The notes under the pieces: model-generated
Told to the model about the DNA's origin: nothing
Seen by the model: the letters and a program-made list of their open reading frames with translations, nothing else
Database searches by the model: none
Part shown: positions 1-53,808 of the stretch, piece after piece
Layout of the letters: every line of letters begins with the position of its first letter
Numbering within the stretch: the stretch's first letter is position 1
NCBI GenBank assembly: GCA_021769425.1
Contig: JAETSX010000026.1
Coordinates: 1-53,808, forward strand
Source of the DNA: Eubacterium sp.
Lineage (GTDB): Bacteria > Bacillota > Clostridia > Lachnospirales > Lachnospiraceae
DNA length: 53,808 bases
Direction of reading: 5' to 3'
Position numbers and translations under genes: made by a program

Positions 1-55
1 ATTTTTGTATATTTTCACACAATAAAAAAGAATTATTATCAAAATCTATCAATTT

Positions 56-84
56 CAGGAATCCATTTGGTTCCTGTCTTTTTT
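56..84 (+). terminator. Intrinsic terminator of an upstream gene outside the window
   Basis: A 6-bp stem (CAGGAA with TTCCTG) and a 9-nt loop are followed by TCTTTTTT. The T-run lies on the plus-strand side, so it would end a plus-strand transcript entering from the left. No coding sequence was recognised before it. Confidence 0.6.
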
Positions 85-128
85 AATTATTCCAAAACTA
101 AAAGCTAAATCTCTGACAATTCTCTTAT

Positions 129-222
129 TTATACCCGTGAGCGAAATTATTTGCCGACAGATCTTTTACAGCTTTGAGGAAAAAAGCAAATGATTTCGCA
201 AATAAGTATACTCGTGAGCATA
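129..222 (+). repeat. Dispersed hairpin element, copy A
   Basis: The core is TATACCCGTGAGC, then a 14-bp stem: left arm 141-154 (GCGAAATTATTTGC) and right arm 186-199 (GCAAATGATTTCGC) around a roughly 31-nt loop. The boundary motif recurs as TATACTCGTGAGC at 207-219, so the hairpin is flanked by near-direct repeats. A second copy lies at 41600-41668 on the minus strand, with the same stem and a similar loop (CTTTGAG then an A-run). Both copies point toward a downstream cell-envelope gene. It could be a structured leader RNA or a small non-autonomous mobile repeat. The rest of 1-393 holds only the terminator at 56-84 and a candidate promoter. Confidence 0.7.
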
Positions 223-290
223 CATCAAATTTTCTTAAAATTTCTTTAACCTCTTGTTGAATCTTTCTCTTTTCGCTATACTGAATAGAG

Positions 291-317
291 TTGACATTTT
301 AAATTTTTGTCTATTAC
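291..317 (+). promoter_or_regulatory. Candidate promoter of the polysaccharide deacetylase
   Basis: TTGACA at 291-296 is a perfect -35. The best -10 is TATTAC at 312-317, giving a short 15-nt spacer. It lies about 75 nt before the start codon. The weak -10 and spacing keep this tentative; a promoter upstream of the hairpin element is possible too. Confidence 0.35.
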
Positions 318-393
318 AGCCCCAAACCACAAGATGCACAGTATCTAATGATAATTTATTGCAAATAATATACACTTTAAGGAGACGATACTT

Positions 394-1389
394 ATGAAAA
401 AGAAACCTTTTATCCCTGTTCTGGCCTGCGCCATTGTTTTTCTCTGCGCCTGCGGCATTCTCGGCTTCCAATACTGGAACCTGGACAGCCGCTATCAGAG
501 CCTGACTGCGGAAGCCGCTCAGTTAAAAGAGAATAACTCCGGGCTGAATGAACAATTAGAGGACAGCGCCGCCCAGTTGGAAGAAAAAGAAGAATACATA
601 GAGGGGCAGAAGGATTACATTACCGAACTTTCCGAACAGATACAGGATCTGGGAAAAGATGATGAGGAAGAGGACGAAACGGAGGACTGGTACTCCTCCC
701 ATAAATCTGAAGAGGACCCTTATCCCACCCTGTATGCGGATAAGGACAATATGCCCGCTCAGTCCGGACAGAAATATGTCTACCTGACCTTTGACGACGG
801 GCCTTCCGCCCTTACCCCGAAAGTGCTGGATTTACTGGACGAGTACAATGCTCACGCAACCTTTTTTGTGGTTGGAAAAAATAACGAAGAATACGCCCAA
901 TATCTGCCGGAAATCGTAAAACGCGGCCACACCCTGGCCCTTCATTCTTACAGCCACGACTATAACCAAATTTACCGTTCCGTGGACGCTTTTTTAGAAG
1001 ATTATGAAAAAGTATACGACTGGGTGTACGAAGAAACGGACGGCTATTCCCCCTGCCTGTTCCGTTTCCCCGGAGGCAGCAATAACGGCTCTTCTTATGT
1101 GACACACAACATAATAAAAGAAATGAACCGCCGGGGATTCACCCATTTTGACTGGAACGTCAGTTCCGGTGACGGAAGCGACCTGACCACTTCCGAGAAT
1201 ATTATTGACAATATCTGCTCTAACGTGAAATATATTGAAAATCCTGTGGTTCTAATGCATGACGGTTCCGGGAAAAATGCCACGCTGAATGCTCTCCCCA
1301 CGGTTCTGCAGAAACTTTCCGATGCAGGCTATGAATTCCGTTCCCTGGATCAGTATTCAGAACCGGTACAGTACCGTAAGGCAGAATAA
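394..1389 (+). CDS. Membrane-anchored polysaccharide deacetylase (NodB homology domain)
   Basis: Predicted metal-dependent de-N-acetylase of cell-wall or surface glycan (carbohydrate esterase family 4), acting outside the membrane. A Lys-rich start and hydrophobic segment (about 6-26) form a signal anchor, followed by a coiled coil (about 33-88) and an acidic linker (88-108). The NodB domain spans about 127-320: TFDDGPS at 132-138 (metal and catalytic Asp), HSYSH at 184-188 (metal His pair), RFPGGS at 224-229, DWNVSSGD at 253-260, and VLMHDG at 286-291. All five family motifs look intact. The start is supported by AAGGAGA 8 nt upstream. The last ten codons and the stop lie inside the first unit of a tandem repeat that continues into the 3' region. 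It may act on peptidoglycan GlcNAc or MurNAc; substrate is not readable from sequence. Confidence 0.9.
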   Translation: MKKKPFIPVLACAIVFLCACGILGFQYWNLDSRYQSLTAEAAQLKENNSGLNEQLEDSAAQLEEKEEYIEGQKDYITELSEQIQDLGKDDEEEDETEDWYSSHKSEEDPYPTLYADKDNMPAQSGQKYVYLTFDDGPSALTPKVLDLLDEYNAHATFFVVGKNNEEYAQYLPEIVKRGHTLALHSYSHDYNQIYRSVDAFLEDYEKVYDWVYEETDGYSPCLFRFPGGSNNGSSYVTHNIIKEMNRRGFTHFDWNVSSGDGSDLTTSENIIDNICSNVKYIENPVVLMHDGSGKNATLNALPTVLQKLSDAGYEFRSLDQYSEPVQYRKAE

Positions 1390-1481
1390 CTTTAGAACCG
1401 GTACAGTATACAGTACCGCAAGGCAGAATAAACTTCAGAACCGGTACAGTATACCGTACCGTAAGGCAGAATAAACTTTAG
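1360..1481 (+). repeat. Tandem 35/43-bp repeat spanning the deacetylase stop codon
   Basis: Three units start with GAACCGGTACAGTA at 1360 (35 bp), 1395 (43 bp) and 1438 (43 bp). A fourth begins at 1481 and diverges into the terminator hairpin. Each unit has GGTAC and GTACC halves able to fold, and ends with AAGGCAGAATAA, which supplies the deacetylase stop codon in unit 1. Unit 1 lacks an 8-bp stretch present in units 2 and 3. Confidence 0.85.
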
Positions 1482-1525
1482 AACCGGTGCATGAGAAAAC
1501 GCTACCTTTTCATGCACCGGTTTTT
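1482..1525 (+). terminator. Intrinsic terminator of the deacetylase gene
   Basis: A perfect 13-bp stem (AACCGGTGCATGA at 1482-1494 with TCATGCACCGGTT at 1510-1522) has a 15-nt loop and a T-run. Its left arm begins with the same AACCGGT that starts each upstream repeat unit. Confidence 0.85.
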
Positions 1526-1633
1526 CCAGAAAGAAGAACCTGCCGTCTGATCTATATTGTTCTGTCTCTTTTCCTATAAATACTATGGCTTCATCCATTT
1601 AGAAATTATTGCTATATCCCTTTTATGCAGGAC

Positions 1634-2182
1634 TTACTGCTCCATCTGTTTTCCGAGAAATCCGGCAGCCACCCTCGCCAGCTTGCTTTCCGTCTCCCCC
1701 ATTCCGGAGCTTTCTTCCCTGTTATACATAACCACTGAGCCGATAGCGTCCCCCTCTGAAATAATGGTGGATACCACCTGCGACTGAAAATCTCCGGTAT
1801 CGTCCAATGTAATTTTCACAAACCCTTTCTCATCTTTCTGTGCATAAAAGGTCTCCCGATCCGTAATCACATGTTCCAACTGCTTGCTGATTGGCTTTCC
1901 GTCAAAATCCTTTTTCCCTGCCCCGGCGGCCGCAATCACATGATCCTTATCGGTAATGCACACCAGACAGCCGCTGGTCTGGGCAAGGCTTTCCGCATAC
2001 AGCCCCGCAAACTGCCCCAATTCCCCAATGGGAGAATATTTTTTCAGAATGATTTCTCCTTCCCGATCTGTAAAAATTTCCAGCGGATCGCCTTCCCTGA
2101 TCCGCAATGTACGCCGAATTTCCTTCGGCACGACTACCCTTCCCAAATCATCTATTCTTCGAACAATTCCGGTTGCCTTCAT
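1634..2182 (-). CDS. spoVT: SpoVT-type AbrB-family transcriptional regulator
   Basis: Likely forespore regulator modulating sigma-G-dependent genes, as known for Bacillus SpoVT. The N-terminal swapped-hairpin AbrB DNA-binding domain (about 1-50) carries the highly conserved KATGIVRRIDDLGRVVVPKE and REGDPLEIF stretches. A GAF-like domain fills about 55-182. Total length of 182 residues fits the family. An ATG five codons upstream (2197) is rejected because its own bases form GGAGGA, which sits 8 nt before the ATG at 2182 and is therefore the ribosome binding site. The gene stands alone, convergent with the deacetylase. Its presence is the main sign that the organism sporulates. Confidence 0.93.
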   Translation of the reverse strand: MKATGIVRRIDDLGRVVVPKEIRRTLRIREGDPLEIFTDREGEIILKKYSPIGELGQFAGLYAESLAQTSGCLVCITDKDHVIAAAGAGKKDFDGKPISKQLEHVITDRETFYAQKDEKGFVKITLDDTGDFQSQVVSTIISEGDAIGSVVMYNREESSGMGETESKLARVAAGFLGKQMEQ

Positions 2183-2286
2183 AATAAAATCCTCCATTTA
2201 CATATCATTTTTTCGCAATACTATTATCTGTAAACGGAGGCATTTTATACCTGACTTTTTAATTTCATCTATTCTGTTTTTTACCA

Positions 2287-2327
2287 TAAAAATTCAAAGG
2301 AGCGGCAAGCTAAAACGCTGCCGCTCC
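2287..2327 (-). terminator. Terminator after the PPK2 gene
   Basis: On the minus strand GGAGCGGCA pairs with TGCCGCTCC, followed by TTTGAATTTTT. It lies about 65 nt past the PPK2 stop. A second small palindrome (AAAGCCAT with ATGGCTTT, 2343-2360) precedes it. Confidence 0.6.
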
Positions 2328-2391
2328 CCTGAATAGCGCTCCGAAAGCCATGTAATGGCTTTTCTCTAAAACATTGCTAAAAACATAACTC

Positions 2392-3858
2392 TTACAGAAC
2401 CTTCTCAATCTCTTCAATTACAATCTTCAACGCCTTAATCCTGGCATATTTCTTATCATTGGATTCCAGCACATGCCAGGGCGCATAGGCGGTACTGGTC
2501 TTTTTCATCATTTCATTTACCGCAGTTTCATACAAATCCCACTTATCCCGGTTCCGCCAGTCCTCTTCCGTAATTTTCCACTGCTTTTCCGGAGTATTCT
2601 GGCGATCCGTAAACCGGGCCAACTGCACATCCTTGTCAATCTGCACCCAGAACTTGATAATCACTGCACCCCAGTCTGACAATTCTTTCTCAAATTCATT
2701 GATTTCATTATAGGCCCTCTGCCAGTCGTTTTCACTGCAGAAGCCCTCCAGGCGTTCCACCATCACCCTTCCATACCAGGTCCGGTCAAAAATCGCCACA
2801 TGGCCGGTTTTGGGCAGACGGTTCCAGAACCGCCACAGATAATGCCTTGCCTTTTCATGAGGTTCCGGGCTCGCAATGGGATGCACTTCATATCCTCTCG
2901 GATCAAGAGCTCCGGTAATCCGCTTGATATTCCCCCCTTTTCCTGCTGCATCCCAGCCTTCATAGGCTATTACCACAGGAATTTTCTTTAAATACAGCTT
3001 ATTATGCAGCATTCCAAGCTTATCCTGCAGCTCCTTTAACTGCCGCTTGTACTCCTCATCCGTCAATGATTTATCCAGGGAAATCTCGGATAGTTTCGGC
3101 ACTTTTTCCATTGGAAATACATTCTGCAAAAGGGGGACTGCCATGGCGCTGTTTTGCAATGCAGTCTCAATTCCGCTGACTAAGGTTTCCAGAACCTGCA
3201 GCTGACCCCATTTTTTATTTTTGGCATCCACGATATACCAGGGAGAAGTAGATACGTTGGTGTCGCTTAAATATTGGTCATAGACTTTCAGGCATTTATC
3301 ATAATGCTTATTCTGCCAGGTATCATTTTCGCTGACCCGCCAACTTGTGGTTTCATTTTTCTCCAGCCCTTTCAATCGTTTTTTCTGCTCACTTTGACTG
3401 ATGTGAAAGAAAAATTTCATAACAAGATAGCCATTGTCTGTCAGCTGCCGTTCAAACCGTTTCACACTGTCAATCCGTTCTTTATATTGTTTCTCCTTGA
3501 TTTCTCCATGAAGACATCCTCTGGTTATTTCATCCATCCAGCCGGAATCCAAAAAGCAGAACTTGCCGGCTTCGGGAATTTTCACGAAATAGCGGTACAG
3601 AAACGGCTTGCGCTTTTCCTCTTCCGTTGGGATATCCATGGTGGCGACTTTGAAAAACCTGGGATCGATTTCTTTGATGATCTTTCCCAAAATACTGCCT
3701 TTTCCGGCAGTTCCCCAGCCTTCAAACAGTACAAACACCGGAAGTTTATGCTCCTTAATCTGCATCTGCTGCACAGAAAGTTTGGCTCTGGCCGCCTGCA
3801 GACGCTCCTCCAGTTCCTCTTCCCCCGGCCGTTCCGGCTTGTTCCAATTCTTTAACAT
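2392..3858 (-). CDS. Two-domain PPK2 polyphosphate phosphotransferase (PAP type)
   Basis: Predicted polyphosphate-dependent nucleotide kinase. Two-domain PPK2 enzymes characteristically phosphorylate AMP to ADP with polyP. At 488 residues it has two tandem PPK2 domains. Domain 1 (about 20-240) has a Walker A-like EGWGTAGKGS at 46-55 but a degenerate Walker B (FLDSGWMDE near 102-110). Domain 2 (about 265-488) has EGWDAAGKGG at 300-309 and an intact IFDRTWYGRV near 356-365. By analogy with known class II enzymes the C-terminal domain should be the active one. The start has a strong AAGGAGGAG ribosome site. It is monocistronic, with a terminator downstream. AMP rather than ADP as acceptor is inferred from architecture. 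Confidence 0.88.
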   Translation of the reverse strand: MLKNWNKPERPGEEELEERLQAARAKLSVQQMQIKEHKLPVFVLFEGWGTAGKGSILGKIIKEIDPRFFKVATMDIPTEEEKRKPFLYRYFVKIPEAGKFCFLDSGWMDEITRGCLHGEIKEKQYKERIDSVKRFERQLTDNGYLVMKFFFHISQSEQKKRLKGLEKNETTSWRVSENDTWQNKHYDKCLKVYDQYLSDTNVSTSPWYIVDAKNKKWGQLQVLETLVSGIETALQNSAMAVPLLQNVFPMEKVPKLSEISLDKSLTDEEYKRQLKELQDKLGMLHNKLYLKKIPVVIAYEGWDAAGKGGNIKRITGALDPRGYEVHPIASPEPHEKARHYLWRFWNRLPKTGHVAIFDRTWYGRVMVERLEGFCSENDWQRAYNEINEFEKELSDWGAVIIKFWVQIDKDVQLARFTDRQNTPEKQWKITEEDWRNRDKWDLYETAVNEMMKKTSTAYAPWHVLESNDKKYARIKALKIVIEEIEKVL

Positions 3859-4016
3859 ACCTTCTCCTCCTTTTTAATTATTGTTTTCCGAAAAATCTGA
3901 TTCTCTGTGACGCTGTTCCTCTGTAACTGTTCAGATATCTTCACTGTTACGTTCCTCTTCCTGCTCTATCATTTTCCACGGCCCTGCGCTGTCCGGATAT
4001 CTCTCCTAATCAACCG

Positions 4017-4292
4017 TCAATATCTCACAGAAAATCTCCGTTCCCCCGATTCCAGCTCCATCCTGTCTCTGGTCACCCAGTCAATCCGGATATAGCTGTC
4101 CTGCTGCAGAGACTGGATAATCTGATCCAGAATTTCCTCCCTTCCCTGCATTTCCGCTTCCACAGAGCCGTCATAATTATTCCGGATCCAGCCTGTCACT
4201 CCGTAATGCTTCGCCAAATGGCCCGCCCGGAACCGGAATCCCACGCCCTGCACTCTTCCTGTAAATACCAGATGTTCCCGAATTATTTCCAT
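4017..4292 (-). CDS. acyP: Acylphosphatase
   Basis: Small cytosolic enzyme hydrolysing carboxyl-phosphate anhydrides such as acetyl or carbamoyl phosphate. The 91-residue protein matches the family length and carries the signature GRVQGVGFR (12-20) with catalytic Arg20, and Asn38 in GWIRNNYDGSVE. The start codon lies 1 nt after the stop of the ArsC/Spx-like gene, so the two are co-transcribed and probably translationally coupled. Confidence 0.93.
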   Translation of the reverse strand: MEIIREHLVFTGRVQGVGFRFRAGHLAKHYGVTGWIRNNYDGSVEAEMQGREEILDQIIQSLQQDSYIRIDWVTRDRMELESGERRFSVRY

Positions 4293-4293
4293 C

Positions 4294-4647
4294 TTATAAC
4301 AGCTTCTCCCATTCTTCCGGCTTAAAGCCTGTAGTGATGCCTTTTTCAGTTACCAATATGGGACGTTTCACCAGCATTCCGTCTGTGGAAAGCAGGTCAT
4401 ATTTCTCTTCCAAAGACATTTCCGGCAGCTTATCCTTTAATTTCATTTCCTTATACAGCATTCCGCTGGTATTGAAGAAACGTTTGATATCCAATCCGCT
4501 TTTTTCATGCCATTCCTTTAATTCTTCTTTGGCCGGATTCTGCTCCTTGATGTTGCGATCCTCAAATGCTGTCTGGCGTTCTTCTAACCACTGTTTTGCC
4601 TTCTTGCAGGTGGAGCATTTGGGATATTCAATAAATAAACATTCCAT
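4294..4647 (-). CDS. ArsC/Spx-family thioredoxin-fold protein
   Basis: 117 residues, with the family N-terminal redox motif CSTCKK (11-16) and a C-terminal VKRPILV segment containing the conserved Arg-Pro. This fits the Spx/MgsR/YffB branch of the arsenate reductase fold. Members are either thiol-stress regulators that bind RNA polymerase or glutaredoxin-like reductases, and sequence alone does not separate these. The CxxC is typical of Spx-like members. It is the first gene of an operon with acyP, with a GGAAG ribosome site 6 nt before the ATG. Confidence 0.85.
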   Translation of the reverse strand: MECLFIEYPKCSTCKKAKQWLEERQTAFEDRNIKEQNPAKEELKEWHEKSGLDIKRFFNTSGMLYKEMKLKDKLPEMSLEEKYDLLSTDGMLVKRPILVTEKGITTGFKPEEWEKLL

Positions 4648-4729
4648 GATTTCCGCTTCCTTTCTTTACCCGGATAAACCGGGGTTTTCTTATTCTATTA
4701 ATTTCCCTGTACCGCCGGTTTTTATTTCC

Positions 4730-4987
4730 TTACCTTATCAGCAATTTGTAACACAAAAATGCAAGGACAATCCCCAAAATGCTTGCGATATTTATCTTAA
4801 CAGTCAATCCCAGGGTAAGAACCAAAGCCCCCAAATCCAGCACAAGCGGACTTGTCAGGCCAAATACCTGCCCGTAATTCAGCCAGCTCAATACAGGAAT
4901 GCTTCCGCAGTAACTGCCGATGACTGCTCCCAGGATCAGCCCGATCAGCATGATAAAAATAACTGCCCAACTGCTTTTTATTTTCAC
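4730..4987 (-). CDS. Small membrane protein, DUF4321 family
   Basis: An 85-residue hydrophobic protein with three predicted membrane segments (about 6-28, 36-58, 62-83) and short loops. The start is GTG with GGAGGA 7 nt upstream. Composition and length fit the DUF4321 family of clostridial membrane proteins, whose function is unknown. It lies upstream of the arsC-like/acyP pair in the same direction with an 82-nt gap; co-transcription is possible. Confidence 0.7.
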   Translation of the reverse strand: MKIKSSWAVIFIMLIGLILGAVIGSYCGSIPVLSWLNYGQVFGLTSPLVLDLGALVLTLGLTVKINIASILGIVLAFLCYKLLIR

Positions 4988-5160
4988 AATTCTGTCCTCC
5001 TCATGTTCCTGCTCATCCGCTTTTATTTTAAAACAATCTCATGGTAAAGTCAAACTCTGAACGCAAAACAAAGCGGGCAAACCCACCCCAACTCCCCTGT
5101 CCCATCAATCTTGCCATACACTTTAGCGCCTCACAGCAACAAGGTCCTTCCTATGAAATA

Positions 5161-5199
5161 AAAAAACGCCGACATCAATCCCATTGCCGGCGTTTTTTT
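5161..5199 (-). terminator. Bidirectional-type terminator ending the ABC/efflux operon
   Basis: An 11-bp stem (AAAAAACGCCG with CGGCGTTTTTT) has T-runs on both strands. It lies about 30 nt past the stop of the MacB-like gene, and no plus-strand gene precedes it. The remaining 4988-5160 shows nothing recognisable. Confidence 0.85.
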
Positions 5200-5229
5200 C
5201 AGTTAACATAAAAGCGGCTTCCCGCTAAA

Positions 5230-6348
5230 TCAATCAAAATCTTCCAAGCATTTTCCCCTCCTTCCTCCTGCTATCCACAGCGCCGCCAGCATCTCCGCCA
5301 GCAGACTATACCCCGCCGCCTTCCAAAAATCATCCATCCATTCAGAGTCCGGCATTCCTTTGGAAATCCGAATCAAAAGCTTCATTCCCTCTGTCTTTTC
5401 CTTCCACAATTTAGCCCAAAATGAAAAATCAGACCATAAAGTTGGAATATAATCATCCGGAATCCGTACCCACTTTCCCAAAAGGAATATCAGCAGCGCC
5501 GCCAAAGCCAGAGAAAGCATTGCCGTCACAGCTTTTTGCCGCAGCTTCTCCTGAACCCGGAACTGGCGATACAGAAACATCCAGATAAAAATGCACACAG
5601 TTACCGGAATCGCCAGAAGCAGAGACCCGCTGATTCCCCGTAACAGTTCTGTATCCAAAACCTGCGCACTCAGGCTGTACTGGCCGGCCCATATCATCTG
5701 CAGATCCCGGATGGAGCTTTCCTTAGGCTTTTGTACCGTGATTCTCTGCAGCACAGAATCCGCAGAGGACTTTTCTTCCCCCTCTGCGGATGCTCTCTGG
5801 TTCTTGTGAGAAAGGCTGCCCGCCTGAAAAGCCACAACTCTCTCCTCTGCCGGAATTACATTTCTGATCATATAATTGTTTCCCTGGCAGAGAATTTCTT
5901 TTCCGATTACCTGGCTGCTGCCAAACAGCTCCCATGCCGTTTCTTCGTCTATCAGACATCCCTGTTCATCCTCCTGTATCGGAGTTCTGCAATCCGCAAA
6001 CAGAATTTCCGGATTGCCGCAGAGAATCACTGCATCTGCACTGGCAGTTCTGGACAGTTCTTCATTGGAAACCGTAATATTCTCTTTCTGTCCCCAGATA
6101 CAGAAATTCAAAGGCGTGCCCTGTTCCTTCTGTCCCTGTTTCCAAAGTTCGGCTGTCTTTTGGTTCTGTTCCGATATTTTCAATGCTTCTTCCACAGAAA
6201 TTGGCTCTTCCAAATAAAACAGCACACTGTCCTTGGCCCAGAGCATACTGCACCAGGCAACGGAAGCCAGATAAAACAGAAGGAATCCAAGCCCGCCCAC
6301 GCCTGCCAGAAACAGATATTTTCTATATTTTTTTATGCCTGTTTTCAT
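5230..6348 (-). CDS. MacB/FtsX-like ABC permease-type membrane protein (no ATPase domain)
   Basis: From the chosen start the protein has 372 residues: membrane segment about 8-32, a long extracytoplasmic domain (about 40-240) resembling the MacB periplasmic core domain (NNYMIRNVIPAEERVVAFQ region), then three more hydrophobic segments (about 243-262, 275-295, 348-365). This TM, outer domain, three TM order is that of FtsX/MacB exporters, but it is short and has no nucleotide-binding domain. The in-frame ATG at 6573 is rejected: it overlaps the upstream gene and reads an 80-bp tandem duplication in two different frames. The ATG at 6348 sits directly after the second duplicate and has only a weak AAGAGAG site. 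It is the last gene of the five-gene operon and a natural partner for the adjacent adaptor protein. Confidence 0.65.
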   Translation of the reverse strand: MKTGIKKYRKYLFLAGVGGLGFLLFYLASVAWCSMLWAKDSVLFYLEEPISVEEALKISEQNQKTAELWKQGQKEQGTPLNFCIWGQKENITVSNEELSRTASADAVILCGNPEILFADCRTPIQEDEQGCLIDEETAWELFGSSQVIGKEILCQGNNYMIRNVIPAEERVVAFQAGSLSHKNQRASAEGEEKSSADSVLQRITVQKPKESSIRDLQMIWAGQYSLSAQVLDTELLRGISGSLLLAIPVTVCIFIWMFLYRQFRVQEKLRQKAVTAMLSLALAALLIFLLGKWVRIPDDYIPTLWSDFSFWAKLWKEKTEGMKLLIRISKGMPDSEWMDDFWKAAGYSLLAEMLAALWIAGGRRGKCLEDFD

Positions 6349-6349
6349 G

Positions 6350-6509
6350 CTCTCTTCTTTCCCAGCCCGTTCTTCCATCCCGTCCGAAACCAGAATTTCC
6401 AACGGAACTAAAAAACGGCTGCTGTCTGTCTCTCTTCTTTCCCAGCCCGTTCTTCCATCCCGTCCGAAACCAGAATTTCCAACAAAACTAAAAAACGGCT
6501 GCTGTTTGT
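6350..6509 (-). repeat. 80-bp tandem duplication in the leader of the MacB-like gene
   Basis: Two copies, 6350-6429 and 6430-6509, differ at only a few bases (GGAAC versus AAAAC, and one C/T). They fill most of the 193-nt gap between the adaptor gene and the MacB-like gene and include the presumed ribosome-binding region. Since 80 is not a multiple of 3, the copies cannot encode the same peptide in one frame, which argues they are untranslated. Confidence 0.85.
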
Positions 6510-6541
6510 TTAAATTGTTTTTCCGCAATTCATCTGCTATC

Positions 6542-8314
6542 TCATTCTTCCATCTTCCTGACGCGGCTTCCATCTCCGATGCTTCTGCTGGAATTGCTGA
6601 TAATCTCCTGTTCTGAGGTCAAAATCCCGTCTTCCAGCGCTGCATTGGCGCTGTTCTTATCCAGAACTTTTACTTCATAGCGTTTGGCAGCCAATTCTTT
6701 TCCCATGACGCCCTGCTCTTCCTCCATCACCAGCACATAACATCCATTCTGCTCCTCATGAAGAGCCTGAACCGGAATGACAGTGGAATAATTCTCTGAC
6801 TTCTGAACAATTTCAATCTCTGCCCGTGTGCCTGTCTCCAATCTCCCATCCGGCATATCAATTACAATATCCAGCAATGTGGGATCTTCCTCATTTTCTG
6901 TCACACTGGTTACGGTATAATCGGTGATTTTTTCTTTGCTTCCGGACACGCTGATGTTAACCTGGCATCCTTTGCTGACATATTTCTCATTGGATTTATC
7001 CACCGAAGCTCTCAGACGGCTTCCCTGAGAGGTATCCGCCAGACGCACAGCCGTTCCCTCTGCGGTAAAATCTCCGGTGGTAATAGCAATATTTGTTACA
7101 ACTCCCTGAACCGGCGCCGTAATCCGGCCTTCTGCATTTTTCAAATCCTGCAGTTTACCCAGAGCCAGTTCCTGCTGCTGGCTGGTAATCTCATTCTGCC
7201 TGGATGTGCTGTCTGACGCTGCCGGCGCATTTGCATCTTCCATGGCTCTTGCCGCTGTCTTTACATTTTCTGTCCGGGCGGACACTGCCGCTTCATAGGC
7301 TGCTTTTGCCTCTGCCGCCGCCTGTTCCAGCCGGACCTTCTCCGCCTCCCAGGTTGAACGTTCCTCTTCTGCGCTCTGCCCATTCCCATTTGATTCTGGC
7401 TGGCTGTTTCCTTCCTCCTGCCCATTCTCATTTGATTCTGGCTGGCTGCTTCCTTCCTCCTGCCCATTCTCATTTGATTCTGGCTGGCTGTTTTCTTCCT
7501 TCCGCTCATTTTCGTTCTGGCCGGAAGGGCTGTTTCCCGCTCCTTTCCGGCTTTCCTCCTGAGTGAGACGGCTGTTTTCCTCCCTTTTCTCATCTTCTTC
7601 CTGAGTAAAATGCCTGCCTTCTCCTGCACTCTGTTCACTTTCATCTCTCTGAGGGTCAGCCGCAGCGCCTTCTCCTGCATTTTGTTCACTTTCATCTTCC
7701 TGAGGATCAGCCGCAGCGCCTTCTCCGCCATTTTCTGCTGCGTCACCTTTTCCGCCTGTTTGCTGTTTTGTCCTGCTTCCCCCGGCGTCTGCAGCCGGCG
7801 GGCCCGCTGCCAGAAAGTTCTGCAATTCCTGCTCTGCCTGATCCCAGGCCGCTTTTGCCTGAGCCACCGATGTGTCCCCGTCAGCTACCGCCTGATTATA
7901 ATCCTCAGCGGCCCTGGTCTTTGCCCGTTCCCGGTTCTGCTGCTCCACATCCCGGGAACTTCTGGCATCCTGATTCTGCAGCTTTGACTTCTCCAATTCC
8001 TGTTCCGCCGCCAGGATCTGTTCTTCCAGTTCCTCCATATCAACGGTAAACAACACATCTCCAGCTTCCACCGACTGGCCTTCCCGGACAAAAATTTCCT
8101 TCACCCGCTGTCCGCTCTCTGTATATACTGCAATTTCTTTTCCGGCTTCCACCCTGCCGCTTCCGTTTACCTTGTGGTCAATGGTTCCGGTGGTAATCCT
8201 TACCGTTTCCACCCTTGCCATGGACGCCCCGCTTAAGGCTCTTGACAAAATGGTAAACAGCAGCATAACGGCCAGAAAACCGCTGAATATTCCAAAAACT
8301 TTTTTCCTGTCCAT
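6542..8314 (-). CDS. HlyD/MacA-type efflux adaptor with repetitive insert
   Basis: A 590-residue membrane fusion protein. It has a signal anchor (about 7-27), a first lipoyl half near 45-95 (KVNGSGRVEAGKEIAVY, then VREGQSVEAGDVLF), a long coiled-coil hairpin (about 95-375), a second lipoyl half (ITAPVQGVVTNIAI) and beta-barrel domains to about 520. The coiled coil is interrupted by a low-complexity acidic insert of about 140 residues made of two repeat arrays. Adaptors of this family join an inner-membrane MacB-type transporter; here the MacB-like gene follows directly. It lies 23 nt after the permease gene, hence in the operon. The insert is unusual for the family and may be a flexible, wall-spanning stretch. 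Confidence 0.88.
   Translation of the reverse strand: MDRKKVFGIFSGFLAVMLLFTILSRALSGASMARVETVRITTGTIDHKVNGSGRVEAGKEIAVYTESGQRVKEIFVREGQSVEAGDVLFTVDMEELEEQILAAEQELEKSKLQNQDARSSRDVEQQNRERAKTRAAEDYNQAVADGDTSVAQAKAAWDQAEQELQNFLAAGPPAADAGGSRTKQQTGGKGDAAENGGEGAAADPQEDESEQNAGEGAAADPQRDESEQSAGEGRHFTQEEDEKREENSRLTQEESRKGAGNSPSGQNENERKEENSQPESNENGQEEGSSQPESNENGQEEGNSQPESNGNGQSAEEERSTWEAEKVRLEQAAAEAKAAYEAAVSARTENVKTAARAMEDANAPAASDSTSRQNEITSQQQELALGKLQDLKNAEGRITAPVQGVVTNIAITTGDFTAEGTAVRLADTSQGSRLRASVDKSNEKYVSKGCQVNISVSGSKEKITDYTVTSVTENEEDPTLLDIVIDMPDGRLETGTRAEIEIVQKSENYSTVIPVQALHEEQNGCYVLVMEEEQGVMGKELAAKRYEVKVLDKNSANAALEDGILTSEQEIISNSSRSIGDGSRVRKMEE
7379..7504 (-). repeat. Three in-frame 42-bp repeats inside the adaptor gene
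   Basis: Units 7379-7420, 7421-7462 and 7463-7504 encode the 14-residue repeat ESNENGQEEGSSQP with single changes. A degenerate fourth copy follows. Confidence 0.9.
7617..7719 (-). repeat. Two in-frame 51-bp repeats inside the adaptor gene
   Basis: Two copies encode the 17-residue repeat AAADPQEDESEQNAGEG and its variant AAADPQRDESEQSAGEG. Both keep the reading frame and the acidic Glu/Gln-rich character. Confidence 0.8.
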
Positions 8315-8337
8315 TCGTCTGTTCCTTTCTCGGCTGC

Positions 8338-9342
8338 TTACTCTTTTACTGCGCCTGCCATAATTCCCTGTTCCAGATAATCCTGCCCGCCTAAAAATAC
8401 CATCAGCGCCGGAAAAAACGTAACTACTGAAGCCGCAAAGGCCATGCCGGACTGATTCACGGATGTAATATCCGGCAGAAAAACAGATAAGGGAAACAGG
8501 CTTTTCTCTTTCAGAAATGTCAAAGGCTGTTCAATCAGGCTCCAGTATTCCAAAAATCCCAGAACCATAGCCGCAATAACTCCAGAGGAACCAATGGGCA
8601 ATGCAAGATAGAGGAAAATCTGCCACTCCCGCGCCCCGTCCAGTCTTGCCGATTCCAGCAGACTGTCCGGTATCTCCGTAAAAAAACGATAGATGATAAA
8701 TACCGGAAAGGTGGAGAATATCCCCGGCAGGATAATTCCCCACAGATTATCTGTCAAAGCCAGCCGGTCCAGCGCCAGATAATCTGAAAGCATCAATACC
8801 TGAAAAGGCAGAAGCATTAATATCATATAAATCAGAAAAAATCCTCTTTTCCAGGGAAATTCATATTTGGCAAACCCCCATGCCGCCCCGGTTCCCACCA
8901 CAAGCTGCCCAGCCAGAACGCCGAAGGTGATTTTTATGGAGTTCCAGAACATTACGAAAAATTCCGGAGAATCCAGAAAAACTTCCACGTAATGGCGCAG
9001 AGTGGGAAAGCCAGGCAGCAGCGGAAAATCTGCGTACCCCTGTTTTCCTGAAATCACTGCTCCAAGGCAGGCTCCCAGTTCATCTTTTCCCATAAAAGAA
9101 CCGGATATCAGGCAAAACACCGGATACAAAGCTGCAGACGCCAATAAAGTTAATATGCCCCAGAGAATCGCTTTTCCCATATGAACTGTTTTCAGCTTGC
9201 CGGCTATCTTACGAAATATCAGGTTTTCCAGCCAGTCTTCCTCTCCTGTCTCCCATTCTTCCAGAGCACACTCCTCAAGCTCCCTTTTGGGACTCTGTAT
9301 TTTCCATTCGGATATTTTTTCTTCCATTTTCTTTCTCAACAT
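8338..9342 (-). CDS. CUT1-type ABC permease, MalG-like subunit
   Basis: A 334-residue inner-membrane permease of the binding-protein-dependent sugar transporter family. Six membrane segments follow an unusual charged cytosolic extension of about 55 residues. The conserved EAA loop that docks the ATPase is intact (ESARLDGAREWQIFLYLALP, about residues 221-240). It lies 8 nt downstream of its MalF-like partner, so the two form one heterodimer. No ATPase gene is present in the operon, so a shared MsmK-type ATPase encoded elsewhere is the likely energy source. Confidence 0.88.
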   Translation of the reverse strand: MLRKKMEEKISEWKIQSPKRELEECALEEWETGEEDWLENLIFRKIAGKLKTVHMGKAILWGILTLLASAALYPVFCLISGSFMGKDELGACLGAVISGKQGYADFPLLPGFPTLRHYVEVFLDSPEFFVMFWNSIKITFGVLAGQLVVGTGAAWGFAKYEFPWKRGFFLIYMILMLLPFQVLMLSDYLALDRLALTDNLWGIILPGIFSTFPVFIIYRFFTEIPDSLLESARLDGAREWQIFLYLALPIGSSGVIAAMVLGFLEYWSLIEQPLTFLKEKSLFPLSVFLPDITSVNQSGMAFAASVVTFFPALMVFLGGQDYLEQGIMAGAVKE

Positions 9343-9350
9343 CCTGCCAC

Positions 9351-10229
9351 CTAATACTCTTTCCCGCTGTCCCAGGCTCTCTGTAACAGTAAAATCAGCC
9401 CCAGCAAGATTACGCTTTCCGCCACCGCAGCAGCAGCCATTTTATCAAAGGAAAATGATCGGAACCAGTTGTTAAACAAATGCTGCATCATATAAATGCT
9501 TTCATGAGGATAATCCCCTGCAACCAGATAGGACTCCCGAAATACCTTAAAGGAATTCAGAAAGGACAATACAGTAATTGTATACAGGGAAGGTTTTAAA
9601 TTCGGCAGCGTGATTTTCCAAAAACACTGCCATTCCCCCGCCCCGTCCACTTTCGCCGCTTCATAAATATTTTCTGAAATTCCTGCAAGTCCCGCCATCC
9701 ACAGTACAATATCATACCCGAGATTTTTCCAGATGTAGCTGACCACCAGTATCCAAAAGGCGCTGGAGGTGTTCATCCAGTCTTTTCCTGCCGCTCCCAG
9801 ATTGGAAAGCCAGTGATTCAAAAGCCCCTGGGAATGAAACAAAAGCCGCCACACCAACGCAACAGAAACTGCCGGCAGCGCCATCGGCATCAGAAATGCG
9901 CTTTTGATAAAACTGCCGTATTTACTCCGATATAAAATCACTGCGCATGCCAGCGCCAGAATAATCAGCAGCGGAATGCAGAATACCGTAAAACGCAGTG
10001 TGTTTTTCACGGCCAGCAAAAATGCGGTATTCTCTGTAATGGTGCGGTAATTCGCCAATCCAACGAAGCGGTTGTCTACCGCCCCCAAAAAGGAGCGGCG
10101 GACAACATCTGCATAGGGCAGAAGATAAAATACCATCACCCCCAGAAAGCTGGGCAGTATCCACAGGAATCCCTGCCACTTTTTACGATCCCAGGCGCCT
10201 TTTGAAAATTTTTTCACTGTCCCATGCAT
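9351..10229 (-). CDS. CUT1-type ABC permease, MalF-like subunit
   Basis: A 292-residue permease with six membrane segments and the EAA loop EAAKVDGAGEWQCFWKITLP (about 189-208). It starts with the family-typical WILPSFLGVMVFYLLPY segment. It sits 15 nt after the lipoprotein gene and 8 nt before the MalG-like gene. Substrate is unknown; sugar or glycoside uptake is the family norm, but the attached solute-binding protein is atypical. Confidence 0.88.
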   Translation of the reverse strand: MHGTVKKFSKGAWDRKKWQGFLWILPSFLGVMVFYLLPYADVVRRSFLGAVDNRFVGLANYRTITENTAFLLAVKNTLRFTVFCIPLLIILALACAVILYRSKYGSFIKSAFLMPMALPAVSVALVWRLLFHSQGLLNHWLSNLGAAGKDWMNTSSAFWILVVSYIWKNLGYDIVLWMAGLAGISENIYEAAKVDGAGEWQCFWKITLPNLKPSLYTITVLSFLNSFKVFRESYLVAGDYPHESIYMMQHLFNNWFRSFSFDKMAAAAVAESVILLGLILLLQRAWDSGKEY

Positions 10230-10244
10230 CTGCTTTCCCTTTCC

Positions 10245-12596
10245 TTATTCTGCCAGATAAATATTTACCTTCTGCATAATGGCGTCCGTTCCTTCTTCCG
10301 GGGACAACTCCCCTTTCAGAACTTTTGCTCCCTGTTCCACTACAGCCTCTTTGATCACATCATCCTGCAATGCCGGAGTTGTCAGTGATTCTGCCAAATC
10401 TGTAAGCTTCTGGATTTCTTCCTCCGGCGTGGGAGTCATTGCATAATCCAGCATTTCATCCATATCCCCTCCGCCCGCTACCCCTACCAGACTTTCTTTG
10501 CCAGCGTATTCATGACCGTCGATCACGCTTTGAAAAGATTCCTTTTCCACTGGAAATCCACCAAACTGGGATATTTTCTGAGCCTCCGGAGAAAACAGGT
10601 ATCTGACAAATTCTTCCGCGGTCTCCGGCTGGGCCGCTTTACTGCTGATTCCAAGTATCATGGCAGGCACAAAAACATTCTCCGCCTGCCCCGGCATCAG
10701 GCCGTAGTCTCCCCCCTCCAGCTTACTGTTTACCGCATTCATCATGCCGTAATCCATCCGTCCAAATAATCCTGTATTTACCTTAATTTTTCCAAATGCC
10801 AGATCAAAATCTCCCCAGCTTAAAGATACTTTCTGAAGTTCATTGACCGCTCCGTTCTGGCTGACAGACTGGTATACGGTCTCATCCAGCGCACTGCTGT
10901 CATATTCTCCATAAGCATTCTTAAGTTTTGATAAAAATTCTGTTATCTTTCCTGCATCCAGCGTTTTATCTTCCTTCTGCCATGCCGCGCCGCAGCTATA
11001 CCAAAATTTCTCAATCAGCGATTCCGGATCGGTATTGGCTAAAATTCCCTGTTTGGCAGTGAACGCATCAAAATCCTCTCCCGGCGTATAGTACGCGCTG
11101 CTTCCCTGCGCCGCTGGAATCATAAATCTTGCCGGAACTGCGCAGAGCTGTCCCTGAGCGTCCTGGTAAGCAGTCAGAATATTTTCAAAATAACCGCTCT
11201 TATCTTCCAATACCGACGACATATCTTTTAAAATTCCTTTTTCGATATAAGTATTAACCGGCATACCGTCCAGGAGTATCAAATCCGGTCCCTTTCCTGC
11301 CATAATTTCTGTGGTCAGGGTTTTCAGGGCATCAGAAACCGTTGTGCCGTTTTCCTCTGACAATGCTGCCTGATAATTGACATATACATCCGTATGGGCT
11401 TTCTGGAAGCTGCTGACAGCCTGACGCAGTTCCCTGCTATTATATAAAGAATACACCTTCAGCTCTTTATCCGGTTTGGCAGGAGTATCTGCAGACCAGG
11501 TATATTTTAACAGCGCCATACCGGCTCCCGCTCCGGTATTCAAATCATTCGCCGCCACCAGAAGATTCTGCTCATCCAGCATCGTCAAAGCTGCAGGATA
11601 AAAGGCCGGAGCGCCAAGGGAATTCATAGCGCCGTCAATCAACTGTTCCATGACGCTGCCGCCGAATTTATAGTGGAACAAGCCTTTTTGGGTGAGATAA
11701 TAAATGTTTTCCCCTGCATCCAGGCTGTCCACCGCATTAAAAAAACCACTTTCTGCCACGCTTTGCTGCAATGCATCCTCTGCCTGCTGCTCCCCTGTTT
11801 CTGTGTCATACACCAGAGCCTCCGTGCTTGTCACCACGAGCATCTTTTTCCCTGCTGCAAATACCTGGTGAGTATCTTCCACGCCGCTGAAATCGTAGGT
11901 CTGCTTCACACTTCCGTCTGCGGCGCTGATCTGGAAAATCTTATCCGTCATATCCGTTACCAGAATCTGGTCATTGCCCAGAAAACTAATATTTGTAACC
12001 AAATTTTTCACATCTGAAGCATTCAGGCCCTTGTCTTCCACACTGCCGGTGCTTTCTCCTGCTTCATCATCAGCGCCCTGCTCTGCCGCCGGAAGTTCAA
12101 ACGGAACTGCGCCTGCGGTTCCCTCTTTGCTTACCAAACATAAAATCGGTTTGATTCCGCCGTCCGCAATCTGATTATAAACCCATACAGACTGTCCGTC
12201 GGATGAAAGAGCCGCATAATCAATATAGCCGTTCCCTGCATCCTGCAATTCCTCAGGGGCGTCAAAAGCCTTCTCCCAATTTACCCCGGAATCCTTGGAA
12301 TCCCAGACCGTTTCTGTGCCGTCATCCGCATTTTTCCCTATAATCCGAATGGTTCCGTCATCCAGCTTCCTCATATCGTAAATATTGCCAAACACAATGG
12401 GCAGCGTCACGTCCTCCTCCAAAAAACGCCCCATGGCCTGTTCCCCGCCGCCTTCCTCACTGTTTCCTTCTGTATGGCTTCCTCCTGCATTTCCGACTGC
12501 GCCATTGTCTTTCCCGCCGCAGCCGGCAAGGCTTCCAAGAATCATTGTAAATGATAACAAGATCCCCGCTGCACGTTTTAATCTTCCATATTTCAT
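10245..12596 (-). CDS. Lipoprotein: Asp-box propeller-like domain fused to an extracellular solute-binding domain
   Basis: A 783-residue exported lipoprotein. Signal peptide 1-25 ends in the lipobox LAGC with Cys26, followed by a Gly/Glu-rich linker to about 55. Residues 60-375 look like a beta-propeller: short repeated beta-rich modules, one Asp-box (S100-K-D102-S-G104-V-N-W107) and SSDGQSVWVY-type blades. Residues about 378-783 form a family 1 solute-binding domain (ELKVYSLYNSRELRQAVSSF, later GPDLILLDG). Normal CUT1 binding proteins are about 400-450 residues, so the N-terminal half is an added domain. AAGGAGGTAG lies 7 nt before the ATG. It is the first gene of the operon, divergent from the two-component system. 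Confidence 0.85.
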   Translation of the reverse strand: MKYGRLKRAAGILLSFTMILGSLAGCGGKDNGAVGNAGGSHTEGNSEEGGGEQAMGRFLEEDVTLPIVFGNIYDMRKLDDGTIRIIGKNADDGTETVWDSKDSGVNWEKAFDAPEELQDAGNGYIDYAALSSDGQSVWVYNQIADGGIKPILCLVSKEGTAGAVPFELPAAEQGADDEAGESTGSVEDKGLNASDVKNLVTNISFLGNDQILVTDMTDKIFQISAADGSVKQTYDFSGVEDTHQVFAAGKKMLVVTSTEALVYDTETGEQQAEDALQQSVAESGFFNAVDSLDAGENIYYLTQKGLFHYKFGGSVMEQLIDGAMNSLGAPAFYPAALTMLDEQNLLVAANDLNTGAGAGMALLKYTWSADTPAKPDKELKVYSLYNSRELRQAVSSFQKAHTDVYVNYQAALSEENGTTVSDALKTLTTEIMAGKGPDLILLDGMPVNTYIEKGILKDMSSVLEDKSGYFENILTAYQDAQGQLCAVPARFMIPAAQGSSAYYTPGEDFDAFTAKQGILANTDPESLIEKFWYSCGAAWQKEDKTLDAGKITEFLSKLKNAYGEYDSSALDETVYQSVSQNGAVNELQKVSLSWGDFDLAFGKIKVNTGLFGRMDYGMMNAVNSKLEGGDYGLMPGQAENVFVPAMILGISSKAAQPETAEEFVRYLFSPEAQKISQFGGFPVEKESFQSVIDGHEYAGKESLVGVAGGGDMDEMLDYAMTPTPEEEIQKLTDLAESLTTPALQDDVIKEAVVEQGAKVLKGELSPEEGTDAIMQKVNIYLAE

Positions 12597-12666
12597 TTTT
12601 CTACCTCCTTGCTGTCATCCTGATTTGGAATCTGGAAACAGGATATCACAGAAACCTCTAATCTTC

Positions 12667-12707
12667 CTCTAAACAACCCAGAAATTTTTAGAGATTATTT
12701 AGAGATT
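12667..12707. promoter_or_regulatory. Candidate response-regulator boxes between the operon and the two-component system
   Basis: Two direct copies of TTTAGAGATT lie at 12687-12696 and 12698-12707, start to start 11 bp, the spacing expected for tandem OmpR/PhoB-type binding. A third, inverted box (CTCTAAA) is at 12667-12673 toward the lipoprotein gene. The boxes sit 49 nt before the regulator's start codon, just upstream of a TA-rich -10-like stretch (12715-12730). Autoregulation and control of the divergent operon are inferred. Confidence 0.55.
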
Positions 12708-12755
12708 TTTGTGGTATATTTATTTTATAACTTTCCATTTCAAAAGGAGCACAAA

Positions 12756-13439
12756 ATGCGTATACTAATTATAGAAGACGACAAGTCCCTGGCAGAAACC
12801 CTCCGTTTCCAACTGGAACGCAGCCATTTCGAAACGGACGTATGCCACGACGGCGAAGAAGGGCTGCACTTTATTGAGCAGCAGTCCCACGACCTGATTT
12901 TGCTTGACCGGATGCTGCCCGTCCTGGACGGTATTTCGGTTTTAAAAATCACCCGTGAGAAAAACATTTCCACTCCCATCATTTTCGTCACCGCCCTGGG
13001 CTCACTCAATGACAAGATTACGGGACTAGACTGCGGGGCAGATGATTATTTGGTGAAACCCTTTGATTTTGAAGAGCTGCTTGCCAGAATCCGGTGCATT
13101 TTAAGGCGGCCGCCAAAATGGGAAGGCAGCAAACCACTGGAATTGGGTGACATTTCCTATGACACTGACCAGAAAAAGCTGTGCTGCAAAGACGGTTCCT
13201 GTTCCCTTTCTGCCAGAGAAGGGGATTTGCTGGAATTTTTCTTAAGAAATCCGGGACAAACAATCCCCCGCGCTTCTCTGTTAGCCAAAGTCTGGGGACC
13301 GGATGCAGAAGTGGAGGACGGCAATCTGGACAATTATGTTTATTTTCTGCGCCGCAGACTCAAAAGCGTCCAAAGCTCCATACAAGTGAAAACCATTCGG
13401 GGAGTCGGCTACCGGCTGGAGATTTCCCACTCCCCATAA
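12756..13439 (+). CDS. OmpR/PhoB-family response regulator
   Basis: A 227-residue DNA-binding response regulator. The receiver domain (1-115) has acidic pocket residues Glu7/Asp8/Asp9, phospho-acceptor Asp51 in LLDRMLP, Thr in FVTAL, and Lys in VKPFDF. The winged-helix output domain (about 125-222) ends with the typical IRGVGYRL. The start at 12756 is chosen because AAGGAG is 7 nt upstream and the protein then begins MRILIIEDD; the GTG at 12711 lies in the promoter. It pairs with the histidine kinase 52 nt downstream and likely controls the divergent operon. Confidence 0.93.
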   Translation: MRILIIEDDKSLAETLRFQLERSHFETDVCHDGEEGLHFIEQQSHDLILLDRMLPVLDGISVLKITREKNISTPIIFVTALGSLNDKITGLDCGADDYLVKPFDFEELLARIRCILRRPPKWEGSKPLELGDISYDTDQKKLCCKDGSCSLSAREGDLLEFFLRNPGQTIPRASLLAKVWGPDAEVEDGNLDNYVYFLRRRLKSVQSSIQVKTIRGVGYRLEISHSP

Positions 13440-13491
13440 CCCCCAGGCAGCGGCCTGAAACTTTCAATATCCATCCCGCCGGAGGTATCCG

Positions 13492-14793
13492 ATGTTTCAA
13501 AAACTACACATACAGCTAACCTTGTTCTGCACTTTAATCTGCGGCGCGATTCTCGTTTTTATGTCTCTGATTTGCCTGTCCGTTTCCGAAAGGGAATCCA
13601 GAGAACGGAATTTTGCCGACTTTCAAATTAATGTTAATATGCTGGTAAACCACCTGGAAAGCCAGACTGTCATTTCTTATGCCTGGATCAGCCAATTCTG
13701 CACCGACACCCATTTTGAACTGGATATTCAGGATAATGGCTCCAGACTGGTATTTGATACTTTAAGCCCGGGTTCTCTGGATGAAGAACATTTTAACCAG
13801 GTGAGGCAAATTGCTGCGGCAGATTATGGTATCCTGGAAGAATCTGTCACAGCAAATTCTGTCCTTTCCATCCACGAGGAATTTGAACTGGCTGTCAGCG
13901 GAACAACCTACTATGGCGCAATGGTTCTGATCCCCAAGCATAGCGGCGTCCTGAACATTGCAGCGCTTTATTCCCTGACAGAGTTAAACAAAAGGATTCT
14001 GTTTCAGCGTTTTCTGTTTGCCGGAGCAGACATTTTCGGTATCCTTCTTCTGGGTATATTTTTCTGGTTTTTTACCTGGCGCATGATTCAGCCTTTGGCT
14101 GTCAGCCGCCAGAAACAGGCAGAATTTGTAGCAGCCGCTTCCCACGAACTCCGCTCTCCCTTAACGGTCATTTTATCCTGCCTGTCAGCGATGAAACAGG
14201 CTTCCCCAGCGGAAGCGGCGCATTTTTCAGAAACGATAGCACACGAAGGGCAGCGTATGAGCCGACTGATTGATGATATGCTGACCCTTTCTGGCACAGA
14301 CAGCTCCCATTTTGCCATCCACAAGAAACCGGCGGAACTGGACACGCTGCTGCTGTCTGCCTATGAAAAATTTGAACCGCTGGCGCGGAAAAAAAGTATT
14401 TCGCTGCATATATCTTTACCAGAAGAATTGGTACAGCCCTGCCTTTGTGACAGAGAACGCATGGAACAGGTATTTGCAATCCTTTTAGACAACGCCGTCA
14501 GCTACACGCCCATGAATGGAAGTATTTCCCTCTCTTTAAAAACTTCATCGGACAAGCTGACGTTTCGTATTGCAGACAATGGAATTGGCATTCCGGATGA
14601 GGAAAAAGAAGCTGTTTTTGAACGTTTCTACAGATGTGATAAATCCCATAAAGATAAGTCCCATTTTGGACTGGGGCTTTGCATTGCCAGAGAAATTATT
14701 CAAATGCACCGGGGAAAACTGTGGATTGAGGATACCCCCGGAGGCGGCGCCACTTTTGTGATAGCGCTGAAAAAGCATCCCCACACCCTTTAA
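13492..14793 (+). CDS. Sensor histidine kinase
   Basis: A 433-residue membrane kinase. Two membrane segments (about 8-30 and 175-196) flank an extracytoplasmic sensor of about 140 residues. The HisKA box ASHELRSPL places the phospho-His at 218. The N box (LLDNAVSYTP), G1 box (IADNGIGIPDE) and G2 box (HFGLGLCIAREI) are all present. GGAGG lies 6 nt before the ATG. No HAMP domain is evident between TM2 and HisKA. The ligand is unknown; the linked lipoprotein/permease/adaptor operon is the likely target. Confidence 0.93.
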   Translation: MFQKLHIQLTLFCTLICGAILVFMSLICLSVSERESRERNFADFQINVNMLVNHLESQTVISYAWISQFCTDTHFELDIQDNGSRLVFDTLSPGSLDEEHFNQVRQIAAADYGILEESVTANSVLSIHEEFELAVSGTTYYGAMVLIPKHSGVLNIAALYSLTELNKRILFQRFLFAGADIFGILLLGIFFWFFTWRMIQPLAVSRQKQAEFVAAASHELRSPLTVILSCLSAMKQASPAEAAHFSETIAHEGQRMSRLIDDMLTLSGTDSSHFAIHKKPAELDTLLLSAYEKFEPLARKKSISLHISLPEELVQPCLCDRERMEQVFAILLDNAVSYTPMNGSISLSLKTSSDKLTFRIADNGIGIPDEEKEAVFERFYRCDKSHKDKSHFGLGLCIAREIIQMHRGKLWIEDTPGGGATFVIALKKHPHTL

Positions 14794-14904
14794 CGTTTTG
14801 TTCTGAACTACGGGAACAAAGTTTATTATGAAAGTCTCTGACTTCCATAGTAGGATGGCCATGCGGCCCGCCAAACGGCAGGTTAAGCATGATGGGAGGT
14901 TCCT

Positions 14905-15012
14905 ATGAAAGAACAAAGGGGCTGTCCGGTAGAAACACCGAAACAATCAGCTGAATCCGCCAACTTTCCGTACGTCTCTACCCCAACAGCTCCAGCATCT
15001 CTTCTTTTGTAA
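14905..15012 (+). other. Possible 35-codon ORF after the histidine kinase
   Basis: An ATG 5 nt after GGGAGG opens 35 codons (MKEQRGCPVETPKQ at the start) that end inside the antisense 3' end of the SNF2 gene. I recognise no family. The surrounding 14794-14977 holds only a weak hairpin (TTTGTTC with GAACAAA, 14797-14819) that might end the kinase transcript. Confidence 0.2.
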
Positions 15013-18000
15013 ATTTCACCCCTTCGAACCCTTCGTGTCCCAATAACTGCTCTGCCAATTCGCTTTTCTTTTCCTGCAGTCTCAGGATTTTTTCTTCAAC
15101 AGTGCTTTTGGCAATCAGCTTGTACACGGTCACAGGATTTTTCTGCCCAATCCTGTGGGCCCGGTCTGTGGCCTGGTTCTGCACCGCTACGTTCCACCAT
15201 GGATCATAGTGGATAACAATATCCGCAGCAGTCAGGTTCAGTCCGGTGCCCCCTGCTTTCAGGGAAATGCAAAACACCGGAGCTTCTCCTTGCTGGAAAG
15301 AATCTACCAGTTCTGCCCGCCGCTCTTTGGGAGTCGCTCCCGTCAGCGTCAGGAACGGAATGTTTTCTTTCTGCATCCTCTCCTGCAGGATGGAAAGCAT
15401 GGAGGTAAACTGGGAAAATAGTAGTATTTTGTGCCCGCCGTCTATAGCATTCTTTATCAGATCCATGCACATCAGCAATTTGGCTGACTCTCCCTGATAA
15501 TTCTGATACACCAGCGACGGGTCACAGCAAAGCTGGCGCAGTCTGGTCAGCTCCGCTAATATCTGTATTTTCCCGGAGGCAAATTCCTCCTCCGTCTGCC
15601 CGTCCAGCATTAGTTTCATACGCTGAACATGGGCCGCGTAAAGCTTCTCCTGCGCTTCCTCCATCCGGGCAAATACTGCTTCTTCCAGCTTGGCGGGTAA
15701 ATCTTTCAGCACGTCTTTTTTCAGCCGCCGCAGGACAAAGGGACGGATCATTTTCCGTAGGTGCCCTCTTTTTTCCTGATCCTGGGCTGTGACCACGGGA
15801 ATCTCTATTTCATCCCGAAAACGGCTGTAAGTGTATAAAAATCCCGGCATCAGATAATCAAAAATACTCCACAGCTCACTGAGCCTGTTTTCGATGGGCG
15901 TTCCGGTCAGAGCCGCCTTAAACCCCGCCCGGATATTTTTCACCGCTTTTGCCGCCCTTGTATTGTGGTTTTTAATATACTGTGCCTCGTCAATGATTTC
16001 ATGCCGAAAGCTGTATCCCTCATAAAATTCCTCATCTCTGCGCAGCAAATCATAAGAGGTAATCAGGATATCCCGCTTTTCTGCAGAATCAATGATTTCT
16101 TTCCGTTCGGGGGCTGTTCCTGTAACAGTCACTGCATGCATTCCGGGTGCGAATTTCTCGATTTCGCTTTTCCAGTTATACACCAGAGACGCCGGACAGA
16201 CTATCAGTGCAAATTTTTCCGTTGTCTGACCGTCCGTCCTGCATTCCTGCAGGCTATTTCTCAACTGAGACGCATCGCTCCGTTTCCCGCTGTCCAACCG
16301 GCCGTTGTCTCCCTGACCTGATTTTTCCTGCTCCGACAGCAAAAATGCAATCACCTGCAAGGTTTTTCCCAGCCCCATATCATCTGCCAGAATCCCGCCG
16401 AATCCATTGGCATGTAAGGTTTTCAGCCACAGAAATCCCTGTTTCTGGTACTCACGCATTACCTTTTCCAGAGATTTCGGGACCTCAAAATCATTGTCCT
16501 CCACCGTTTTCATGTTCCGAACCAGCGCTCTGAACTTCCTGTCCTTTGCTGCATGAAAACGGTTCTGATCTTTTAATTCTCCATCCAGGTATAAGGCCCG
16601 GTACTTTGGAAGCGAAATACTGCCCTGGTTCCACTGGCTGGCAGGAACCATAATCCCTTCCTGAATTCTGGAGAGGACGGCCAGCCCGTCTTCTTCCATA
16701 CTCAGGAAATCCCCGCTTTTGAGTCGGAAAAACTTCCGTTTCCGCTGATAGGAAGAAAGGATCTCTATCAATTCCGAAAGGGGCATATCCTCGCTTTCCA
16801 AGGTCAGCTCCAGCAGTTCCCCCTTTAAAGACACCCCCACGGAAACAGAGGGTGATGGGTTCACCTGAATGGATTTCAAGGCATCGCTGACGAAGATATT
16901 TCCAACTCTGGCCAGTTCATCTATCCCCTCGGTCAGCAATGCATATAGTTTCTCATCATCCCCCTCAAGAACCATCTGTTTTTTCTGGAAATCCAGATTC
17001 TGAAACCAGATGCGCACCCGTTCCCGCTGCTTTAATTCCGCCAGCTCATCACGGTTCTCGATCATACGGGGCTTGTCAAAAATATTGTATTTCAGTTCTT
17101 CATAGCGCACATACATTTGGCAGGTTACCGTCTGCTTATCCGGCGCATCCAGGTAAATTTCATACTCCGGCTCCGGCGGCAGATATTGTTTCTCCTGAAA
17201 CTCATACCGCCTGATTTGATAGTGCCGCTCCAGCACCGGCAGCAGCTCCCGGCAGAATCCAGGCAGTTCCCCCTGAGACACAAAGCATTCACGACATTTA
17301 TATTCGCTCATGTACTCCCAAAAAGGACGGATTTCCCGCGCCTGCTCCATGGGTATCCGGTAAATCATGCGCTCTTTCCACAGATATCCATACCGGCTGC
17401 CGAAGGTATACAACACTTCTTCTTGTTCCAGAGCTGCCCCGTCTTCCTGCCCACGGATAGACAGCAGCGGCTGATACGGCTCGTCGGAAACACGGCACAT
17501 CTGCCAGGAAGCATAATTTGTTTCTACCTGAAATTCCTCCGTTCCCACAGCCTGAAAAAATTCATCCATATTCCCGCTGTGGATGTGGACATACCGGTTA
17601 TCCTGCTTATAATAATAGTTCACTGTCTGCCTGTTTCTGCTGCGGTCTTCGGCCGTCAATACAAGAAACTCCGCCAAGGCCCTGCCTCTTTCCGTAAATA
17701 CTTCCGGAATATGATAAAATTCCAGGTCCTTCCCATAGGAAACCAGGTCGCCGCGCCGCATGGCATTGGCAAAGGTCATGATATTTTTCAGCACATATTT
17801 CCGCCTGCCCCCGATTTTAAATTCGGCCCGGGGCTGTCCGTAGCTGACAGACAACAGAGGAACGATGTCTATGGTTCCTTTTAATTCCGCCTGGTGAAAA
17901 GCCAGATGTTCTTTCTCTTTGTACTGGCGGATCAGGCGGGACAATCCGTAACTGCTGCTGCGTCCCGGCGCAATGCCTTTGCTGGCAGAAGAACCGGTGG

Positions 18001-18055
18001 ACAGAACTTTTCCATTTCGCTTTTGTGTATCATTTTCTGGTATTTTTCTATCCAT
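14978..18055 (-). CDS. SNF2-family DNA-dependent ATPase/helicase-like protein
   Basis: A 1025-residue bacterial SNF2 protein that probably translocates on duplex DNA and remodels protein-DNA complexes. The N-terminal half (about 60-500) corresponds to the SNF2-associated region with a zinc-finger-like CRECFVSQGELPGFC segment. The ATPase core begins near 530: Walker A DDMGLGKT with Lys564, motif II DEAQ starting at Asp689, a TGTPIENR motif, then the C-terminal RecA-like lobe with SLKAGGTGLNL and DRAHRIGQ. GGAGA lies 7 nt before the ATG. It follows glgD by about 500 nt of repeats and seems to be its own unit. No partner nuclease or methylase is adjacent, so a defence role cannot be argued. Confidence 0.92.
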   Translation of the reverse strand: MDRKIPENDTQKRNGKVLSTGSSASKGIAPGRSSSYGLSRLIRQYKEKEHLAFHQAELKGTIDIVPLLSVSYGQPRAEFKIGGRRKYVLKNIMTFANAMRRGDLVSYGKDLEFYHIPEVFTERGRALAEFLVLTAEDRSRNRQTVNYYYKQDNRYVHIHSGNMDEFFQAVGTEEFQVETNYASWQMCRVSDEPYQPLLSIRGQEDGAALEQEEVLYTFGSRYGYLWKERMIYRIPMEQAREIRPFWEYMSEYKCRECFVSQGELPGFCRELLPVLERHYQIRRYEFQEKQYLPPEPEYEIYLDAPDKQTVTCQMYVRYEELKYNIFDKPRMIENRDELAELKQRERVRIWFQNLDFQKKQMVLEGDDEKLYALLTEGIDELARVGNIFVSDALKSIQVNPSPSVSVGVSLKGELLELTLESEDMPLSELIEILSSYQRKRKFFRLKSGDFLSMEEDGLAVLSRIQEGIMVPASQWNQGSISLPKYRALYLDGELKDQNRFHAAKDRKFRALVRNMKTVEDNDFEVPKSLEKVMREYQKQGFLWLKTLHANGFGGILADDMGLGKTLQVIAFLLSEQEKSGQGDNGRLDSGKRSDASQLRNSLQECRTDGQTTEKFALIVCPASLVYNWKSEIEKFAPGMHAVTVTGTAPERKEIIDSAEKRDILITSYDLLRRDEEFYEGYSFRHEIIDEAQYIKNHNTRAAKAVKNIRAGFKAALTGTPIENRLSELWSIFDYLMPGFLYTYSRFRDEIEIPVVTAQDQEKRGHLRKMIRPFVLRRLKKDVLKDLPAKLEEAVFARMEEAQEKLYAAHVQRMKLMLDGQTEEEFASGKIQILAELTRLRQLCCDPSLVYQNYQGESAKLLMCMDLIKNAIDGGHKILLFSQFTSMLSILQERMQKENIPFLTLTGATPKERRAELVDSFQQGEAPVFCISLKAGGTGLNLTAADIVIHYDPWWNVAVQNQATDRAHRIGQKNPVTVYKLIAKSTVEEKILRLQEKKSELAEQLLGHEGFEGVKFTKEEMLELLG

Positions 18056-18120
18056 TTTTGTCTCCTGCTTATGTTGGCTGGTTATAGTTATGAAGAACTG
18101 GGTGAGGGCTGTTGGAGGGA

Positions 18121-18560
18121 CCAGAAGGGTGCCTCACAGCTTTCTGCGCTGGGGGTGCTGGAAGAACCATCAGGGCTCCTCACAGCCTTCTACCTTAATG
18201 AAAGTTCTTATGTTTTGGGCTGGGTCCCTCCTCATGGTAAGCATCAGGGCTCCTTACAGCTTTCTGCACTGGGGTGCTGGAAGAACCATCAGGGCTCCTC
18301 CCAGCCTTCTACTTTACGGATACTCTTATGTTTTGGGCTGGGTCCCTCCTCATGGTAAGCATCAGGGCTCCTTACAGCTTTCTGCGCTGGGGGTGCTGGA
18401 AGAACCATCAGGGCTCCTCCCAGCCTTCTACTTTACGGATACTCTTATGTTTTGGGCTGGGTCCCTCCTCATGGTAAGCATCAGGACTCCTCCCAGCCTT
18501 CTACTTTACGGATACTCTTATGTTTTGGGCTGGGTCCCTCCTCATGGTAAACCTCATGGT
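18121..18560. repeat. About 120-bp tandem repeat array between glgD and the SNF2 gene
   Basis: Roughly three and a half units with a 118-120-bp period. The segment CTTTCTGC(G/A)CTGGGG recurs at about 18141, 18261 and 18379; TGTTTTGGGCTGGGTCCCTC recurs four times. Each unit is itself built from two related halves, both containing CATCAGGGCTCCT. A last half-unit lacks the first half. The array fills almost the entire 508-nt gap. A plus-strand frame is open through it, but its repetitive peptide, lack of a ribosome site and overlap with both genes argue against translation. Confidence 0.9.
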
Positions 18561-18563
18561 AAA

Positions 18564-19709
18564 CTAAACTACTTCTTTCTTTCTTACGAAGAAGGGTTTT
18601 GTATCGGCGCCTTTGATTTCCTTGCCCTCTGAAATCTTTACCTTTTTATCGGTGATGACATATTCTGCATCTACGCCGGCTTCAACTATGGTATCCTGCA
18701 TCAGAATGGAGTTTTTCACCTTTGCACCCTTGCCGATTTTCACTCCGCGGAACAGGATGCAGTTTTCGATTTCGCCTTCGATAACGCAGCCGTCAGCTAC
18801 CATTACGTTCTTAGCAGAAGAACCGTTGACATAACGGGTGGGGTTATCATCGCGGATCTTGGTGTAAATCGGATTTTTGCCGAAGAGCTCTTCCAGATTT
18901 TCATCCTCTAACAGCCTCATATTCTCGTCGAAATACTCTTTCAGGCTGCCAATGCGGGCTACGTAACCTTTATATTCATAAGCATTTACTTTCAGTTCAT
19001 TCAGCTGAGGCATTAAAATATCACGTTCCAGATATAAGCCGCCTGCTTTAAATGCTTCATTTACCAAATCAATCAGGTGTTCTCTTTCGAATACATACAC
19101 ATTCATGGAGAAATTCTGTATGCCCGACTCCTGAGGATTGATATGTATCCTCTTCACACGGTTCCCATCCAAATCAAGGGTGTAGTAATTTCCTTTATTT
19201 AAGTCTTCCGACATTCTAATGCTTCGCGGAAGTTCCTCTTTTGTATAAGCAATTGTGGCGTCCGCCCCGCTTTCAATATGTGCATCCAGCAATGCCTTAA
19301 AGTCAAAATTAAACGCAATATTCGTATCTGACATTACCACATACTTTTCTTTCTGGGCTTTCAGGAATCCCAGAATACTGCCAAGCATTCCAACCCGGCC
19401 GGTATATATTTCCATGTTTTTCTGGGCATAAGGCGGGAAAATATTTAATCCGCCGTTCTTACGCGACAAATCCCATTCACGTCCGGAACCCAAATGATCC
19501 AACAATGAAAAATAGTTTTCACGGACTAATACGGTAATATTGTCAATTCCGCAGTTGGCCATACTGGAAAGCACAAAATCAATCATGCGGTAACGGCCTG
19601 CAAAAGGAATAGAAGCCATCAGGCGTTCGCTGGTCAGTTCAGGTACAAGTTTATCATAAGCATTGGGGAAAATAATACCCAGTGCATTGGTGTTGCTGGT
19701 ATTCATCAT
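18564..19709 (-). CDS. glgD: GlgD, regulatory-type subunit of ADP-glucose pyrophosphorylase
   Basis: A 381-residue paralogue of GlgC. It has a nucleotidyltransferase domain (about 1-250) and a C-terminal left-handed helix of hexapeptide repeats (about 285-375). The N-terminal nucleotide loop is altered ([28 protein letters not shown] instead of the Gly-rich GGQGSRL of GlgC), as is usual for the non-catalytic clostridial GlgD that boosts GlgC activity. Its start overlaps the glgC stop by 4 nt (ATGA), so it is translationally coupled and forms a heteromer for glycogen synthesis. Confidence 0.93.
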
Positions 19710-20911
19710 CGTTTATCACCATCCTTTACATTATCGCTCACCATCGCATCCGGCCCGATTACAGCATCATCGCCTACATAAACGCCAGGTCCTACCGTTG
19801 CCACGCCTGCGGATTCTCCTTCCGGCATCTGTCCCACTACGGCATTCTGCCCAATAATTACATTTTCAGCTATGATGCAATGCTTTACTTTTGCACCGGC
19901 CTTGATGATAGAATTACCCATAATCACAGCATCTTCCACTTCGGCGCCCTCTTCTACCCTTACACCTGCAAACAGGATGGAATGCTTGATGGAGCCTGAG
20001 ATATTGCAGCCGTCTGTAATCATGGAATTTTCCACCGATGCCCCTGAATTGATTTTATGGCCGGTCATACCGCTGTTTCGGCTGTAGATCTTCCATTTCT
20101 CATCAAACAGGTTGATTCCGCTGTTTTCCGGATCCAGAACTTCCATATTTGCTTCCCACAGGGAAGAAATGGTTCCTACGTCTTTCCAGTAGCCGCTGAA
20201 CCGGTAAGCATACATCTTTCTTTCGTCTTTTAAAAGGTTTGGAATGATATTATTTCCAAAATCGTTCTCTGATTCAGGATCTGCTTCATCTTCTTCCAGA
20301 TACTTTTTCAGGATATCCCAGTTAAAAATATAAATACCCATGGACGCCAGATTTGATTTGGGCTCCTTGGGCTTCTCCTGGAATTCTGTAATCTTATCAT
20401 TTTCATCCGCAACCATCAGTCCGAATCTGGATGCCTCTTCCCACGGCACCTCCATTACCGCTACAGAGAATTCTGCGCCCTTTTCCTTATGGAAACGGAG
20501 GAAATCGCTGTAATCCTGTTTACAAATCTGGTCGCCGGAAAGGATAATCACATATTCCGGATCATACCGTGCAATAAATGAAAGGTTCTGGTAAATTGCA
20601 TTTGCCGTCCCCTTATACCAGTCGGAACCTGACGCCTGCTGATAGGGAGGAAGCACATGAACTCCGCCGTACAAACGGTCCAAATCCCACGGCTGCCCGT
20701 TTCCAATATACTCATTTAAAACCAGTGGCTGGTACTGCGTAAGAATACCTACCGTATCAATTCCAGAATTTACGCAATTTGACAGCGGGAAGTCAATTAT
20801 GCGGTATTTCCCGCCAAAGGGAACGGCTGGTTTTGCCAGCTTTTGGGTCAGCGCATAAAGACGGGACCCCTGGCCGCCGGCAAGAAGCATAGCTATCATT
20901 TCTTTACCCAT
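19706..20911 (-). CDS. glgC: GlgC, catalytic subunit of glucose-1-phosphate adenylyltransferase
   Basis: Makes ADP-glucose from glucose-1-phosphate and ATP, the committed step to glycogen. The 401-residue protein has the catalytic loop [14 protein letters not shown] (about 9-22), [15 protein letters not shown], the substrate-binding [11 protein letters not shown], and a C-terminal beta-helix of hexapeptide repeats. AAAGGAGAGAG lies 7 nt before the ATG. It is the first gene of the glgCD operon. The rest of the glycogen pathway is not in this window. Confidence 0.95.
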
Positions 20912-21374
20912 TTTCTCTCTCCTTTGCTTTTGATAATTAATTTTGGTTCCGGGGCTGTTCAGACGCTGCAGTTTCTATATTAACCAATCAGTTGAAAAGT
21001 CCCAGGCCCATTGTTATTATTGTACAGGATTATAACTTTTTTGTAAACAAATTATTGCAATTTTACCATAAAAACCCTTTATTTTTTATTGTATGCACTA
21101 TTTTGACATTTTTTTCTTATATTCTTCCATTAAATTCACAGTTTTCACTAAAAATCCTTCATATATTCCGTCAGATCTGCCTCCACAACCTCTCTCTCCT
21201 CATCTGCAATCCATTTGGGTCCGAACGATCACAAAATAATCTTGCAGACTGCTTTTTGCCCGTGTAAAATAAAACCAGCAATCATCCGTCTTCTGGAAGC
21301 CGGACCCTCCGGCGCCGGCATCCGCATCCAGGCAGAACATCTTCCATCTGCCAAAACACAAAGGAGGTTTCCCC
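20912..21374. promoter_or_regulatory. Divergent control region between glgC and the AraC regulator
   Basis: The 463-nt gap holds no convincing gene. On the minus strand TATAAT (21029-21034) is the best glgC -10. TTGCAA at 21055-21060 is 20 nt away, too far for an ideal -35. The stretch 21050-21150 is strongly AT-rich. No riboswitch was recognised. Confidence 0.35.
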
Positions 21375-22283
21375 ATGGAAAACGCTTATGTATTAGAAAT
21401 TTCCGATTCCAAGTTCAAGGATCTGTTCCTCTGTTTCTGCGGCTATGCCCAATGCGAGCCTCTGCACAGCTTCGGTCCTGCCGCCCGCCCCAATTATCTC
21501 ATCCACTATATTATGGATGGGAAAGGAATTTATCAAACCGGAGAACATAAATTTCACCTGGAGGCAGGGGAAGGCTTTCTGATTGAACCGGATGTGCTCA
21601 CTTACTACCAGGCAGACAAAGAACGGCCCTGGAGCTACCTCTGGGTGGGTTTTTCCGGCAGGCATGCCAGAGAATATTTGGAAGATTTGGGATTAAACAG
21701 CCGGCAGCTTACTTTCCGCTCCAGCCAGGGGAAAGAGCTGAAACACCTGATTCTGCAGATGATGAAATGCCAGGATGATTCCGTCACCAGCCAGTACCGA
21801 CTCCAGAGCCTTTTGTACGGCTTTTTTGAAATCCTCTCCCGGGACGTGTCAGCACAGGAGGAAATGGAATCCATGGAAAATTTTTATGTGGACCGGGCCA
21901 TCAGCTACATCCGCAACAACTATTCCGCCGATATTAAAGTCACAGACGTTGCCAACCATTTATGCGTCAACCGCAGTTATCTCTACAAACTTTTTAAAAA
22001 TTCCCTCCAGATGTCGCCTCAGGAATTCCTGACTAAATTCCGGATTTCCCGGGCAAAGGAGCTTTTGAGCATCACGAAATTGTCTATTGAAAATGTTGCA
22101 TTGTCCTGCGGCTATCGGGACGCCCTTGTTTTTTCCAAAGCCTTTAAGAAAAATACCGGATGCGTTCCTACCGCTTACCGCAAAGAACATCTGAAAATGA
22201 TTCAGAAAAATCTGAAGGAAAACCAGGAACTGCTGGAAAAATTAAACACGGAGCAAACCTTCCGGAAACTTCACCAAAAATAG
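21375..22283 (+). CDS. AraC-family regulator of alpha-galactoside use
   Basis: A 302-residue activator with an N-terminal cupin sensor (about 10-110; motifs HYIMDGKGIYQTG and HLEAGEGFLIEPD) and a C-terminal double helix-turn-helix (about 172-272: ISYIRNNYSADIKVTDVA, then VALSCGYRDALVFSKAFKK). This resembles the MsmR/RafR group that responds to raffinose-type sugars. AAGGAGG lies 7 nt before the ATG. It is directly followed by a symporter and an alpha-galactosidase, which it probably activates. Confidence 0.9.
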   Translation: MENAYVLEISDSKFKDLFLCFCGYAQCEPLHSFGPAARPNYLIHYIMDGKGIYQTGEHKFHLEAGEGFLIEPDVLTYYQADKERPWSYLWVGFSGRHAREYLEDLGLNSRQLTFRSSQGKELKHLILQMMKCQDDSVTSQYRLQSLLYGFFEILSRDVSAQEEMESMENFYVDRAISYIRNNYSADIKVTDVANHLCVNRSYLYKLFKNSLQMSPQEFLTKFRISRAKELLSITKLSIENVALSCGYRDALVFSKAFKKNTGCVPTAYRKEHLKMIQKNLKENQELLEKLNTEQTFRKLHQK

Positions 22284-22330
22284 CGGTAAGATGTTCAAAT
22301 AATTAAATCAGGAAACATTTTAACTGTTTA

Positions 22331-22375
22331 CGGCAACAAAATATGCTACCTGCTTTTCCCTCCTCCAAGTATAAT
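22331..22375 (+). promoter_or_regulatory. Candidate activator-dependent promoter of the symporter/alpha-galactosidase genes
   Basis: TATAAT at 22370-22375 has no good -35 at the normal distance, which fits an AraC-dependent promoter. The stretch 22325-22350 (TGTTTACGGCAACAAAATATG) lies where an activator would bind. No direct repeat could be defined with confidence. Confidence 0.4.
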
Positions 22376-22457
22376 ATAGCTAAGTTGAGAGAGAAACATG
22401 TGCGCACAAATCTTCTCACTTAATATTTACAACAATAAGAGAATATTGGAGGATATT

Positions 22458-23876
22458 ATGATGAGTAAGGAAACAACAAAAGCTGCAAATCCAACTTATA
22501 AACATGTATCGGCACGGGAAAAGTACTGTTTTGGAATCGGAGCAATCGGAAAAGACGCCATTGTAAACCTGGTAGGAGCATTTCTGATGCTGTATTTTAC
22601 AGATACGCTGTATCTGGCCCCGGCGTTTGTAGGAGTTTTATTCTTTGTGGCGCGCATCTGGGACGCAGTTAACGATCCGGTCATGGGAATGATTGTAGAC
22701 AACACCAAATCCCGTTACGGCAAATTCCGCATCTGGCTGATTGTGGGCACGCTGCTCAACTCTGTGGTATTTGTGCTGCTGTTCCACAGTTTCAATTTGA
22801 AAGGAACCGCCCTTTATGTATATGTATCTGTAATGTACATATTATACGGCATGACCTACACCATTATGGACGTGCCCTACTGGTCCTGGCTGCCCAATTT
22901 GACTAACGACCCGAGAGAACGGGAAAAAGTATCGGTTATTCCAAGATTCTTCGCCAGCCTTGCCGGATTTTCCGTGGCGACTTTCGGCCTCTATGTCATC
23001 CACAGCCTGAACCGAATGGCAGGAGAAGAAAACCTTTACGCAGAGCACGGCTACACCGTATTTGCCATTATCATTGCAGTAATTTTCATTGTTACCATCG
23101 GAATAACCGTCTGCAATGTAAAAGAAGAATCCACCCTTGGAAGCAAATCAACCAAAACCAACTTAAAACAGGCGTTTACCATTATCTTCCAGAATGACCA
23201 GTTAATCGCATTTATCGGCCTGCTGCTTACATTTAATTTATCCACGCAAATTGCAAAAAGCTTTGCTGTATACTATTTCAAAAATGTATGCGGAAACGAA
23301 TACCTGTACTCCATTTTCGGATTTGCAATCGTCGCTGAAATGCTTGGACTTGTGGCATTTCCGAAAATTGCTGAAAAAATCAGCCGTGAAAAAGTATATT
23401 TTGCCGCATGTTTCCTGCCGATTCTCGGATTTGCCCTGCTTGGGGCGTTCGGCTTCCTTGCACCGAAAAATTCCGTATTCGTAATTATAAGCTGTGCCTT
23501 TATCTTCTTTGGGTCCGGCCTTTCCTTAGGCGTAACCACCTGCTGCATGGCCGATGTTATCGACTACGGCGAAGTTAAATTCGGAGTCAGAAACGAAAGC
23601 GTTACCTGTTCTGCGCAGACTTTCCTTATGAAAGCTGCCATGGCTGCTGCCGGCGGACTCTCCGGCGTGGGGCTTCAGATTGTAGGATACAACGCCAAGC
23701 TGGAAACCCAGTCTGCAGGCACAGTTTTCGGCATCCGCGTCATGATGATTGTGATTCCGATGATCCTTGCAGCAATCAGCTATATGATTTACAAACGCCA
23801 CTATATTTTAAAGGGACAGAAAATGGAAGAAGTAACTGCCAAATTAAACGAGATACACAGCAAGCGGCATGTCTAA
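22458..23876 (+). CDS. GPH-family sugar:cation symporter (melibiose carrier type)
   Basis: A 12-segment transporter of the glycoside-pentoside-hexuronide:cation family. From the chosen start it has 472 residues. Hallmarks include the early FGIGAIGKDAIVNLVGAFLMLYFTD segment and loop motifs such as ARIWDAVNDPVMG and DNTKSRYGKFR typical of MelB-like carriers. The start at 22458 (or the adjacent ATG at 22461) follows GGAGG at 22448-22452; the ATG at 22398 has no ribosome site. It lies between its regulator and the alpha-galactosidase, so melibiose or raffinose uptake is likely. Confidence 0.9.
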   Translation: MMSKETTKAANPTYKHVSAREKYCFGIGAIGKDAIVNLVGAFLMLYFTDTLYLAPAFVGVLFFVARIWDAVNDPVMGMIVDNTKSRYGKFRIWLIVGTLLNSVVFVLLFHSFNLKGTALYVYVSVMYILYGMTYTIMDVPYWSWLPNLTNDPREREKVSVIPRFFASLAGFSVATFGLYVIHSLNRMAGEENLYAEHGYTVFAIIIAVIFIVTIGITVCNVKEESTLGSKSTKTNLKQAFTIIFQNDQLIAFIGLLLTFNLSTQIAKSFAVYYFKNVCGNEYLYSIFGFAIVAEMLGLVAFPKIAEKISREKVYFAACFLPILGFALLGAFGFLAPKNSVFVIISCAFIFFGSGLSLGVTTCCMADVIDYGEVKFGVRNESVTCSAQTFLMKAAMAAAGGLSGVGLQIVGYNAKLETQSAGTVFGIRVMMIVIPMILAAISYMIYKRHYILKGQKMEEVTAKLNEIHSKRHV

Positions 23877-23910
23877 CGACAGACCGAGCAAGATGAAAAC
23901 TTTTATAAAA

Positions 23911-23930
23911 CTGCCGGAAACCTGCGGCAG
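23911..23930 (+). other. Small hairpin just before the alpha-galactosidase ribosome site
   Basis: CTGCCG pairs with CGGCAG across an 8-nt loop, ending 4 nt before the AAGGAGG of the next gene. It has no T-run, so it is not a terminator. It may affect mRNA stability or translation. Confidence 0.3.
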
Positions 23931-23944
23931 AAAAGGAGGTCCCC

Positions 23945-26170
23945 ATGATTATTTATCATGAAAAAAGCAGAACATTCCACCTGCACAACGATTCCATCAG
24001 CTATCTTATGACAGTAATGCCAAACGGCCATATAGGCCAGTTGTATTTCGGGAAGAAAATCCATGATAAAGAGGATTTTTCCTACCTGCTGGAAACCTGT
24101 GAACGGCCCATGACTTCTTATCTCTACGAAAATGACAGAACCTTTTCTCTGGAGCATATCCGGCAGGAATACCCTGTATTCGGCACAACGGATTACCGCC
24201 AGCCCGCTGTGGATATCCGACAGGAAAACGGAAGCCGGATTCTGGATTTTAAATACCAGGGATATACCATCACAAAGGGGAAGCCCGCATTAGAGGGGCT
24301 TCCGGCAACCTACACAGAATCAGATGATGAGGCAGAAACCCTGACTCTGTCACTGAAAGATGAGATATCCGGCGTCTGTGCAGAACTTTTGTACACCATA
24401 TTCCGCCAGGGCGGAATTCTTGCCCGCAGCGTCCGCCTCTGCAACCAGGGGAGCGCTCCGGTACAGTTAGAACGCGCCATGAGCCTTTCTTTGGATCTGC
24501 CGGACCGGGACTATGAATGGCTGCAGCTTTCCGGATGCTGGGCAAGGGAATGCCATATCCGCAAGAGAAATCTGGAACCGGGCATCCAGTCCATTGGAAG
24601 CATGCGGGGCAATTCCTCTCATGAACACAATCCCTTCCTGGTATTAAAACGGGAAAATACAACCGAACACCAGGGAGAAGCCATTGGATTTTCTCTGATT
24701 TACAGCGGTAACTTCCGCATTCAGGCAGAAGTGGACGCCCATGAAACCCTTCGTGTCCTGGTCGGAATTGATCCGGAAACATTCTCATGGAAATTAGACA
24801 GCGGCGAAAGTTTCCAAACGCCGGAGGCCGTTATGGTCTATACCGATCAGGGCTTAAACCACATGAGCCAGACCTTCCACAAACTGTATCAGCGGCGTCT
24901 GGCAAGAGGATACTGGCGGGACAAAGCAAGGCCCATTTTAAACAATAACTGGGAAGCCACTTATTTTGACTTCACAGAAGAACGTCTGGTGGAAATTGCC
25001 GCAAAAGCAAAAGAATGCGGTGTGGAACTTTTCGTATTAGACGACGGCTGGTTCGGCGCCCGCAGCAGCGACAAAGCGGGTCTGGGAGACTGGATCGCCA
25101 ATCCAAAGCGTCTGCCCAGAGGAATCCGGGGACTTTCGGAAAGAATCGAGGAACTGGGATTAAAATTCGGCCTCTGGTTTGAACCGGAAATGGTAAACAA
25201 AGATTCTGATTTTTACAGGGCCCATCCGGACTGGATCATAGAGGCCCCGAACCGTCCTGCATCCCACGGCCGTTACCAGTATGTGCTGGATTTTTCCAGA
25301 ACAGAAGTGGTATCTGCCATTTATCAGCAGATGTCCAAAATCCTGCGGGAATCAAAAATTTCCTATATTAAGTGGGACATGAATCGCAGCATTACCGAAT
25401 GCTATTCCAAAGTCCTGCCCCCGGATCGACAAGGTGAGGTGTATCACCGGTATATTCTGGGAGTGTACGACCTGTATGAGCGCCTGACCAGAGAATTTCC
25501 GGAAGTTCTGTTTGAATCCTGTGCCAGCGGCGGCGGCAGATTTGATCCCGGCATGCTGTATTATGCTCCTCAAGGTTGGGCCAGCGATAACAGCGATGCC
25601 GTAGAGCGGCTGAAAATTCAGTACGGAACCTCCATGTGCTATCCCATCAGCAGCATAGGCGCCCACGTATCTGTCACGCCGAACCATCAGGTTTTCCGCA
25701 ACACACCCCTACACACAAGGGCAAATGTGGCTTATTTCGGCACCTTTGGTTATGAGCTGGATCTCAACAAATTAACAGAAGAAGAACTGGCAGAAGTAAA
25801 AGAACAGATTGCTTTTATGAAACAGTACCGAAACCTGCTGCAATTCGGAACATTCTATCGCCTGAAAAGCCCTTTTGAGGGCAATGAAACCGTATGGATG
25901 ACGGTAAGCCCAGATCAGAAAAACGCATTAGTGGGATGGTATCGGACCTTAAACTGCGTCAATGCCTCCTATACCCGGGTGCGCCTGGAAGGATTGAATC
26001 CTGCGTACTGTTACCGAAATAAAAACACCGGACTGTGCCATTACGGCGACGAACTGATGCACGCAGGGCTGATTACCAGTGACGATACGGCAGGCCAGGT
26101 TCCGGCAGACGCCCTGCCTCCCAGTGATTTTGAATCCAGAATCTATGTACTGGAGGTGGAAGAATCTTGA
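23945..26170 (+). CDS. aga: Alpha-galactosidase, glycoside hydrolase family 36
   Basis: A 741-residue cytosolic enzyme cleaving terminal alpha-1,6-galactose from melibiose, raffinose or stachyose. An N-terminal beta-sandwich (to about 300) is followed by the catalytic barrel (about 325-640) and a C-terminal beta domain. The nucleophile is Asp478 in YIKWDMNRS and the acid/base is Asp548 in GWASDNSD. These positions match those known for the Geobacillus enzyme AgaA. The motif SCASGGGRFDPGM is also intact. There is no signal peptide, fitting import by the adjacent symporter. AAGGAGG lies 5 nt before the ATG. Confidence 0.95.
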   Translation: MIIYHEKSRTFHLHNDSISYLMTVMPNGHIGQLYFGKKIHDKEDFSYLLETCERPMTSYLYENDRTFSLEHIRQEYPVFGTTDYRQPAVDIRQENGSRILDFKYQGYTITKGKPALEGLPATYTESDDEAETLTLSLKDEISGVCAELLYTIFRQGGILARSVRLCNQGSAPVQLERAMSLSLDLPDRDYEWLQLSGCWARECHIRKRNLEPGIQSIGSMRGNSSHEHNPFLVLKRENTTEHQGEAIGFSLIYSGNFRIQAEVDAHETLRVLVGIDPETFSWKLDSGESFQTPEAVMVYTDQGLNHMSQTFHKLYQRRLARGYWRDKARPILNNNWEATYFDFTEERLVEIAAKAKECGVELFVLDDGWFGARSSDKAGLGDWIANPKRLPRGIRGLSERIEELGLKFGLWFEPEMVNKDSDFYRAHPDWIIEAPNRPASHGRYQYVLDFSRTEVVSAIYQQMSKILRESKISYIKWDMNRSITECYSKVLPPDRQGEVYHRYILGVYDLYERLTREFPEVLFESCASGGGRFDPGMLYYAPQGWASDNSDAVERLKIQYGTSMCYPISSIGAHVSVTPNHQVFRNTPLHTRANVAYFGTFGYELDLNKLTEEELAEVKEQIAFMKQYRNLLQFGTFYRLKSPFEGNETVWMTVSPDQKNALVGWYRTLNCVNASYTRVRLEGLNPAYCYRNKNTGLCHYGDELMHAGLITSDDTAGQVPADALPPSDFESRIYVLEVEES

Positions 26171-26817
26171 ACGGCGAAAACAAATACACGCCTGTCCGGG
26201 TTTTTATGATGCTTGCAGGGATCCTGCTCATCGGCATGTGCGTGGCCTCCTATCGGATGAGCGGTTTCGGCGTAGATCCCTTTTCCTCTATGAACCTTGG
26301 GGTCAGCGGTTTTGTGGGAATGTCCTTCGGCACCTGGCAGCTTATTGTTAATGCAGTATTGCTGGTGATTGTCTGGTTTACTGTGCGAGACTGCATCGGC
26401 CCCGGAACCATAGTTAACATGGTATGTGTGGGATATACGGCAGATTTTCTCTGCTGGCTGTTCCTGGAACAGATGGGGCTTCACGTAACGGCGCCTCTGC
26501 GGATCTTCCTGCTGGCTCTCGGCACTTTATTCGCCTCCCTGGGATGCGCCTTATATATGTCGGCGGAAATGGGAATCGCCCCTTACGACAGCGTTGCCTT
26601 CATCATAACATCCTGCACTAAGGAGAGAATTTCTTTCCGTACGGCGCGGGTACTTTCTGATTTGGCAGTTATCATAATAGGAATTACTTTCTGCCTTTTG
26701 GCAAAGAATACTATTTGGGAGATTGTGGGCCTGGGAACAATTGTCAATGCCTGCCTAAACGGGCCGCTGATACAATTCTTCCGAGAAAAATTCGCAAAAA
26801 TATTCAAAATACAATAG
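26167..26817 (+). CDS. YczE/YitT-like integral membrane protein
   Basis: A 216-residue membrane protein with about six hydrophobic segments and the family-typical GVDPFSSMNLGVS and MGIAPYDSVAFII motifs. The start is TTG, overlapping the alpha-galactosidase stop by 4 nt (TTGA), with GGAGGTGG about 9 nt upstream. Translational coupling is therefore likely. Family function is unknown; some members are annotated as transporters or regulators of membrane enzymes. Its tight link to alpha-galactoside use is unusual. Confidence 0.75.
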   Translation: MNGENKYTPVRVFMMLAGILLIGMCVASYRMSGFGVDPFSSMNLGVSGFVGMSFGTWQLIVNAVLLVIVWFTVRDCIGPGTIVNMVCVGYTADFLCWLFLEQMGLHVTAPLRIFLLALGTLFASLGCALYMSAEMGIAPYDSVAFIITSCTKERISFRTARVLSDLAVIIIGITFCLLAKNTIWEIVGLGTIVNACLNGPLIQFFREKFAKIFKIQ

Positions 26818-26837
26818 CGATTAAATGAACATTATCC

Positions 26838-26872
26838 ATGCGGATACAGTCCCTGGCGCCATCCGCATTTTT
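26838..26872 (+). terminator. Terminator of the alpha-galactoside operon
   Basis: A perfect 8-bp stem (ATGCGGAT with ATCCGCAT), a 15-nt loop and TTTTT, located 21 nt after the YczE-like stop. Confidence 0.85.
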
Positions 26873-27006
26873 GTACCGATGCGCCTTCCCCGGATATCAG
26901 AATATTTCTTTTGTCAGGCAGGCTTTCATGTGTTACAATAGGTCTGCCTGGCAGTTTTTGCTCCATCTCTCCGGCAGAGGATGCCCAAAAAGATTATGAT
27001 ACCCTA

Positions 27007-27048
27007 AGGAACTGTTCAAAATTAACTTTTAAATTTTGAACAGTTCCT
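27007..27048. repeat. Perfect 17-bp inverted repeat upstream of the phospholipase-like gene
   Basis: AGGAACTGTTCAAAATT (27007-27023) is the exact reverse complement of 27032-27048 around an 8-nt loop. It ends 45 nt before the start codon at 27094. It lacks a T-run on either side. It could be an operator, an mRNA-stabilising stem, or a small repeat. Confidence 0.7.
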
Positions 27049-27093
27049 AACCCAGGCATGAAAAAAAACAGACTTGCCAAACAGGAGGTTATT

Positions 27094-28113
27094 ATGCCCG
27101 GATTTACCACACACTATTTATTCGGAGTTAACGCATATAAAAAATCAAATGCTTCCCCTTTGAAAAAAGTTATTCAGAAGGAGCGCAAAGCATACAGTTT
27201 AGGGCTGCAGGGCCCTGATCTGTTTTTCTATTTTCTTCCTTCCTATACCATCCACAAAAACAACATTGGTTCCGTAGCGCACACAGAAAAAACAAATAAG
27301 TTTCTCCGCCATCTGCTGGACAGCCGAAAGCTGTTTTCGTCCCGTAAGGAACAGGAAATTGCAGAAGCCTATATTGCCGGCTTTCTGGGGCATTACATTC
27401 TGGACACCCGCTGCCATCCCTATGTTTACTGGAAAACAGAATTCAGCGAAAAAAACAACGAATATCACGGACGCCATATGGGTCTGGAAACGGAAATTGA
27501 CGCCAGGCTGCTGAAATTCTACCGGCATCTTCCTCCTTCCGCTTTCCAGCAGCACGCCACGATTGCGCTGAACCGCCTGCAGAAGCGCACCATTGCCCGA
27601 ATCCTGCACTATGTATATGCCAGGACTTACCCGGAACTGGGCATTCTGCCCCTCACCATACGGACTTCTATTTTCTCCATTCAGGCCGGAACAAAATTCC
27701 TGCACGATCCTTCCGGGCAAAAAAAGAAAATCATCGGTTCACTGGAAAAATTGTTCTTAGGGCATACATTGTTATCCACATTAATTCCCAGCGGCAGCCT
27801 TTCTGTCCACAATGATCCCCTGAATCTGCTCCATGAAGAGTGGAAAAATCCCTGGGATCACTCTCTGGTTTCTACAGCTTCTTTTTTTGATTTGATGAAA
27901 AGCGCTCAAGAAAGTTATCTGAAAATTCTGGAAGAACTGGACCGCCTGCTTTTTAAACAAAAAGAAAGCCCCGCCACAGGCAGGACTCCCATAAACCAGA
28001 GCTATTTTACGAAAGCCGGATCAGCAGCCGGACAAAATAACTGGAAAGACCTTCTGAATCATCTTGGAAACCTGTCCTATCACAGTGGATTGGACGCAGG
28101 AATTCCCAGTTAA
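27094..28113 (+). CDS. Zinc-dependent phospholipase C family protein
   Basis: A 339-residue protein beginning MPGFTTHYLFG, a hallmark of the clostridial zinc-dependent PLC-like family. Likely metal-binding His/Asp residues lie in PGFTTH, GLQGPDLFFY, GFLGHYILDTRCHPY and YHGRHMGLETEIDARL. The start at 27094 is chosen for AGGAGGTTATT directly upstream; the ATG at 27058 has no site. No signal peptide is visible, so it is probably intracellular and its true substrate may not be phospholipid. It is monocistronic, convergent with the dehydrogenase operon. Confidence 0.82.
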   Translation: MPGFTTHYLFGVNAYKKSNASPLKKVIQKERKAYSLGLQGPDLFFYFLPSYTIHKNNIGSVAHTEKTNKFLRHLLDSRKLFSSRKEQEIAEAYIAGFLGHYILDTRCHPYVYWKTEFSEKNNEYHGRHMGLETEIDARLLKFYRHLPPSAFQQHATIALNRLQKRTIARILHYVYARTYPELGILPLTIRTSIFSIQAGTKFLHDPSGQKKKIIGSLEKLFLGHTLLSTLIPSGSLSVHNDPLNLLHEEWKNPWDHSLVSTASFFDLMKSAQESYLKILEELDRLLFKQKESPATGRTPINQSYFTKAGSAAGQNNWKDLLNHLGNLSYHSGLDAGIPS

Positions 28114-28141
28114 TCACCAGAGAGCTTTGAAATCCTGTAAA

Positions 28142-29077
28142 TCAGATTTCAAAAAATTCTTTTATCTGCCCCAAGATCGTATTCATCAGCCTGATTCTCG
28201 CTTCCACGCTTGCCCAGGCGATATGGGGCGTAATCAACAGCCGGTCACTGTCTTTTATGGTTTTCAGAGGGTTGTCCTCACTCATAGGCTCCGCACAGAG
28301 AACGTCAAGAGCCGCTCCCCGGATTTCCCCTGCATTCAATGCATCCGCCAGATCCTGCTCCGATACAATCGGCCCCCTGCCCAGATTCAGGAAGATTGCT
28401 GATTTTTTCATCTTTTCAAATGCCTTTTTATCCATCAGATTCTCTGTCTCAGGCGTCAGCGGTGCATGAACCGATACAATATCGGAGGTTTCCAGCAATT
28501 CTTCAAAACTTACCCTCTGATAATCCGGCTGATGATTCTTCCCGGTGGTGGAATAATAAATCATATTGCAGCCAAACATCTTAGCCGTTTCCGCCACCCG
28601 CCTTCCAATGGCGCCCATGCCGATAATTCCCCAGGTCTTCCCGTCAATCTCTGAAAACTTCTTGTCAAAATGAGTAAACAGACAGTCTTTTACATATTTT
28701 TCGGATTTCACATATTCATCATAATAGGGCAGATGCTCCACCAGGTAAAACAGCATGGCAAAGGTATGCTGGGTCACAGATTCCGTGGAATACCCGGCAA
28801 CATTGCGCCATGCAATCCCCCGCTTGTCCAGATAATCCTTGTCCAGATTGTTGGTTCCTGTTGCTGTCACACAAACCAGCTTCAGATTCTTTGCTTCGCC
28901 AATGCTTTCTTCATTAACCGGAACTTTGTTCAAAATAATAACGTCCGCATCCCTGGTTCGTTCCCTGGCCTGTTTGGGTGTGGAAAAATCATATTTTACC
29001 ACTTCTCCCAATGCCTCATAGCCAGATAAATCAATGTCATCTCCAATGGTCTTCGCATCCAAAAATACTAATTTCAT
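28142..29077 (-). CDS. D-2-hydroxyacid dehydrogenase (HprA/glycerate dehydrogenase-like)
   Basis: A 311-residue NAD(P)-dependent oxidoreductase. The nucleotide fold has GMGAIGRRVAE. Catalytic Arg, Glu and His are expected in VHAPLTPETENLM, ALDVLCAEPM and LLITPHIAWASVEAR, all visible. Glyoxylate, hydroxypyruvate or another small 2-ketoacid is the likely substrate. Its start overlaps the stop of the upstream phosphatase gene by 4 nt, so the pair is coupled. It is the last gene of the DUF89/phosphatase/dehydrogenase run. Confidence 0.9.
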   Translation of the reverse strand: MKLVFLDAKTIGDDIDLSGYEALGEVVKYDFSTPKQARERTRDADVIILNKVPVNEESIGEAKNLKLVCVTATGTNNLDKDYLDKRGIAWRNVAGYSTESVTQHTFAMLFYLVEHLPYYDEYVKSEKYVKDCLFTHFDKKFSEIDGKTWGIIGMGAIGRRVAETAKMFGCNMIYYSTTGKNHQPDYQRVSFEELLETSDIVSVHAPLTPETENLMDKKAFEKMKKSAIFLNLGRGPIVSEQDLADALNAGEIRGAALDVLCAEPMSEDNPLKTIKDSDRLLITPHIAWASVEARIRLMNTILGQIKEFFEI

Positions 29078-29859
29078 ATAATATCCTCCTCTATCATTAA
29101 CTTTATATATTTTTCATCAAATTCCAATAACCGAATTCCGCTGCCAGAAACCGTTTCTTTCGAAGTTTCCCCTAAACTTTTGTCTTTTTTGCAGACAGTT
29201 TCCGCCAAATCTTCCCCAAATCTTTTGTCTTTTTTGCAGACAGTTTCCGCCAAATCTTCCCCAAATCTTTTGTCTTTTCTGCAGACAGTTTCCGCCGAAG
29301 CTTCCCGTAATCCGCCGTCTTTCACACGGCAGACAAAACCGCACCCGTTCCCCGTCTGGTATTCATAATATTCCTTAGGCGGACACGCAAAGGCTTCCAG
29401 AATCGCCATAATCGTTCCCCCATGAACCACCAATCCCACATACTCCCAACGGTTTTCCCATGCCGTCCTGACACATTTTTGAAAAGCCGCCCTGCAGCGG
29501 CATTTGAACTGTTCCGGCTCCTCCCCTCCCGGAAACCCAATGGTTCCGCCGCTGTCAATAAATTTCTGATAATTCGGATTGCCGCTTAATTCCTGATAAT
29601 TCTTATATTCAAATTCTCCGAAATCCATTTCCCGAAAGTCTTCGATGATTATCGTCCCGGTTTTCCCAAAAAGAATTTCTGCCGTCTGTCGGCATCTTAA
29701 ATAAGGACTTACAAACACCCCGTCCATCACTGGAAAATCCTGCCTCTTTTGCCGCAGCCGTTCCTTTTCCTCTTCCAAAATTCCCTCATTGGTGCGCCCC
29801 ACGTAACGGCGTTCCCGATTGCCTGATGTAGCTCCATGTCGGATAAAATACAGTTTCAT
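29074..29859 (-). CDS. Histidine phosphatase (phosphoglycerate mutase-like) with repetitive tail
   Basis: A 261-residue protein. The catalytic core (1-180) has the RHG motif with His8, an early YVGRTNEGIL, Glu in DFREMDFGEFEYKN, and VVHGGTIM with the second His. This suits the CobC/GpmB branch of phosphatases acting on small phosphorylated metabolites. After residue 185 three 15-residue repeats (AETVCKKDKRFGEDL type) are inserted before a final helix-like tail, making it longer than usual. The start lies 67 nt from the DUF89 gene and its stop overlaps the dehydrogenase start. Confidence 0.85.
   Translation of the reverse strand: MKLYFIRHGATSGNRERRYVGRTNEGILEEEKERLRQKRQDFPVMDGVFVSPYLRCRQTAEILFGKTGTIIIEDFREMDFGEFEYKNYQELSGNPNYQKFIDSGGTIGFPGGEEPEQFKCRCRAAFQKCVRTAWENRWEYVGLVVHGGTIMAILEAFACPPKEYYEYQTGNGCGFVCRVKDGGLREASAETVCRKDKRFGEDLAETVCKKDKRFGEDLAETVCKKDKSLGETSKETVSGSGIRLLEFDEKYIKLMIEEDII
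29149..29300 (-). repeat. In-frame 45-bp tandem repeats in the phosphatase C-terminus
   Basis: Units lie at 29149-29193 (degenerate), 29194-29238, 29239-29283 and a partial one from 29284. They encode AETVC(R/K)KDK(R/S)(F/L)GE. The two middle units are nearly identical in DNA, so the expansion is recent. Confidence 0.9.
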
Positions 29860-29926
29860 AAGGATTCCCCTTTGCCAATTCCAAACATTTCACACAATTG
29901 AAACACATAACGGATCACATGCAGCT

Positions 29927-30799
29927 TTATAGAGATACCCTTTTCTCATTAATCAACATTCCCTGAAACCGTTCCACACCGAACTGACTGGAAAAATGCC
30001 GGCATTTGCACAGGAAGAGATAATATATATTCTTCCCGCACCCATGCAGGGATTCAAAGTTCCCCTGCCCTTTGGCAAGAATCAAATCGGCGCTGTCCAC
30101 AATCTCCTTCCCTTCCTCCGTCAGCTTGGAATATATCACGCCCTGAATGGAACTGTTATTGGTAATCACGGGAACCTCTTCTGTAATTCCAACCATTTCG
30201 GCGTCTTCCAGGGTTGCGTCATTGATGGCGTCCTCTCCCCGGACCATAGCTGTGATATGTAACCTGGGATAAGTTTTCTTCAATTCACGGATGACAATTT
30301 TATCCAGCACAATTTCCCCGCAGTTATCCATAATATAAACCAGCCGGGAAGCTTCGCCCAGCTCCCTGCGCAAATGTCCATATTCCGTTTCATCCAACTG
30401 GTCATTCTCCCTGCGTAACAATTCCAGAAATTCTTCCTTCGTCACATGCTCCACGGCGGAAAAATCAATATAATTTCCAATCCGGGCGAAGCGGATGGCT
30501 TCTCTTAAGGCATCCCGGCTTTTATGAATTTCCTGTTCCAGTTCCGGTTCCATCTGAAGCAGAAGGCGGTTAAACTCCTGCTTCATCTGAGCAATTTTCT
30601 CATCTTTTCCATAATATTTTTCCCGCAGTTTTGTCAGCAGGGCGCCCATCCAGGGCGCATTGTGCTCCGGCCTGCTGCTTCCAAGCAATGCCATGACTTC
30701 CCGCATAAAGGCCGCTTTCTTCTCTTCATCTTTAAAATTTTCAATCAGACGCTCCTGCTGATTCACCAGGCAACACATGCACTTCGAATATAACAGCAT
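29927..30799 (-). CDS. DUF89/ARMT1-like metal-dependent phosphatase
   Basis: A 290-residue protein of the DUF89 damage-control phosphatase family. An N-terminal CMCCLVNQQ motif is followed by a helical domain and the metal site: VYIMDNCGEIVLDK with the conserved Asp-Asn, later TNNSSIQG, and AKGQGNFESLHG with the family-typical Lys-Gly-Gln-Gly-Asn. Characterised relatives hydrolyse phosphorylated sugars or damaged phosphometabolites. AAGGAGGACAACG precedes the ATG. It is first in an apparent operon with the phosphatase and dehydrogenase. Confidence 0.85.
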   Translation of the reverse strand: MLLYSKCMCCLVNQQERLIENFKDEEKKAAFMREVMALLGSSRPEHNAPWMGALLTKLREKYYGKDEKIAQMKQEFNRLLLQMEPELEQEIHKSRDALREAIRFARIGNYIDFSAVEHVTKEEFLELLRRENDQLDETEYGHLRRELGEASRLVYIMDNCGEIVLDKIVIRELKKTYPRLHITAMVRGEDAINDATLEDAEMVGITEEVPVITNNSSIQGVIYSKLTEEGKEIVDSADLILAKGQGNFESLHGCGKNIYYLFLCKCRHFSSQFGVERFQGMLINEKRVSL

Positions 30800-30906
30800 T
30801 CGTTGTCCTCCTTACCGTTTGATCATTCTGCCGGGTTTTTGATTCATTAATAATCCTGTTTGCACCCTAAATTCCTCCGTTTTATTATAGATCCCCTGTT
30901 CTGATT

Positions 30907-30935
30907 ATTATACGATAAAGCGGTTTTTTTATCAA
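30907..30935 (-). promoter_or_regulatory. Promoter of the DUF89 operon
   Basis: On the minus strand TTGATA (30930-30935) and TATAAT (30907-30912) are separated by exactly 17 nt, about 110 nt before the DUF89 start codon. Confidence 0.65.
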
Positions 30936-30946
30936 TAAAAAATGGT

Positions 30947-31888
30947 TCATTCCCAGGTTATCGACAGTTGTTCTTCCCTGCATGAGTTTACTTTTCGATC
31001 CGTAATTTTATCATCTTCTGCTACTCTTCCGCATAAAATCGGAGAATTCACATCATAGAGCCTGCAATTTTCCACAACGCTTTTGGGGCTGTAATTTGCA
31101 TAACAATAAATACAGCCGTTTCTGCATGTATTGTATGTGCCGACTTCCACACTTTCCATGCAGCCGCATTCCTGCCTTTGATTGCTGTCCTTCTTTCCTT
31201 TGATTTTACATCCGATAATCTGCTCTATCAATTCTTTGTCGATACAGCAGCTGCGTGCAATGCCGCAGGAGGATAAATCCATTTTTTCCGCACAGGCCGC
31301 CGTTTTCATTCCGTTCTTCCGGGCAATGGAAGCAATTTCTGTCCCAAATGCCAGGAGTTCCTGTTCCTCCGGAAAAAAGGGATGCAATGACTTCATATTT
31401 TTCTGATTCTTCGCATACAGATCCGCAAAGCTGATCACGCATTTTGACGTATATCCCCGCAGTTCTCCGGCAATCTGCGCAAAAGCTTTTAAATGATATT
31501 CCAGCGTATACCGCTGGGTAAAAATAATCGGATCGTATCTCCATATTACCTTTTCTCTGCCGATTGCCCGGGACAATCTCTGAAAAACGGAAATCATATG
31601 CTCTTTCTTATGGGGGACATTGGGCTCTATATCTTTCCCGAACCCGGTGAGGGTAAATTGAAAGTAATACCGGTAGTCCCCAAGCTCCTCCAACTTTGAA
31701 AGCATCGGCTCCGGATTTTTGGTCCAGAATACAATGCAGTCCACAATATCCGGAGATAACATAATTTTGCTGATTTGATGAAAGTTCATGGGATTGCGGA
31801 CATAGAGATACCCGTCCTTTATGCGGTTTAAAAACCATTCGGAGTAATAATTGGGGATATCCGTCCGCCGGCTGACGCTTAAAATCAC
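30947..31888 (-). CDS. DUF1848 family protein (cysteine-rich, radical-SAM-like)
   Basis: A 313-residue protein beginning ILSVSRRTDIPNYYSEWF, the DUF1848 signature, with RNPMNFHQ and CIVFWTKNPEPM also matching. The C-terminus has a cluster CGCMESVEVGTYNTCRNGCIYCYANY. The CxxxCxxC-like spacing suggests an iron-sulfur cluster, unusual in being near the C-terminus. The start is GTG with GGAAG upstream, 21 nt after the AlbA_2 gene, so the two are probably one transcript. The reaction is unknown. Confidence 0.82.
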   Translation of the reverse strand: MILSVSRRTDIPNYYSEWFLNRIKDGYLYVRNPMNFHQISKIMLSPDIVDCIVFWTKNPEPMLSKLEELGDYRYYFQFTLTGFGKDIEPNVPHKKEHMISVFQRLSRAIGREKVIWRYDPIIFTQRYTLEYHLKAFAQIAGELRGYTSKCVISFADLYAKNQKNMKSLHPFFPEEQELLAFGTEIASIARKNGMKTAACAEKMDLSSCGIARSCCIDKELIEQIIGCKIKGKKDSNQRQECGCMESVEVGTYNTCRNGCIYCYANYSPKSVVENCRLYDVNSPILCGRVAEDDKITDRKVNSCREEQLSITWE

Positions 31889-31909
31889 TTTTTCACTTCC
31901 CTTCTTTAT

Positions 31910-33379
31910 CTAATTTTCCAATGTTCCGCTGTAATATTTCTGATTTTTACTTCTTGGCTTTTCCGGCATTATCATTTTCAACTGCCCCGTTTCCAGCAAT
32001 GGGTTCACATAATGGGCCATCATATAATAAATCGTTTTAATGCCAAGATATCTGGCAATTTCATTCCGGCTTTTCGGCGTTCTGCAGAACTCAACAATCC
32101 CCTGCACTTCACCCTCTGACAGAATTACCATATCTATATTCCGTAATTCCTGCTGTTCCTCTTTATTATAAAAGGTCACTGCAAATTCATTTCTGGAATC
32201 TGAAAATACGGCTTCCCGCATACCGGCGTTTCGCAGTTCCCGCTGAATGGTCGGAATTCCGGAATAACGGTTTTCTGTAATGCCAAGGGTTTCCATTGCC
32301 CGGGCCAAAACAGGATTTCTGGTATCCGGCTGCACCTTCCCCAATTTGTCCAGCGTCAGCCTGCCATACAGACCGCCGGGATTGCGTATTTCCAATCTGT
32401 CTTTGTACATAATCACTTCAATGGGCATGGCTTCCGTATGAATACTGTAATCCCGGTGAACCAGGGAATTCAGCACCGCTTCCCGCACGGCCACCAGAGG
32501 ATATTCCGTTTTATCCGCCCGTTTTCCCGTTTTTTTCTCTATCACAGTCCGCACACGCATATTTTTCTTTACAAACTTCATGGTATCTTCCAGCAAATCC
32601 AGAAGCGTTCCTTCTATCCGCTTATTGTCGATAAATCTGGAACCATCCTCTGCGGCCTCCCCTTTTTCATATCCTGGAACTACCATGGCATTTACCGTGT
32701 ACTGGGGATAAAACATCTGAGGATAGACAGAAAACAGCATTGTACAGGCCAATGTAGGCTTTTCATCAATTACCATATTCAGAAATCTTTCAATATCTTT
32801 CTGAGGAAGACTTCCAAGCCGTGGATTATTTTCCTTGATCAAATCCACATATGCTTTCATTTTCCCAAGATCAATGGCAGAAAGGTCGGCCCTTTCATTG
32901 ATTCTCACGTCGTCCTGATATTTTTTCCGATATGCCTCATAACTGTATATTTCATAATCACTCATGGGCTCGTCGGAATCTCCGGCCCTGACATAAGAGC
33001 CCTTCATTCTTCCCACTCCCCCGTAATAACAAGGCCGTTCTGTAAGATCAATGCCGGGAATCTCTGCGGATACCACCGTTCCCTCCGGCAAACCCACTGC
33101 TGTAAACACCGGACGGACAACCGGAACCATCTGCTTACACTGTTCATTTACCTTTTTCTGCAAATCCTGCACATCATACACCCCAACAACTTCAAATCCC
33201 AGTTCTTCATCTATTCCAAATAGAAGTATTCCTCCCATATCCTGATTTGAAAAGGCAGAAATTGTATCATATAACTTTTTCGGGCATCCCTGATGCGCCG
33301 CTTTTAATTCTATTGTCTGAGACTCTGCTTTCATAGTCCGGACTTTTTCAATTAATTCTGCTAAATCTGTTTCTATCAT
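31910..33379 (-). CDS. AlbA_2 DNA/RNA-binding protein with C-terminal ATPase-like domain
   Basis: A 489-residue protein. The N-terminal AlbA_2 (Schlafen-like) domain (about 14-135) is marked by ESQTIELKAA and ISAFSNQDMGGILLFGIDE. A GHKL-type ATP-binding domain follows around 265-400 (YPLVAVREAVLNSLVHRDYS, IEVIMYKDRLEIRNPGGLYG), and a winged-helix segment about 425-480 (SRNEIARYLGIKTIYYMM). Such proteins are usually annotated as putative transcriptional regulators. CAAGGAGGGTGC lies before the ATG. It is the first gene of a pair with DUF1848, downstream of the 19-bp repeat array. Confidence 0.85.
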   Translation of the reverse strand: MIETDLAELIEKVRTMKAESQTIELKAAHQGCPKKLYDTISAFSNQDMGGILLFGIDEELGFEVVGVYDVQDLQKKVNEQCKQMVPVVRPVFTAVGLPEGTVVSAEIPGIDLTERPCYYGGVGRMKGSYVRAGDSDEPMSDYEIYSYEAYRKKYQDDVRINERADLSAIDLGKMKAYVDLIKENNPRLGSLPQKDIERFLNMVIDEKPTLACTMLFSVYPQMFYPQYTVNAMVVPGYEKGEAAEDGSRFIDNKRIEGTLLDLLEDTMKFVKKNMRVRTVIEKKTGKRADKTEYPLVAVREAVLNSLVHRDYSIHTEAMPIEVIMYKDRLEIRNPGGLYGRLTLDKLGKVQPDTRNPVLARAMETLGITENRYSGIPTIQRELRNAGMREAVFSDSRNEFAVTFYNKEEQQELRNIDMVILSEGEVQGIVEFCRTPKSRNEIARYLGIKTIYYMMAHYVNPLLETGQLKMIMPEKPRSKNQKYYSGTLEN

Positions 33380-33436
33380 TCTGCACCCTCCTTGTTGGAA
33401 TTATATGCTTATTTCTCTATTTTATCCAAAAAACAA

Positions 33437-33467
33437 AAAATAAGCAAACAGTTTGTTTGCTTATTTT
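33437..33467. repeat. Perfect 13-bp hairpin of the GCTTATTTT type
   Basis: AAAATAAGCAAAC (33437-33449) pairs exactly with GTTTGCTTATTTT (33455-33467) around AGTTT. The right arm resembles one unit of the adjacent 19-bp array, so it may derive from it or seed it. It lies 58 nt upstream of the AlbA_2 start codon. Confidence 0.65.
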
Positions 33468-33547
33468 GAAAAACTTTGCTTATTTAATAAATTTGTTTGC
33501 TTATTTGTTTGCTTATTTGCCCGATTTTTACAAATTTTCTCTATTCC

Positions 33548-33756
33548 TTTGCTTATTTTTTATCTCTTTGCTTATTTTTTATCTCTTTGCTTATTTTTTA
33601 TCTCTTTTCCTATTTTTTATCTCTTTGCTTATTTTTTATTTCCTTGCTTATCTTTTCTTTCCTTGCTTATTTTTTCTTTCTTTGTCTATTTTTTCTTTCT
33701 TTGTCTATTTTTTCTTTCCTTGCTTACCTTCTCTTCCCTTGCTTATTTTTTTCTTC
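33548..33756. repeat. Eleven tandem 19-bp units (TTTGCTTATTTTTTATCTC type)
   Basis: Units begin at 33548 and then every 19 bp to 33738, with the left units nearly identical and the right ones drifting to TTTGTCTATTTTTTCTTTC. Related GCTTATTT motifs extend left to about 33450. One strand is almost purely pyrimidine. Since 19 is not a multiple of 3 and no unit has a stop, all three plus frames stay open; none has a ribosome site, so I do not call a gene. Apart from this array, a hairpin and the palindromic element, 33380-34088 holds nothing recognisable. Confidence 0.92.
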
Positions 33757-33894
33757 GTCTATATTTTTGCCTGTTTCTTTACTTTTCGTTTATTTTTATC
33801 TTCTTACCTGTTTGCTTCCTTGTCTATCTCAAATCCATACTGCAGCGAATAATCCGATATTTGCATCCGTATCCAAAGATAAAACGTTCGCTGG

Positions 33895-34090
33895 AGTACT
33901 AGTATAATCCACACTAATTACCGATACCTTTCACGCAGGATAAATTTTCATATGCAGGGCGGAGGAATGAGGCGTAGCGGTGGCTACGTCGATTGATGAG
34001 GGTCTGCCCCGCTTTATCGGGCACAACGCAGCAGATGGAAATTTAAACAAGTGAAAGGTACGGTTAATTAATGTAGGTTATACTAGAACT
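33895..34090. repeat. 196-bp palindromic element with internal hairpins, abutting sbcC
   Basis: The outer arms (33895-33958 and 34027-34090) are imperfect inverted repeats of about 64 bp: AGT(A/T)CTAGTATAA at the ends, then TAATTA(A)CCG and ACCTTTCAC. The centre has two further hairpins: CGTAGC-GGTG-GCTACG (33973-33988) and GCCC...GGGC (34006-34022). The right end overlaps the sbcC stop by 2 nt. No reading frame is visible. This is a MITE-like or structured-RNA element; a part of one arm recurs at 39770-39824. Confidence 0.8.
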
Positions 34091-36914
34091 AACTTTCCAT
34101 CTCCCACTTTACCCGGCTCCCTCTCTCCGTTTTCTTCACTGCCAGCTTCCGGTCTATCTGTTCTTTCAATTCTGTCACATGGGAAATAATTCCCACCAGC
34201 CTGGTATCTCCGGCCAGCTCATTGAGAATGCTGATGGCCCGATCCCTTGCTTCTTCGTCCAGAGATCCAAATCCCTCATCAATAAACATGGTATCCAGAT
34301 GCACCCGGCCCGCCGTATTCTGTATTACATCCGCCATGCCCAGGGCCATGGAAAGAGCTGCCAGAAAAGATTCTCCGCCGGAGAGCGTTTTTACGTCCCG
34401 CACCTTATCTGTTACCAGGTCATAGACATCCAAATCCAGCCCTGCTTCCCCCTGCCTGCCCAGTTGTTCCACTTCCCGGCAGCGGAGCATAAATTGATTT
34501 CCGTTCATTTTTACCAGTCTCCGGTTTGCTTCCCCGATAATGGAACGAAAATAACGCCGCTGAACATAAGTCTGGAAATCCAGCCGGATGTGCTGGGGCA
34601 GATTACCATTAGCTGTCTTATCCAGGTTGCTGACCAGTTCATACTGCTGCTTTAACAGTTCCCGCTCCTGGTACAGTTTCATAAGCTGCTGCCTGGCCCT
34701 TTGGTTTCCTGCCTTTCCTGCTGCAAGTTTCAGCTTTTCTTTCTCTAACAATTTCGCCTCCTCTTCCAATTGGCGGCCGTACTCTGACAATCCTTCCGTT
34801 TCTGCCGGCTCTTTGCCCTTCAATTGTTTTGCCAGCAATTTCTGATTTTTCTGCTGTTCCGTCAGAATTCCCTGACTTTCTGCAATATCCCGCCGCAATT
34901 TCTGCAAGGCCGCTTCTGCCGCTGCCTTTTTGCTCTCCAGGGATAATTTTTCCTGTTTTGCCTTCTCAAGCTGCCGCTTAAGTTCGCGGACTTCGAGAAA
35001 TGGCAGTTCTTTCTGTATCAGCTCCAGGGCATGGCTGGAAGTCTCAAAAGCAAGTTTTGCATCGTACTGTTTCTTCACCAGTTCTTCTTGCTGCCGTTGA
35101 AGCTGCGCCTGCTCCTGTAAAAGTTTTTCTTGTTTCTTTTCCTGTTGTTCCAACTGCTTTCTCTGTTTTTGAGCTTCCTCCAAAGCTACTGCTGCCTGCT
35201 GATGCCTTTCTAGGCACTCCTCCAGTGCAGGTTTAATCATTTCGGGCTGAAAGGATTCCCCGAAGATACGGGTTCCATCCTGCTCCAAAAGAGAACGCTC
35301 TTTTTCACAGTCTTTTTGTGCTTTCTGAAAATTTTCCCGGCACTGACTCAACTTCAAATCTGCCTGTTCTCTGGCCTTTTTCGCTTCCTCCACCTGCTGC
35401 TCTGTTACGGCATGGGGAGAAAGTTCCGCTTTCCCAGGATGCTCTGTGGAACCGCACACCGGGCAGGGCTGTCCCTTTTCCAGGCGTTGTGCGATAATTC
35501 CCACCTGTTCCTGAATAAAACTGCGGTTTCTCTCTTCATAGTCCCGGCTTTTTTCCTGAAAGAGCTGCAATGCTTTTTCTGCCTTCGCCTGCTCCTGTTT
35601 CTGTTTCTTTCCGTATTTTAAAAACCGTCCATAGGTATCTGACATTTCTTCCAGCAATGATTGTTTCGCTGTCAATTCTTTTACGTTCTCTGTCAGCGCT
35701 GGTATTTTGGCAATTTCTTCTTCCAGTTTCCCCTTCTGTTCCTGAGCCTTCTGTATCATGCTCTGAATTTCATTCAATTTTTCTTCTGTCTGCCGCAATG
35801 CCTGTCCCAAAACCTGCCGCTCCTTTTCGGCACGAAGAACCGCTTCCTGCGCTTCTTTTTGAACATCATATTTGGGCAGCAGATTCTTCCATCCTGCAAT
35901 CTGCTCTGACAATCTTGGAAGCTGTTCCTCTAACTGCAGGCAAAGTTCCTTAAGTTTCCCGGATTCTTCTTTTTCCTGCTGGTTCTGCCGGATCAGCAAT
36001 TCGGTCCGGGCGGCAATTTCCGTTTCTGCTTTCTCTGCCTGCTGAAAAAGCTGATTGAGTTCTTTCGCCTGGCGGATACGAAAGGCAGTTTCCTCAGACT
36101 GCTTCCGGTTCTCAGCTTCTTTTTTTCGGATCGCCTTATCCTTCTCCCCCATTTCTTCCATCAGATAGCCCAGAGTTTCCAGAATCTGCTGCGGATTTGT
36201 TTCTAATTTTCCGCAGATTTCCTCCCAGTCTTTCCTGTAACTGCTTTCTGCCGAATACGTGACGCTTTGGATTTCGTGGCTGCACAGCTTGCGGTTATCC
36301 TCTAATTTTCCGTACAGAGATTTGCTTTGTTCCCGCAGCTTCATCTGGAGATTGGCATACACATTGGTGTCAAAAATCCTGGCAAATATTTCTTTCCGCT
36401 CCCTGGAGGATGCATGGAGCAGCCGCATAAATTCTCCCTGGGCAATCATGGCAATCTGGGTGAACTGTGGGGCTCCCACTCCCAGGATCTCCACAATTTT
36501 CTCATTGATTTCCCGAATCTTCCCCGGAAATTCCCGGCCGTCAGGCATCCATAAAGCAACGGAAGCATTTTCTTTGGTCAGGGTATAGTCTCCTTCTTTG
36601 TTTTTCCGCCTGCTGATGCGCTTATAATTGGGATTTCTCTGAATCTTATATTCTTTTCCGCCGTAAAGAAAAGTCAGCTCCACAAATGTGGGGGTATCCG
36701 GGTCTGCATACTGGCTGCGCATCATGTCCCCATCCCGCCTGCCTCCGCTGGTCTGATCATACAGCGCATAGGTAATAGCATCAAAAATCGTGGTTTTTCC
36801 GGCTCCGGTATCTCCGGTAATCAGAAATACGCCCTGGCTTGCCTGTGCAAAATCTATGGTTTCTTTCCCGGCATAAGAACCGAAGGCCGACATTACAAGC
36901 TTAACTGGTTTCAT
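34089..36914 (-). CDS. sbcC: SbcC, ATPase subunit of the SbcCD nuclease
   Basis: A 941-residue SMC-like ATPase (Rad50 relative) that with SbcD cleaves DNA hairpins and protein-blocked ends. Walker A GDTGAGKTT lies near 35-43. Two very long coiled coils flank a zinc hook CPVCGS (Cys484 and Cys487). The C-terminal lobe has the signature LSGGESFLAALSMALG and Walker B DTMFIDEGFGSLD. It is the second gene of the sbcDC pair, starting 71 nt after the sbcD stop. Its stop codon lies within the end of the palindromic element. Confidence 0.95.
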   Translation of the reverse strand: MKPVKLVMSAFGSYAGKETIDFAQASQGVFLITGDTGAGKTTIFDAITYALYDQTSGGRRDGDMMRSQYADPDTPTFVELTFLYGGKEYKIQRNPNYKRISRRKNKEGDYTLTKENASVALWMPDGREFPGKIREINEKIVEILGVGAPQFTQIAMIAQGEFMRLLHASSRERKEIFARIFDTNVYANLQMKLREQSKSLYGKLEDNRKLCSHEIQSVTYSAESSYRKDWEEICGKLETNPQQILETLGYLMEEMGEKDKAIRKKEAENRKQSEETAFRIRQAKELNQLFQQAEKAETEIAARTELLIRQNQQEKEESGKLKELCLQLEEQLPRLSEQIAGWKNLLPKYDVQKEAQEAVLRAEKERQVLGQALRQTEEKLNEIQSMIQKAQEQKGKLEEEIAKIPALTENVKELTAKQSLLEEMSDTYGRFLKYGKKQKQEQAKAEKALQLFQEKSRDYEERNRSFIQEQVGIIAQRLEKGQPCPVCGSTEHPGKAELSPHAVTEQQVEEAKKAREQADLKLSQCRENFQKAQKDCEKERSLLEQDGTRIFGESFQPEMIKPALEECLERHQQAAVALEEAQKQRKQLEQQEKKQEKLLQEQAQLQRQQEELVKKQYDAKLAFETSSHALELIQKELPFLEVRELKRQLEKAKQEKLSLESKKAAAEAALQKLRRDIAESQGILTEQQKNQKLLAKQLKGKEPAETEGLSEYGRQLEEEAKLLEKEKLKLAAGKAGNQRARQQLMKLYQERELLKQQYELVSNLDKTANGNLPQHIRLDFQTYVQRRYFRSIIGEANRRLVKMNGNQFMLRCREVEQLGRQGEAGLDLDVYDLVTDKVRDVKTLSGGESFLAALSMALGMADVIQNTAGRVHLDTMFIDEGFGSLDEEARDRAISILNELAGDTRLVGIISHVTELKEQIDRKLAVKKTERGSRVKWEMES

Positions 36915-36985
36915 TCCATTTCCCCTCCCTTCTGCATTAATACAAAAGTTCCTGTGTATCGAAATATGAACGGTCCGCTGGAGCG

Positions 36986-38149
36986 CTAGAGTGTGCTTGA
37001 AAAATGATCCAAAATTTCCGCAACAATCTTCTCTTCTTCTTCGCTCATGGGCTGGCTCTGCATTTCCTGATAAAAAGCCCGGAAAGCCTCCATGGGCTTT
37101 AGCAGGATTTCCCCTTCTTCTTCCGGTTCCAAAAGATTCCTGGTTCTGGTATTGTCCACCCGCAGCTCTAAAATGAAATCATAAACTTCCTCCAACTGTT
37201 CTTTGGGGCGGTACGGCTCTTTTTCATCGGTCAGCGTCACGCTGATAAAATCATGGCAGTTTTCTTCTGTCGCCCGGCCGATAATTTCCTTCAGCAGCCC
37301 CCGTTCCCGGCGCACCTCCTGGATGGGGACTAAGGGGAGCGATTCTATCCGTATTTCCTGGTGTTTTGCGCCCAGCGTTACCATCGTAACTGCTTTCTTA
37401 TGAAATTCCTCGCTGACAGAATATTTCAGCGGAGCGCCGCAATAACGGATATGAGGCGCCTTTACCATCTGAGGGCCGTGAATATGCCCAAGGGCCGCAT
37501 AATCGAACTGCTCAATCACAGACACATCAATATTATCCAGTCCGCCTACGTGAATCACTGTCTGCTCCGAATCACAGGTTTCCGGTTTCTGTCCCTGATT
37601 TGTATAAAACTGGTGGGACAGCAGCACATTCCTTTTGCCAAAATCAATCTGTTCTCTGGATAGAACCGCCCGTACAGCGCTTTCATAATCCGTCACAACG
37701 CCTTCTTCAAATAAATGCCGCACATATCCCGGTTTCAAAAAAGGCAGCAGATAGAAGTTCACTTCTCCGTGTTCATCCTGCAATACTACTTTTTTCAGAT
37801 ATTCTTCCGGCTTGGCAGGAGTTTCCGCCGCCACATAAATCTGATGCTTCTCCAGAAATGAGCTGGCATAACTCAGCCGCTGGGGATTGTCATGATTTCC
37901 GGCGATAATCAGGACAGGAATCCGGGGAGTAATCTCCGCCAATTCCTGTAAAAAACCGTCAAATATGGCATATGCTTCCCCAGAGGGCACGGAACGGTCA
38001 TAAATATCCCCGCAGAGCAGTATCACATCCGGCCGGCGTTCCTTTGCCAAATTTACGATTTGCGTAAGCGCCGCCTGCTGGTTTTCTTTCAGACTGTAAT
38101 ACCGGAGCTGTTTTCCGATATGCAAATCCGATAAATGGAAAATTCTCAT
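36986..38149 (-). CDS. sbcD: SbcD, nuclease subunit of SbcCD
   Basis: A 387-residue metallophosphoesterase nuclease (Mre11 relative). The motifs are HLSDLHIGK (Asp/His), LLCGDIYDR, IAGNHDNPQRLSY and YAALGHIHGPQ, together the two-metal site. The start at 38149 is used because the protein then begins MRIFHLSDLH and GGAGG lies 4 nt upstream; an ATG 12 codons earlier lacks a site. It is directly upstream of sbcC. The order hypothetical-sbcD-sbcC on one strand suggests an operon. Confidence 0.95.
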   Translation of the reverse strand: MRIFHLSDLHIGKQLRYYSLKENQQAALTQIVNLAKERRPDVILLCGDIYDRSVPSGEAYAIFDGFLQELAEITPRIPVLIIAGNHDNPQRLSYASSFLEKHQIYVAAETPAKPEEYLKKVVLQDEHGEVNFYLLPFLKPGYVRHLFEEGVVTDYESAVRAVLSREQIDFGKRNVLLSHQFYTNQGQKPETCDSEQTVIHVGGLDNIDVSVIEQFDYAALGHIHGPQMVKAPHIRYCGAPLKYSVSEEFHKKAVTMVTLGAKHQEIRIESLPLVPIQEVRRERGLLKEIIGRATEENCHDFISVTLTDEKEPYRPKEQLEEVYDFILELRVDNTRTRNLLEPEEEGEILLKPMEAFRAFYQEMQSQPMSEEEEKIVAEILDHFSSTL

Positions 38150-38232
38150 ATTCCCTCCATTCTTCCGCCCACTGCGGCATTTCAAAAACTCTCTGTCACT
38201 CTATCCGCCGGTAATACAGGATTACATGCGCA

Positions 38233-38730
38233 TCAAAACATATCTTTTAAAGTCTCCATTATCCGGGTCATCCGCTGGTCCGCTGCATGGTATACCTGCT
38301 GCAGAGGCCAGGGCAGGCCCAGAATATATTCTCGGTCTCTCTCTGTCAGGACCTCCAGCTCCCGCAGAAATGACGGCTCATCCTGATACCGTTTCTTTCC
38401 GAAGTCGCAGGGGTAATATTGTTTCCGGGGTGGTTCTTCCCGTTCCACCACCCGCCGGTAATGGGCCGAGCCATACTTTCCATATTCTCTCACATAGGAC
38501 ACCTTTTCTATCAAAGGTTCTTCCGGGGGTTCTTTCAGCAGGATAATTCCCCGGTCCAGATAATACCGCCACACGAAAGCCCCTGCCCGCTCTCTGGATA
38601 TGGGATAATCCAGTTCTTTTACCATCTGATCCACGGTATAGCCCAAATCTGCAAGATGGCGCAGGGCGCCTCCATAGGCCATGTCACCTACAAAATCAGA
38701 CAATGCCTGATTGAAATATCTGTGTTCCAA
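38233..38730 (-). CDS. Conserved hypothetical protein upstream of sbcDC
   Basis: A 165-residue soluble protein that I do not recognise. Its N-terminal 60 residues (ALRHLADLGYTVDQMVKELD, then an RERAGAFVWRYY stretch) look helical and could form a small DNA-binding or helical bundle domain. The C-terminal part is charged, with LTERDREYILGLPWPLQQVY. AGGAGAACCGTT precedes the ATG. It ends 83 nt before the sbcD start on the same strand, so a function tied to SbcCD is possible but only from position. Confidence 0.6.
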   Translation of the reverse strand: MEHRYFNQALSDFVGDMAYGGALRHLADLGYTVDQMVKELDYPISRERAGAFVWRYYLDRGIILLKEPPEEPLIEKVSYVREYGKYGSAHYRRVVEREEPPRKQYYPCDFGKKRYQDEPSFLRELEVLTERDREYILGLPWPLQQVYHAADQRMTRIMETLKDMF

Positions 38731-38813
38731 AACGGTTCTCCTCTTTGCATTAACCCAAAATCACCGGTAAATGAAACGCACAATCAAAAATCCGATACGC
38801 ATCTCAGATTATT

Positions 38814-39662
38814 TTATGCAATTTTTAAATACCGCTTCAAATCTTCCATCTGCTTTTTAGCCTGCTGATACCCTTCTTCATACAAAGCCGTCAGTTTCTT
38901 CGGGTCTGATTCGGTTCTTCCAACTCCGTGGGTGGTCTCCGGCGCAATTACGAAAATTTCTCCGGCCTGTTCCCGTTCCATCAACTCCTGAATGCACGCA
39001 TTGTACCGTTGGGGCCTGCTCTTAATATCCTCCGCAACTTTCGGATATTTTTTATATAATTTTCGGGAAATGTCACCTACCCGCTCCGTTTTTTTCACAT
39101 ACCCCCGTTCCCTGGTGAGGATCACGATGTTCTTATCGCATCCTTCCTGGATGGCATGTTTGTAGGGAACGGAATCGGACAGCCCGCCGTCCAGATAGTA
39201 ACGTTTTCCTATTTTCACCGGCTGGAACAGAATGGGCAGGGCACAGCTTGCCACCACCACGTCAAATTTATCGTCCCGTCTGGGCACTTCCAGATATTCC
39301 GGCTCCCCGGTATGGATATTGGTCACACATGCCTCCACTTTTCCCGGAAAAGCTTCAAAAGCATCATAGTCAAAGGCCTCCAGCCTGTTGGGAACCTCTC
39401 CGAATACGAAAGGAATATTATAAAAGCTTCTGTCTTTCAGCAGATGGCGCATTCCCATATACCGTTTATCCTTCATATATTTCTGTGCAATTTCCAGGTT
39501 TCTGCCTTTTTGTCTCGCCAGATAGGAAACTCCGTAGGCAATGCCTGCAGACACCCCGATAAAATAGTCCGGCATAATATTTTCCTCTAAAAATGCATCT
39601 GTGACGCCGCAGCTGAACAATGTCCGGCTTGCGCCGCCCTCCATGGTAATTCCCAGCTTCAT
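38814..39662 (-). CDS. Patatin-like phospholipase (RssA/YjjU type)
   Basis: A 282-residue serine lipid hydrolase. An oxyanion-type Gly-rich stretch EGGASRTLFSCG (8-19), the nucleophile Ser38 in GVSAG (36-40) and the catalytic Asp158 in DGGLSDS form the patatin Ser-Asp dyad. No signal peptide, so it acts in the cytosol or at the inner membrane face. GGAATG, 6 nt before the ATG, is a moderate ribosome site. Monocistronic in appearance. Confidence 0.9.
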   Translation of the reverse strand: MKLGITMEGGASRTLFSCGVTDAFLEENIMPDYFIGVSAGIAYGVSYLARQKGRNLEIAQKYMKDKRYMGMRHLLKDRSFYNIPFVFGEVPNRLEAFDYDAFEAFPGKVEACVTNIHTGEPEYLEVPRRDDKFDVVVASCALPILFQPVKIGKRYYLDGGLSDSVPYKHAIQEGCDKNIVILTRERGYVKKTERVGDISRKLYKKYPKVAEDIKSRPQRYNACIQELMEREQAGEIFVIAPETTHGVGRTESDPKKLTALYEEGYQQAKKQMEDLKRYLKIA

Positions 39663-39769
39663 TCTATATTCATTCCTTTCCTTATTGTCATTTTGCCGTT
39701 AGTATTTTACCTCATTTCATTCTGGTTTACAATGACAAAATTTGAAAGAATTTCTGAAAAAACCACTAT

Positions 39770-39824
39770 AGTATTACTCCGGCGGTTAAATATCACAGTT
39801 TTTACTTGTCTAAATTTCCATTTT
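39770..39824 (-). repeat. Partial copy of the 33.9-kb palindromic element
   Basis: AGTATTACTCCGGCGGTTAA, then ACTTGTCTAAATTTCCAT at 39804-39821, match the end and arm of the 196-bp element. The 18-mer differs at one base from the reverse complement of 34035-34052. TACTCCGGCGGTTAA (39775-39789) recurs exactly at 42130-42144. The element's centre is not recognisable here, so this looks like a decayed half-copy lying just past the NlpC/P60 gene. Confidence 0.6.
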
Positions 39825-39868
39825 AAGAGCCAATTGAACAATCCCCGCCTGTACAGATGAGCATCAAG

Positions 39869-41575
39869 CTACGGAACGTCAAAGATCCGCTTTAAGACCT
39901 CTTCCGCGCCCATATTCCGGATGCCCTCTTCATCAGTAAGCGCCTGCGGGCTCCAACGCATCTGGCTGGAATTTGCCAGGTAGGAGGCGCTTCTTGTACA
40001 GTCCGGAAACTTCCGATACCAGTCCGGATAATAAGCGCTCATATAAGATTCCGCCAATTCCACCGCCTGGCTTTTTCTTCCGTCCGGCAAGCTGGTTCCG
40101 CACAGCAGGACGCCCGGAGGGCTTGCATGAAGCAGCACAACGCTTCCATCCCTGCACATTCCCAGGGAAATCCACACATGGCCTTTCATGCTCATAATAT
40201 CCCCCGGCTTCCAGTCTGTCACAGAATAAAAAGGCGCATAGCTTCCAAAGCCTCTCTTTGCAAAGCTTTCCGCCATCCCTCCGGCCTTCTCCACATATCC
40301 TGCCTTGCCGCTTACGCTTTCCAGCACATTATATACCACAAAACCCACATAGCCGGAACAGTCCAGTCCGTCATGTATCTGATAACGGGTATTCTGATAA
40401 TTATAGGAACTGTCCTGCATTTCATAAAAGGCCCTCCAGCGCGGGCTCTCCCCTATGCTCACGGCTTCTATACCAGCGCCGGTATCCGCTTCATTCCATC
40501 CTCCGCCCCACACATACATGGTATGCCCAAGAGGAATTTTCGCAGTGAGCAAAAGATTCAGCAGGGTTCGTTTTCCCGGCTGCGCCGTGGTCTGGGGCTG
40601 CATCTTTTTTACCATTTTGCTTCTCACTTTGCTGGCTTTTCCATAAGCCTTTTTCCCGCTGATGATTTTATAAGCCTTCACCCTGATATAATATTTTTTC
40701 CCTTCCCGCAGGTTTTTCAGAGTAATAGAAACTGTTTGGTTTTTAGAAACCGTTCTTTTTTTCAGATTTTTTTTAAAACCGGAATCTGCGGCGTATTCCA
40801 ACACATAGCCGTCCGCCTCCCGCTGCCTTTTCCAGGATACGGTAAGCTGGCCGGGAGAGGGACTTTTAACAGAAATAATTTTTGCCGTCTCCGGAACAAC
40901 CTGGATAGAAACCGTTTTTTTGGCAGTCTTATAATCTTTGTTGCCGGCAGTAACGGTAATTGCCGTTTTCCCGCACTTCTGGACGGTCACCCTTCCTTTG
41001 CCGCTGACCCTTGCCACTTTAGGGTTACTGCTTTTGAATTTCATAGGGCATCTGGCAGAAGCCCCAAGGGAAAAAGCTTTGCTTTTATAAGGTTTAACAT
41101 AAGAAGTTTTCGCTGTCTTCAGTCTTGCGGTTCCCTTTTTCACCGTAAGCTTAATGATTTTGGAAGCTTCTGCATATTGATCCGTAGCTGAAGCATGGAT
41201 CACAATTTGGGCGGTTCCTGCTCCCACAATCGTCACCTGGCCCGTGGATTGGTTCACTTTCGCTACTTTCGTGTTTTGGCTGCTAAAGCTTAATATGCCG
41301 CCATCCGATCTGGCTTCTAAAAAGAAAGGGGGATCCCCCATCTCTTTCAATAAATCAGCGGCTTCGATTGTCTGGGCTTCCTTTTTCGATGCAGACGGCA
41401 AAACGGAAGGTTCCGATGGCGTGACGTCCAGACCGGCCGAAACAGGATATACAAACGGCCGAACCTCCCGGCCGGCAGAGCCTTTGGCAAAACTCTGAAT
41501 GGCTGCTGAGGGCAGAAATAAAACGGAACACAATATCAGTGACAGCAAAATCCATGTATGTTTCTTATTCTTCAT
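39869..41575 (-). CDS. Secreted Ig-like/fibronectin/NlpC-P60 cell-wall protein
   Basis: A 568-residue exported protein. A signal peptide (1-31) is followed by a Big_2-like module (about 70-147), a second one (about 150-228), a fibronectin type III-like module (about 232-325) and a C-terminal NlpC/P60 cysteine peptidase domain (about 335-520). The catalytic set is Cys406 in LDCSGYVG, His466 in KGHVWISLG and probably His483 in VLLHAS. It should hydrolyse peptidoglycan peptides. The hairpin element at 41600-41668 lies 25 nt before the ATG and so within the leader, between a possible -10 (TATACT, 41690-41695) and the gene. Confidence 0.85.
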   Translation of the reverse strand: MKNKKHTWILLSLILCSVLFLPSAAIQSFAKGSAGREVRPFVYPVSAGLDVTPSEPSVLPSASKKEAQTIEAADLLKEMGDPPFFLEARSDGGILSFSSQNTKVAKVNQSTGQVTIVGAGTAQIVIHASATDQYAEASKIIKLTVKKGTARLKTAKTSYVKPYKSKAFSLGASARCPMKFKSSNPKVARVSGKGRVTVQKCGKTAITVTAGNKDYKTAKKTVSIQVVPETAKIISVKSPSPGQLTVSWKRQREADGYVLEYAADSGFKKNLKKRTVSKNQTVSITLKNLREGKKYYIRVKAYKIISGKKAYGKASKVRSKMVKKMQPQTTAQPGKRTLLNLLLTAKIPLGHTMYVWGGGWNEADTGAGIEAVSIGESPRWRAFYEMQDSSYNYQNTRYQIHDGLDCSGYVGFVVYNVLESVSGKAGYVEKAGGMAESFAKRGFGSYAPFYSVTDWKPGDIMSMKGHVWISLGMCRDGSVVLLHASPPGVLLCGTSLPDGRKSQAVELAESYMSAYYPDWYRKFPDCTRSASYLANSSQMRWSPQALTDEEGIRNMGAEEVLKRIFDVP

Positions 41576-41599
41576 ATGTCTCCTTTCTGTCAGACATTT

Positions 41600-41668
41600 G
41601 CCAAATCATTTGCTTTTTTCTCAAAGCCGTGAAAGCTCTGCCGGCAAATGATTTCGCTCACGGGTATA
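41600..41668 (-). repeat. Dispersed hairpin element, copy B
   Basis: On the minus strand: TATACCCGTGAGC, stem GCGAAATCATTTGC (41644-41657), a loop with GGCTTTGAG and an A-run, then GCAAATGATTTGGC (41600-41613). It matches copy A at 129-199 across about 70 bp, including loop bases. It ends 24 nt before the start codon of the NlpC/P60 gene, so it would be transcribed in the leader if the promoter near 41690 is used. Confidence 0.75.
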
Positions 41669-41782
41669 ACATTCCCTTACAGGTTCCATAAGTATACCAC
41701 AATACCGACACCCCGAAAACAGCAATTTTCCTCCAATTGCAAAAATGCGGAAAAGAACTGCAAAAACTGCCTCTCACAGACC

Positions 41783-41810
41783 TTGTAAAATTTTCCCAAA
41801 AGGGTATAAT
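41783..41810 (+). promoter_or_regulatory. Promoter of the 86-residue protein
   Basis: TTGTAA (41783-41788) and TATAAT (41805-41810) are 16 nt apart, about 50 nt before the start codon. Confidence 0.6.
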
Positions 41811-41864
41811 AAACAACAGAAGCAATATCCTAAATTAGCCAGCACAAAGGAGAGGGGAACTTCT

Positions 41865-42125
41865 ATGAAACAGACACAGGAAATCCAAATGACCTATTCC
41901 GGCTTGCTGCCGCAGAAGGACGGGAGTAAAATTGTACGGGTGGTTTTTGAGCGGGGCAAAGATTTTGCGGAAGGGACTGTCCCCTCCGGCAAAATGGAAA
42001 AGTCCTCCGGCTTTACGCCGGAAGAATTAGAACAATTGAGCAACTATCTGGTTCAGAACGGGGATGATATTCTCGCGAAAGCAAAAGAGGTGAATCCCCT
42101 GCGGAATTGGATGAAGAAAAAATAA
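41865..42125 (+). CDS. Small conserved-looking protein of unknown function
   Basis: An 86-residue soluble protein with no recognised family. It begins MKQTQEIQMTYSGLLPQKDG and ends in a basic helix NPLRNWMKKK; a beta-rich first half (IVRVVFERGKDFAEGTVP) is followed by a helical FTPEELEQLSNYL. The start is set by AAAGGAGAGG, 10 nt before the ATG; an upstream ATG at 41745 lies in the promoter region. It has a good promoter of its own and no close neighbour on its strand. Confidence 0.7.
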   Translation: MKQTQEIQMTYSGLLPQKDGSKIVRVVFERGKDFAEGTVPSGKMEKSSGFTPEELEQLSNYLVQNGDDILAKAKEVNPLRNWMKKK

Positions 42126-42184
42126 ATAATACTCCGGCGGTTAATTATGGCAGCAGATTAAGCAGAACAAACCTCCATCCGATT

Positions 42185-42313
42185 AGAAATTGCATTATTG
42201 CTTTGCATGATCCGTGCCGGTGCAAGGCAAAATTTCGGCGGCGATGCGGTTTGATCGACCAGAAATTTCAATGCCGCAACGGTGCAAAGCAGGCAAGCAA
42301 ACGTACCATTTCT
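42185..42313. repeat. 129-bp imperfect palindrome
   Basis: The arms pair AGAAAT...TTGCTT...CCG.TGC...AAATTTC on both sides, with a small central stem (CGAT with ATCG around 42242-42257). It lies between two convergent genes and has no reading frame of note. It begins 41 nt after the shared TACTCCGGCGGTTAA motif at 42130-42144. It could serve both genes as a bidirectional terminator or be another dispersed structured repeat. Confidence 0.55.
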
Positions 42314-42337
42314 GGCCGGACGGAATACTGGTAACTG

Positions 42338-42855
42338 CTAAAACTCCTTTTTCTCCATAATGCCGACACTGATTCTTGCTGACAGCAGCAGGAGAACCAT
42401 TGCCAATGCCATTGCGGCTGCAACTACAACGCCCCAGCTCCATTCCGCCGCGGCGTCTAACAGGACCGCCAGGTTCCAATCAACGTTCATAATATCCGCA
42501 GCCTTTCCCGCAAAAATGCATACGGCAAACACTGCGCCTACCGCTGCAATGGATGCAATTCTGCCTTTTTCTCCGCCGAATTTAAGCTGAAAAGGAATCA
42601 TCATTGCCAGCAGTATCAGGATCACCGGAAGCACTTCAACTGCAATCAGCAGAGTATCCCGGGCTGAAGCAATCTTTCTCACTTCCCCTGCGATCACAGC
42701 AACCAGAACAGAAAACAGCCAGCAGCTTCCGCCCATAATCATGCCGAACCCGTATTGGCAACGACGGCCAGCATGACGGCAATAAATCCAATGGTGGAGA
42801 AAAACTTCTTCTGGTTTATCATAAGCTTCATATCTTTAATCATTAATCCTTTCAT
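42338..42855 (-). pseudogene. ABC-2 transporter permease, internally deleted and frameshifted
   Basis: The gene starts at 42855 (GGAAGG ribosome site), 16 nt after the ATPase stop, and reads MKGLMIKDMKLMINQKKFFS, typical of small ABC-2 permeases, for about 38 codons to a stop in GSA-TGA. The rest resumes in another frame as YGFGMIMGGSCWLFS and continues with several membrane segments to 42338. Intact relatives have about 60-70 residues between these parts, ending in an EKY.FG-like stretch. So a central deletion fused the two halves out of frame. The tail could be translated from ATGs at 42742 but would lack the first membrane segments. Confidence 0.75.
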
Positions 42856-42871
42856 CACTTTCACCTTCCTT

Positions 42872-43726
42872 TCACGCCTCTCCGCGTATCATCATGGTAA
42901 TCACTTCATCCACCGTTCCCTTCTCAATTACAGCCTGGGGATAATTTTCCAGATAATACTTTCTCTGGTTCGTCAGGCAGCTATATCCAAAGCTTTCTCT
43001 TTTCCGGCGCAGAATATATTGCTTATCCAGTTCTACATACTGGCTGCTGTTTACTTTTATTAAGGCATAATCGCTCAGCAGCACATCGGTATCTTCATGA
43101 AGAATCATTTTTCCCTCATGTATCATATAAAGATCGTCACACAAATTCTCCAAATCTCCGGAAATATGAGAACTAATCAAAATAGAACGCTCTTCTTCTG
43201 CTTCCATATATTCCCGCAGCAGCTCCAGCAGTTCATCTCTGGCAACCACATCAAGCCCCACGGTAGGCTCATCCAGAATCAGCAGCTTTGCCTGATGGGA
43301 AATGGCTGCAAGCACCTTCAGCTTCGCCTTCATTCCTGTGGAAAATTCTTTGATTTTCTTATCCAGCGGCAATCCGAACCGCTGCACCTGCATCATGAAA
43401 AAATCCCTGTCAAAGGCGTCATAAAGATTTGCCAGCACCGGAATAATATCATGGATATCCAGATATCCGCTGAATCCGGAATCTGACAGAACCACTCCCA
43501 GCTTCTGTTTATCCTTTACCGAAAATTCCTCCACATCCTTGCCGAACACTTCCACTTTCCCGCCGTCTCTGTGAATCAATCCCAAAATCGCCTTAAAGGT
43601 CGTGCTCTTACCTGCGCCGTTTTGTCCCACCAGCCCGGTAACACAGCCTGGCTTAACCTCCATAGAGCAGTTCAGGGTAAAATCCTCATATTTCTTCACC
43701 AAACCCTCAATTTTCAACATGTTCAT
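42872..43726 (-). CDS. ABC transporter ATPase of the YtrB/BcrA type
   Basis: A 284-residue nucleotide-binding subunit: Walker A GQNGAGKST (about 34-42), Q-loop region, signature FSTGMKAKL, Walker B LLILDEPTVGLD and the H-loop ISSHISGDLE. The C-terminal region of about 70 residues is the type found with GntR-controlled exporters. The start overlaps the GntR stop by 4 nt (ATGA). Its own membrane partner downstream is broken, so the exporter is probably non-functional unless another permease substitutes. Confidence 0.92.
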   Translation of the reverse strand: MNMLKIEGLVKKYEDFTLNCSMEVKPGCVTGLVGQNGAGKSTTFKAILGLIHRDGGKVEVFGKDVEEFSVKDKQKLGVVLSDSGFSGYLDIHDIIPVLANLYDAFDRDFFMMQVQRFGLPLDKKIKEFSTGMKAKLKVLAAISHQAKLLILDEPTVGLDVVARDELLELLREYMEAEEERSILISSHISGDLENLCDDLYMIHEGKMILHEDTDVLLSDYALIKVNSSQYVELDKQYILRRKRESFGYSCLTNQRKYYLENYPQAVIEKGTVDEVITMMIRGEA

Positions 43727-44094
43727 CCCTCCAAAATCAATTCAAACAAACTCCTGATGTCCTCATCGCTGATTCCATATCTTCTGCCTTTTGTAATTGC
43801 CAGTTCCAAATCTGCCTCCAGTTCCTTCTTCTGTTCCTCTAAAAGAAGTTCCTTGTTGGTTGCGGCTACATAAGTCCCTTTTCCATGGACGGTTACCGTA
43901 AAACCTTCCTCCTCCAGGCTGTCATATGCTTTCTTCACCGTCAAAGCGCTGATTTTCAATTCTTTTGACAGGGCACGGACAGAAGGCAGATTATCATTCT
44001 CTTTCAGCTCCCCATTGCGGATCAGAACCTTAATCTGATCCACAATCTGCTCATAAATGGGAACCATCAGGGAACCATTTATAATGATATTCAT
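43723..44094 (-). CDS. GntR-family regulator, YtrA subfamily
   Basis: A 123-residue repressor. The winged helix (about 8-75: PIYEQIVDQIKVLIRNGEL, then LPSVRALSKELKISALTVKKAYDSLEEEG) is followed by a short C-terminal helical segment, as in YtrA-type regulators that control a linked ABC exporter, often induced by cell-wall antibiotics. The start at 44094 follows AAGGAGG; the ATG at 44139 lies inside the operator and is rejected. It is the first gene of the operon and overlaps the ATPase gene. Confidence 0.92.
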   Translation of the reverse strand: MNIIINGSLMVPIYEQIVDQIKVLIRNGELKENDNLPSVRALSKELKISALTVKKAYDSLEEEGFTVTVHGKGTYVAATNKELLLEEQKKELEADLELAITKGRRYGISDEDIRSLFELILEG

Positions 44095-44116
44095 TGTTTG
44101 CTTTCCTCCTTGTTGT

Positions 44117-44165
44117 AAACAGTATATAACAGCATTCAACTGTTGTCAAGTGTTATATACTGTTT
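44117..44165 (-). promoter_or_regulatory. Promoter and operator of the GntR/ABC operon
   Basis: A perfect promoter, TTGACA (44144-44149) and TATACT (44121-44126) with a 17-nt spacer, is bracketed by a perfect 15-bp inverted repeat: AAACAGTATATAACA (44117-44131) and TGTTATATACTGTTT (44151-44165), 19 nt apart. One arm covers the -10, the other lies just upstream of the -35. This is a strong autorepression arrangement. Confidence 0.85.
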
Positions 44166-44305
44166 ATTTTGAAAACTGACGTTTCACACAGGTATCTTCT
44201 CTGTGTCTTCTCAGAGGCATACCATTATGACTTGGAAAAATAAAAGTCTCTGTTCTATTGACAAAAAAGCAAGGTAATTGTATGAATGATTTGAAACAGA
44301 CATAA

Positions 44306-44330
44306 CAGGGGCATGACAAACATGCCCCTG
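44306..44330 (-). terminator. Terminator-like hairpin after the BspA-like gene
   Basis: A perfect 10-bp stem (CAGGGGCATG with CATGCCCCTG) with a 5-nt loop lies 44 nt past the stop. The following minus-strand tract (TTATGTCTGTTT) is only moderately T-rich. Confidence 0.6.
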
Positions 44331-44373
44331 CAAGCAAGGATTCTTATGTAAATGACATTGCTTCCCAACGCCG

Positions 44374-47300
44374 TCACTTCACCACTGTTATTTTCATCCT
44401 TGCCTTTTTCCCATTATAGGTCTTCACCGTGATAATGGCGGTTCCCTTTTTCTTTGCGGTTATTTTCCCGGTAGAGGAAACCGACGCCACGGATTTTTTA
44501 CTGGAGGAATAGGTTAGCTTATTGCTGACGGTTCCTTTCGGGAACTTCGCCCGAATCTGAAACTTCCATCCAACCCTTATTGTTTTTCTCTTTGCATTCA
44601 GTTCAATCTTTGCAGGCTTCTTTTTCACAGAAATCTGCACCAACGCCTTTTTCCCATTGGAGGATTCTATGATGACCTTTGAAGAGCCCGCTTTTTTCGC
44701 AGTGATTTTCCCTTTTGCGCTTACCGTTACCCTATTGTTGGAAGCCGTAAATTTCAGCTTCTTGTCGGAAGCGTTTGCTGGCTGGACAGACGCTTTCAAT
44801 GCATACGTTTCCCCTACGCCCAAGGTCAGTTTTTTCACGCTTGCTTTTACGCTTGTCACCGCACACTTCTTTTCATTCTTATTAGGAACAGAAGGTTTGG
44901 AATCTTCTGAATCATCGGAATCCGGCTTTTCGTTGTTGTTAACAGGAGGTTTCGGCTTTGTATTGTTCCCATTTTCAGTTCCCGGCTTCGTACTAGTTCC
45001 GTCTCCCGGCTTTGTATCAGTTCCATCTCCTGGCTTTGTATCAGTTCCATCTCCAGAATCTGGTTTCCCCTGATTGGTCAAAGTTACCTGAATGCCTTCC
45101 CTTGTACAGAAGACCGAATTTCCGCCCTCGTCTGTCACGGTAAGTTTGCAAGACAGCGCTGCATCCCCTTCTGTTTTCTGGAAAGCTGTCTTCAAATTTT
45201 CAAAAGACAGCGAAATCTGGCTGCGCCCCGGGCTTAAGGTTTTCTTTTCTGAATAGACCGCTGCCGGCGCGCCGTCTTTCTCAAAAAATTCTACGGTGAG
45301 CGTCACAGCTTTATCTGCCGCATCGTTTAACACCACCTCCGCTGTTGCTGTTCCGCTGAGGTTGTTTTCCCCGTCACAAGAAGCCTCTGCCTCCAGGCTT
45401 ACGGCTTTCAGTGGATTTTCCCTCTCGCCTGCAAGGAAAGAACTTTCAATCTTGCCATCCTGCAGGGCAACCTGCTGCCCATCCAGTGAAACCGTTTCCT
45501 GCCCTGGGGCCTCAATAGAAATCTCGTTGTTTTCCCCAAGGGAAACAACCGCATTGCTCCCTGCTGTCTCCACGGTCCGCTCCATCCCCTGGGAATTTAC
45601 CACTGTAAACGCGGCTGCCTCTCCTTCCCCGGGATTAGATTCCAGTTCCAGGACAAGGCCGCTGTCCTGGGATTCCCCCGCCTTCACCTGTAAATCTGCA
45701 TTTTCATCTGGGGAAGTAATTTCTGCAAAGTAATCCTCCGTTGCCAGATAAAATGTAACGGAATCCGGGCTGGCCGTCTCGGCCTCTCCTTCCGGCACAT
45801 CTGCCGTAACCTGATAGTCCCCCTTTGGCAGCACAAAGCTTCGGATGCCGGAAAACACATCCTCCTCTGCCCCAAAAGGCTTCTGTTCATATGCCCCTTC
45901 AATCTCATCCGGCGCCTTTCCCTCCTGGTTGTTCACCGTGCCAAACTCCTTATCTATGGAAAGGTAAAGGGAATTATCTCCCTCCATGTTGTGAAGCTCT
46001 ATCCCGGACATGGCAGCGGCAACCTCCGAGTATTCCAGGTAAGAAGCATAGTAATAACCCTCATAGGAAATGCCGCTGAAATCTTTTTTCACAATCAATG
46101 TCTGCAAGGCGGCAGGCTTGTTGCAGTCATACACTTTTATCTGAAAATCCCCGTTTTCCGCCTGTTCCACAGAAACCGGAATCAGCGCATGGCCCCTGAA
46201 ATCAGAATAAACCGCAAGCACCAGGGGCTCTGCCTTGGAATCTGCCCGCAGCCCGCCGGAACGTTCAAAGGCCTCCACCTTGTGGACCAGGCCCTCGTAA
46301 TCCTCAAGGTTCCTGCTAAAGAGGCCGCCACACCCAGCCAAAGAAGTTTTGTACTGGGAAATCTGGTACGCCTCGATCAATTTTGTCAGCGACGCATCCT
46401 TGCTCCCTGGAGCGGCAATCTGGTATAGATTCCCCGCAGAGCCGCCGTATTGGGAAATGGGGAACTGCTGCGGGTTTTCATAAAATTCAAGGGTAGTCCC
46501 CGCCATGCCGTAACAGGAGCCCAGCCACTTCTTATTAATCGCATAGTAATAGGTCCCTGACACGATGCTGTCCAGCACATCCACGAACCTCTGCCTTGGA
46601 ATACGGTAGCCATTGGAATACCCAAAGGAACCCGCACTGTTGGTGAAGGAGTAATGGTCCTGCCTTTCTGTGTAAAACCGGTCCAGGCCCAGAAGAGGCA
46701 GGCTGTTCCATACTCCGCCAAGGCCATCCCAGGCGGACTGGGACTTGCGGTAACAAAGAGTCAGGCCACTGCCGCTATCTGCAAAACTGTCAGGAGCCCA
46801 TTCGTTTGGGACGGGGCCGTAAAAATACACCCGCTCCAGGGCAGCATTCCCGGCAAAGGCCTGCGCCCCCAGGGTATGGACTGTGCTTGGGATATTGACG
46901 GCACGAAGGCTGGTGCAGTCCCGGAACGCTCCCCTTCGGATTTCCGACACTGTCTCCGGTAAAATACAGTCAGCCATCCCGCTGCAGCCTGCGAAAACTT
47001 CTTCGTCCAGGACAGCCAGCTTATTTCCCAATGTGGCGTTTGTCAAAGACACGCACCCCGAAAAAGCGCCTGACCCGATAGAAGAAACCTTTTCCAGGGT
47101 AAGCCTGCCTTTCATTGCCACGTCATTCTGGAAGGCTCTAGCTCCAATCACTTCTGCGGAAGCAAAATCGCAGAATACCAAAGCCCCGCAATCCGAAAAG
47201 GCATAATCCCCAATCCGCCGCAAAGGCGCGTCTGCCTCTAACCGCAGAAGCTTCCCGCCGCCGGAAAAAGCGTAATCTCCAATCCCGGCAATTCCTTTGC

Positions 47301-48975
47301 TTTCCACGGTCTGAATCTCGCCTATATATCCGCTCCAGGGAGCTGGTTCATCCTGGGAAAAATCGGGCATTTCCCCAGTTCCCGTAAAAATTATGCGCCC
47401 CTTATCCCCTTCGTATTTCCAGGAAATGCCGTCAAACTCCCCCTCCTCCTGGGAATTGTTTTCCGGATCCCAGTCTGCAAGCTGGAATGCTTTCCAGGTT
47501 TCTGCATCCCATCCCGCGGAAGCGGGCGAACGGTAGATAATCAGATTGGCTGCGTTTTCCGTTATGCTGTCCCATCCATAAGTGGGGGCATCCCCTGGAA
47601 AATAGATGGATTTCAGCTTTTTATTTTTCTCAATTACAGAACTATTCAGTTTGGAAATTGCTTTCGGCATATACAGCTCTTCCAGGTACGACGCCCCCGA
47701 AATTGCCCATGTGGAAATCTTTGTCACGGTATCCAGAATGTGGTATTCCTTTTCCGGCTTTGCAGACGCATAGGTGTATAAAATGGTATGGTCTTTGCTG
47801 TAAAGAACGTTCTCCACCGCCTCAAAGAACTGGTTTTCTGAATTCACTGTGATGGTTTCCAATTTATTGGACTGGTAAAACACTGGGCCGCCCAGTTCAC
47901 TTACACCTTTTCCAAAAGAGACAGTCTGCAAAGAACTGCAATAACTGAATGCCTGGACTCCTACTTTCTCCACTCCATCTGGAACGTTCACTCCGCTTAA
48001 ATAATGGCAATAGCAAAAAGCATAAGACCCAATCTCTTTTAAAGAAGATGGAAGCTGTATATTACTCATCCTGGCCTGGGAAAAAGCATTTGATCCGATG
48101 ATTTCCGCCCCTTCTGCAATCTTTAGGGTGCTGCCCGATTGGAAATTGTTATAGGCAGCAGCTAACACACGATTGAGTTTGCCCTCTTTTAGGCCGTACA
48201 GCACATCATCTATCACCCGGAAATTTACATTTTCCTCCGCAACCTGGATTTCTCTCAAATCGTTTGAACCATCCAGTATCCCATCCTTAATCTCCGTTAT
48301 GCCTTTGGACACAGTAAAAGTGACGAGACCAGTACTCCCAAAACATCCCTCTTTCAAAACTTTTACCGTATCAGGAATCGCAATTTCTTTTAATTCCCAA
48401 CAAGTACTAAATGCACTGATCCCTATGGATTCCAACCCATCATTTAACTGAACCTGATTGAGAGAAGGAAGATTATAAAAAGCCTGCTCTCCAATCTCTT
48501 TCAGTCCGCTTCCACAGGTTACCTTTTCCAGAAAAGAGCATTGATAAAAAGCAGATTTTCCGATTTTTTTCACACTGTTTGGAAACGCAATTTCCTTCAG
48601 GCTAGCGCATCCATAGAAAGCATATTCGCCAATAGAAGTAATCCCCTCTCCAATAGATACAGAGGTAATCATCCCTCGATATGCATACCATGGGGCAGTG
48701 TTTGAATCATAAAAGGTATAATCCGGAATATCCCCGGTTCCCGTCAAGGTCAGCCGGTAAGGTTTCCCCTGCTCCAAATCCCACTCTACTCCCTCATCCT
48801 TTGTCAGAGTACATGTAATATTTTCGCCGCACTTCTCTAGTTCCAGTGTATCGGGCAGTTCCGCAGGCAATTCCTCCGCCTTTACAATCTCTGTTCCCCC
48901 CACCGCCGTTGGAATCATGCCAAAGACCAATGCAAATACCAGGAATACGCTTGCTATTTTTCTAATTTTTCGCAT
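44374..48975 (-). CDS. BspA-like leucine-rich surface protein with a possible cysteine-enzyme domain and Ig-like repeats
   Basis: A 1533-residue exported protein. A signal peptide (about 1-34) is followed by many LRR_5/BspA repeats (about 70-480 and 560-760; pattern IGEYAFYGCASLKEIAFP). Residues about 790-1020 form a separate domain with GSCYGMA (Cys821), FRGHALIPV (His929) and VYDCNKP (Asp950, Asn952), which looks like a Cys-His-Asp(Asn) hydrolase. A beta-rich region follows, then a KPGDGTDT linker repeated in 24-bp units, and two Big_2 domains (about 1365-1533). No LPxTG motif ends the protein; the Ig-like domains may hold it at the wall. AAAGGAGGAAGG precedes the ATG. Confidence 0.85.
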   Translation of the reverse strand: MRKIRKIASVFLVFALVFGMIPTAVGGTEIVKAEELPAELPDTLELEKCGENITCTLTKDEGVEWDLEQGKPYRLTLTGTGDIPDYTFYDSNTAPWYAYRGMITSVSIGEGITSIGEYAFYGCASLKEIAFPNSVKKIGKSAFYQCSFLEKVTCGSGLKEIGEQAFYNLPSLNQVQLNDGLESIGISAFSTCWELKEIAIPDTVKVLKEGCFGSTGLVTFTVSKGITEIKDGILDGSNDLREIQVAEENVNFRVIDDVLYGLKEGKLNRVLAAAYNNFQSGSTLKIAEGAEIIGSNAFSQARMSNIQLPSSLKEIGSYAFCYCHYLSGVNVPDGVEKVGVQAFSYCSSLQTVSFGKGVSELGGPVFYQSNKLETITVNSENQFFEAVENVLYSKDHTILYTYASAKPEKEYHILDTVTKISTWAISGASYLEELYMPKAISKLNSSVIEKNKKLKSIYFPGDAPTYGWDSITENAANLIIYRSPASAGWDAETWKAFQLADWDPENNSQEEGEFDGISWKYEGDKGRIIFTGTGEMPDFSQDEPAPWSGYIGEIQTVESKGIAGIGDYAFSGGGKLLRLEADAPLRRIGDYAFSDCGALVFCDFASAEVIGARAFQNDVAMKGRLTLEKVSSIGSGAFSGCVSLTNATLGNKLAVLDEEVFAGCSGMADCILPETVSEIRRGAFRDCTSLRAVNIPSTVHTLGAQAFAGNAALERVYFYGPVPNEWAPDSFADSGSGLTLCYRKSQSAWDGLGGVWNSLPLLGLDRFYTERQDHYSFTNSAGSFGYSNGYRIPRQRFVDVLDSIVSGTYYYAINKKWLGSCYGMAGTTLEFYENPQQFPISQYGGSAGNLYQIAAPGSKDASLTKLIEAYQISQYKTSLAGCGGLFSRNLEDYEGLVHKVEAFERSGGLRADSKAEPLVLAVYSDFRGHALIPVSVEQAENGDFQIKVYDCNKPAALQTLIVKKDFSGISYEGYYYASYLEYSEVAAAMSGIELHNMEGDNSLYLSIDKEFGTVNNQEGKAPDEIEGAYEQKPFGAEEDVFSGIRSFVLPKGDYQVTADVPEGEAETASPDSVTFYLATEDYFAEITSPDENADLQVKAGESQDSGLVLELESNPGEGEAAAFTVVNSQGMERTVETAGSNAVVSLGENNEISIEAPGQETVSLDGQQVALQDGKIESSFLAGERENPLKAVSLEAEASCDGENNLSGTATAEVVLNDAADKAVTLTVEFFEKDGAPAAVYSEKKTLSPGRSQISLSFENLKTAFQKTEGDAALSCKLTVTDEGGNSVFCTREGIQVTLTNQGKPDSGDGTDTKPGDGTDTKPGDGTSTKPGTENGNNTKPKPPVNNNEKPDSDDSEDSKPSVPNKNEKKCAVTSVKASVKKLTLGVGETYALKASVQPANASDKKLKFTASNNRVTVSAKGKITAKKAGSSKVIIESSNGKKALVQISVKKKPAKIELNAKRKTIRVGWKFQIRAKFPKGTVSNKLTYSSSKKSVASVSSTGKITAKKKGTAIITVKTYNGKKARMKITVVK
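44981..45052 (-). repeat. Three in-frame 24-bp linker repeats in the BspA-like gene
   Basis: Units 44981-45004, 45005-45028 and 45029-45052 encode the 8-residue linker (D/S)TKPGDGT. The last two differ at one base. Confidence 0.85.
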
Positions 48976-49035
48976 GTTTTTCCTTCCTCCTTTTTCATTT
49001 CAAAATTTCACGTCCCTGCTTTGCTGTTAGTTAAA

Positions 49036-49064
49036 ATTATACTGGGATTTACAGAATTTAGCAA
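49036..49064 (-). promoter_or_regulatory. Promoter of the BspA-like gene
   Basis: TTGCTA (49059-49064) and TATAAT (49036-49041) on the minus strand have a 17-nt spacer, about 60 nt before the start codon. Confidence 0.65.
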
Positions 49065-49190
49065 CTGTTTTTCCTGAAAACTAAGAAAAACAAATTGCAG
49101 TTCAGTCACCATTTCTTCTTTTTTGTATCTAGCATGCCAACTGCTGAAATCCGCATAGTTACTGTATTTTAATTGAATATTGCCTTTCAC

Positions 49191-49362
49191 CTTTTAAGTG
49201 AATAGAAAAAGACCTCTCTATGGTAAAATTTAGGTGTCTAATCCAAATTAAAACCAAAGAAGGGGGCTCTCTATGATATTTTAAACACCATAAGCCTGGA
49301 AACCAATAGCCAAATTAAAATAGTTTGGGTTTACTGCTGATGGGCGACGGTATTTAATTGTA
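49191..49362. other. AT-rich gap with possible insertion-sequence remnant
   Basis: Two related stretches lie in the same orientation: CCTCTCTATGGTAAAAT (about 49213) and GGCTCTCTATGATATTTT (about 49266). The second has a ribosome-like GGGGG and a short, stop-broken frame. It resembles the leftover edge of an insertion sequence, but I cannot name a family. The rest of 49065-49190 shows nothing. Confidence 0.2.
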
Positions 49363-50001
49363 TCATTTTATCCATTGCTTATTGGCCACTGGTTTGCCAT
49401 GACCAAAATATATCATTCTATTGCCTATACTGCTTATCTTTCTTGCGCTTTCCAACATATTGTCCCTGTTATGATACAACATGGAAACCGTGGGATAAAA
49501 CATGTTCATCAATGCATCACCTACTATCAAATGTTTATTGTCCACGTCAATACCAATGGAACCGTCCGTATGTCCCGGTAAGGAAATGATATGTGCATCG
49601 ATTCCGTAATCGGATAAGCTGTCATCATTATGCAATAATACATTGGGTTTAAATTCCGGCATGGAACGGACTGAAAATTCTTTAAGGGATGCCGATAGAA
49701 CGATTTTCCCTAAAATATTTGCAGCAGATAACGATTGGTTTGCGTTGGATTGGATCAAATTACAATCGTTCTCATTCATTCCGATGGGAATCCCTAATAC
49801 GTCCGATATTGGGGCGGCATTTTCGGCGTGGTCAAAATGTGCGTGAGTCAGGACAATCAGTTTGACGTTGTAAAATTTACATGATTCAATTACCTTGTCA
49901 AAAAATTCTTTTTTCCCTGTGTCTACTAATATTCCATTTATTCCATTTTCAATAATATAGCAATTAACATTACCGCATTTTATTTGATGAATCCCGCTCA
50001 T
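49363..50001 (-). CDS. MBL-fold metallo-hydrolase
   Basis: A 212-residue metallo-beta-lactamase-fold hydrolase. Metal ligands are visible in THAHFDH (His53, His55, Asp57, His58), LPGHTDGS, VGDALM and YFGHGKP. The fold includes glyoxalase II-like and other thioester or phosphoester hydrolases; the substrate is not predictable. The start at 50001 follows TAGGAGAACAAAA; an upstream ATG at 50070 lies inside the DUF3795 frame. It follows the DUF3795 remnant by 10 nt. Confidence 0.85.
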   Translation of the reverse strand: MSGIHQIKCGNVNCYIIENGINGILVDTGKKEFFDKVIESCKFYNVKLIVLTHAHFDHAENAAPISDVLGIPIGMNENDCNLIQSNANQSLSAANILGKIVLSASLKEFSVRSMPEFKPNVLLHNDDSLSDYGIDAHIISLPGHTDGSIGIDVDNKHLIVGDALMNMFYPTVSMLYHNRDNMLESARKISSIGNRMIYFGHGKPVANKQWIK

Positions 50002-50011
50002 TTTTGTTCTC

Positions 50012-50368
50012 CTATAAATGAAAAATCTCCAGAATTTTTGCCTTTTCCGCCTGCTCTGCATGATAAGCATCTATCCCGAATCGTTTGGCCTTTTCCATAT
50101 CAGATTTATGGTTTCGGTGTGTCATAAAAAAATCAAAATTGTCACTATGATCGTATTTTTCGCATGGGTATTCACTGCATTGGAAGCAGTATTGGGCACC
50201 GCCATGCTCTATACTACACCTTGCAATTTTGCACGAATGATTTCCTTCACCGCCACCGCAGCCAGGGCAGTTTTTATTCAAAAACATGGGGCAAAGCCCG
50301 CAATTCAAACCGCAGAGGGATATCTTGTACCATGCGAGAGCAACAGGCCACCTGTTAATTCCACACAC
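50012..50368 (-). CDS. DUF3795-family cysteine-rich protein, apparently damaged at both ends
   Basis: The recognisable part begins ISLCGLNCGLCPMF and continues with paired cysteines (CPGCGGG, SCKIARCS, YCFQCSEYPCEKY), typical of DUF3795 proteins that may bind a metal or cluster. Its nominal first 15 codons (MCGINRWPVALAWYK) are an out-of-frame reading of the tail of the neighbouring flavin-oxidase-like pseudogene, so the original start codon is gone. It also ends early after AKILEIFHL relative to my memory of family members near 180-200 residues. It may not be translated. Confidence 0.55.
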   Translation of the reverse strand: MCGINRWPVALAWYKISLCGLNCGLCPMFLNKNCPGCGGGEGNHSCKIARCSIEHGGAQYCFQCSEYPCEKYDHSDNFDFFMTHRNHKSDMEKAKRFGIDAYHAEQAEKAKILEIFHL

Positions 50369-50609
50369 AGAATGATAGTGTTCTCATCGTCAAAATCAGT
50401 ATGGCCGTTATCGATCTATTCAGCAAAGACCTTTTTCAGTTTTTCAGAAATCACACCATTCTCTTTGTTCTGAAATAGCCCAAGCTAACGCCTTTTCCAT
50501 GCGCTGTAAACCACTCGTCAGCGATTGCAACAACAGGATTTTCTTTTATATGTTTCATTTTCTGTTGTTGCCAATGCTATAATTCGTCTTTTCCAAAGCG
50601 TTCAATCAT
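50320..50609 (-). pseudogene. Pyridoxamine-5-phosphate-oxidase-like (flavin-binding split-barrel) pseudogene fragment
   Basis: The minus strand reads MIERFGKDEL-stop-HWQQQKMKHI, then KENPVVAIADEWFTAHGKGV, SLGYF, then after a frame change SEKLKKVFAE-stop-IDNGHTDFDDENTIILCVEL and LLSHGTRY. Both internal stops are TAG where Trp (TGG) would fit, and one frameshift lies near 50480. The C-terminal HGTRY is joined directly to DUF3795 coding sequence. The family call rests on remembered similarity to small PPOX-like proteins. The N-terminal part of the gene is missing. Confidence 0.5.
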
Positions 50610-50745
50610 TTACCCTCATAAGGGCAAAAATAAGGGAAAGAAAAATCTGAAACAAATTATAACATGAAATGAACAGGACAGGAAGAACTGATTAAAATGC
50701 TTTCAAAATTTCTGCAAAATACAAAATGGAAAGGACAGATAAGAT

Positions 50746-50985
50746 ATGAGATTTATTTATGCAGAGTATAATATGCTCCATAACTGTATTGATGTAACCA
50801 TTTTTGATGGATATGTTTTACGGATAGACTGCAGAAAAGCGGAAGAAGGATTAAAAACAACACCATGCTCTGAATGTGCCTTAAATGCACTGGCAATAGA
50901 TAACCCCCTTGAATATGCAACGCTATATCTTGAAGACAGTATGCAGATATGGATAGATGCAGAAGATTCATTAGAACCTTGGTAA
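50746..50985 (+). CDS. DUF6061-like small protein
   Basis: A 79-residue acidic protein (MRFIYAEYNMLHNCIDVTIF at the start; TTPCSECALNALAIDNPLEY in the middle). Its size and pattern fit the DUF6061 family found in Lachnospiraceae accessory regions; function unknown. AAAGGACAG, 8 nt before the ATG, is the ribosome site. It stands alone between decayed genes and an inverted repeat. Confidence 0.6.
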   Translation: MRFIYAEYNMLHNCIDVTIFDGYVLRIDCRKAEEGLKTTPCSECALNALAIDNPLEYATLYLEDSMQIWIDAEDSLEPW

Positions 50986-51074
50986 AATATTTTTCTTTAT
51001 ACAGAGGACTGGTTAAAATATAAACCAGTTCTCATTTTATTAGAGAGAATAAAACTGCCCCTGTATGCAAAATA

Positions 51075-51175
51075 AGGGGCTGTCGGAAAATGAAATTTAC
51101 ACACAAGATATAGTTGTAAAACCCCAGAAATTACATCTATATCTTGTGGTAAATTGCCATTTCCCGACAGCCCCT
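51075..51175. repeat. 101-bp element with 39-bp imperfect inverted repeats
   Basis: The left arm 51075-51113 starts AGGGGCTGTCGG; the right arm 51137-51175 is its near-exact inverse, ending CCGACAGCCCCT. Arms match at about 34 of 39 positions, enclosing 23 nt. GGGGCTGTC at both ends recalls insertion-sequence termini, so it may be a MITE. It could also terminate transcription on either side. Confidence 0.7.
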
Positions 51176-51340
51176 ACTTACCAATCTGCTTTCTGCAACA
51201 GTTCTTGTAATGTTGGCATGGACAAAACTTCCTTTCAAGATTACTGTGTGCGGTTACATGCTTCCCATTGTTTCATACAGGCAAGATATCGTTTCGTGCT
51301 ATATTTATCAAATACAGAATAAACGATTGCCCATCACGAA

Positions 51341-51919
51341 CTATTTTATTTCCTCAGCCGTTGCAATAACTCTTGATACAATTCCATAATCTATTGCTTC
51401 CTTTGTATCCATCCAGCAATTTTGATCAGCGTCTTTACTTACCTTTTCCAGAGACTGTCCTGTTGCAGCGCTAATTAATGCTTCTATCCTTTTTCTCGTT
51501 TTCACAATTTCTTCCGCTTCAATTGCAATATCCGTTGCTCTTCCATTGACGCCGCCTAATGGTTGATGAATCATAAATCTGGTGTTTGGCAAACAGAATC
51601 TTTTTTCTTTTGCTGCTGCCAGATAGATGGTGATACCCGCGCTGGCTACCCATCCTGTGCCTACCATATTAATTGGAAGATCAATATATTGAATCATATC
51701 GTGAATGGTGTCACCCGCTTCAACATGTCCGCCCTGACTATTGATAAAAATAGTAATTGGATCGTCTCCCATGGCTTTCATATAAAGCAGCTGCATCGAA
51801 ACATCCTTCGCTAAGTCCTGATTAATCTCACCGCATATAAATATAATGCGGTTCTCCAATAATAGTTTCTCCGTTAATTCATTTTTGTTTTTAACGTCTT
51901 TGTCTTTTTGATTCTGCAT
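51341..51919 (-). CDS. clpP: ClpP-like serine protease, second-type paralogue
   Basis: A 192-residue ClpP-family peptidase. The catalytic triad appears intact: Ser93 in WVASAG (instead of the usual ASMG), His118 in FMIHQPLGG and Asp165 in SKDADQNCWM. FINSQGGHVEAG matches the substrate-binding strand. It diverges at the Ser motif and N-terminus from housekeeping ClpP. The start at 51919 follows AAGGAGG by 9 nt; an ATG 7 codons earlier covers that site. No Clp ATPase is adjacent, so it is likely an accessory paralogue. Confidence 0.88.
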   Translation of the reverse strand: MQNQKDKDVKNKNELTEKLLLENRIIFICGEINQDLAKDVSMQLLYMKAMGDDPITIFINSQGGHVEAGDTIHDMIQYIDLPINMVGTGWVASAGITIYLAAAKEKRFCLPNTRFMIHQPLGGVNGRATDIAIEAEEIVKTRKRIEALISAATGQSLEKVSKDADQNCWMDTKEAIDYGIVSRVIATAEEIK

Positions 51920-51953
51920 TTCAATGCGCCTCCTTTGCATTAATATAGTTTAA

Positions 51954-51982
51954 ATTGTATCATAATCTTTATTTTGCTACAA
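51954..51982 (-). promoter_or_regulatory. Promoter of the clpP paralogue
   Basis: TTGTAG (51977-51982) and TACAAT (51954-51959) on the minus strand are 17 nt apart, 35 nt before the start codon. The remaining gap to 52161 shows no gene; a weak stem (AACAGTGCCA with TTGGCGCTGTT, 52006-52044) is visible. Confidence 0.6.
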
Positions 51983-52161
51983 GATTTACATATGCCTCTA
52001 AAAAGAACAGTGCCATGCAGGCATATCTTCCTGTTGGCGCTGTTCCTCCCTCCACTGCTAAAGCTATACTGCTGTCTTTCAGCTTTTTTAAAGTACTAAT
52101 CTAAATTTTGGCGCCTCCTCAATTACTTCCTCCGGGGTCATGTCCATATATGCTTTGTATT

Positions 52162-52539
52162 TTAACACTTTTCCCTGTTGATCCATCTGCAGAACAACTG
52201 CCCTGCTGTCTCTTCTTGATATTTATTAGACATATTGTAACATTTAACCACCATTTCGTTCACTACTTTATAATACATATTCGTATGCAATCTTTTATGC
52301 AGTCTCTTTTTCAGCCAAATTCTATTTCTACTGTCATTGACATCAATACCCACGTTATTTAAAACTTTCCTGGCCTCTGTCGCTTTGTATGCCCCTTTTG
52401 CAACAATATGATGGTACTCCTGCCCTGTTAACTTTTTCTTTGCTCTTGCAAAACTCTGACTGTAATCAGCCCACAATGCATCCACTAATGACTTGTAATA
52501 ACCCAATGTTGAGCCTATCTTGGTCAGTTCTCTGCCCAT
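52162..52539 (-). pseudogene. AHH/HNH-type nuclease toxin domain, out of frame with its parent protein
   Basis: The frame encodes a C-terminal toxin module: EYHHIVAKGAYKATEARKVL, then NNVGIDVNDSRNRIWL and LHKRLHTNMYYKVVNEMV, which fits the AHH group of HNH/EndoVII-like nucleases used in polymorphic toxins. It overlaps the end of the YD-repeat protein in the +1 frame. Adding one A to the A5 run near 52555 joins them as QQKKLAEAMGRELTKIG. The ATG at 52539 has GGAGG only 2 nt before it, poor for independent translation. No immunity gene is evident downstream before clpP. Confidence 0.65.
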
Positions 52540-53808
52540 AGCCTCCGCCAGCTTTTTGCTGTTCTTCCGCCAGGTTGTCTTTTTCAGATTCCGCTACTGT
52601 TACATTCCCGGAAGTTACAAAGTGTGATGTCAGCGTATTGTTCTCAAGTTCCGTCACATTGGTATCTTCCCCGTTCACCACTTCTACTTTCAGAGAATCT
52701 TCCTCTTCTTCTAATATCTTTGTGGTCTTATAGATGCTCTCTTCCCCGTAACTATATGTGACCTCCTGATGTTCATCGTCACCTGAATAATCCACGGCAA
52801 ACCCATCTGAACATTGAATTTGAGATATATAGTTATTTTCATCATAGCTATAAGTATATGTTTTATCTTCCAGATAATCATGATAGGATAAAGGACGATT
52901 TTCCTCATACTCCCATTCATAGGCTACAGTGTCATTCTTTAATACCTTGACAAGATTTCCTTCACTGTCATATTCCATTTTCTGGCTGTCCCCATTGCCG
53001 TAAACAACTTCTGTAAGCTGCTCTCCAGAATAAGAACTTTCCTCCAGAACACGGTCGCCTGCTGTTAATTTAATTACATTTCCATCTTCATCATAGGAAT
53101 AATCATAGCGCATTCCATTGTAATTAGCACTTACGGCATTTCCATTTTCATCGTAAGACGTCGTATTTACGATAAACTCCCCGTCCGCTTTCTGAATACT
53201 GGCTGTCTCATAGCCCTCCCGATTATAAAACTTTTGTATCGTTTTTCCTTCCTGATTCAGATAAATGGAACGTCCATCTGTATAATCATAAATTGTTTCA
53301 AATTCAGTTCCGTTTTCATCAAAATATCTGAGGCATACGTCAAAAACTCCCGTTTTTGTTTCCACTTCATTGTCGGGAACCTGACCACTTTCAACATCTG
53401 TCAGCATTGGCTCCGGATCAGCGCTGTCTATCAGCCCATCAAAATCGCTGTCCGTTAAATGCGGATTCGTTCCCAGTTCCATTTCCGTTTTATCAGATAA
53501 TCCATCTCCGTCACTGTCCGCATCTTCTGTAGCTTCTAATGGGTCTGTATACAGTACATAGACCTCATATCCATCCGGAAATCCATCTCCATCTGTATCT
53601 GCAGAATAAGGATCTGTCCCCAAATCCCATATTTCATATCCATCTGGTATCCGATCCCCATTAGAATCTAATACTGTTTCCTCAATTTCTCCATTTTGAT
53701 TAGAGTATGTAAAAATACTGGAATTCAGCGTTTCTCCAAATCTTTTCGTGACTGTTCGGTATTCTGATATTCCCTGAATCTCATTATAATTAATTTCATA
53801 AGTATCTT
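52466..53808 (-). CDS. YD-repeat (Rhs-like) protein with calcium-binding-type repeats, partial
   Basis: The frame stays open to the right edge of the window, so the N-terminus is outside; the TTG at 53623 is not the true start. Visible parts in order: about 60 residues of unassigned sequence; three or four DxDxDGxxD-type thrombospondin-3/EF-like repeats (DSNGDRIPDGYE, TDGDGFPDGYE, DSDGDGLSDKTE, DSDFDGLID); then YD-type repeats (YDENGNAV, YDEDGNVIKL, YDSEGNLVKV, YSYDENNYISQI). It ends with a short out-of-frame tail (GGGYGQRTDQD...) because of a probable one-base loss before the AHH domain. Likely a secreted polymorphic toxin. Confidence 0.8.
   Translation of the reverse strand, partial: DTYEINYNEIQGISEYRTVTKRFGETLNSSIFTYSNQNGEIEETVLDSNGDRIPDGYEIWDLGTDPYSADTDGDGFPDGYEVYVLYTDPLEATEDADSDGDGLSDKTEMELGTNPHLTDSDFDGLIDSADPEPMLTDVESGQVPDNEVETKTGVFDVCLRYFDENGTEFETIYDYTDGRSIYLNQEGKTIQKFYNREGYETASIQKADGEFIVNTTSYDENGNAVSANYNGMRYDYSYDEDGNVIKLTAGDRVLEESSYSGEQLTEVVYGNGDSQKMEYDSEGNLVKVLKNDTVAYEWEYEENRPLSYHDYLEDKTYTYSYDENNYISQIQCSDGFAVDYSGDDEHQEVTYSYGEESIYKTTKILEEEEDSLKVEVVNGEDTNVTELENNTLTSHFVTSGNVTVAESEKDNLAEEQQKAGGGYGQRTDQDRLNIGLLQVISGCIVG

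What the first reader, a model, noticed from the sequence alone, without database searches (positions are those of the whole stretch)
5230..14793. ATP-less hybrid of a sugar-type ABC importer and a MacAB-like efflux pair under a divergent two-component system
Five tightly spaced minus-strand genes encode a solute-binding lipoprotein, two CUT1 permeases with intact ATPase-docking EAA loops, an HlyD/MacA adaptor and a MacB/FtsX-like membrane protein. Neither the importer half nor the exporter half has an ATPase gene. A receptor-type TCS is divergent, with candidate boxes between. Importer and exporter parts in one operon suggest either a sensing module (a propeller/binding-protein receptor reporting to the membrane) or an uptake/export exchange at the envelope.
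Basis: partly seen in the sequence, partly recalled or inferred. Interest (0 to 1): 0.75.

Follow-up and report, generated by a model that had tools for sequence, protein, structure and literature searches.

The report
Sugar-type importer with MacA-like collar
Some gut clostridia carry a conserved gene set that joins a sugar-type ABC importer to two cell-surface parts known from efflux pumps; it looks like one machine run by one shared ATPase, and its cargo is still unknown.

Summary
Five minus-strand genes encode a propeller-plus-binding-domain lipoprotein (SBP), two CUT1 permeases (P1, P2), a HlyD/MacA-type adaptor and a MacB-related membrane protein (FTSX), beside a divergent two-component system, with no ATPase gene. 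The set is conserved: in 67 FTSX-bearing loci (of 73 examined) the adaptor lies within two genes in 67, both permeases nearby in 64.

The interpretation needs changing: one machine with one motor, not two half-transporters. P1/P2 keep their EAA loops. The genome has one MsmX-like ATPase, apart from any P1/P2-like gene, and three relatives carry a MalK-type ATPase gene right after P2. FTSX is not an energised exporter: Pfam's FtsX domain is found in 0 of 47, against 26 of 28 ordinary MacB-like proteins, and 9 of 41 lack the TM2-TM3 hairpin that carries MacB's coupling helix. The adaptor accompanies the permeases; FTSX can be missing.

Repeats at 11-bp spacing lie between the divergent genes in 30 of 44 loci, against 0.72 in shuffles.

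Best reading: an adaptor-crowned, MsmX-powered importer induced by its own TCS. Substrate unknown; no recurrent catabolic gene is linked.

The parts
10245..12596 (-). SBP: 783-aa lipoprotein, N-terminal propeller-like domain (about 55-370) plus C-terminal CUT1 solute-binding domain
   Evidence: SBP_bac_1 E=3.1e-11; AlphaFold2 model mean pLDDT 84.8 with repeated beta units at 57-368; Foldseek best hit CbpC 7x0o E=2.6e-17
9351..10229 (-). P1: MalF-type permease, EAA loop intact
   Evidence: BPD_transp_1 E=4.3e-18; loop A, D, G and P in 67 of 67 aligned sequences, window included
8338..9342 (-). P2: MalG-type permease, EAA loop intact (ESA variant here)
   Evidence: BPD_transp_1 E=1.7e-11; loop A, G and A in 66 of 66, D in 65
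6542..8314 (-). HLYD: MacA/HlyD-type membrane-anchored adaptor with a long low-complexity insert in the hairpin region
   Evidence: TIGR01730 97.7 bits over the 94.9 cut-off; hairpin region 102-481 aa across 63 proteins
5230..6348 (-). FTSX: MacB-derived membrane protein, extracytoplasmic core kept, ATPase-coupling domain lost; likely start ATG 6348
   Evidence: family profile hits YknZ ectodomain 5f9q E=1e-5; PF02687 in 0 of 47 members
6350..6509 (.). 80-bp tandem duplication between HLYD and FTSX
5160..5200 (-). hairpin plus T-run after FTSX, apparent terminator of the operon (approximate)
   Evidence: read by eye from the sequence; not scored
12656..12672 (-). pair TTAGAG-N5-TTAGAG facing the SBP operon, followed by a -10-like TGNTATNCT
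12688..12704 (+). pair TTAGAG-N5-TTAGAG facing the TCS operon
12756..13439 (+). RR: OmpR/PhoB-family response regulator
   Evidence: start read
13492..14793 (+). HK: sensor kinase with two TM segments and an extracellular domain of very roughly 140 residues
   Evidence: TM segments read from the translation; two TM in most neighbouring kinases of relatives

Best explanation
The locus encodes one membrane machine. P1 and P2 form a type-I (CUT1) ABC importer channel, energised in trans by the genome's single MsmX/MsmK-type ATPase. The lipoprotein SBP captures a ligand, probably a glycan-like one, with its binding domain; its propeller-like domain is a second docking surface. The HlyD/MacA-type adaptor, with or without the MacB-derived ectodomain protein FTSX, forms an extracytoplasmic collar that couples the SBP to the channel or reaches through the wall. 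FTSX contributes its ectodomain, not an export cycle. The sensor kinase detects the ligand or the loaded complex, and its response regulator switches on both its own operon and the transporter operon through paired 11-bp repeats. Shown: gene content, linkage, EAA conservation, loss of FTSX coupling, the MalK-type gene in three relatives, the repeats. Inferred: direction of transport, ATPase partnership in this strain, physical collar, ligand class, regulator binding.
For: One unit: HLYD within two genes of FTSX in 67 of 67 loci, P1 and P2 in 64, SBP in 64 (6 of 73 loci without FTSX set aside). Of 98 adjacent P1-P2 pairs in 112 loci, 91 have HLYD; the 7 others are 5 at contig ends and 2 lying apart from the module. 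Order is permuted (HLYD-FTSX before P1-P2) in 5 loci without breaking the set. One motor: EAA loops; MalK-type ATPase gene after P2 in L144, L145, L156 (ABC_tran+OB_MalK+TOBE_2 tested in the first two); one OB_MalK protein in this genome, no P1/P2-like gene within the 12 kb around it, 467 bits to MsmX 6yir with D77, R104, E110, K154 kept. FTSX uncoupled; MacB's major coupling helix lies between TM2 and TM3 (PMC5985334 passages). Adaptor core, FTSX optional: HLYD 54, FTSX 41 of 62 named loci. Ligand class. Regulation.
Against: No recurrent sugar gene is linked: among 94 flanking genes no Pfam family occurs in more than 5; single GH10, GH31 and PTS genes are listed (25 of 115 families shown). 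Presence of an MsmK-type ATPase does not discriminate (26 of 27 SBP-bearing genomes, 109 of 123 others, p=0.31), and G001 (74% complete) has the module without one detected. L100 has SBP-P1-SBP with no P2 or HLYD. No complex was modelled; the FTSX structure job failed. HlyD-family proteins otherwise serve exporters (recalled).
Confidence: 0.5

Rival explanations
1. Envelope guard: the machine recognises and removes an envelope-active compound or signal (antimicrobial peptide, glycopeptide, muropeptide-like glycan) and the TCS induces it on exposure, in the style of Bce-type modules.
For: Self-contained cassette with a dedicated TCS and no recurrent catabolic genes; MacA/MacB-type parts occur in Gram-positive peptide-protection pumps (PMC5985334 passages); SBPs occur in tandem arrays.
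Against: Binding domain and permeases are of the oligosaccharide-importer type and the motor found in relatives is of MalK type; FTSX lacks coupling.
Confidence: 0.25
2. Sensor without net transport: SBP, permeases and adaptor act as a ligand-reading co-receptor for the kinase, ATP use serving to reset or report.
For: A TCS gene near the module in 58 of 67 FTSX loci; repeats facing both operons and no recurrent pathway genes.
Against: The strictly divergent pair is seen in 20 of 31 and 52 of 71 loci only, so the module persists with other arrangements; EAA conservation suggests real transport.
Confidence: 0.15
3. One reading: a sugar importer plus a working MacAB-like exporter, each borrowing an ATPase, doing uptake/export exchange.
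For: HLYD passes a membrane-fusion-protein cut-off and the FTSX profile matches the YknZ ectodomain.
Against: FtsX C-terminal domain found in 0 of 47 and TM2-TM3 missing in 9 of 41; where the run holds an ATPase it is one MalK-type gene.
Confidence: 0.06
4. Two independent units that happen to be neighbours.
For: FTSX is undetected in some loci, and in L032 and L053 the SBP and TCS are transposed relative to the permease-adaptor genes.
Against: 67 of 67 and 64 of 67 linkage, kept in three families and two gene orders; 91 of 98 P1-P2 pairs have HLYD, the rest being contig ends or pairs apart from the module.
Confidence: 0.02

Closest known systems
CUT1 oligosaccharide importers powered by MsmX/MsmK (e.g. 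MdxEFG, AraNPQ, YesOPQ of Bacillus subtilis)
   Same: SBP_bac_1 binding protein, two permeases with EAA loops, no ATPase gene beside them, one multitask ATPase elsewhere (passages of PMC7658222)
   Different: SBP carries an N-terminal propeller-like domain; HlyD-type adaptor and MacB-derived protein in the same gene run; OmpR-type TCS and no recurrent catabolic genes
MacAB / YknXYZ / Spr0693-0695 pumps
   Same: MacA-type adaptor beside a protein with a MacB_PCD-type ectodomain; FTSX profile hits YknZ ectodomain 5f9q
   Different: no LolD/MacB-type ATPase; FtsX C-terminal coupling domain lost; joined to CUT1 permeases
CbpC (7x0o) and the MsmK-type ATPase 7x0q (both from Clostridium thermocellum; for 7x0q recalled)
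   Same: CbpC is the best structural match of the SBP's C-terminal part; 7x0q is the best match of the genome's MsmK-type ATPase
   Different: CbpC (438-residue chain) is too short to hold the propeller-like domain
Bce-type TCS/ABC resistance modules (recalled)
   Same: dedicated TCS beside an ABC system with a large-ectodomain FtsX/MacB-type protein
   Different: importer-type permeases with a binding protein; kinase with an extracellular domain; FTSX uncoupled

Membership tests
CUT1 importer with trans ATPase (MsmX type) | SBP plus two permeases with EAA loops | tested here: met
CUT1 importer with trans ATPase (MsmX type) | separate MsmX/MalK-type ATPase in the genome | tested here: met
   one OB_MalK protein, no P1/P2-like gene in the 12 kb around it, 467 bits to MsmX with D77/R104/E110/K154 kept
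CUT1 importer with trans ATPase (MsmX type) | uptake of a carbohydrate | not testable with these tools
   SBP fold similarity only; no recurrent catabolic genes beside it
MacAB/YknXYZ-type efflux pump | MacA-type adaptor | tested here: met
   TIGR01730 over cut-off; MacA chain 9qgy_G at E=6.5e-4
MacAB/YknXYZ-type efflux pump | MacB-type permease with FtsX C-terminal domain and coupling helix | tested here: not met
   PF02687 in 0 of 47 against 26 of 28 controls; coupling-motif regex 0 of 47 against 15 of 29 controls; TM2-TM3 missing in 9 of 41 scorable
MacAB/YknXYZ-type efflux pump | own LolD/MacB-type ATPase | tested here: not met
   no ATPase-motif ORF in the downstream run of 62 of 62 named and 25 of 25 other loci; in three relatives the run's ATPase is MalK-like (domains scanned in two)
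Bce-type resistance module (definition recalled) | BceB-type permease with its ATPase, kinase without an extracellular sensor domain | tested here: not met
   no such ATPase in the run; two TM segments of the kinase with roughly 140 residues between, read

The most novel reading that the evidence does not exclude
A type-I ABC importer wearing a MacA-like collar: the HlyD adaptor, sometimes with a MacB-derived ectodomain stripped of its motor coupling, forms an extracytoplasmic tube or ring on MalFG-type permeases and hands large ligands from a propeller-bearing binding protein through the cell wall inward. Adaptors of the efflux world would thus also serve an inward, MsmX-driven transporter.
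Probability: 0.3. Interest if true: 0.82.

Novelty: new variant of a known kind. Interest (0 to 1): 0.62.

Why it matters
Membrane-fusion adaptors and MacB ectodomains are known as parts of exporters. A conserved, separately regulated unit in which they are joined to importer permeases with a single MalK-type motor, and in which the MacB part has lost its motor coupling, would extend what these parts can do. It is widespread in the window's family (SBP in 27 of 150 sampled genomes; FTSX in 56 of 397; window included in both), so its ligand, a glycan or an envelope-active compound, could bear on gut ecology. It also offers a clean system for asking whether a HlyD-type adaptor can work on an inward transporter.

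Tried and rejected
Rejected: (1) 'ATPase lost only here'. No ATPase-motif ORF stands in the downstream run of 62 of 62 named and 25 of 25 other loci with at least 6 kb; the MalK clade is nested in the P1/P2 tree (rooted with only two outgroup pairs, module node 0.84), which favours a later gain. (2) MsmK presence as a test: uninformative, p=0.31. (3) A substrate from neighbouring genes: 94 flanking genes of 200-899 aa (longer ones left out) show no recurrent pathway; of ten genes after the module (chosen from 37) one was GH10 and one a PTS EIIC, the others UvrD, glutamine synthetase, two DUF proteins, malic enzyme, UDP-galactopyranose mutase, TPR and one without a match. (4) Gene fusions of HLYD, FTSX or SBP with another family: none among hits over 40 bits in the 112 loci. 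(5) A wider regulon: one further site pair in the genome, at the level of the control. (6) Occurrence elsewhere: 3 of 391 besides the window in the class draw, none outside the class in the phylum draw of 398; these searches scored only about five candidates a genome, so the counts are lower bounds. (7) Papers: five term sets joining HlyD/adaptor with importer terms gave no hit; the library holds open-licence PMC papers only. (8) The propeller call rests on strand order and on WD40/sialidase chains whose single stretches were mostly not significant; the 50 Foldseek rows shown were all binding proteins or fusions with one.

ORF choice and ATPase labels in scripts rest on motifs and HMMs. FTSX absence means no HMM hit; L119 has an unassigned 234-aa ORF with four hydrophobic stretches in its place. 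The TM count is a hydropathy threshold (6 of 47 unscored). Control MacB-like proteins were the best-scoring loci (30 fetched, L211 gave no ORF, L220 dropped, 28 scanned). Promoter test: 44 of 62 regions, those of 80-400 bp.
Full report
What is there. The reported genes exist with the stated domains: SBP lipoprotein, two BPD permeases, an HlyD/RND_mfp adaptor, a weakly MacB-like membrane protein, and a divergent OmpR-type regulator and sensor kinase. The MacB-like ORF is over-extended at its start by an 80-bp tandem duplication; the likely protein is 5230-6348. A hairpin and T-run follow it (read).

Is it conserved? The SBP was found in 27 of 150 genomes of the same family at E<=1e-20, the window's included. 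I took 31 further loci from that search; with the window 32, of which 25 have at least 6 kb downstream. P1, P2 and HLYD were present in 22, all five genes in 19, none of the partners in 3, and no ATPase-motif ORF stood in the run in 25 of 25. A named-genome scan kept the best 80 of 274 loci. Of the 62 with at least 6 kb downstream, P1 was seen in 53, P2 in 54, HLYD in 54, FTSX in 41, an ATPase in none, and 8 had no partner in the downstream run (some, as L112 and L142, have partners on the other side). The strictly divergent TCS was seen in 20 of 31 and 52 of 71 loci with enough upstream sequence. Exceptions for P1+P2: L146 lies at a contig end, L032 was cut by the stretch I took, and in L166 P1 was not recognised. 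Counting the other way, 91 of 98 adjacent P1-P2 pairs in 112 loci have HLYD; of the 7 without, 5 are at contig ends and 2 lie apart from the module. Against the pattern, L100 has SBP-P1-SBP without P2 or HLYD. The set is one unit, HLYD belongs to its core, FTSX is optional.

Where? Mostly in the window's own family (56 of 397 genomes by FTSX, window included), three further genomes in two other families of the class, none outside the class in a draw of 398 from the phylum. Only four or five candidates per genome were scored in these draws. In one of the other families the order is SBP-SBP-HLYD-FTSX-P1-P2; the third family has the usual order.

The motor. EAA loops are conserved: P1 A, D, G and P in 67 of 67; P2 A, G, A in 66 of 66. 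Three genomes carry SBP - small ORF - HLYD - FTSX - P1 - P2 - ATPase. In two (L144, L145) the ATPase was scanned and is ABC_tran + OB_MalK + TOBE_2; in L156 it scores 712 bits with an HMM built from those two and the window genome's MsmK. L058 has a MalK-type gene upstream on the same strand that may belong to another unit. The MalK clade has support 1.0 and is nested among loci without an ATPase. The window's genome has a single OB_MalK protein, with no P1/P2-like gene in the 12 kb around it, 467 bits to MsmX 6yir, with D77, R104, E110 and K154 in place (read from the alignment); these are the residues targeted in PMC7658222 as part of a multitask signature (passages). The introduction of that paper, seen in the same passages, states that ATPase-less CUT1 operons served by one orphan ATPase occur in Bacillus subtilis and Streptococcus pneumoniae, so this feature alone is ordinary.

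The MacB-like protein. Its family profile hits the YknZ ectodomain 5f9q at 1e-5, and MacB_PCD is found in 31 of 47 members. The FtsX C-terminal domain is found in 0 of 47, against 26 of 28 MacB-like proteins taken from relatives by MacB_PCD; the 2 that fail are probably the 2 rows that match ABC_tran, that is, ORFs picked wrongly. The controls were the best-scoring MacB_PCD loci. A regex for the coupling motif is met by 0 of 47, and by 15 of 29 controls. The TM2-TM3 loop has mean consensus frequency 0.29, against 0.74 for the coupling region of the controls, while the extracytoplasmic core and the IPxDxIPxKWSDFSFW motif reach 0.51 and 0.62. By hydropathy 9 of 41 scorable members lack TM2-TM3. 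In MacB the major coupling helix lies between TM2 and TM3 and the TM3-TM4 loop is the 'shoulder' (PMC5985334, passages). So FTSX is a MacB-derived ectodomain protein that no longer fits an ATPase. Full-length FTSX matches in the 150-genome draw lie at or near the SBP places, with three apart (G136:C69, G046:C1:5388196, G147:C108): the first two proved to be the MalK-bearing units and the third ends at a contig end after HLYD.

The adaptor. Its lipoyl and barrel parts are conserved; the hairpin region varies from 102 to 481 aa across 63 proteins, against 212-386 for the rest. In the window it is low-complexity and built in part from 42- and 51-bp tandem repeats. A TolC-type tip contact is not expected (inference).

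The SBP. The AlphaFold2 model from 45 sequences has mean pLDDT 84.8 and pTM 0.82. The C-terminal half matches CbpC (Foldseek 2.6e-17) and other sugar-binding proteins. The N-terminal half is a run of repeated beta units, propeller-like by strand order only. The C-terminus ends in or near Y-[LIVM]-x-E in 107 of 128.

Regulation. In 44 intergenic regions of 80-400 bp (of 62), an exact 7-mer pair at 11-bp spacing occurs in 30, against a mean of 0.72 (maximum 2) in 50 mononucleotide shuffles; spacings 10, 12, 21, 22 give 2, 9, 2, 4, the 12-bp count also exceeding its shuffles (maximum 4). In all ten printed regions of the window and its nearest relatives (L063-L068, L070-L072) two pairs face the two operons; a -10-like TGNTATNCT follows the SBP-side pair in 9 of 10 (read). 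In the whole genome the pair pattern occurs three times, twice here. This fits a regulator dedicated to this locus and acting in both directions; binding itself is inferred.

Function. The neighbours give no recurrent pathway. I therefore commit to an adaptor-crowned importer (0.5) and keep the envelope-guard reading (0.25) and the sensor reading (0.15) as live rivals. Physical contact between the adaptor and the permeases is inferred from linkage only.

Noticed in passing
L066, L068, L074, L097, L117, L138, L140 and others: The SBP gene occurs in tandem arrays of two to four copies while the other module genes stay single, which suggests diversification of ligand capture.
   Followed up: partly
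window 10245-10260 (SBP C-terminus) and relatives: SBPs end in or near Y-[LIVM]-x-E in 107 of 128 cases; such a fixed C-terminus may be a contact site.
   Followed up: partly
L055, L056, L105, L124, L133, L136: Relatives of the SBP without P1/P2/HLYD beside them; L105, L124 and L136 keep a divergent TCS.
   Followed up: no
L100:5018-10963: SBP-P1-SBP without P2 or HLYD, perhaps a decayed or rearranged unit.
   Followed up: no
window 7376-7734: 42-, 84- and 51-bp tandem repeats inside the adaptor gene encode part of its low-complexity insert.
   Followed up: partly
window 18132-18550: 119-bp and 73-bp tandem repeats (3.1 and 2.0 copies) between the ORFs 14978-18055 and 18564-19709.
   Followed up: no
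window 33542-33751: AT-rich 19-bp repeat, 11 copies.
   Followed up: no
L144:2484-2999, L145:8190-8822, and the 155-aa ORF of L156: A small ORF lies between SBP and HLYD in the MalK-bearing clade; the L144 and L145 proteins have weak DUF5666-like hits.
   Followed up: no
L158:10620-13142: A GH10 xylanase-like gene follows the module in a same-genus genome.
   Followed up: no
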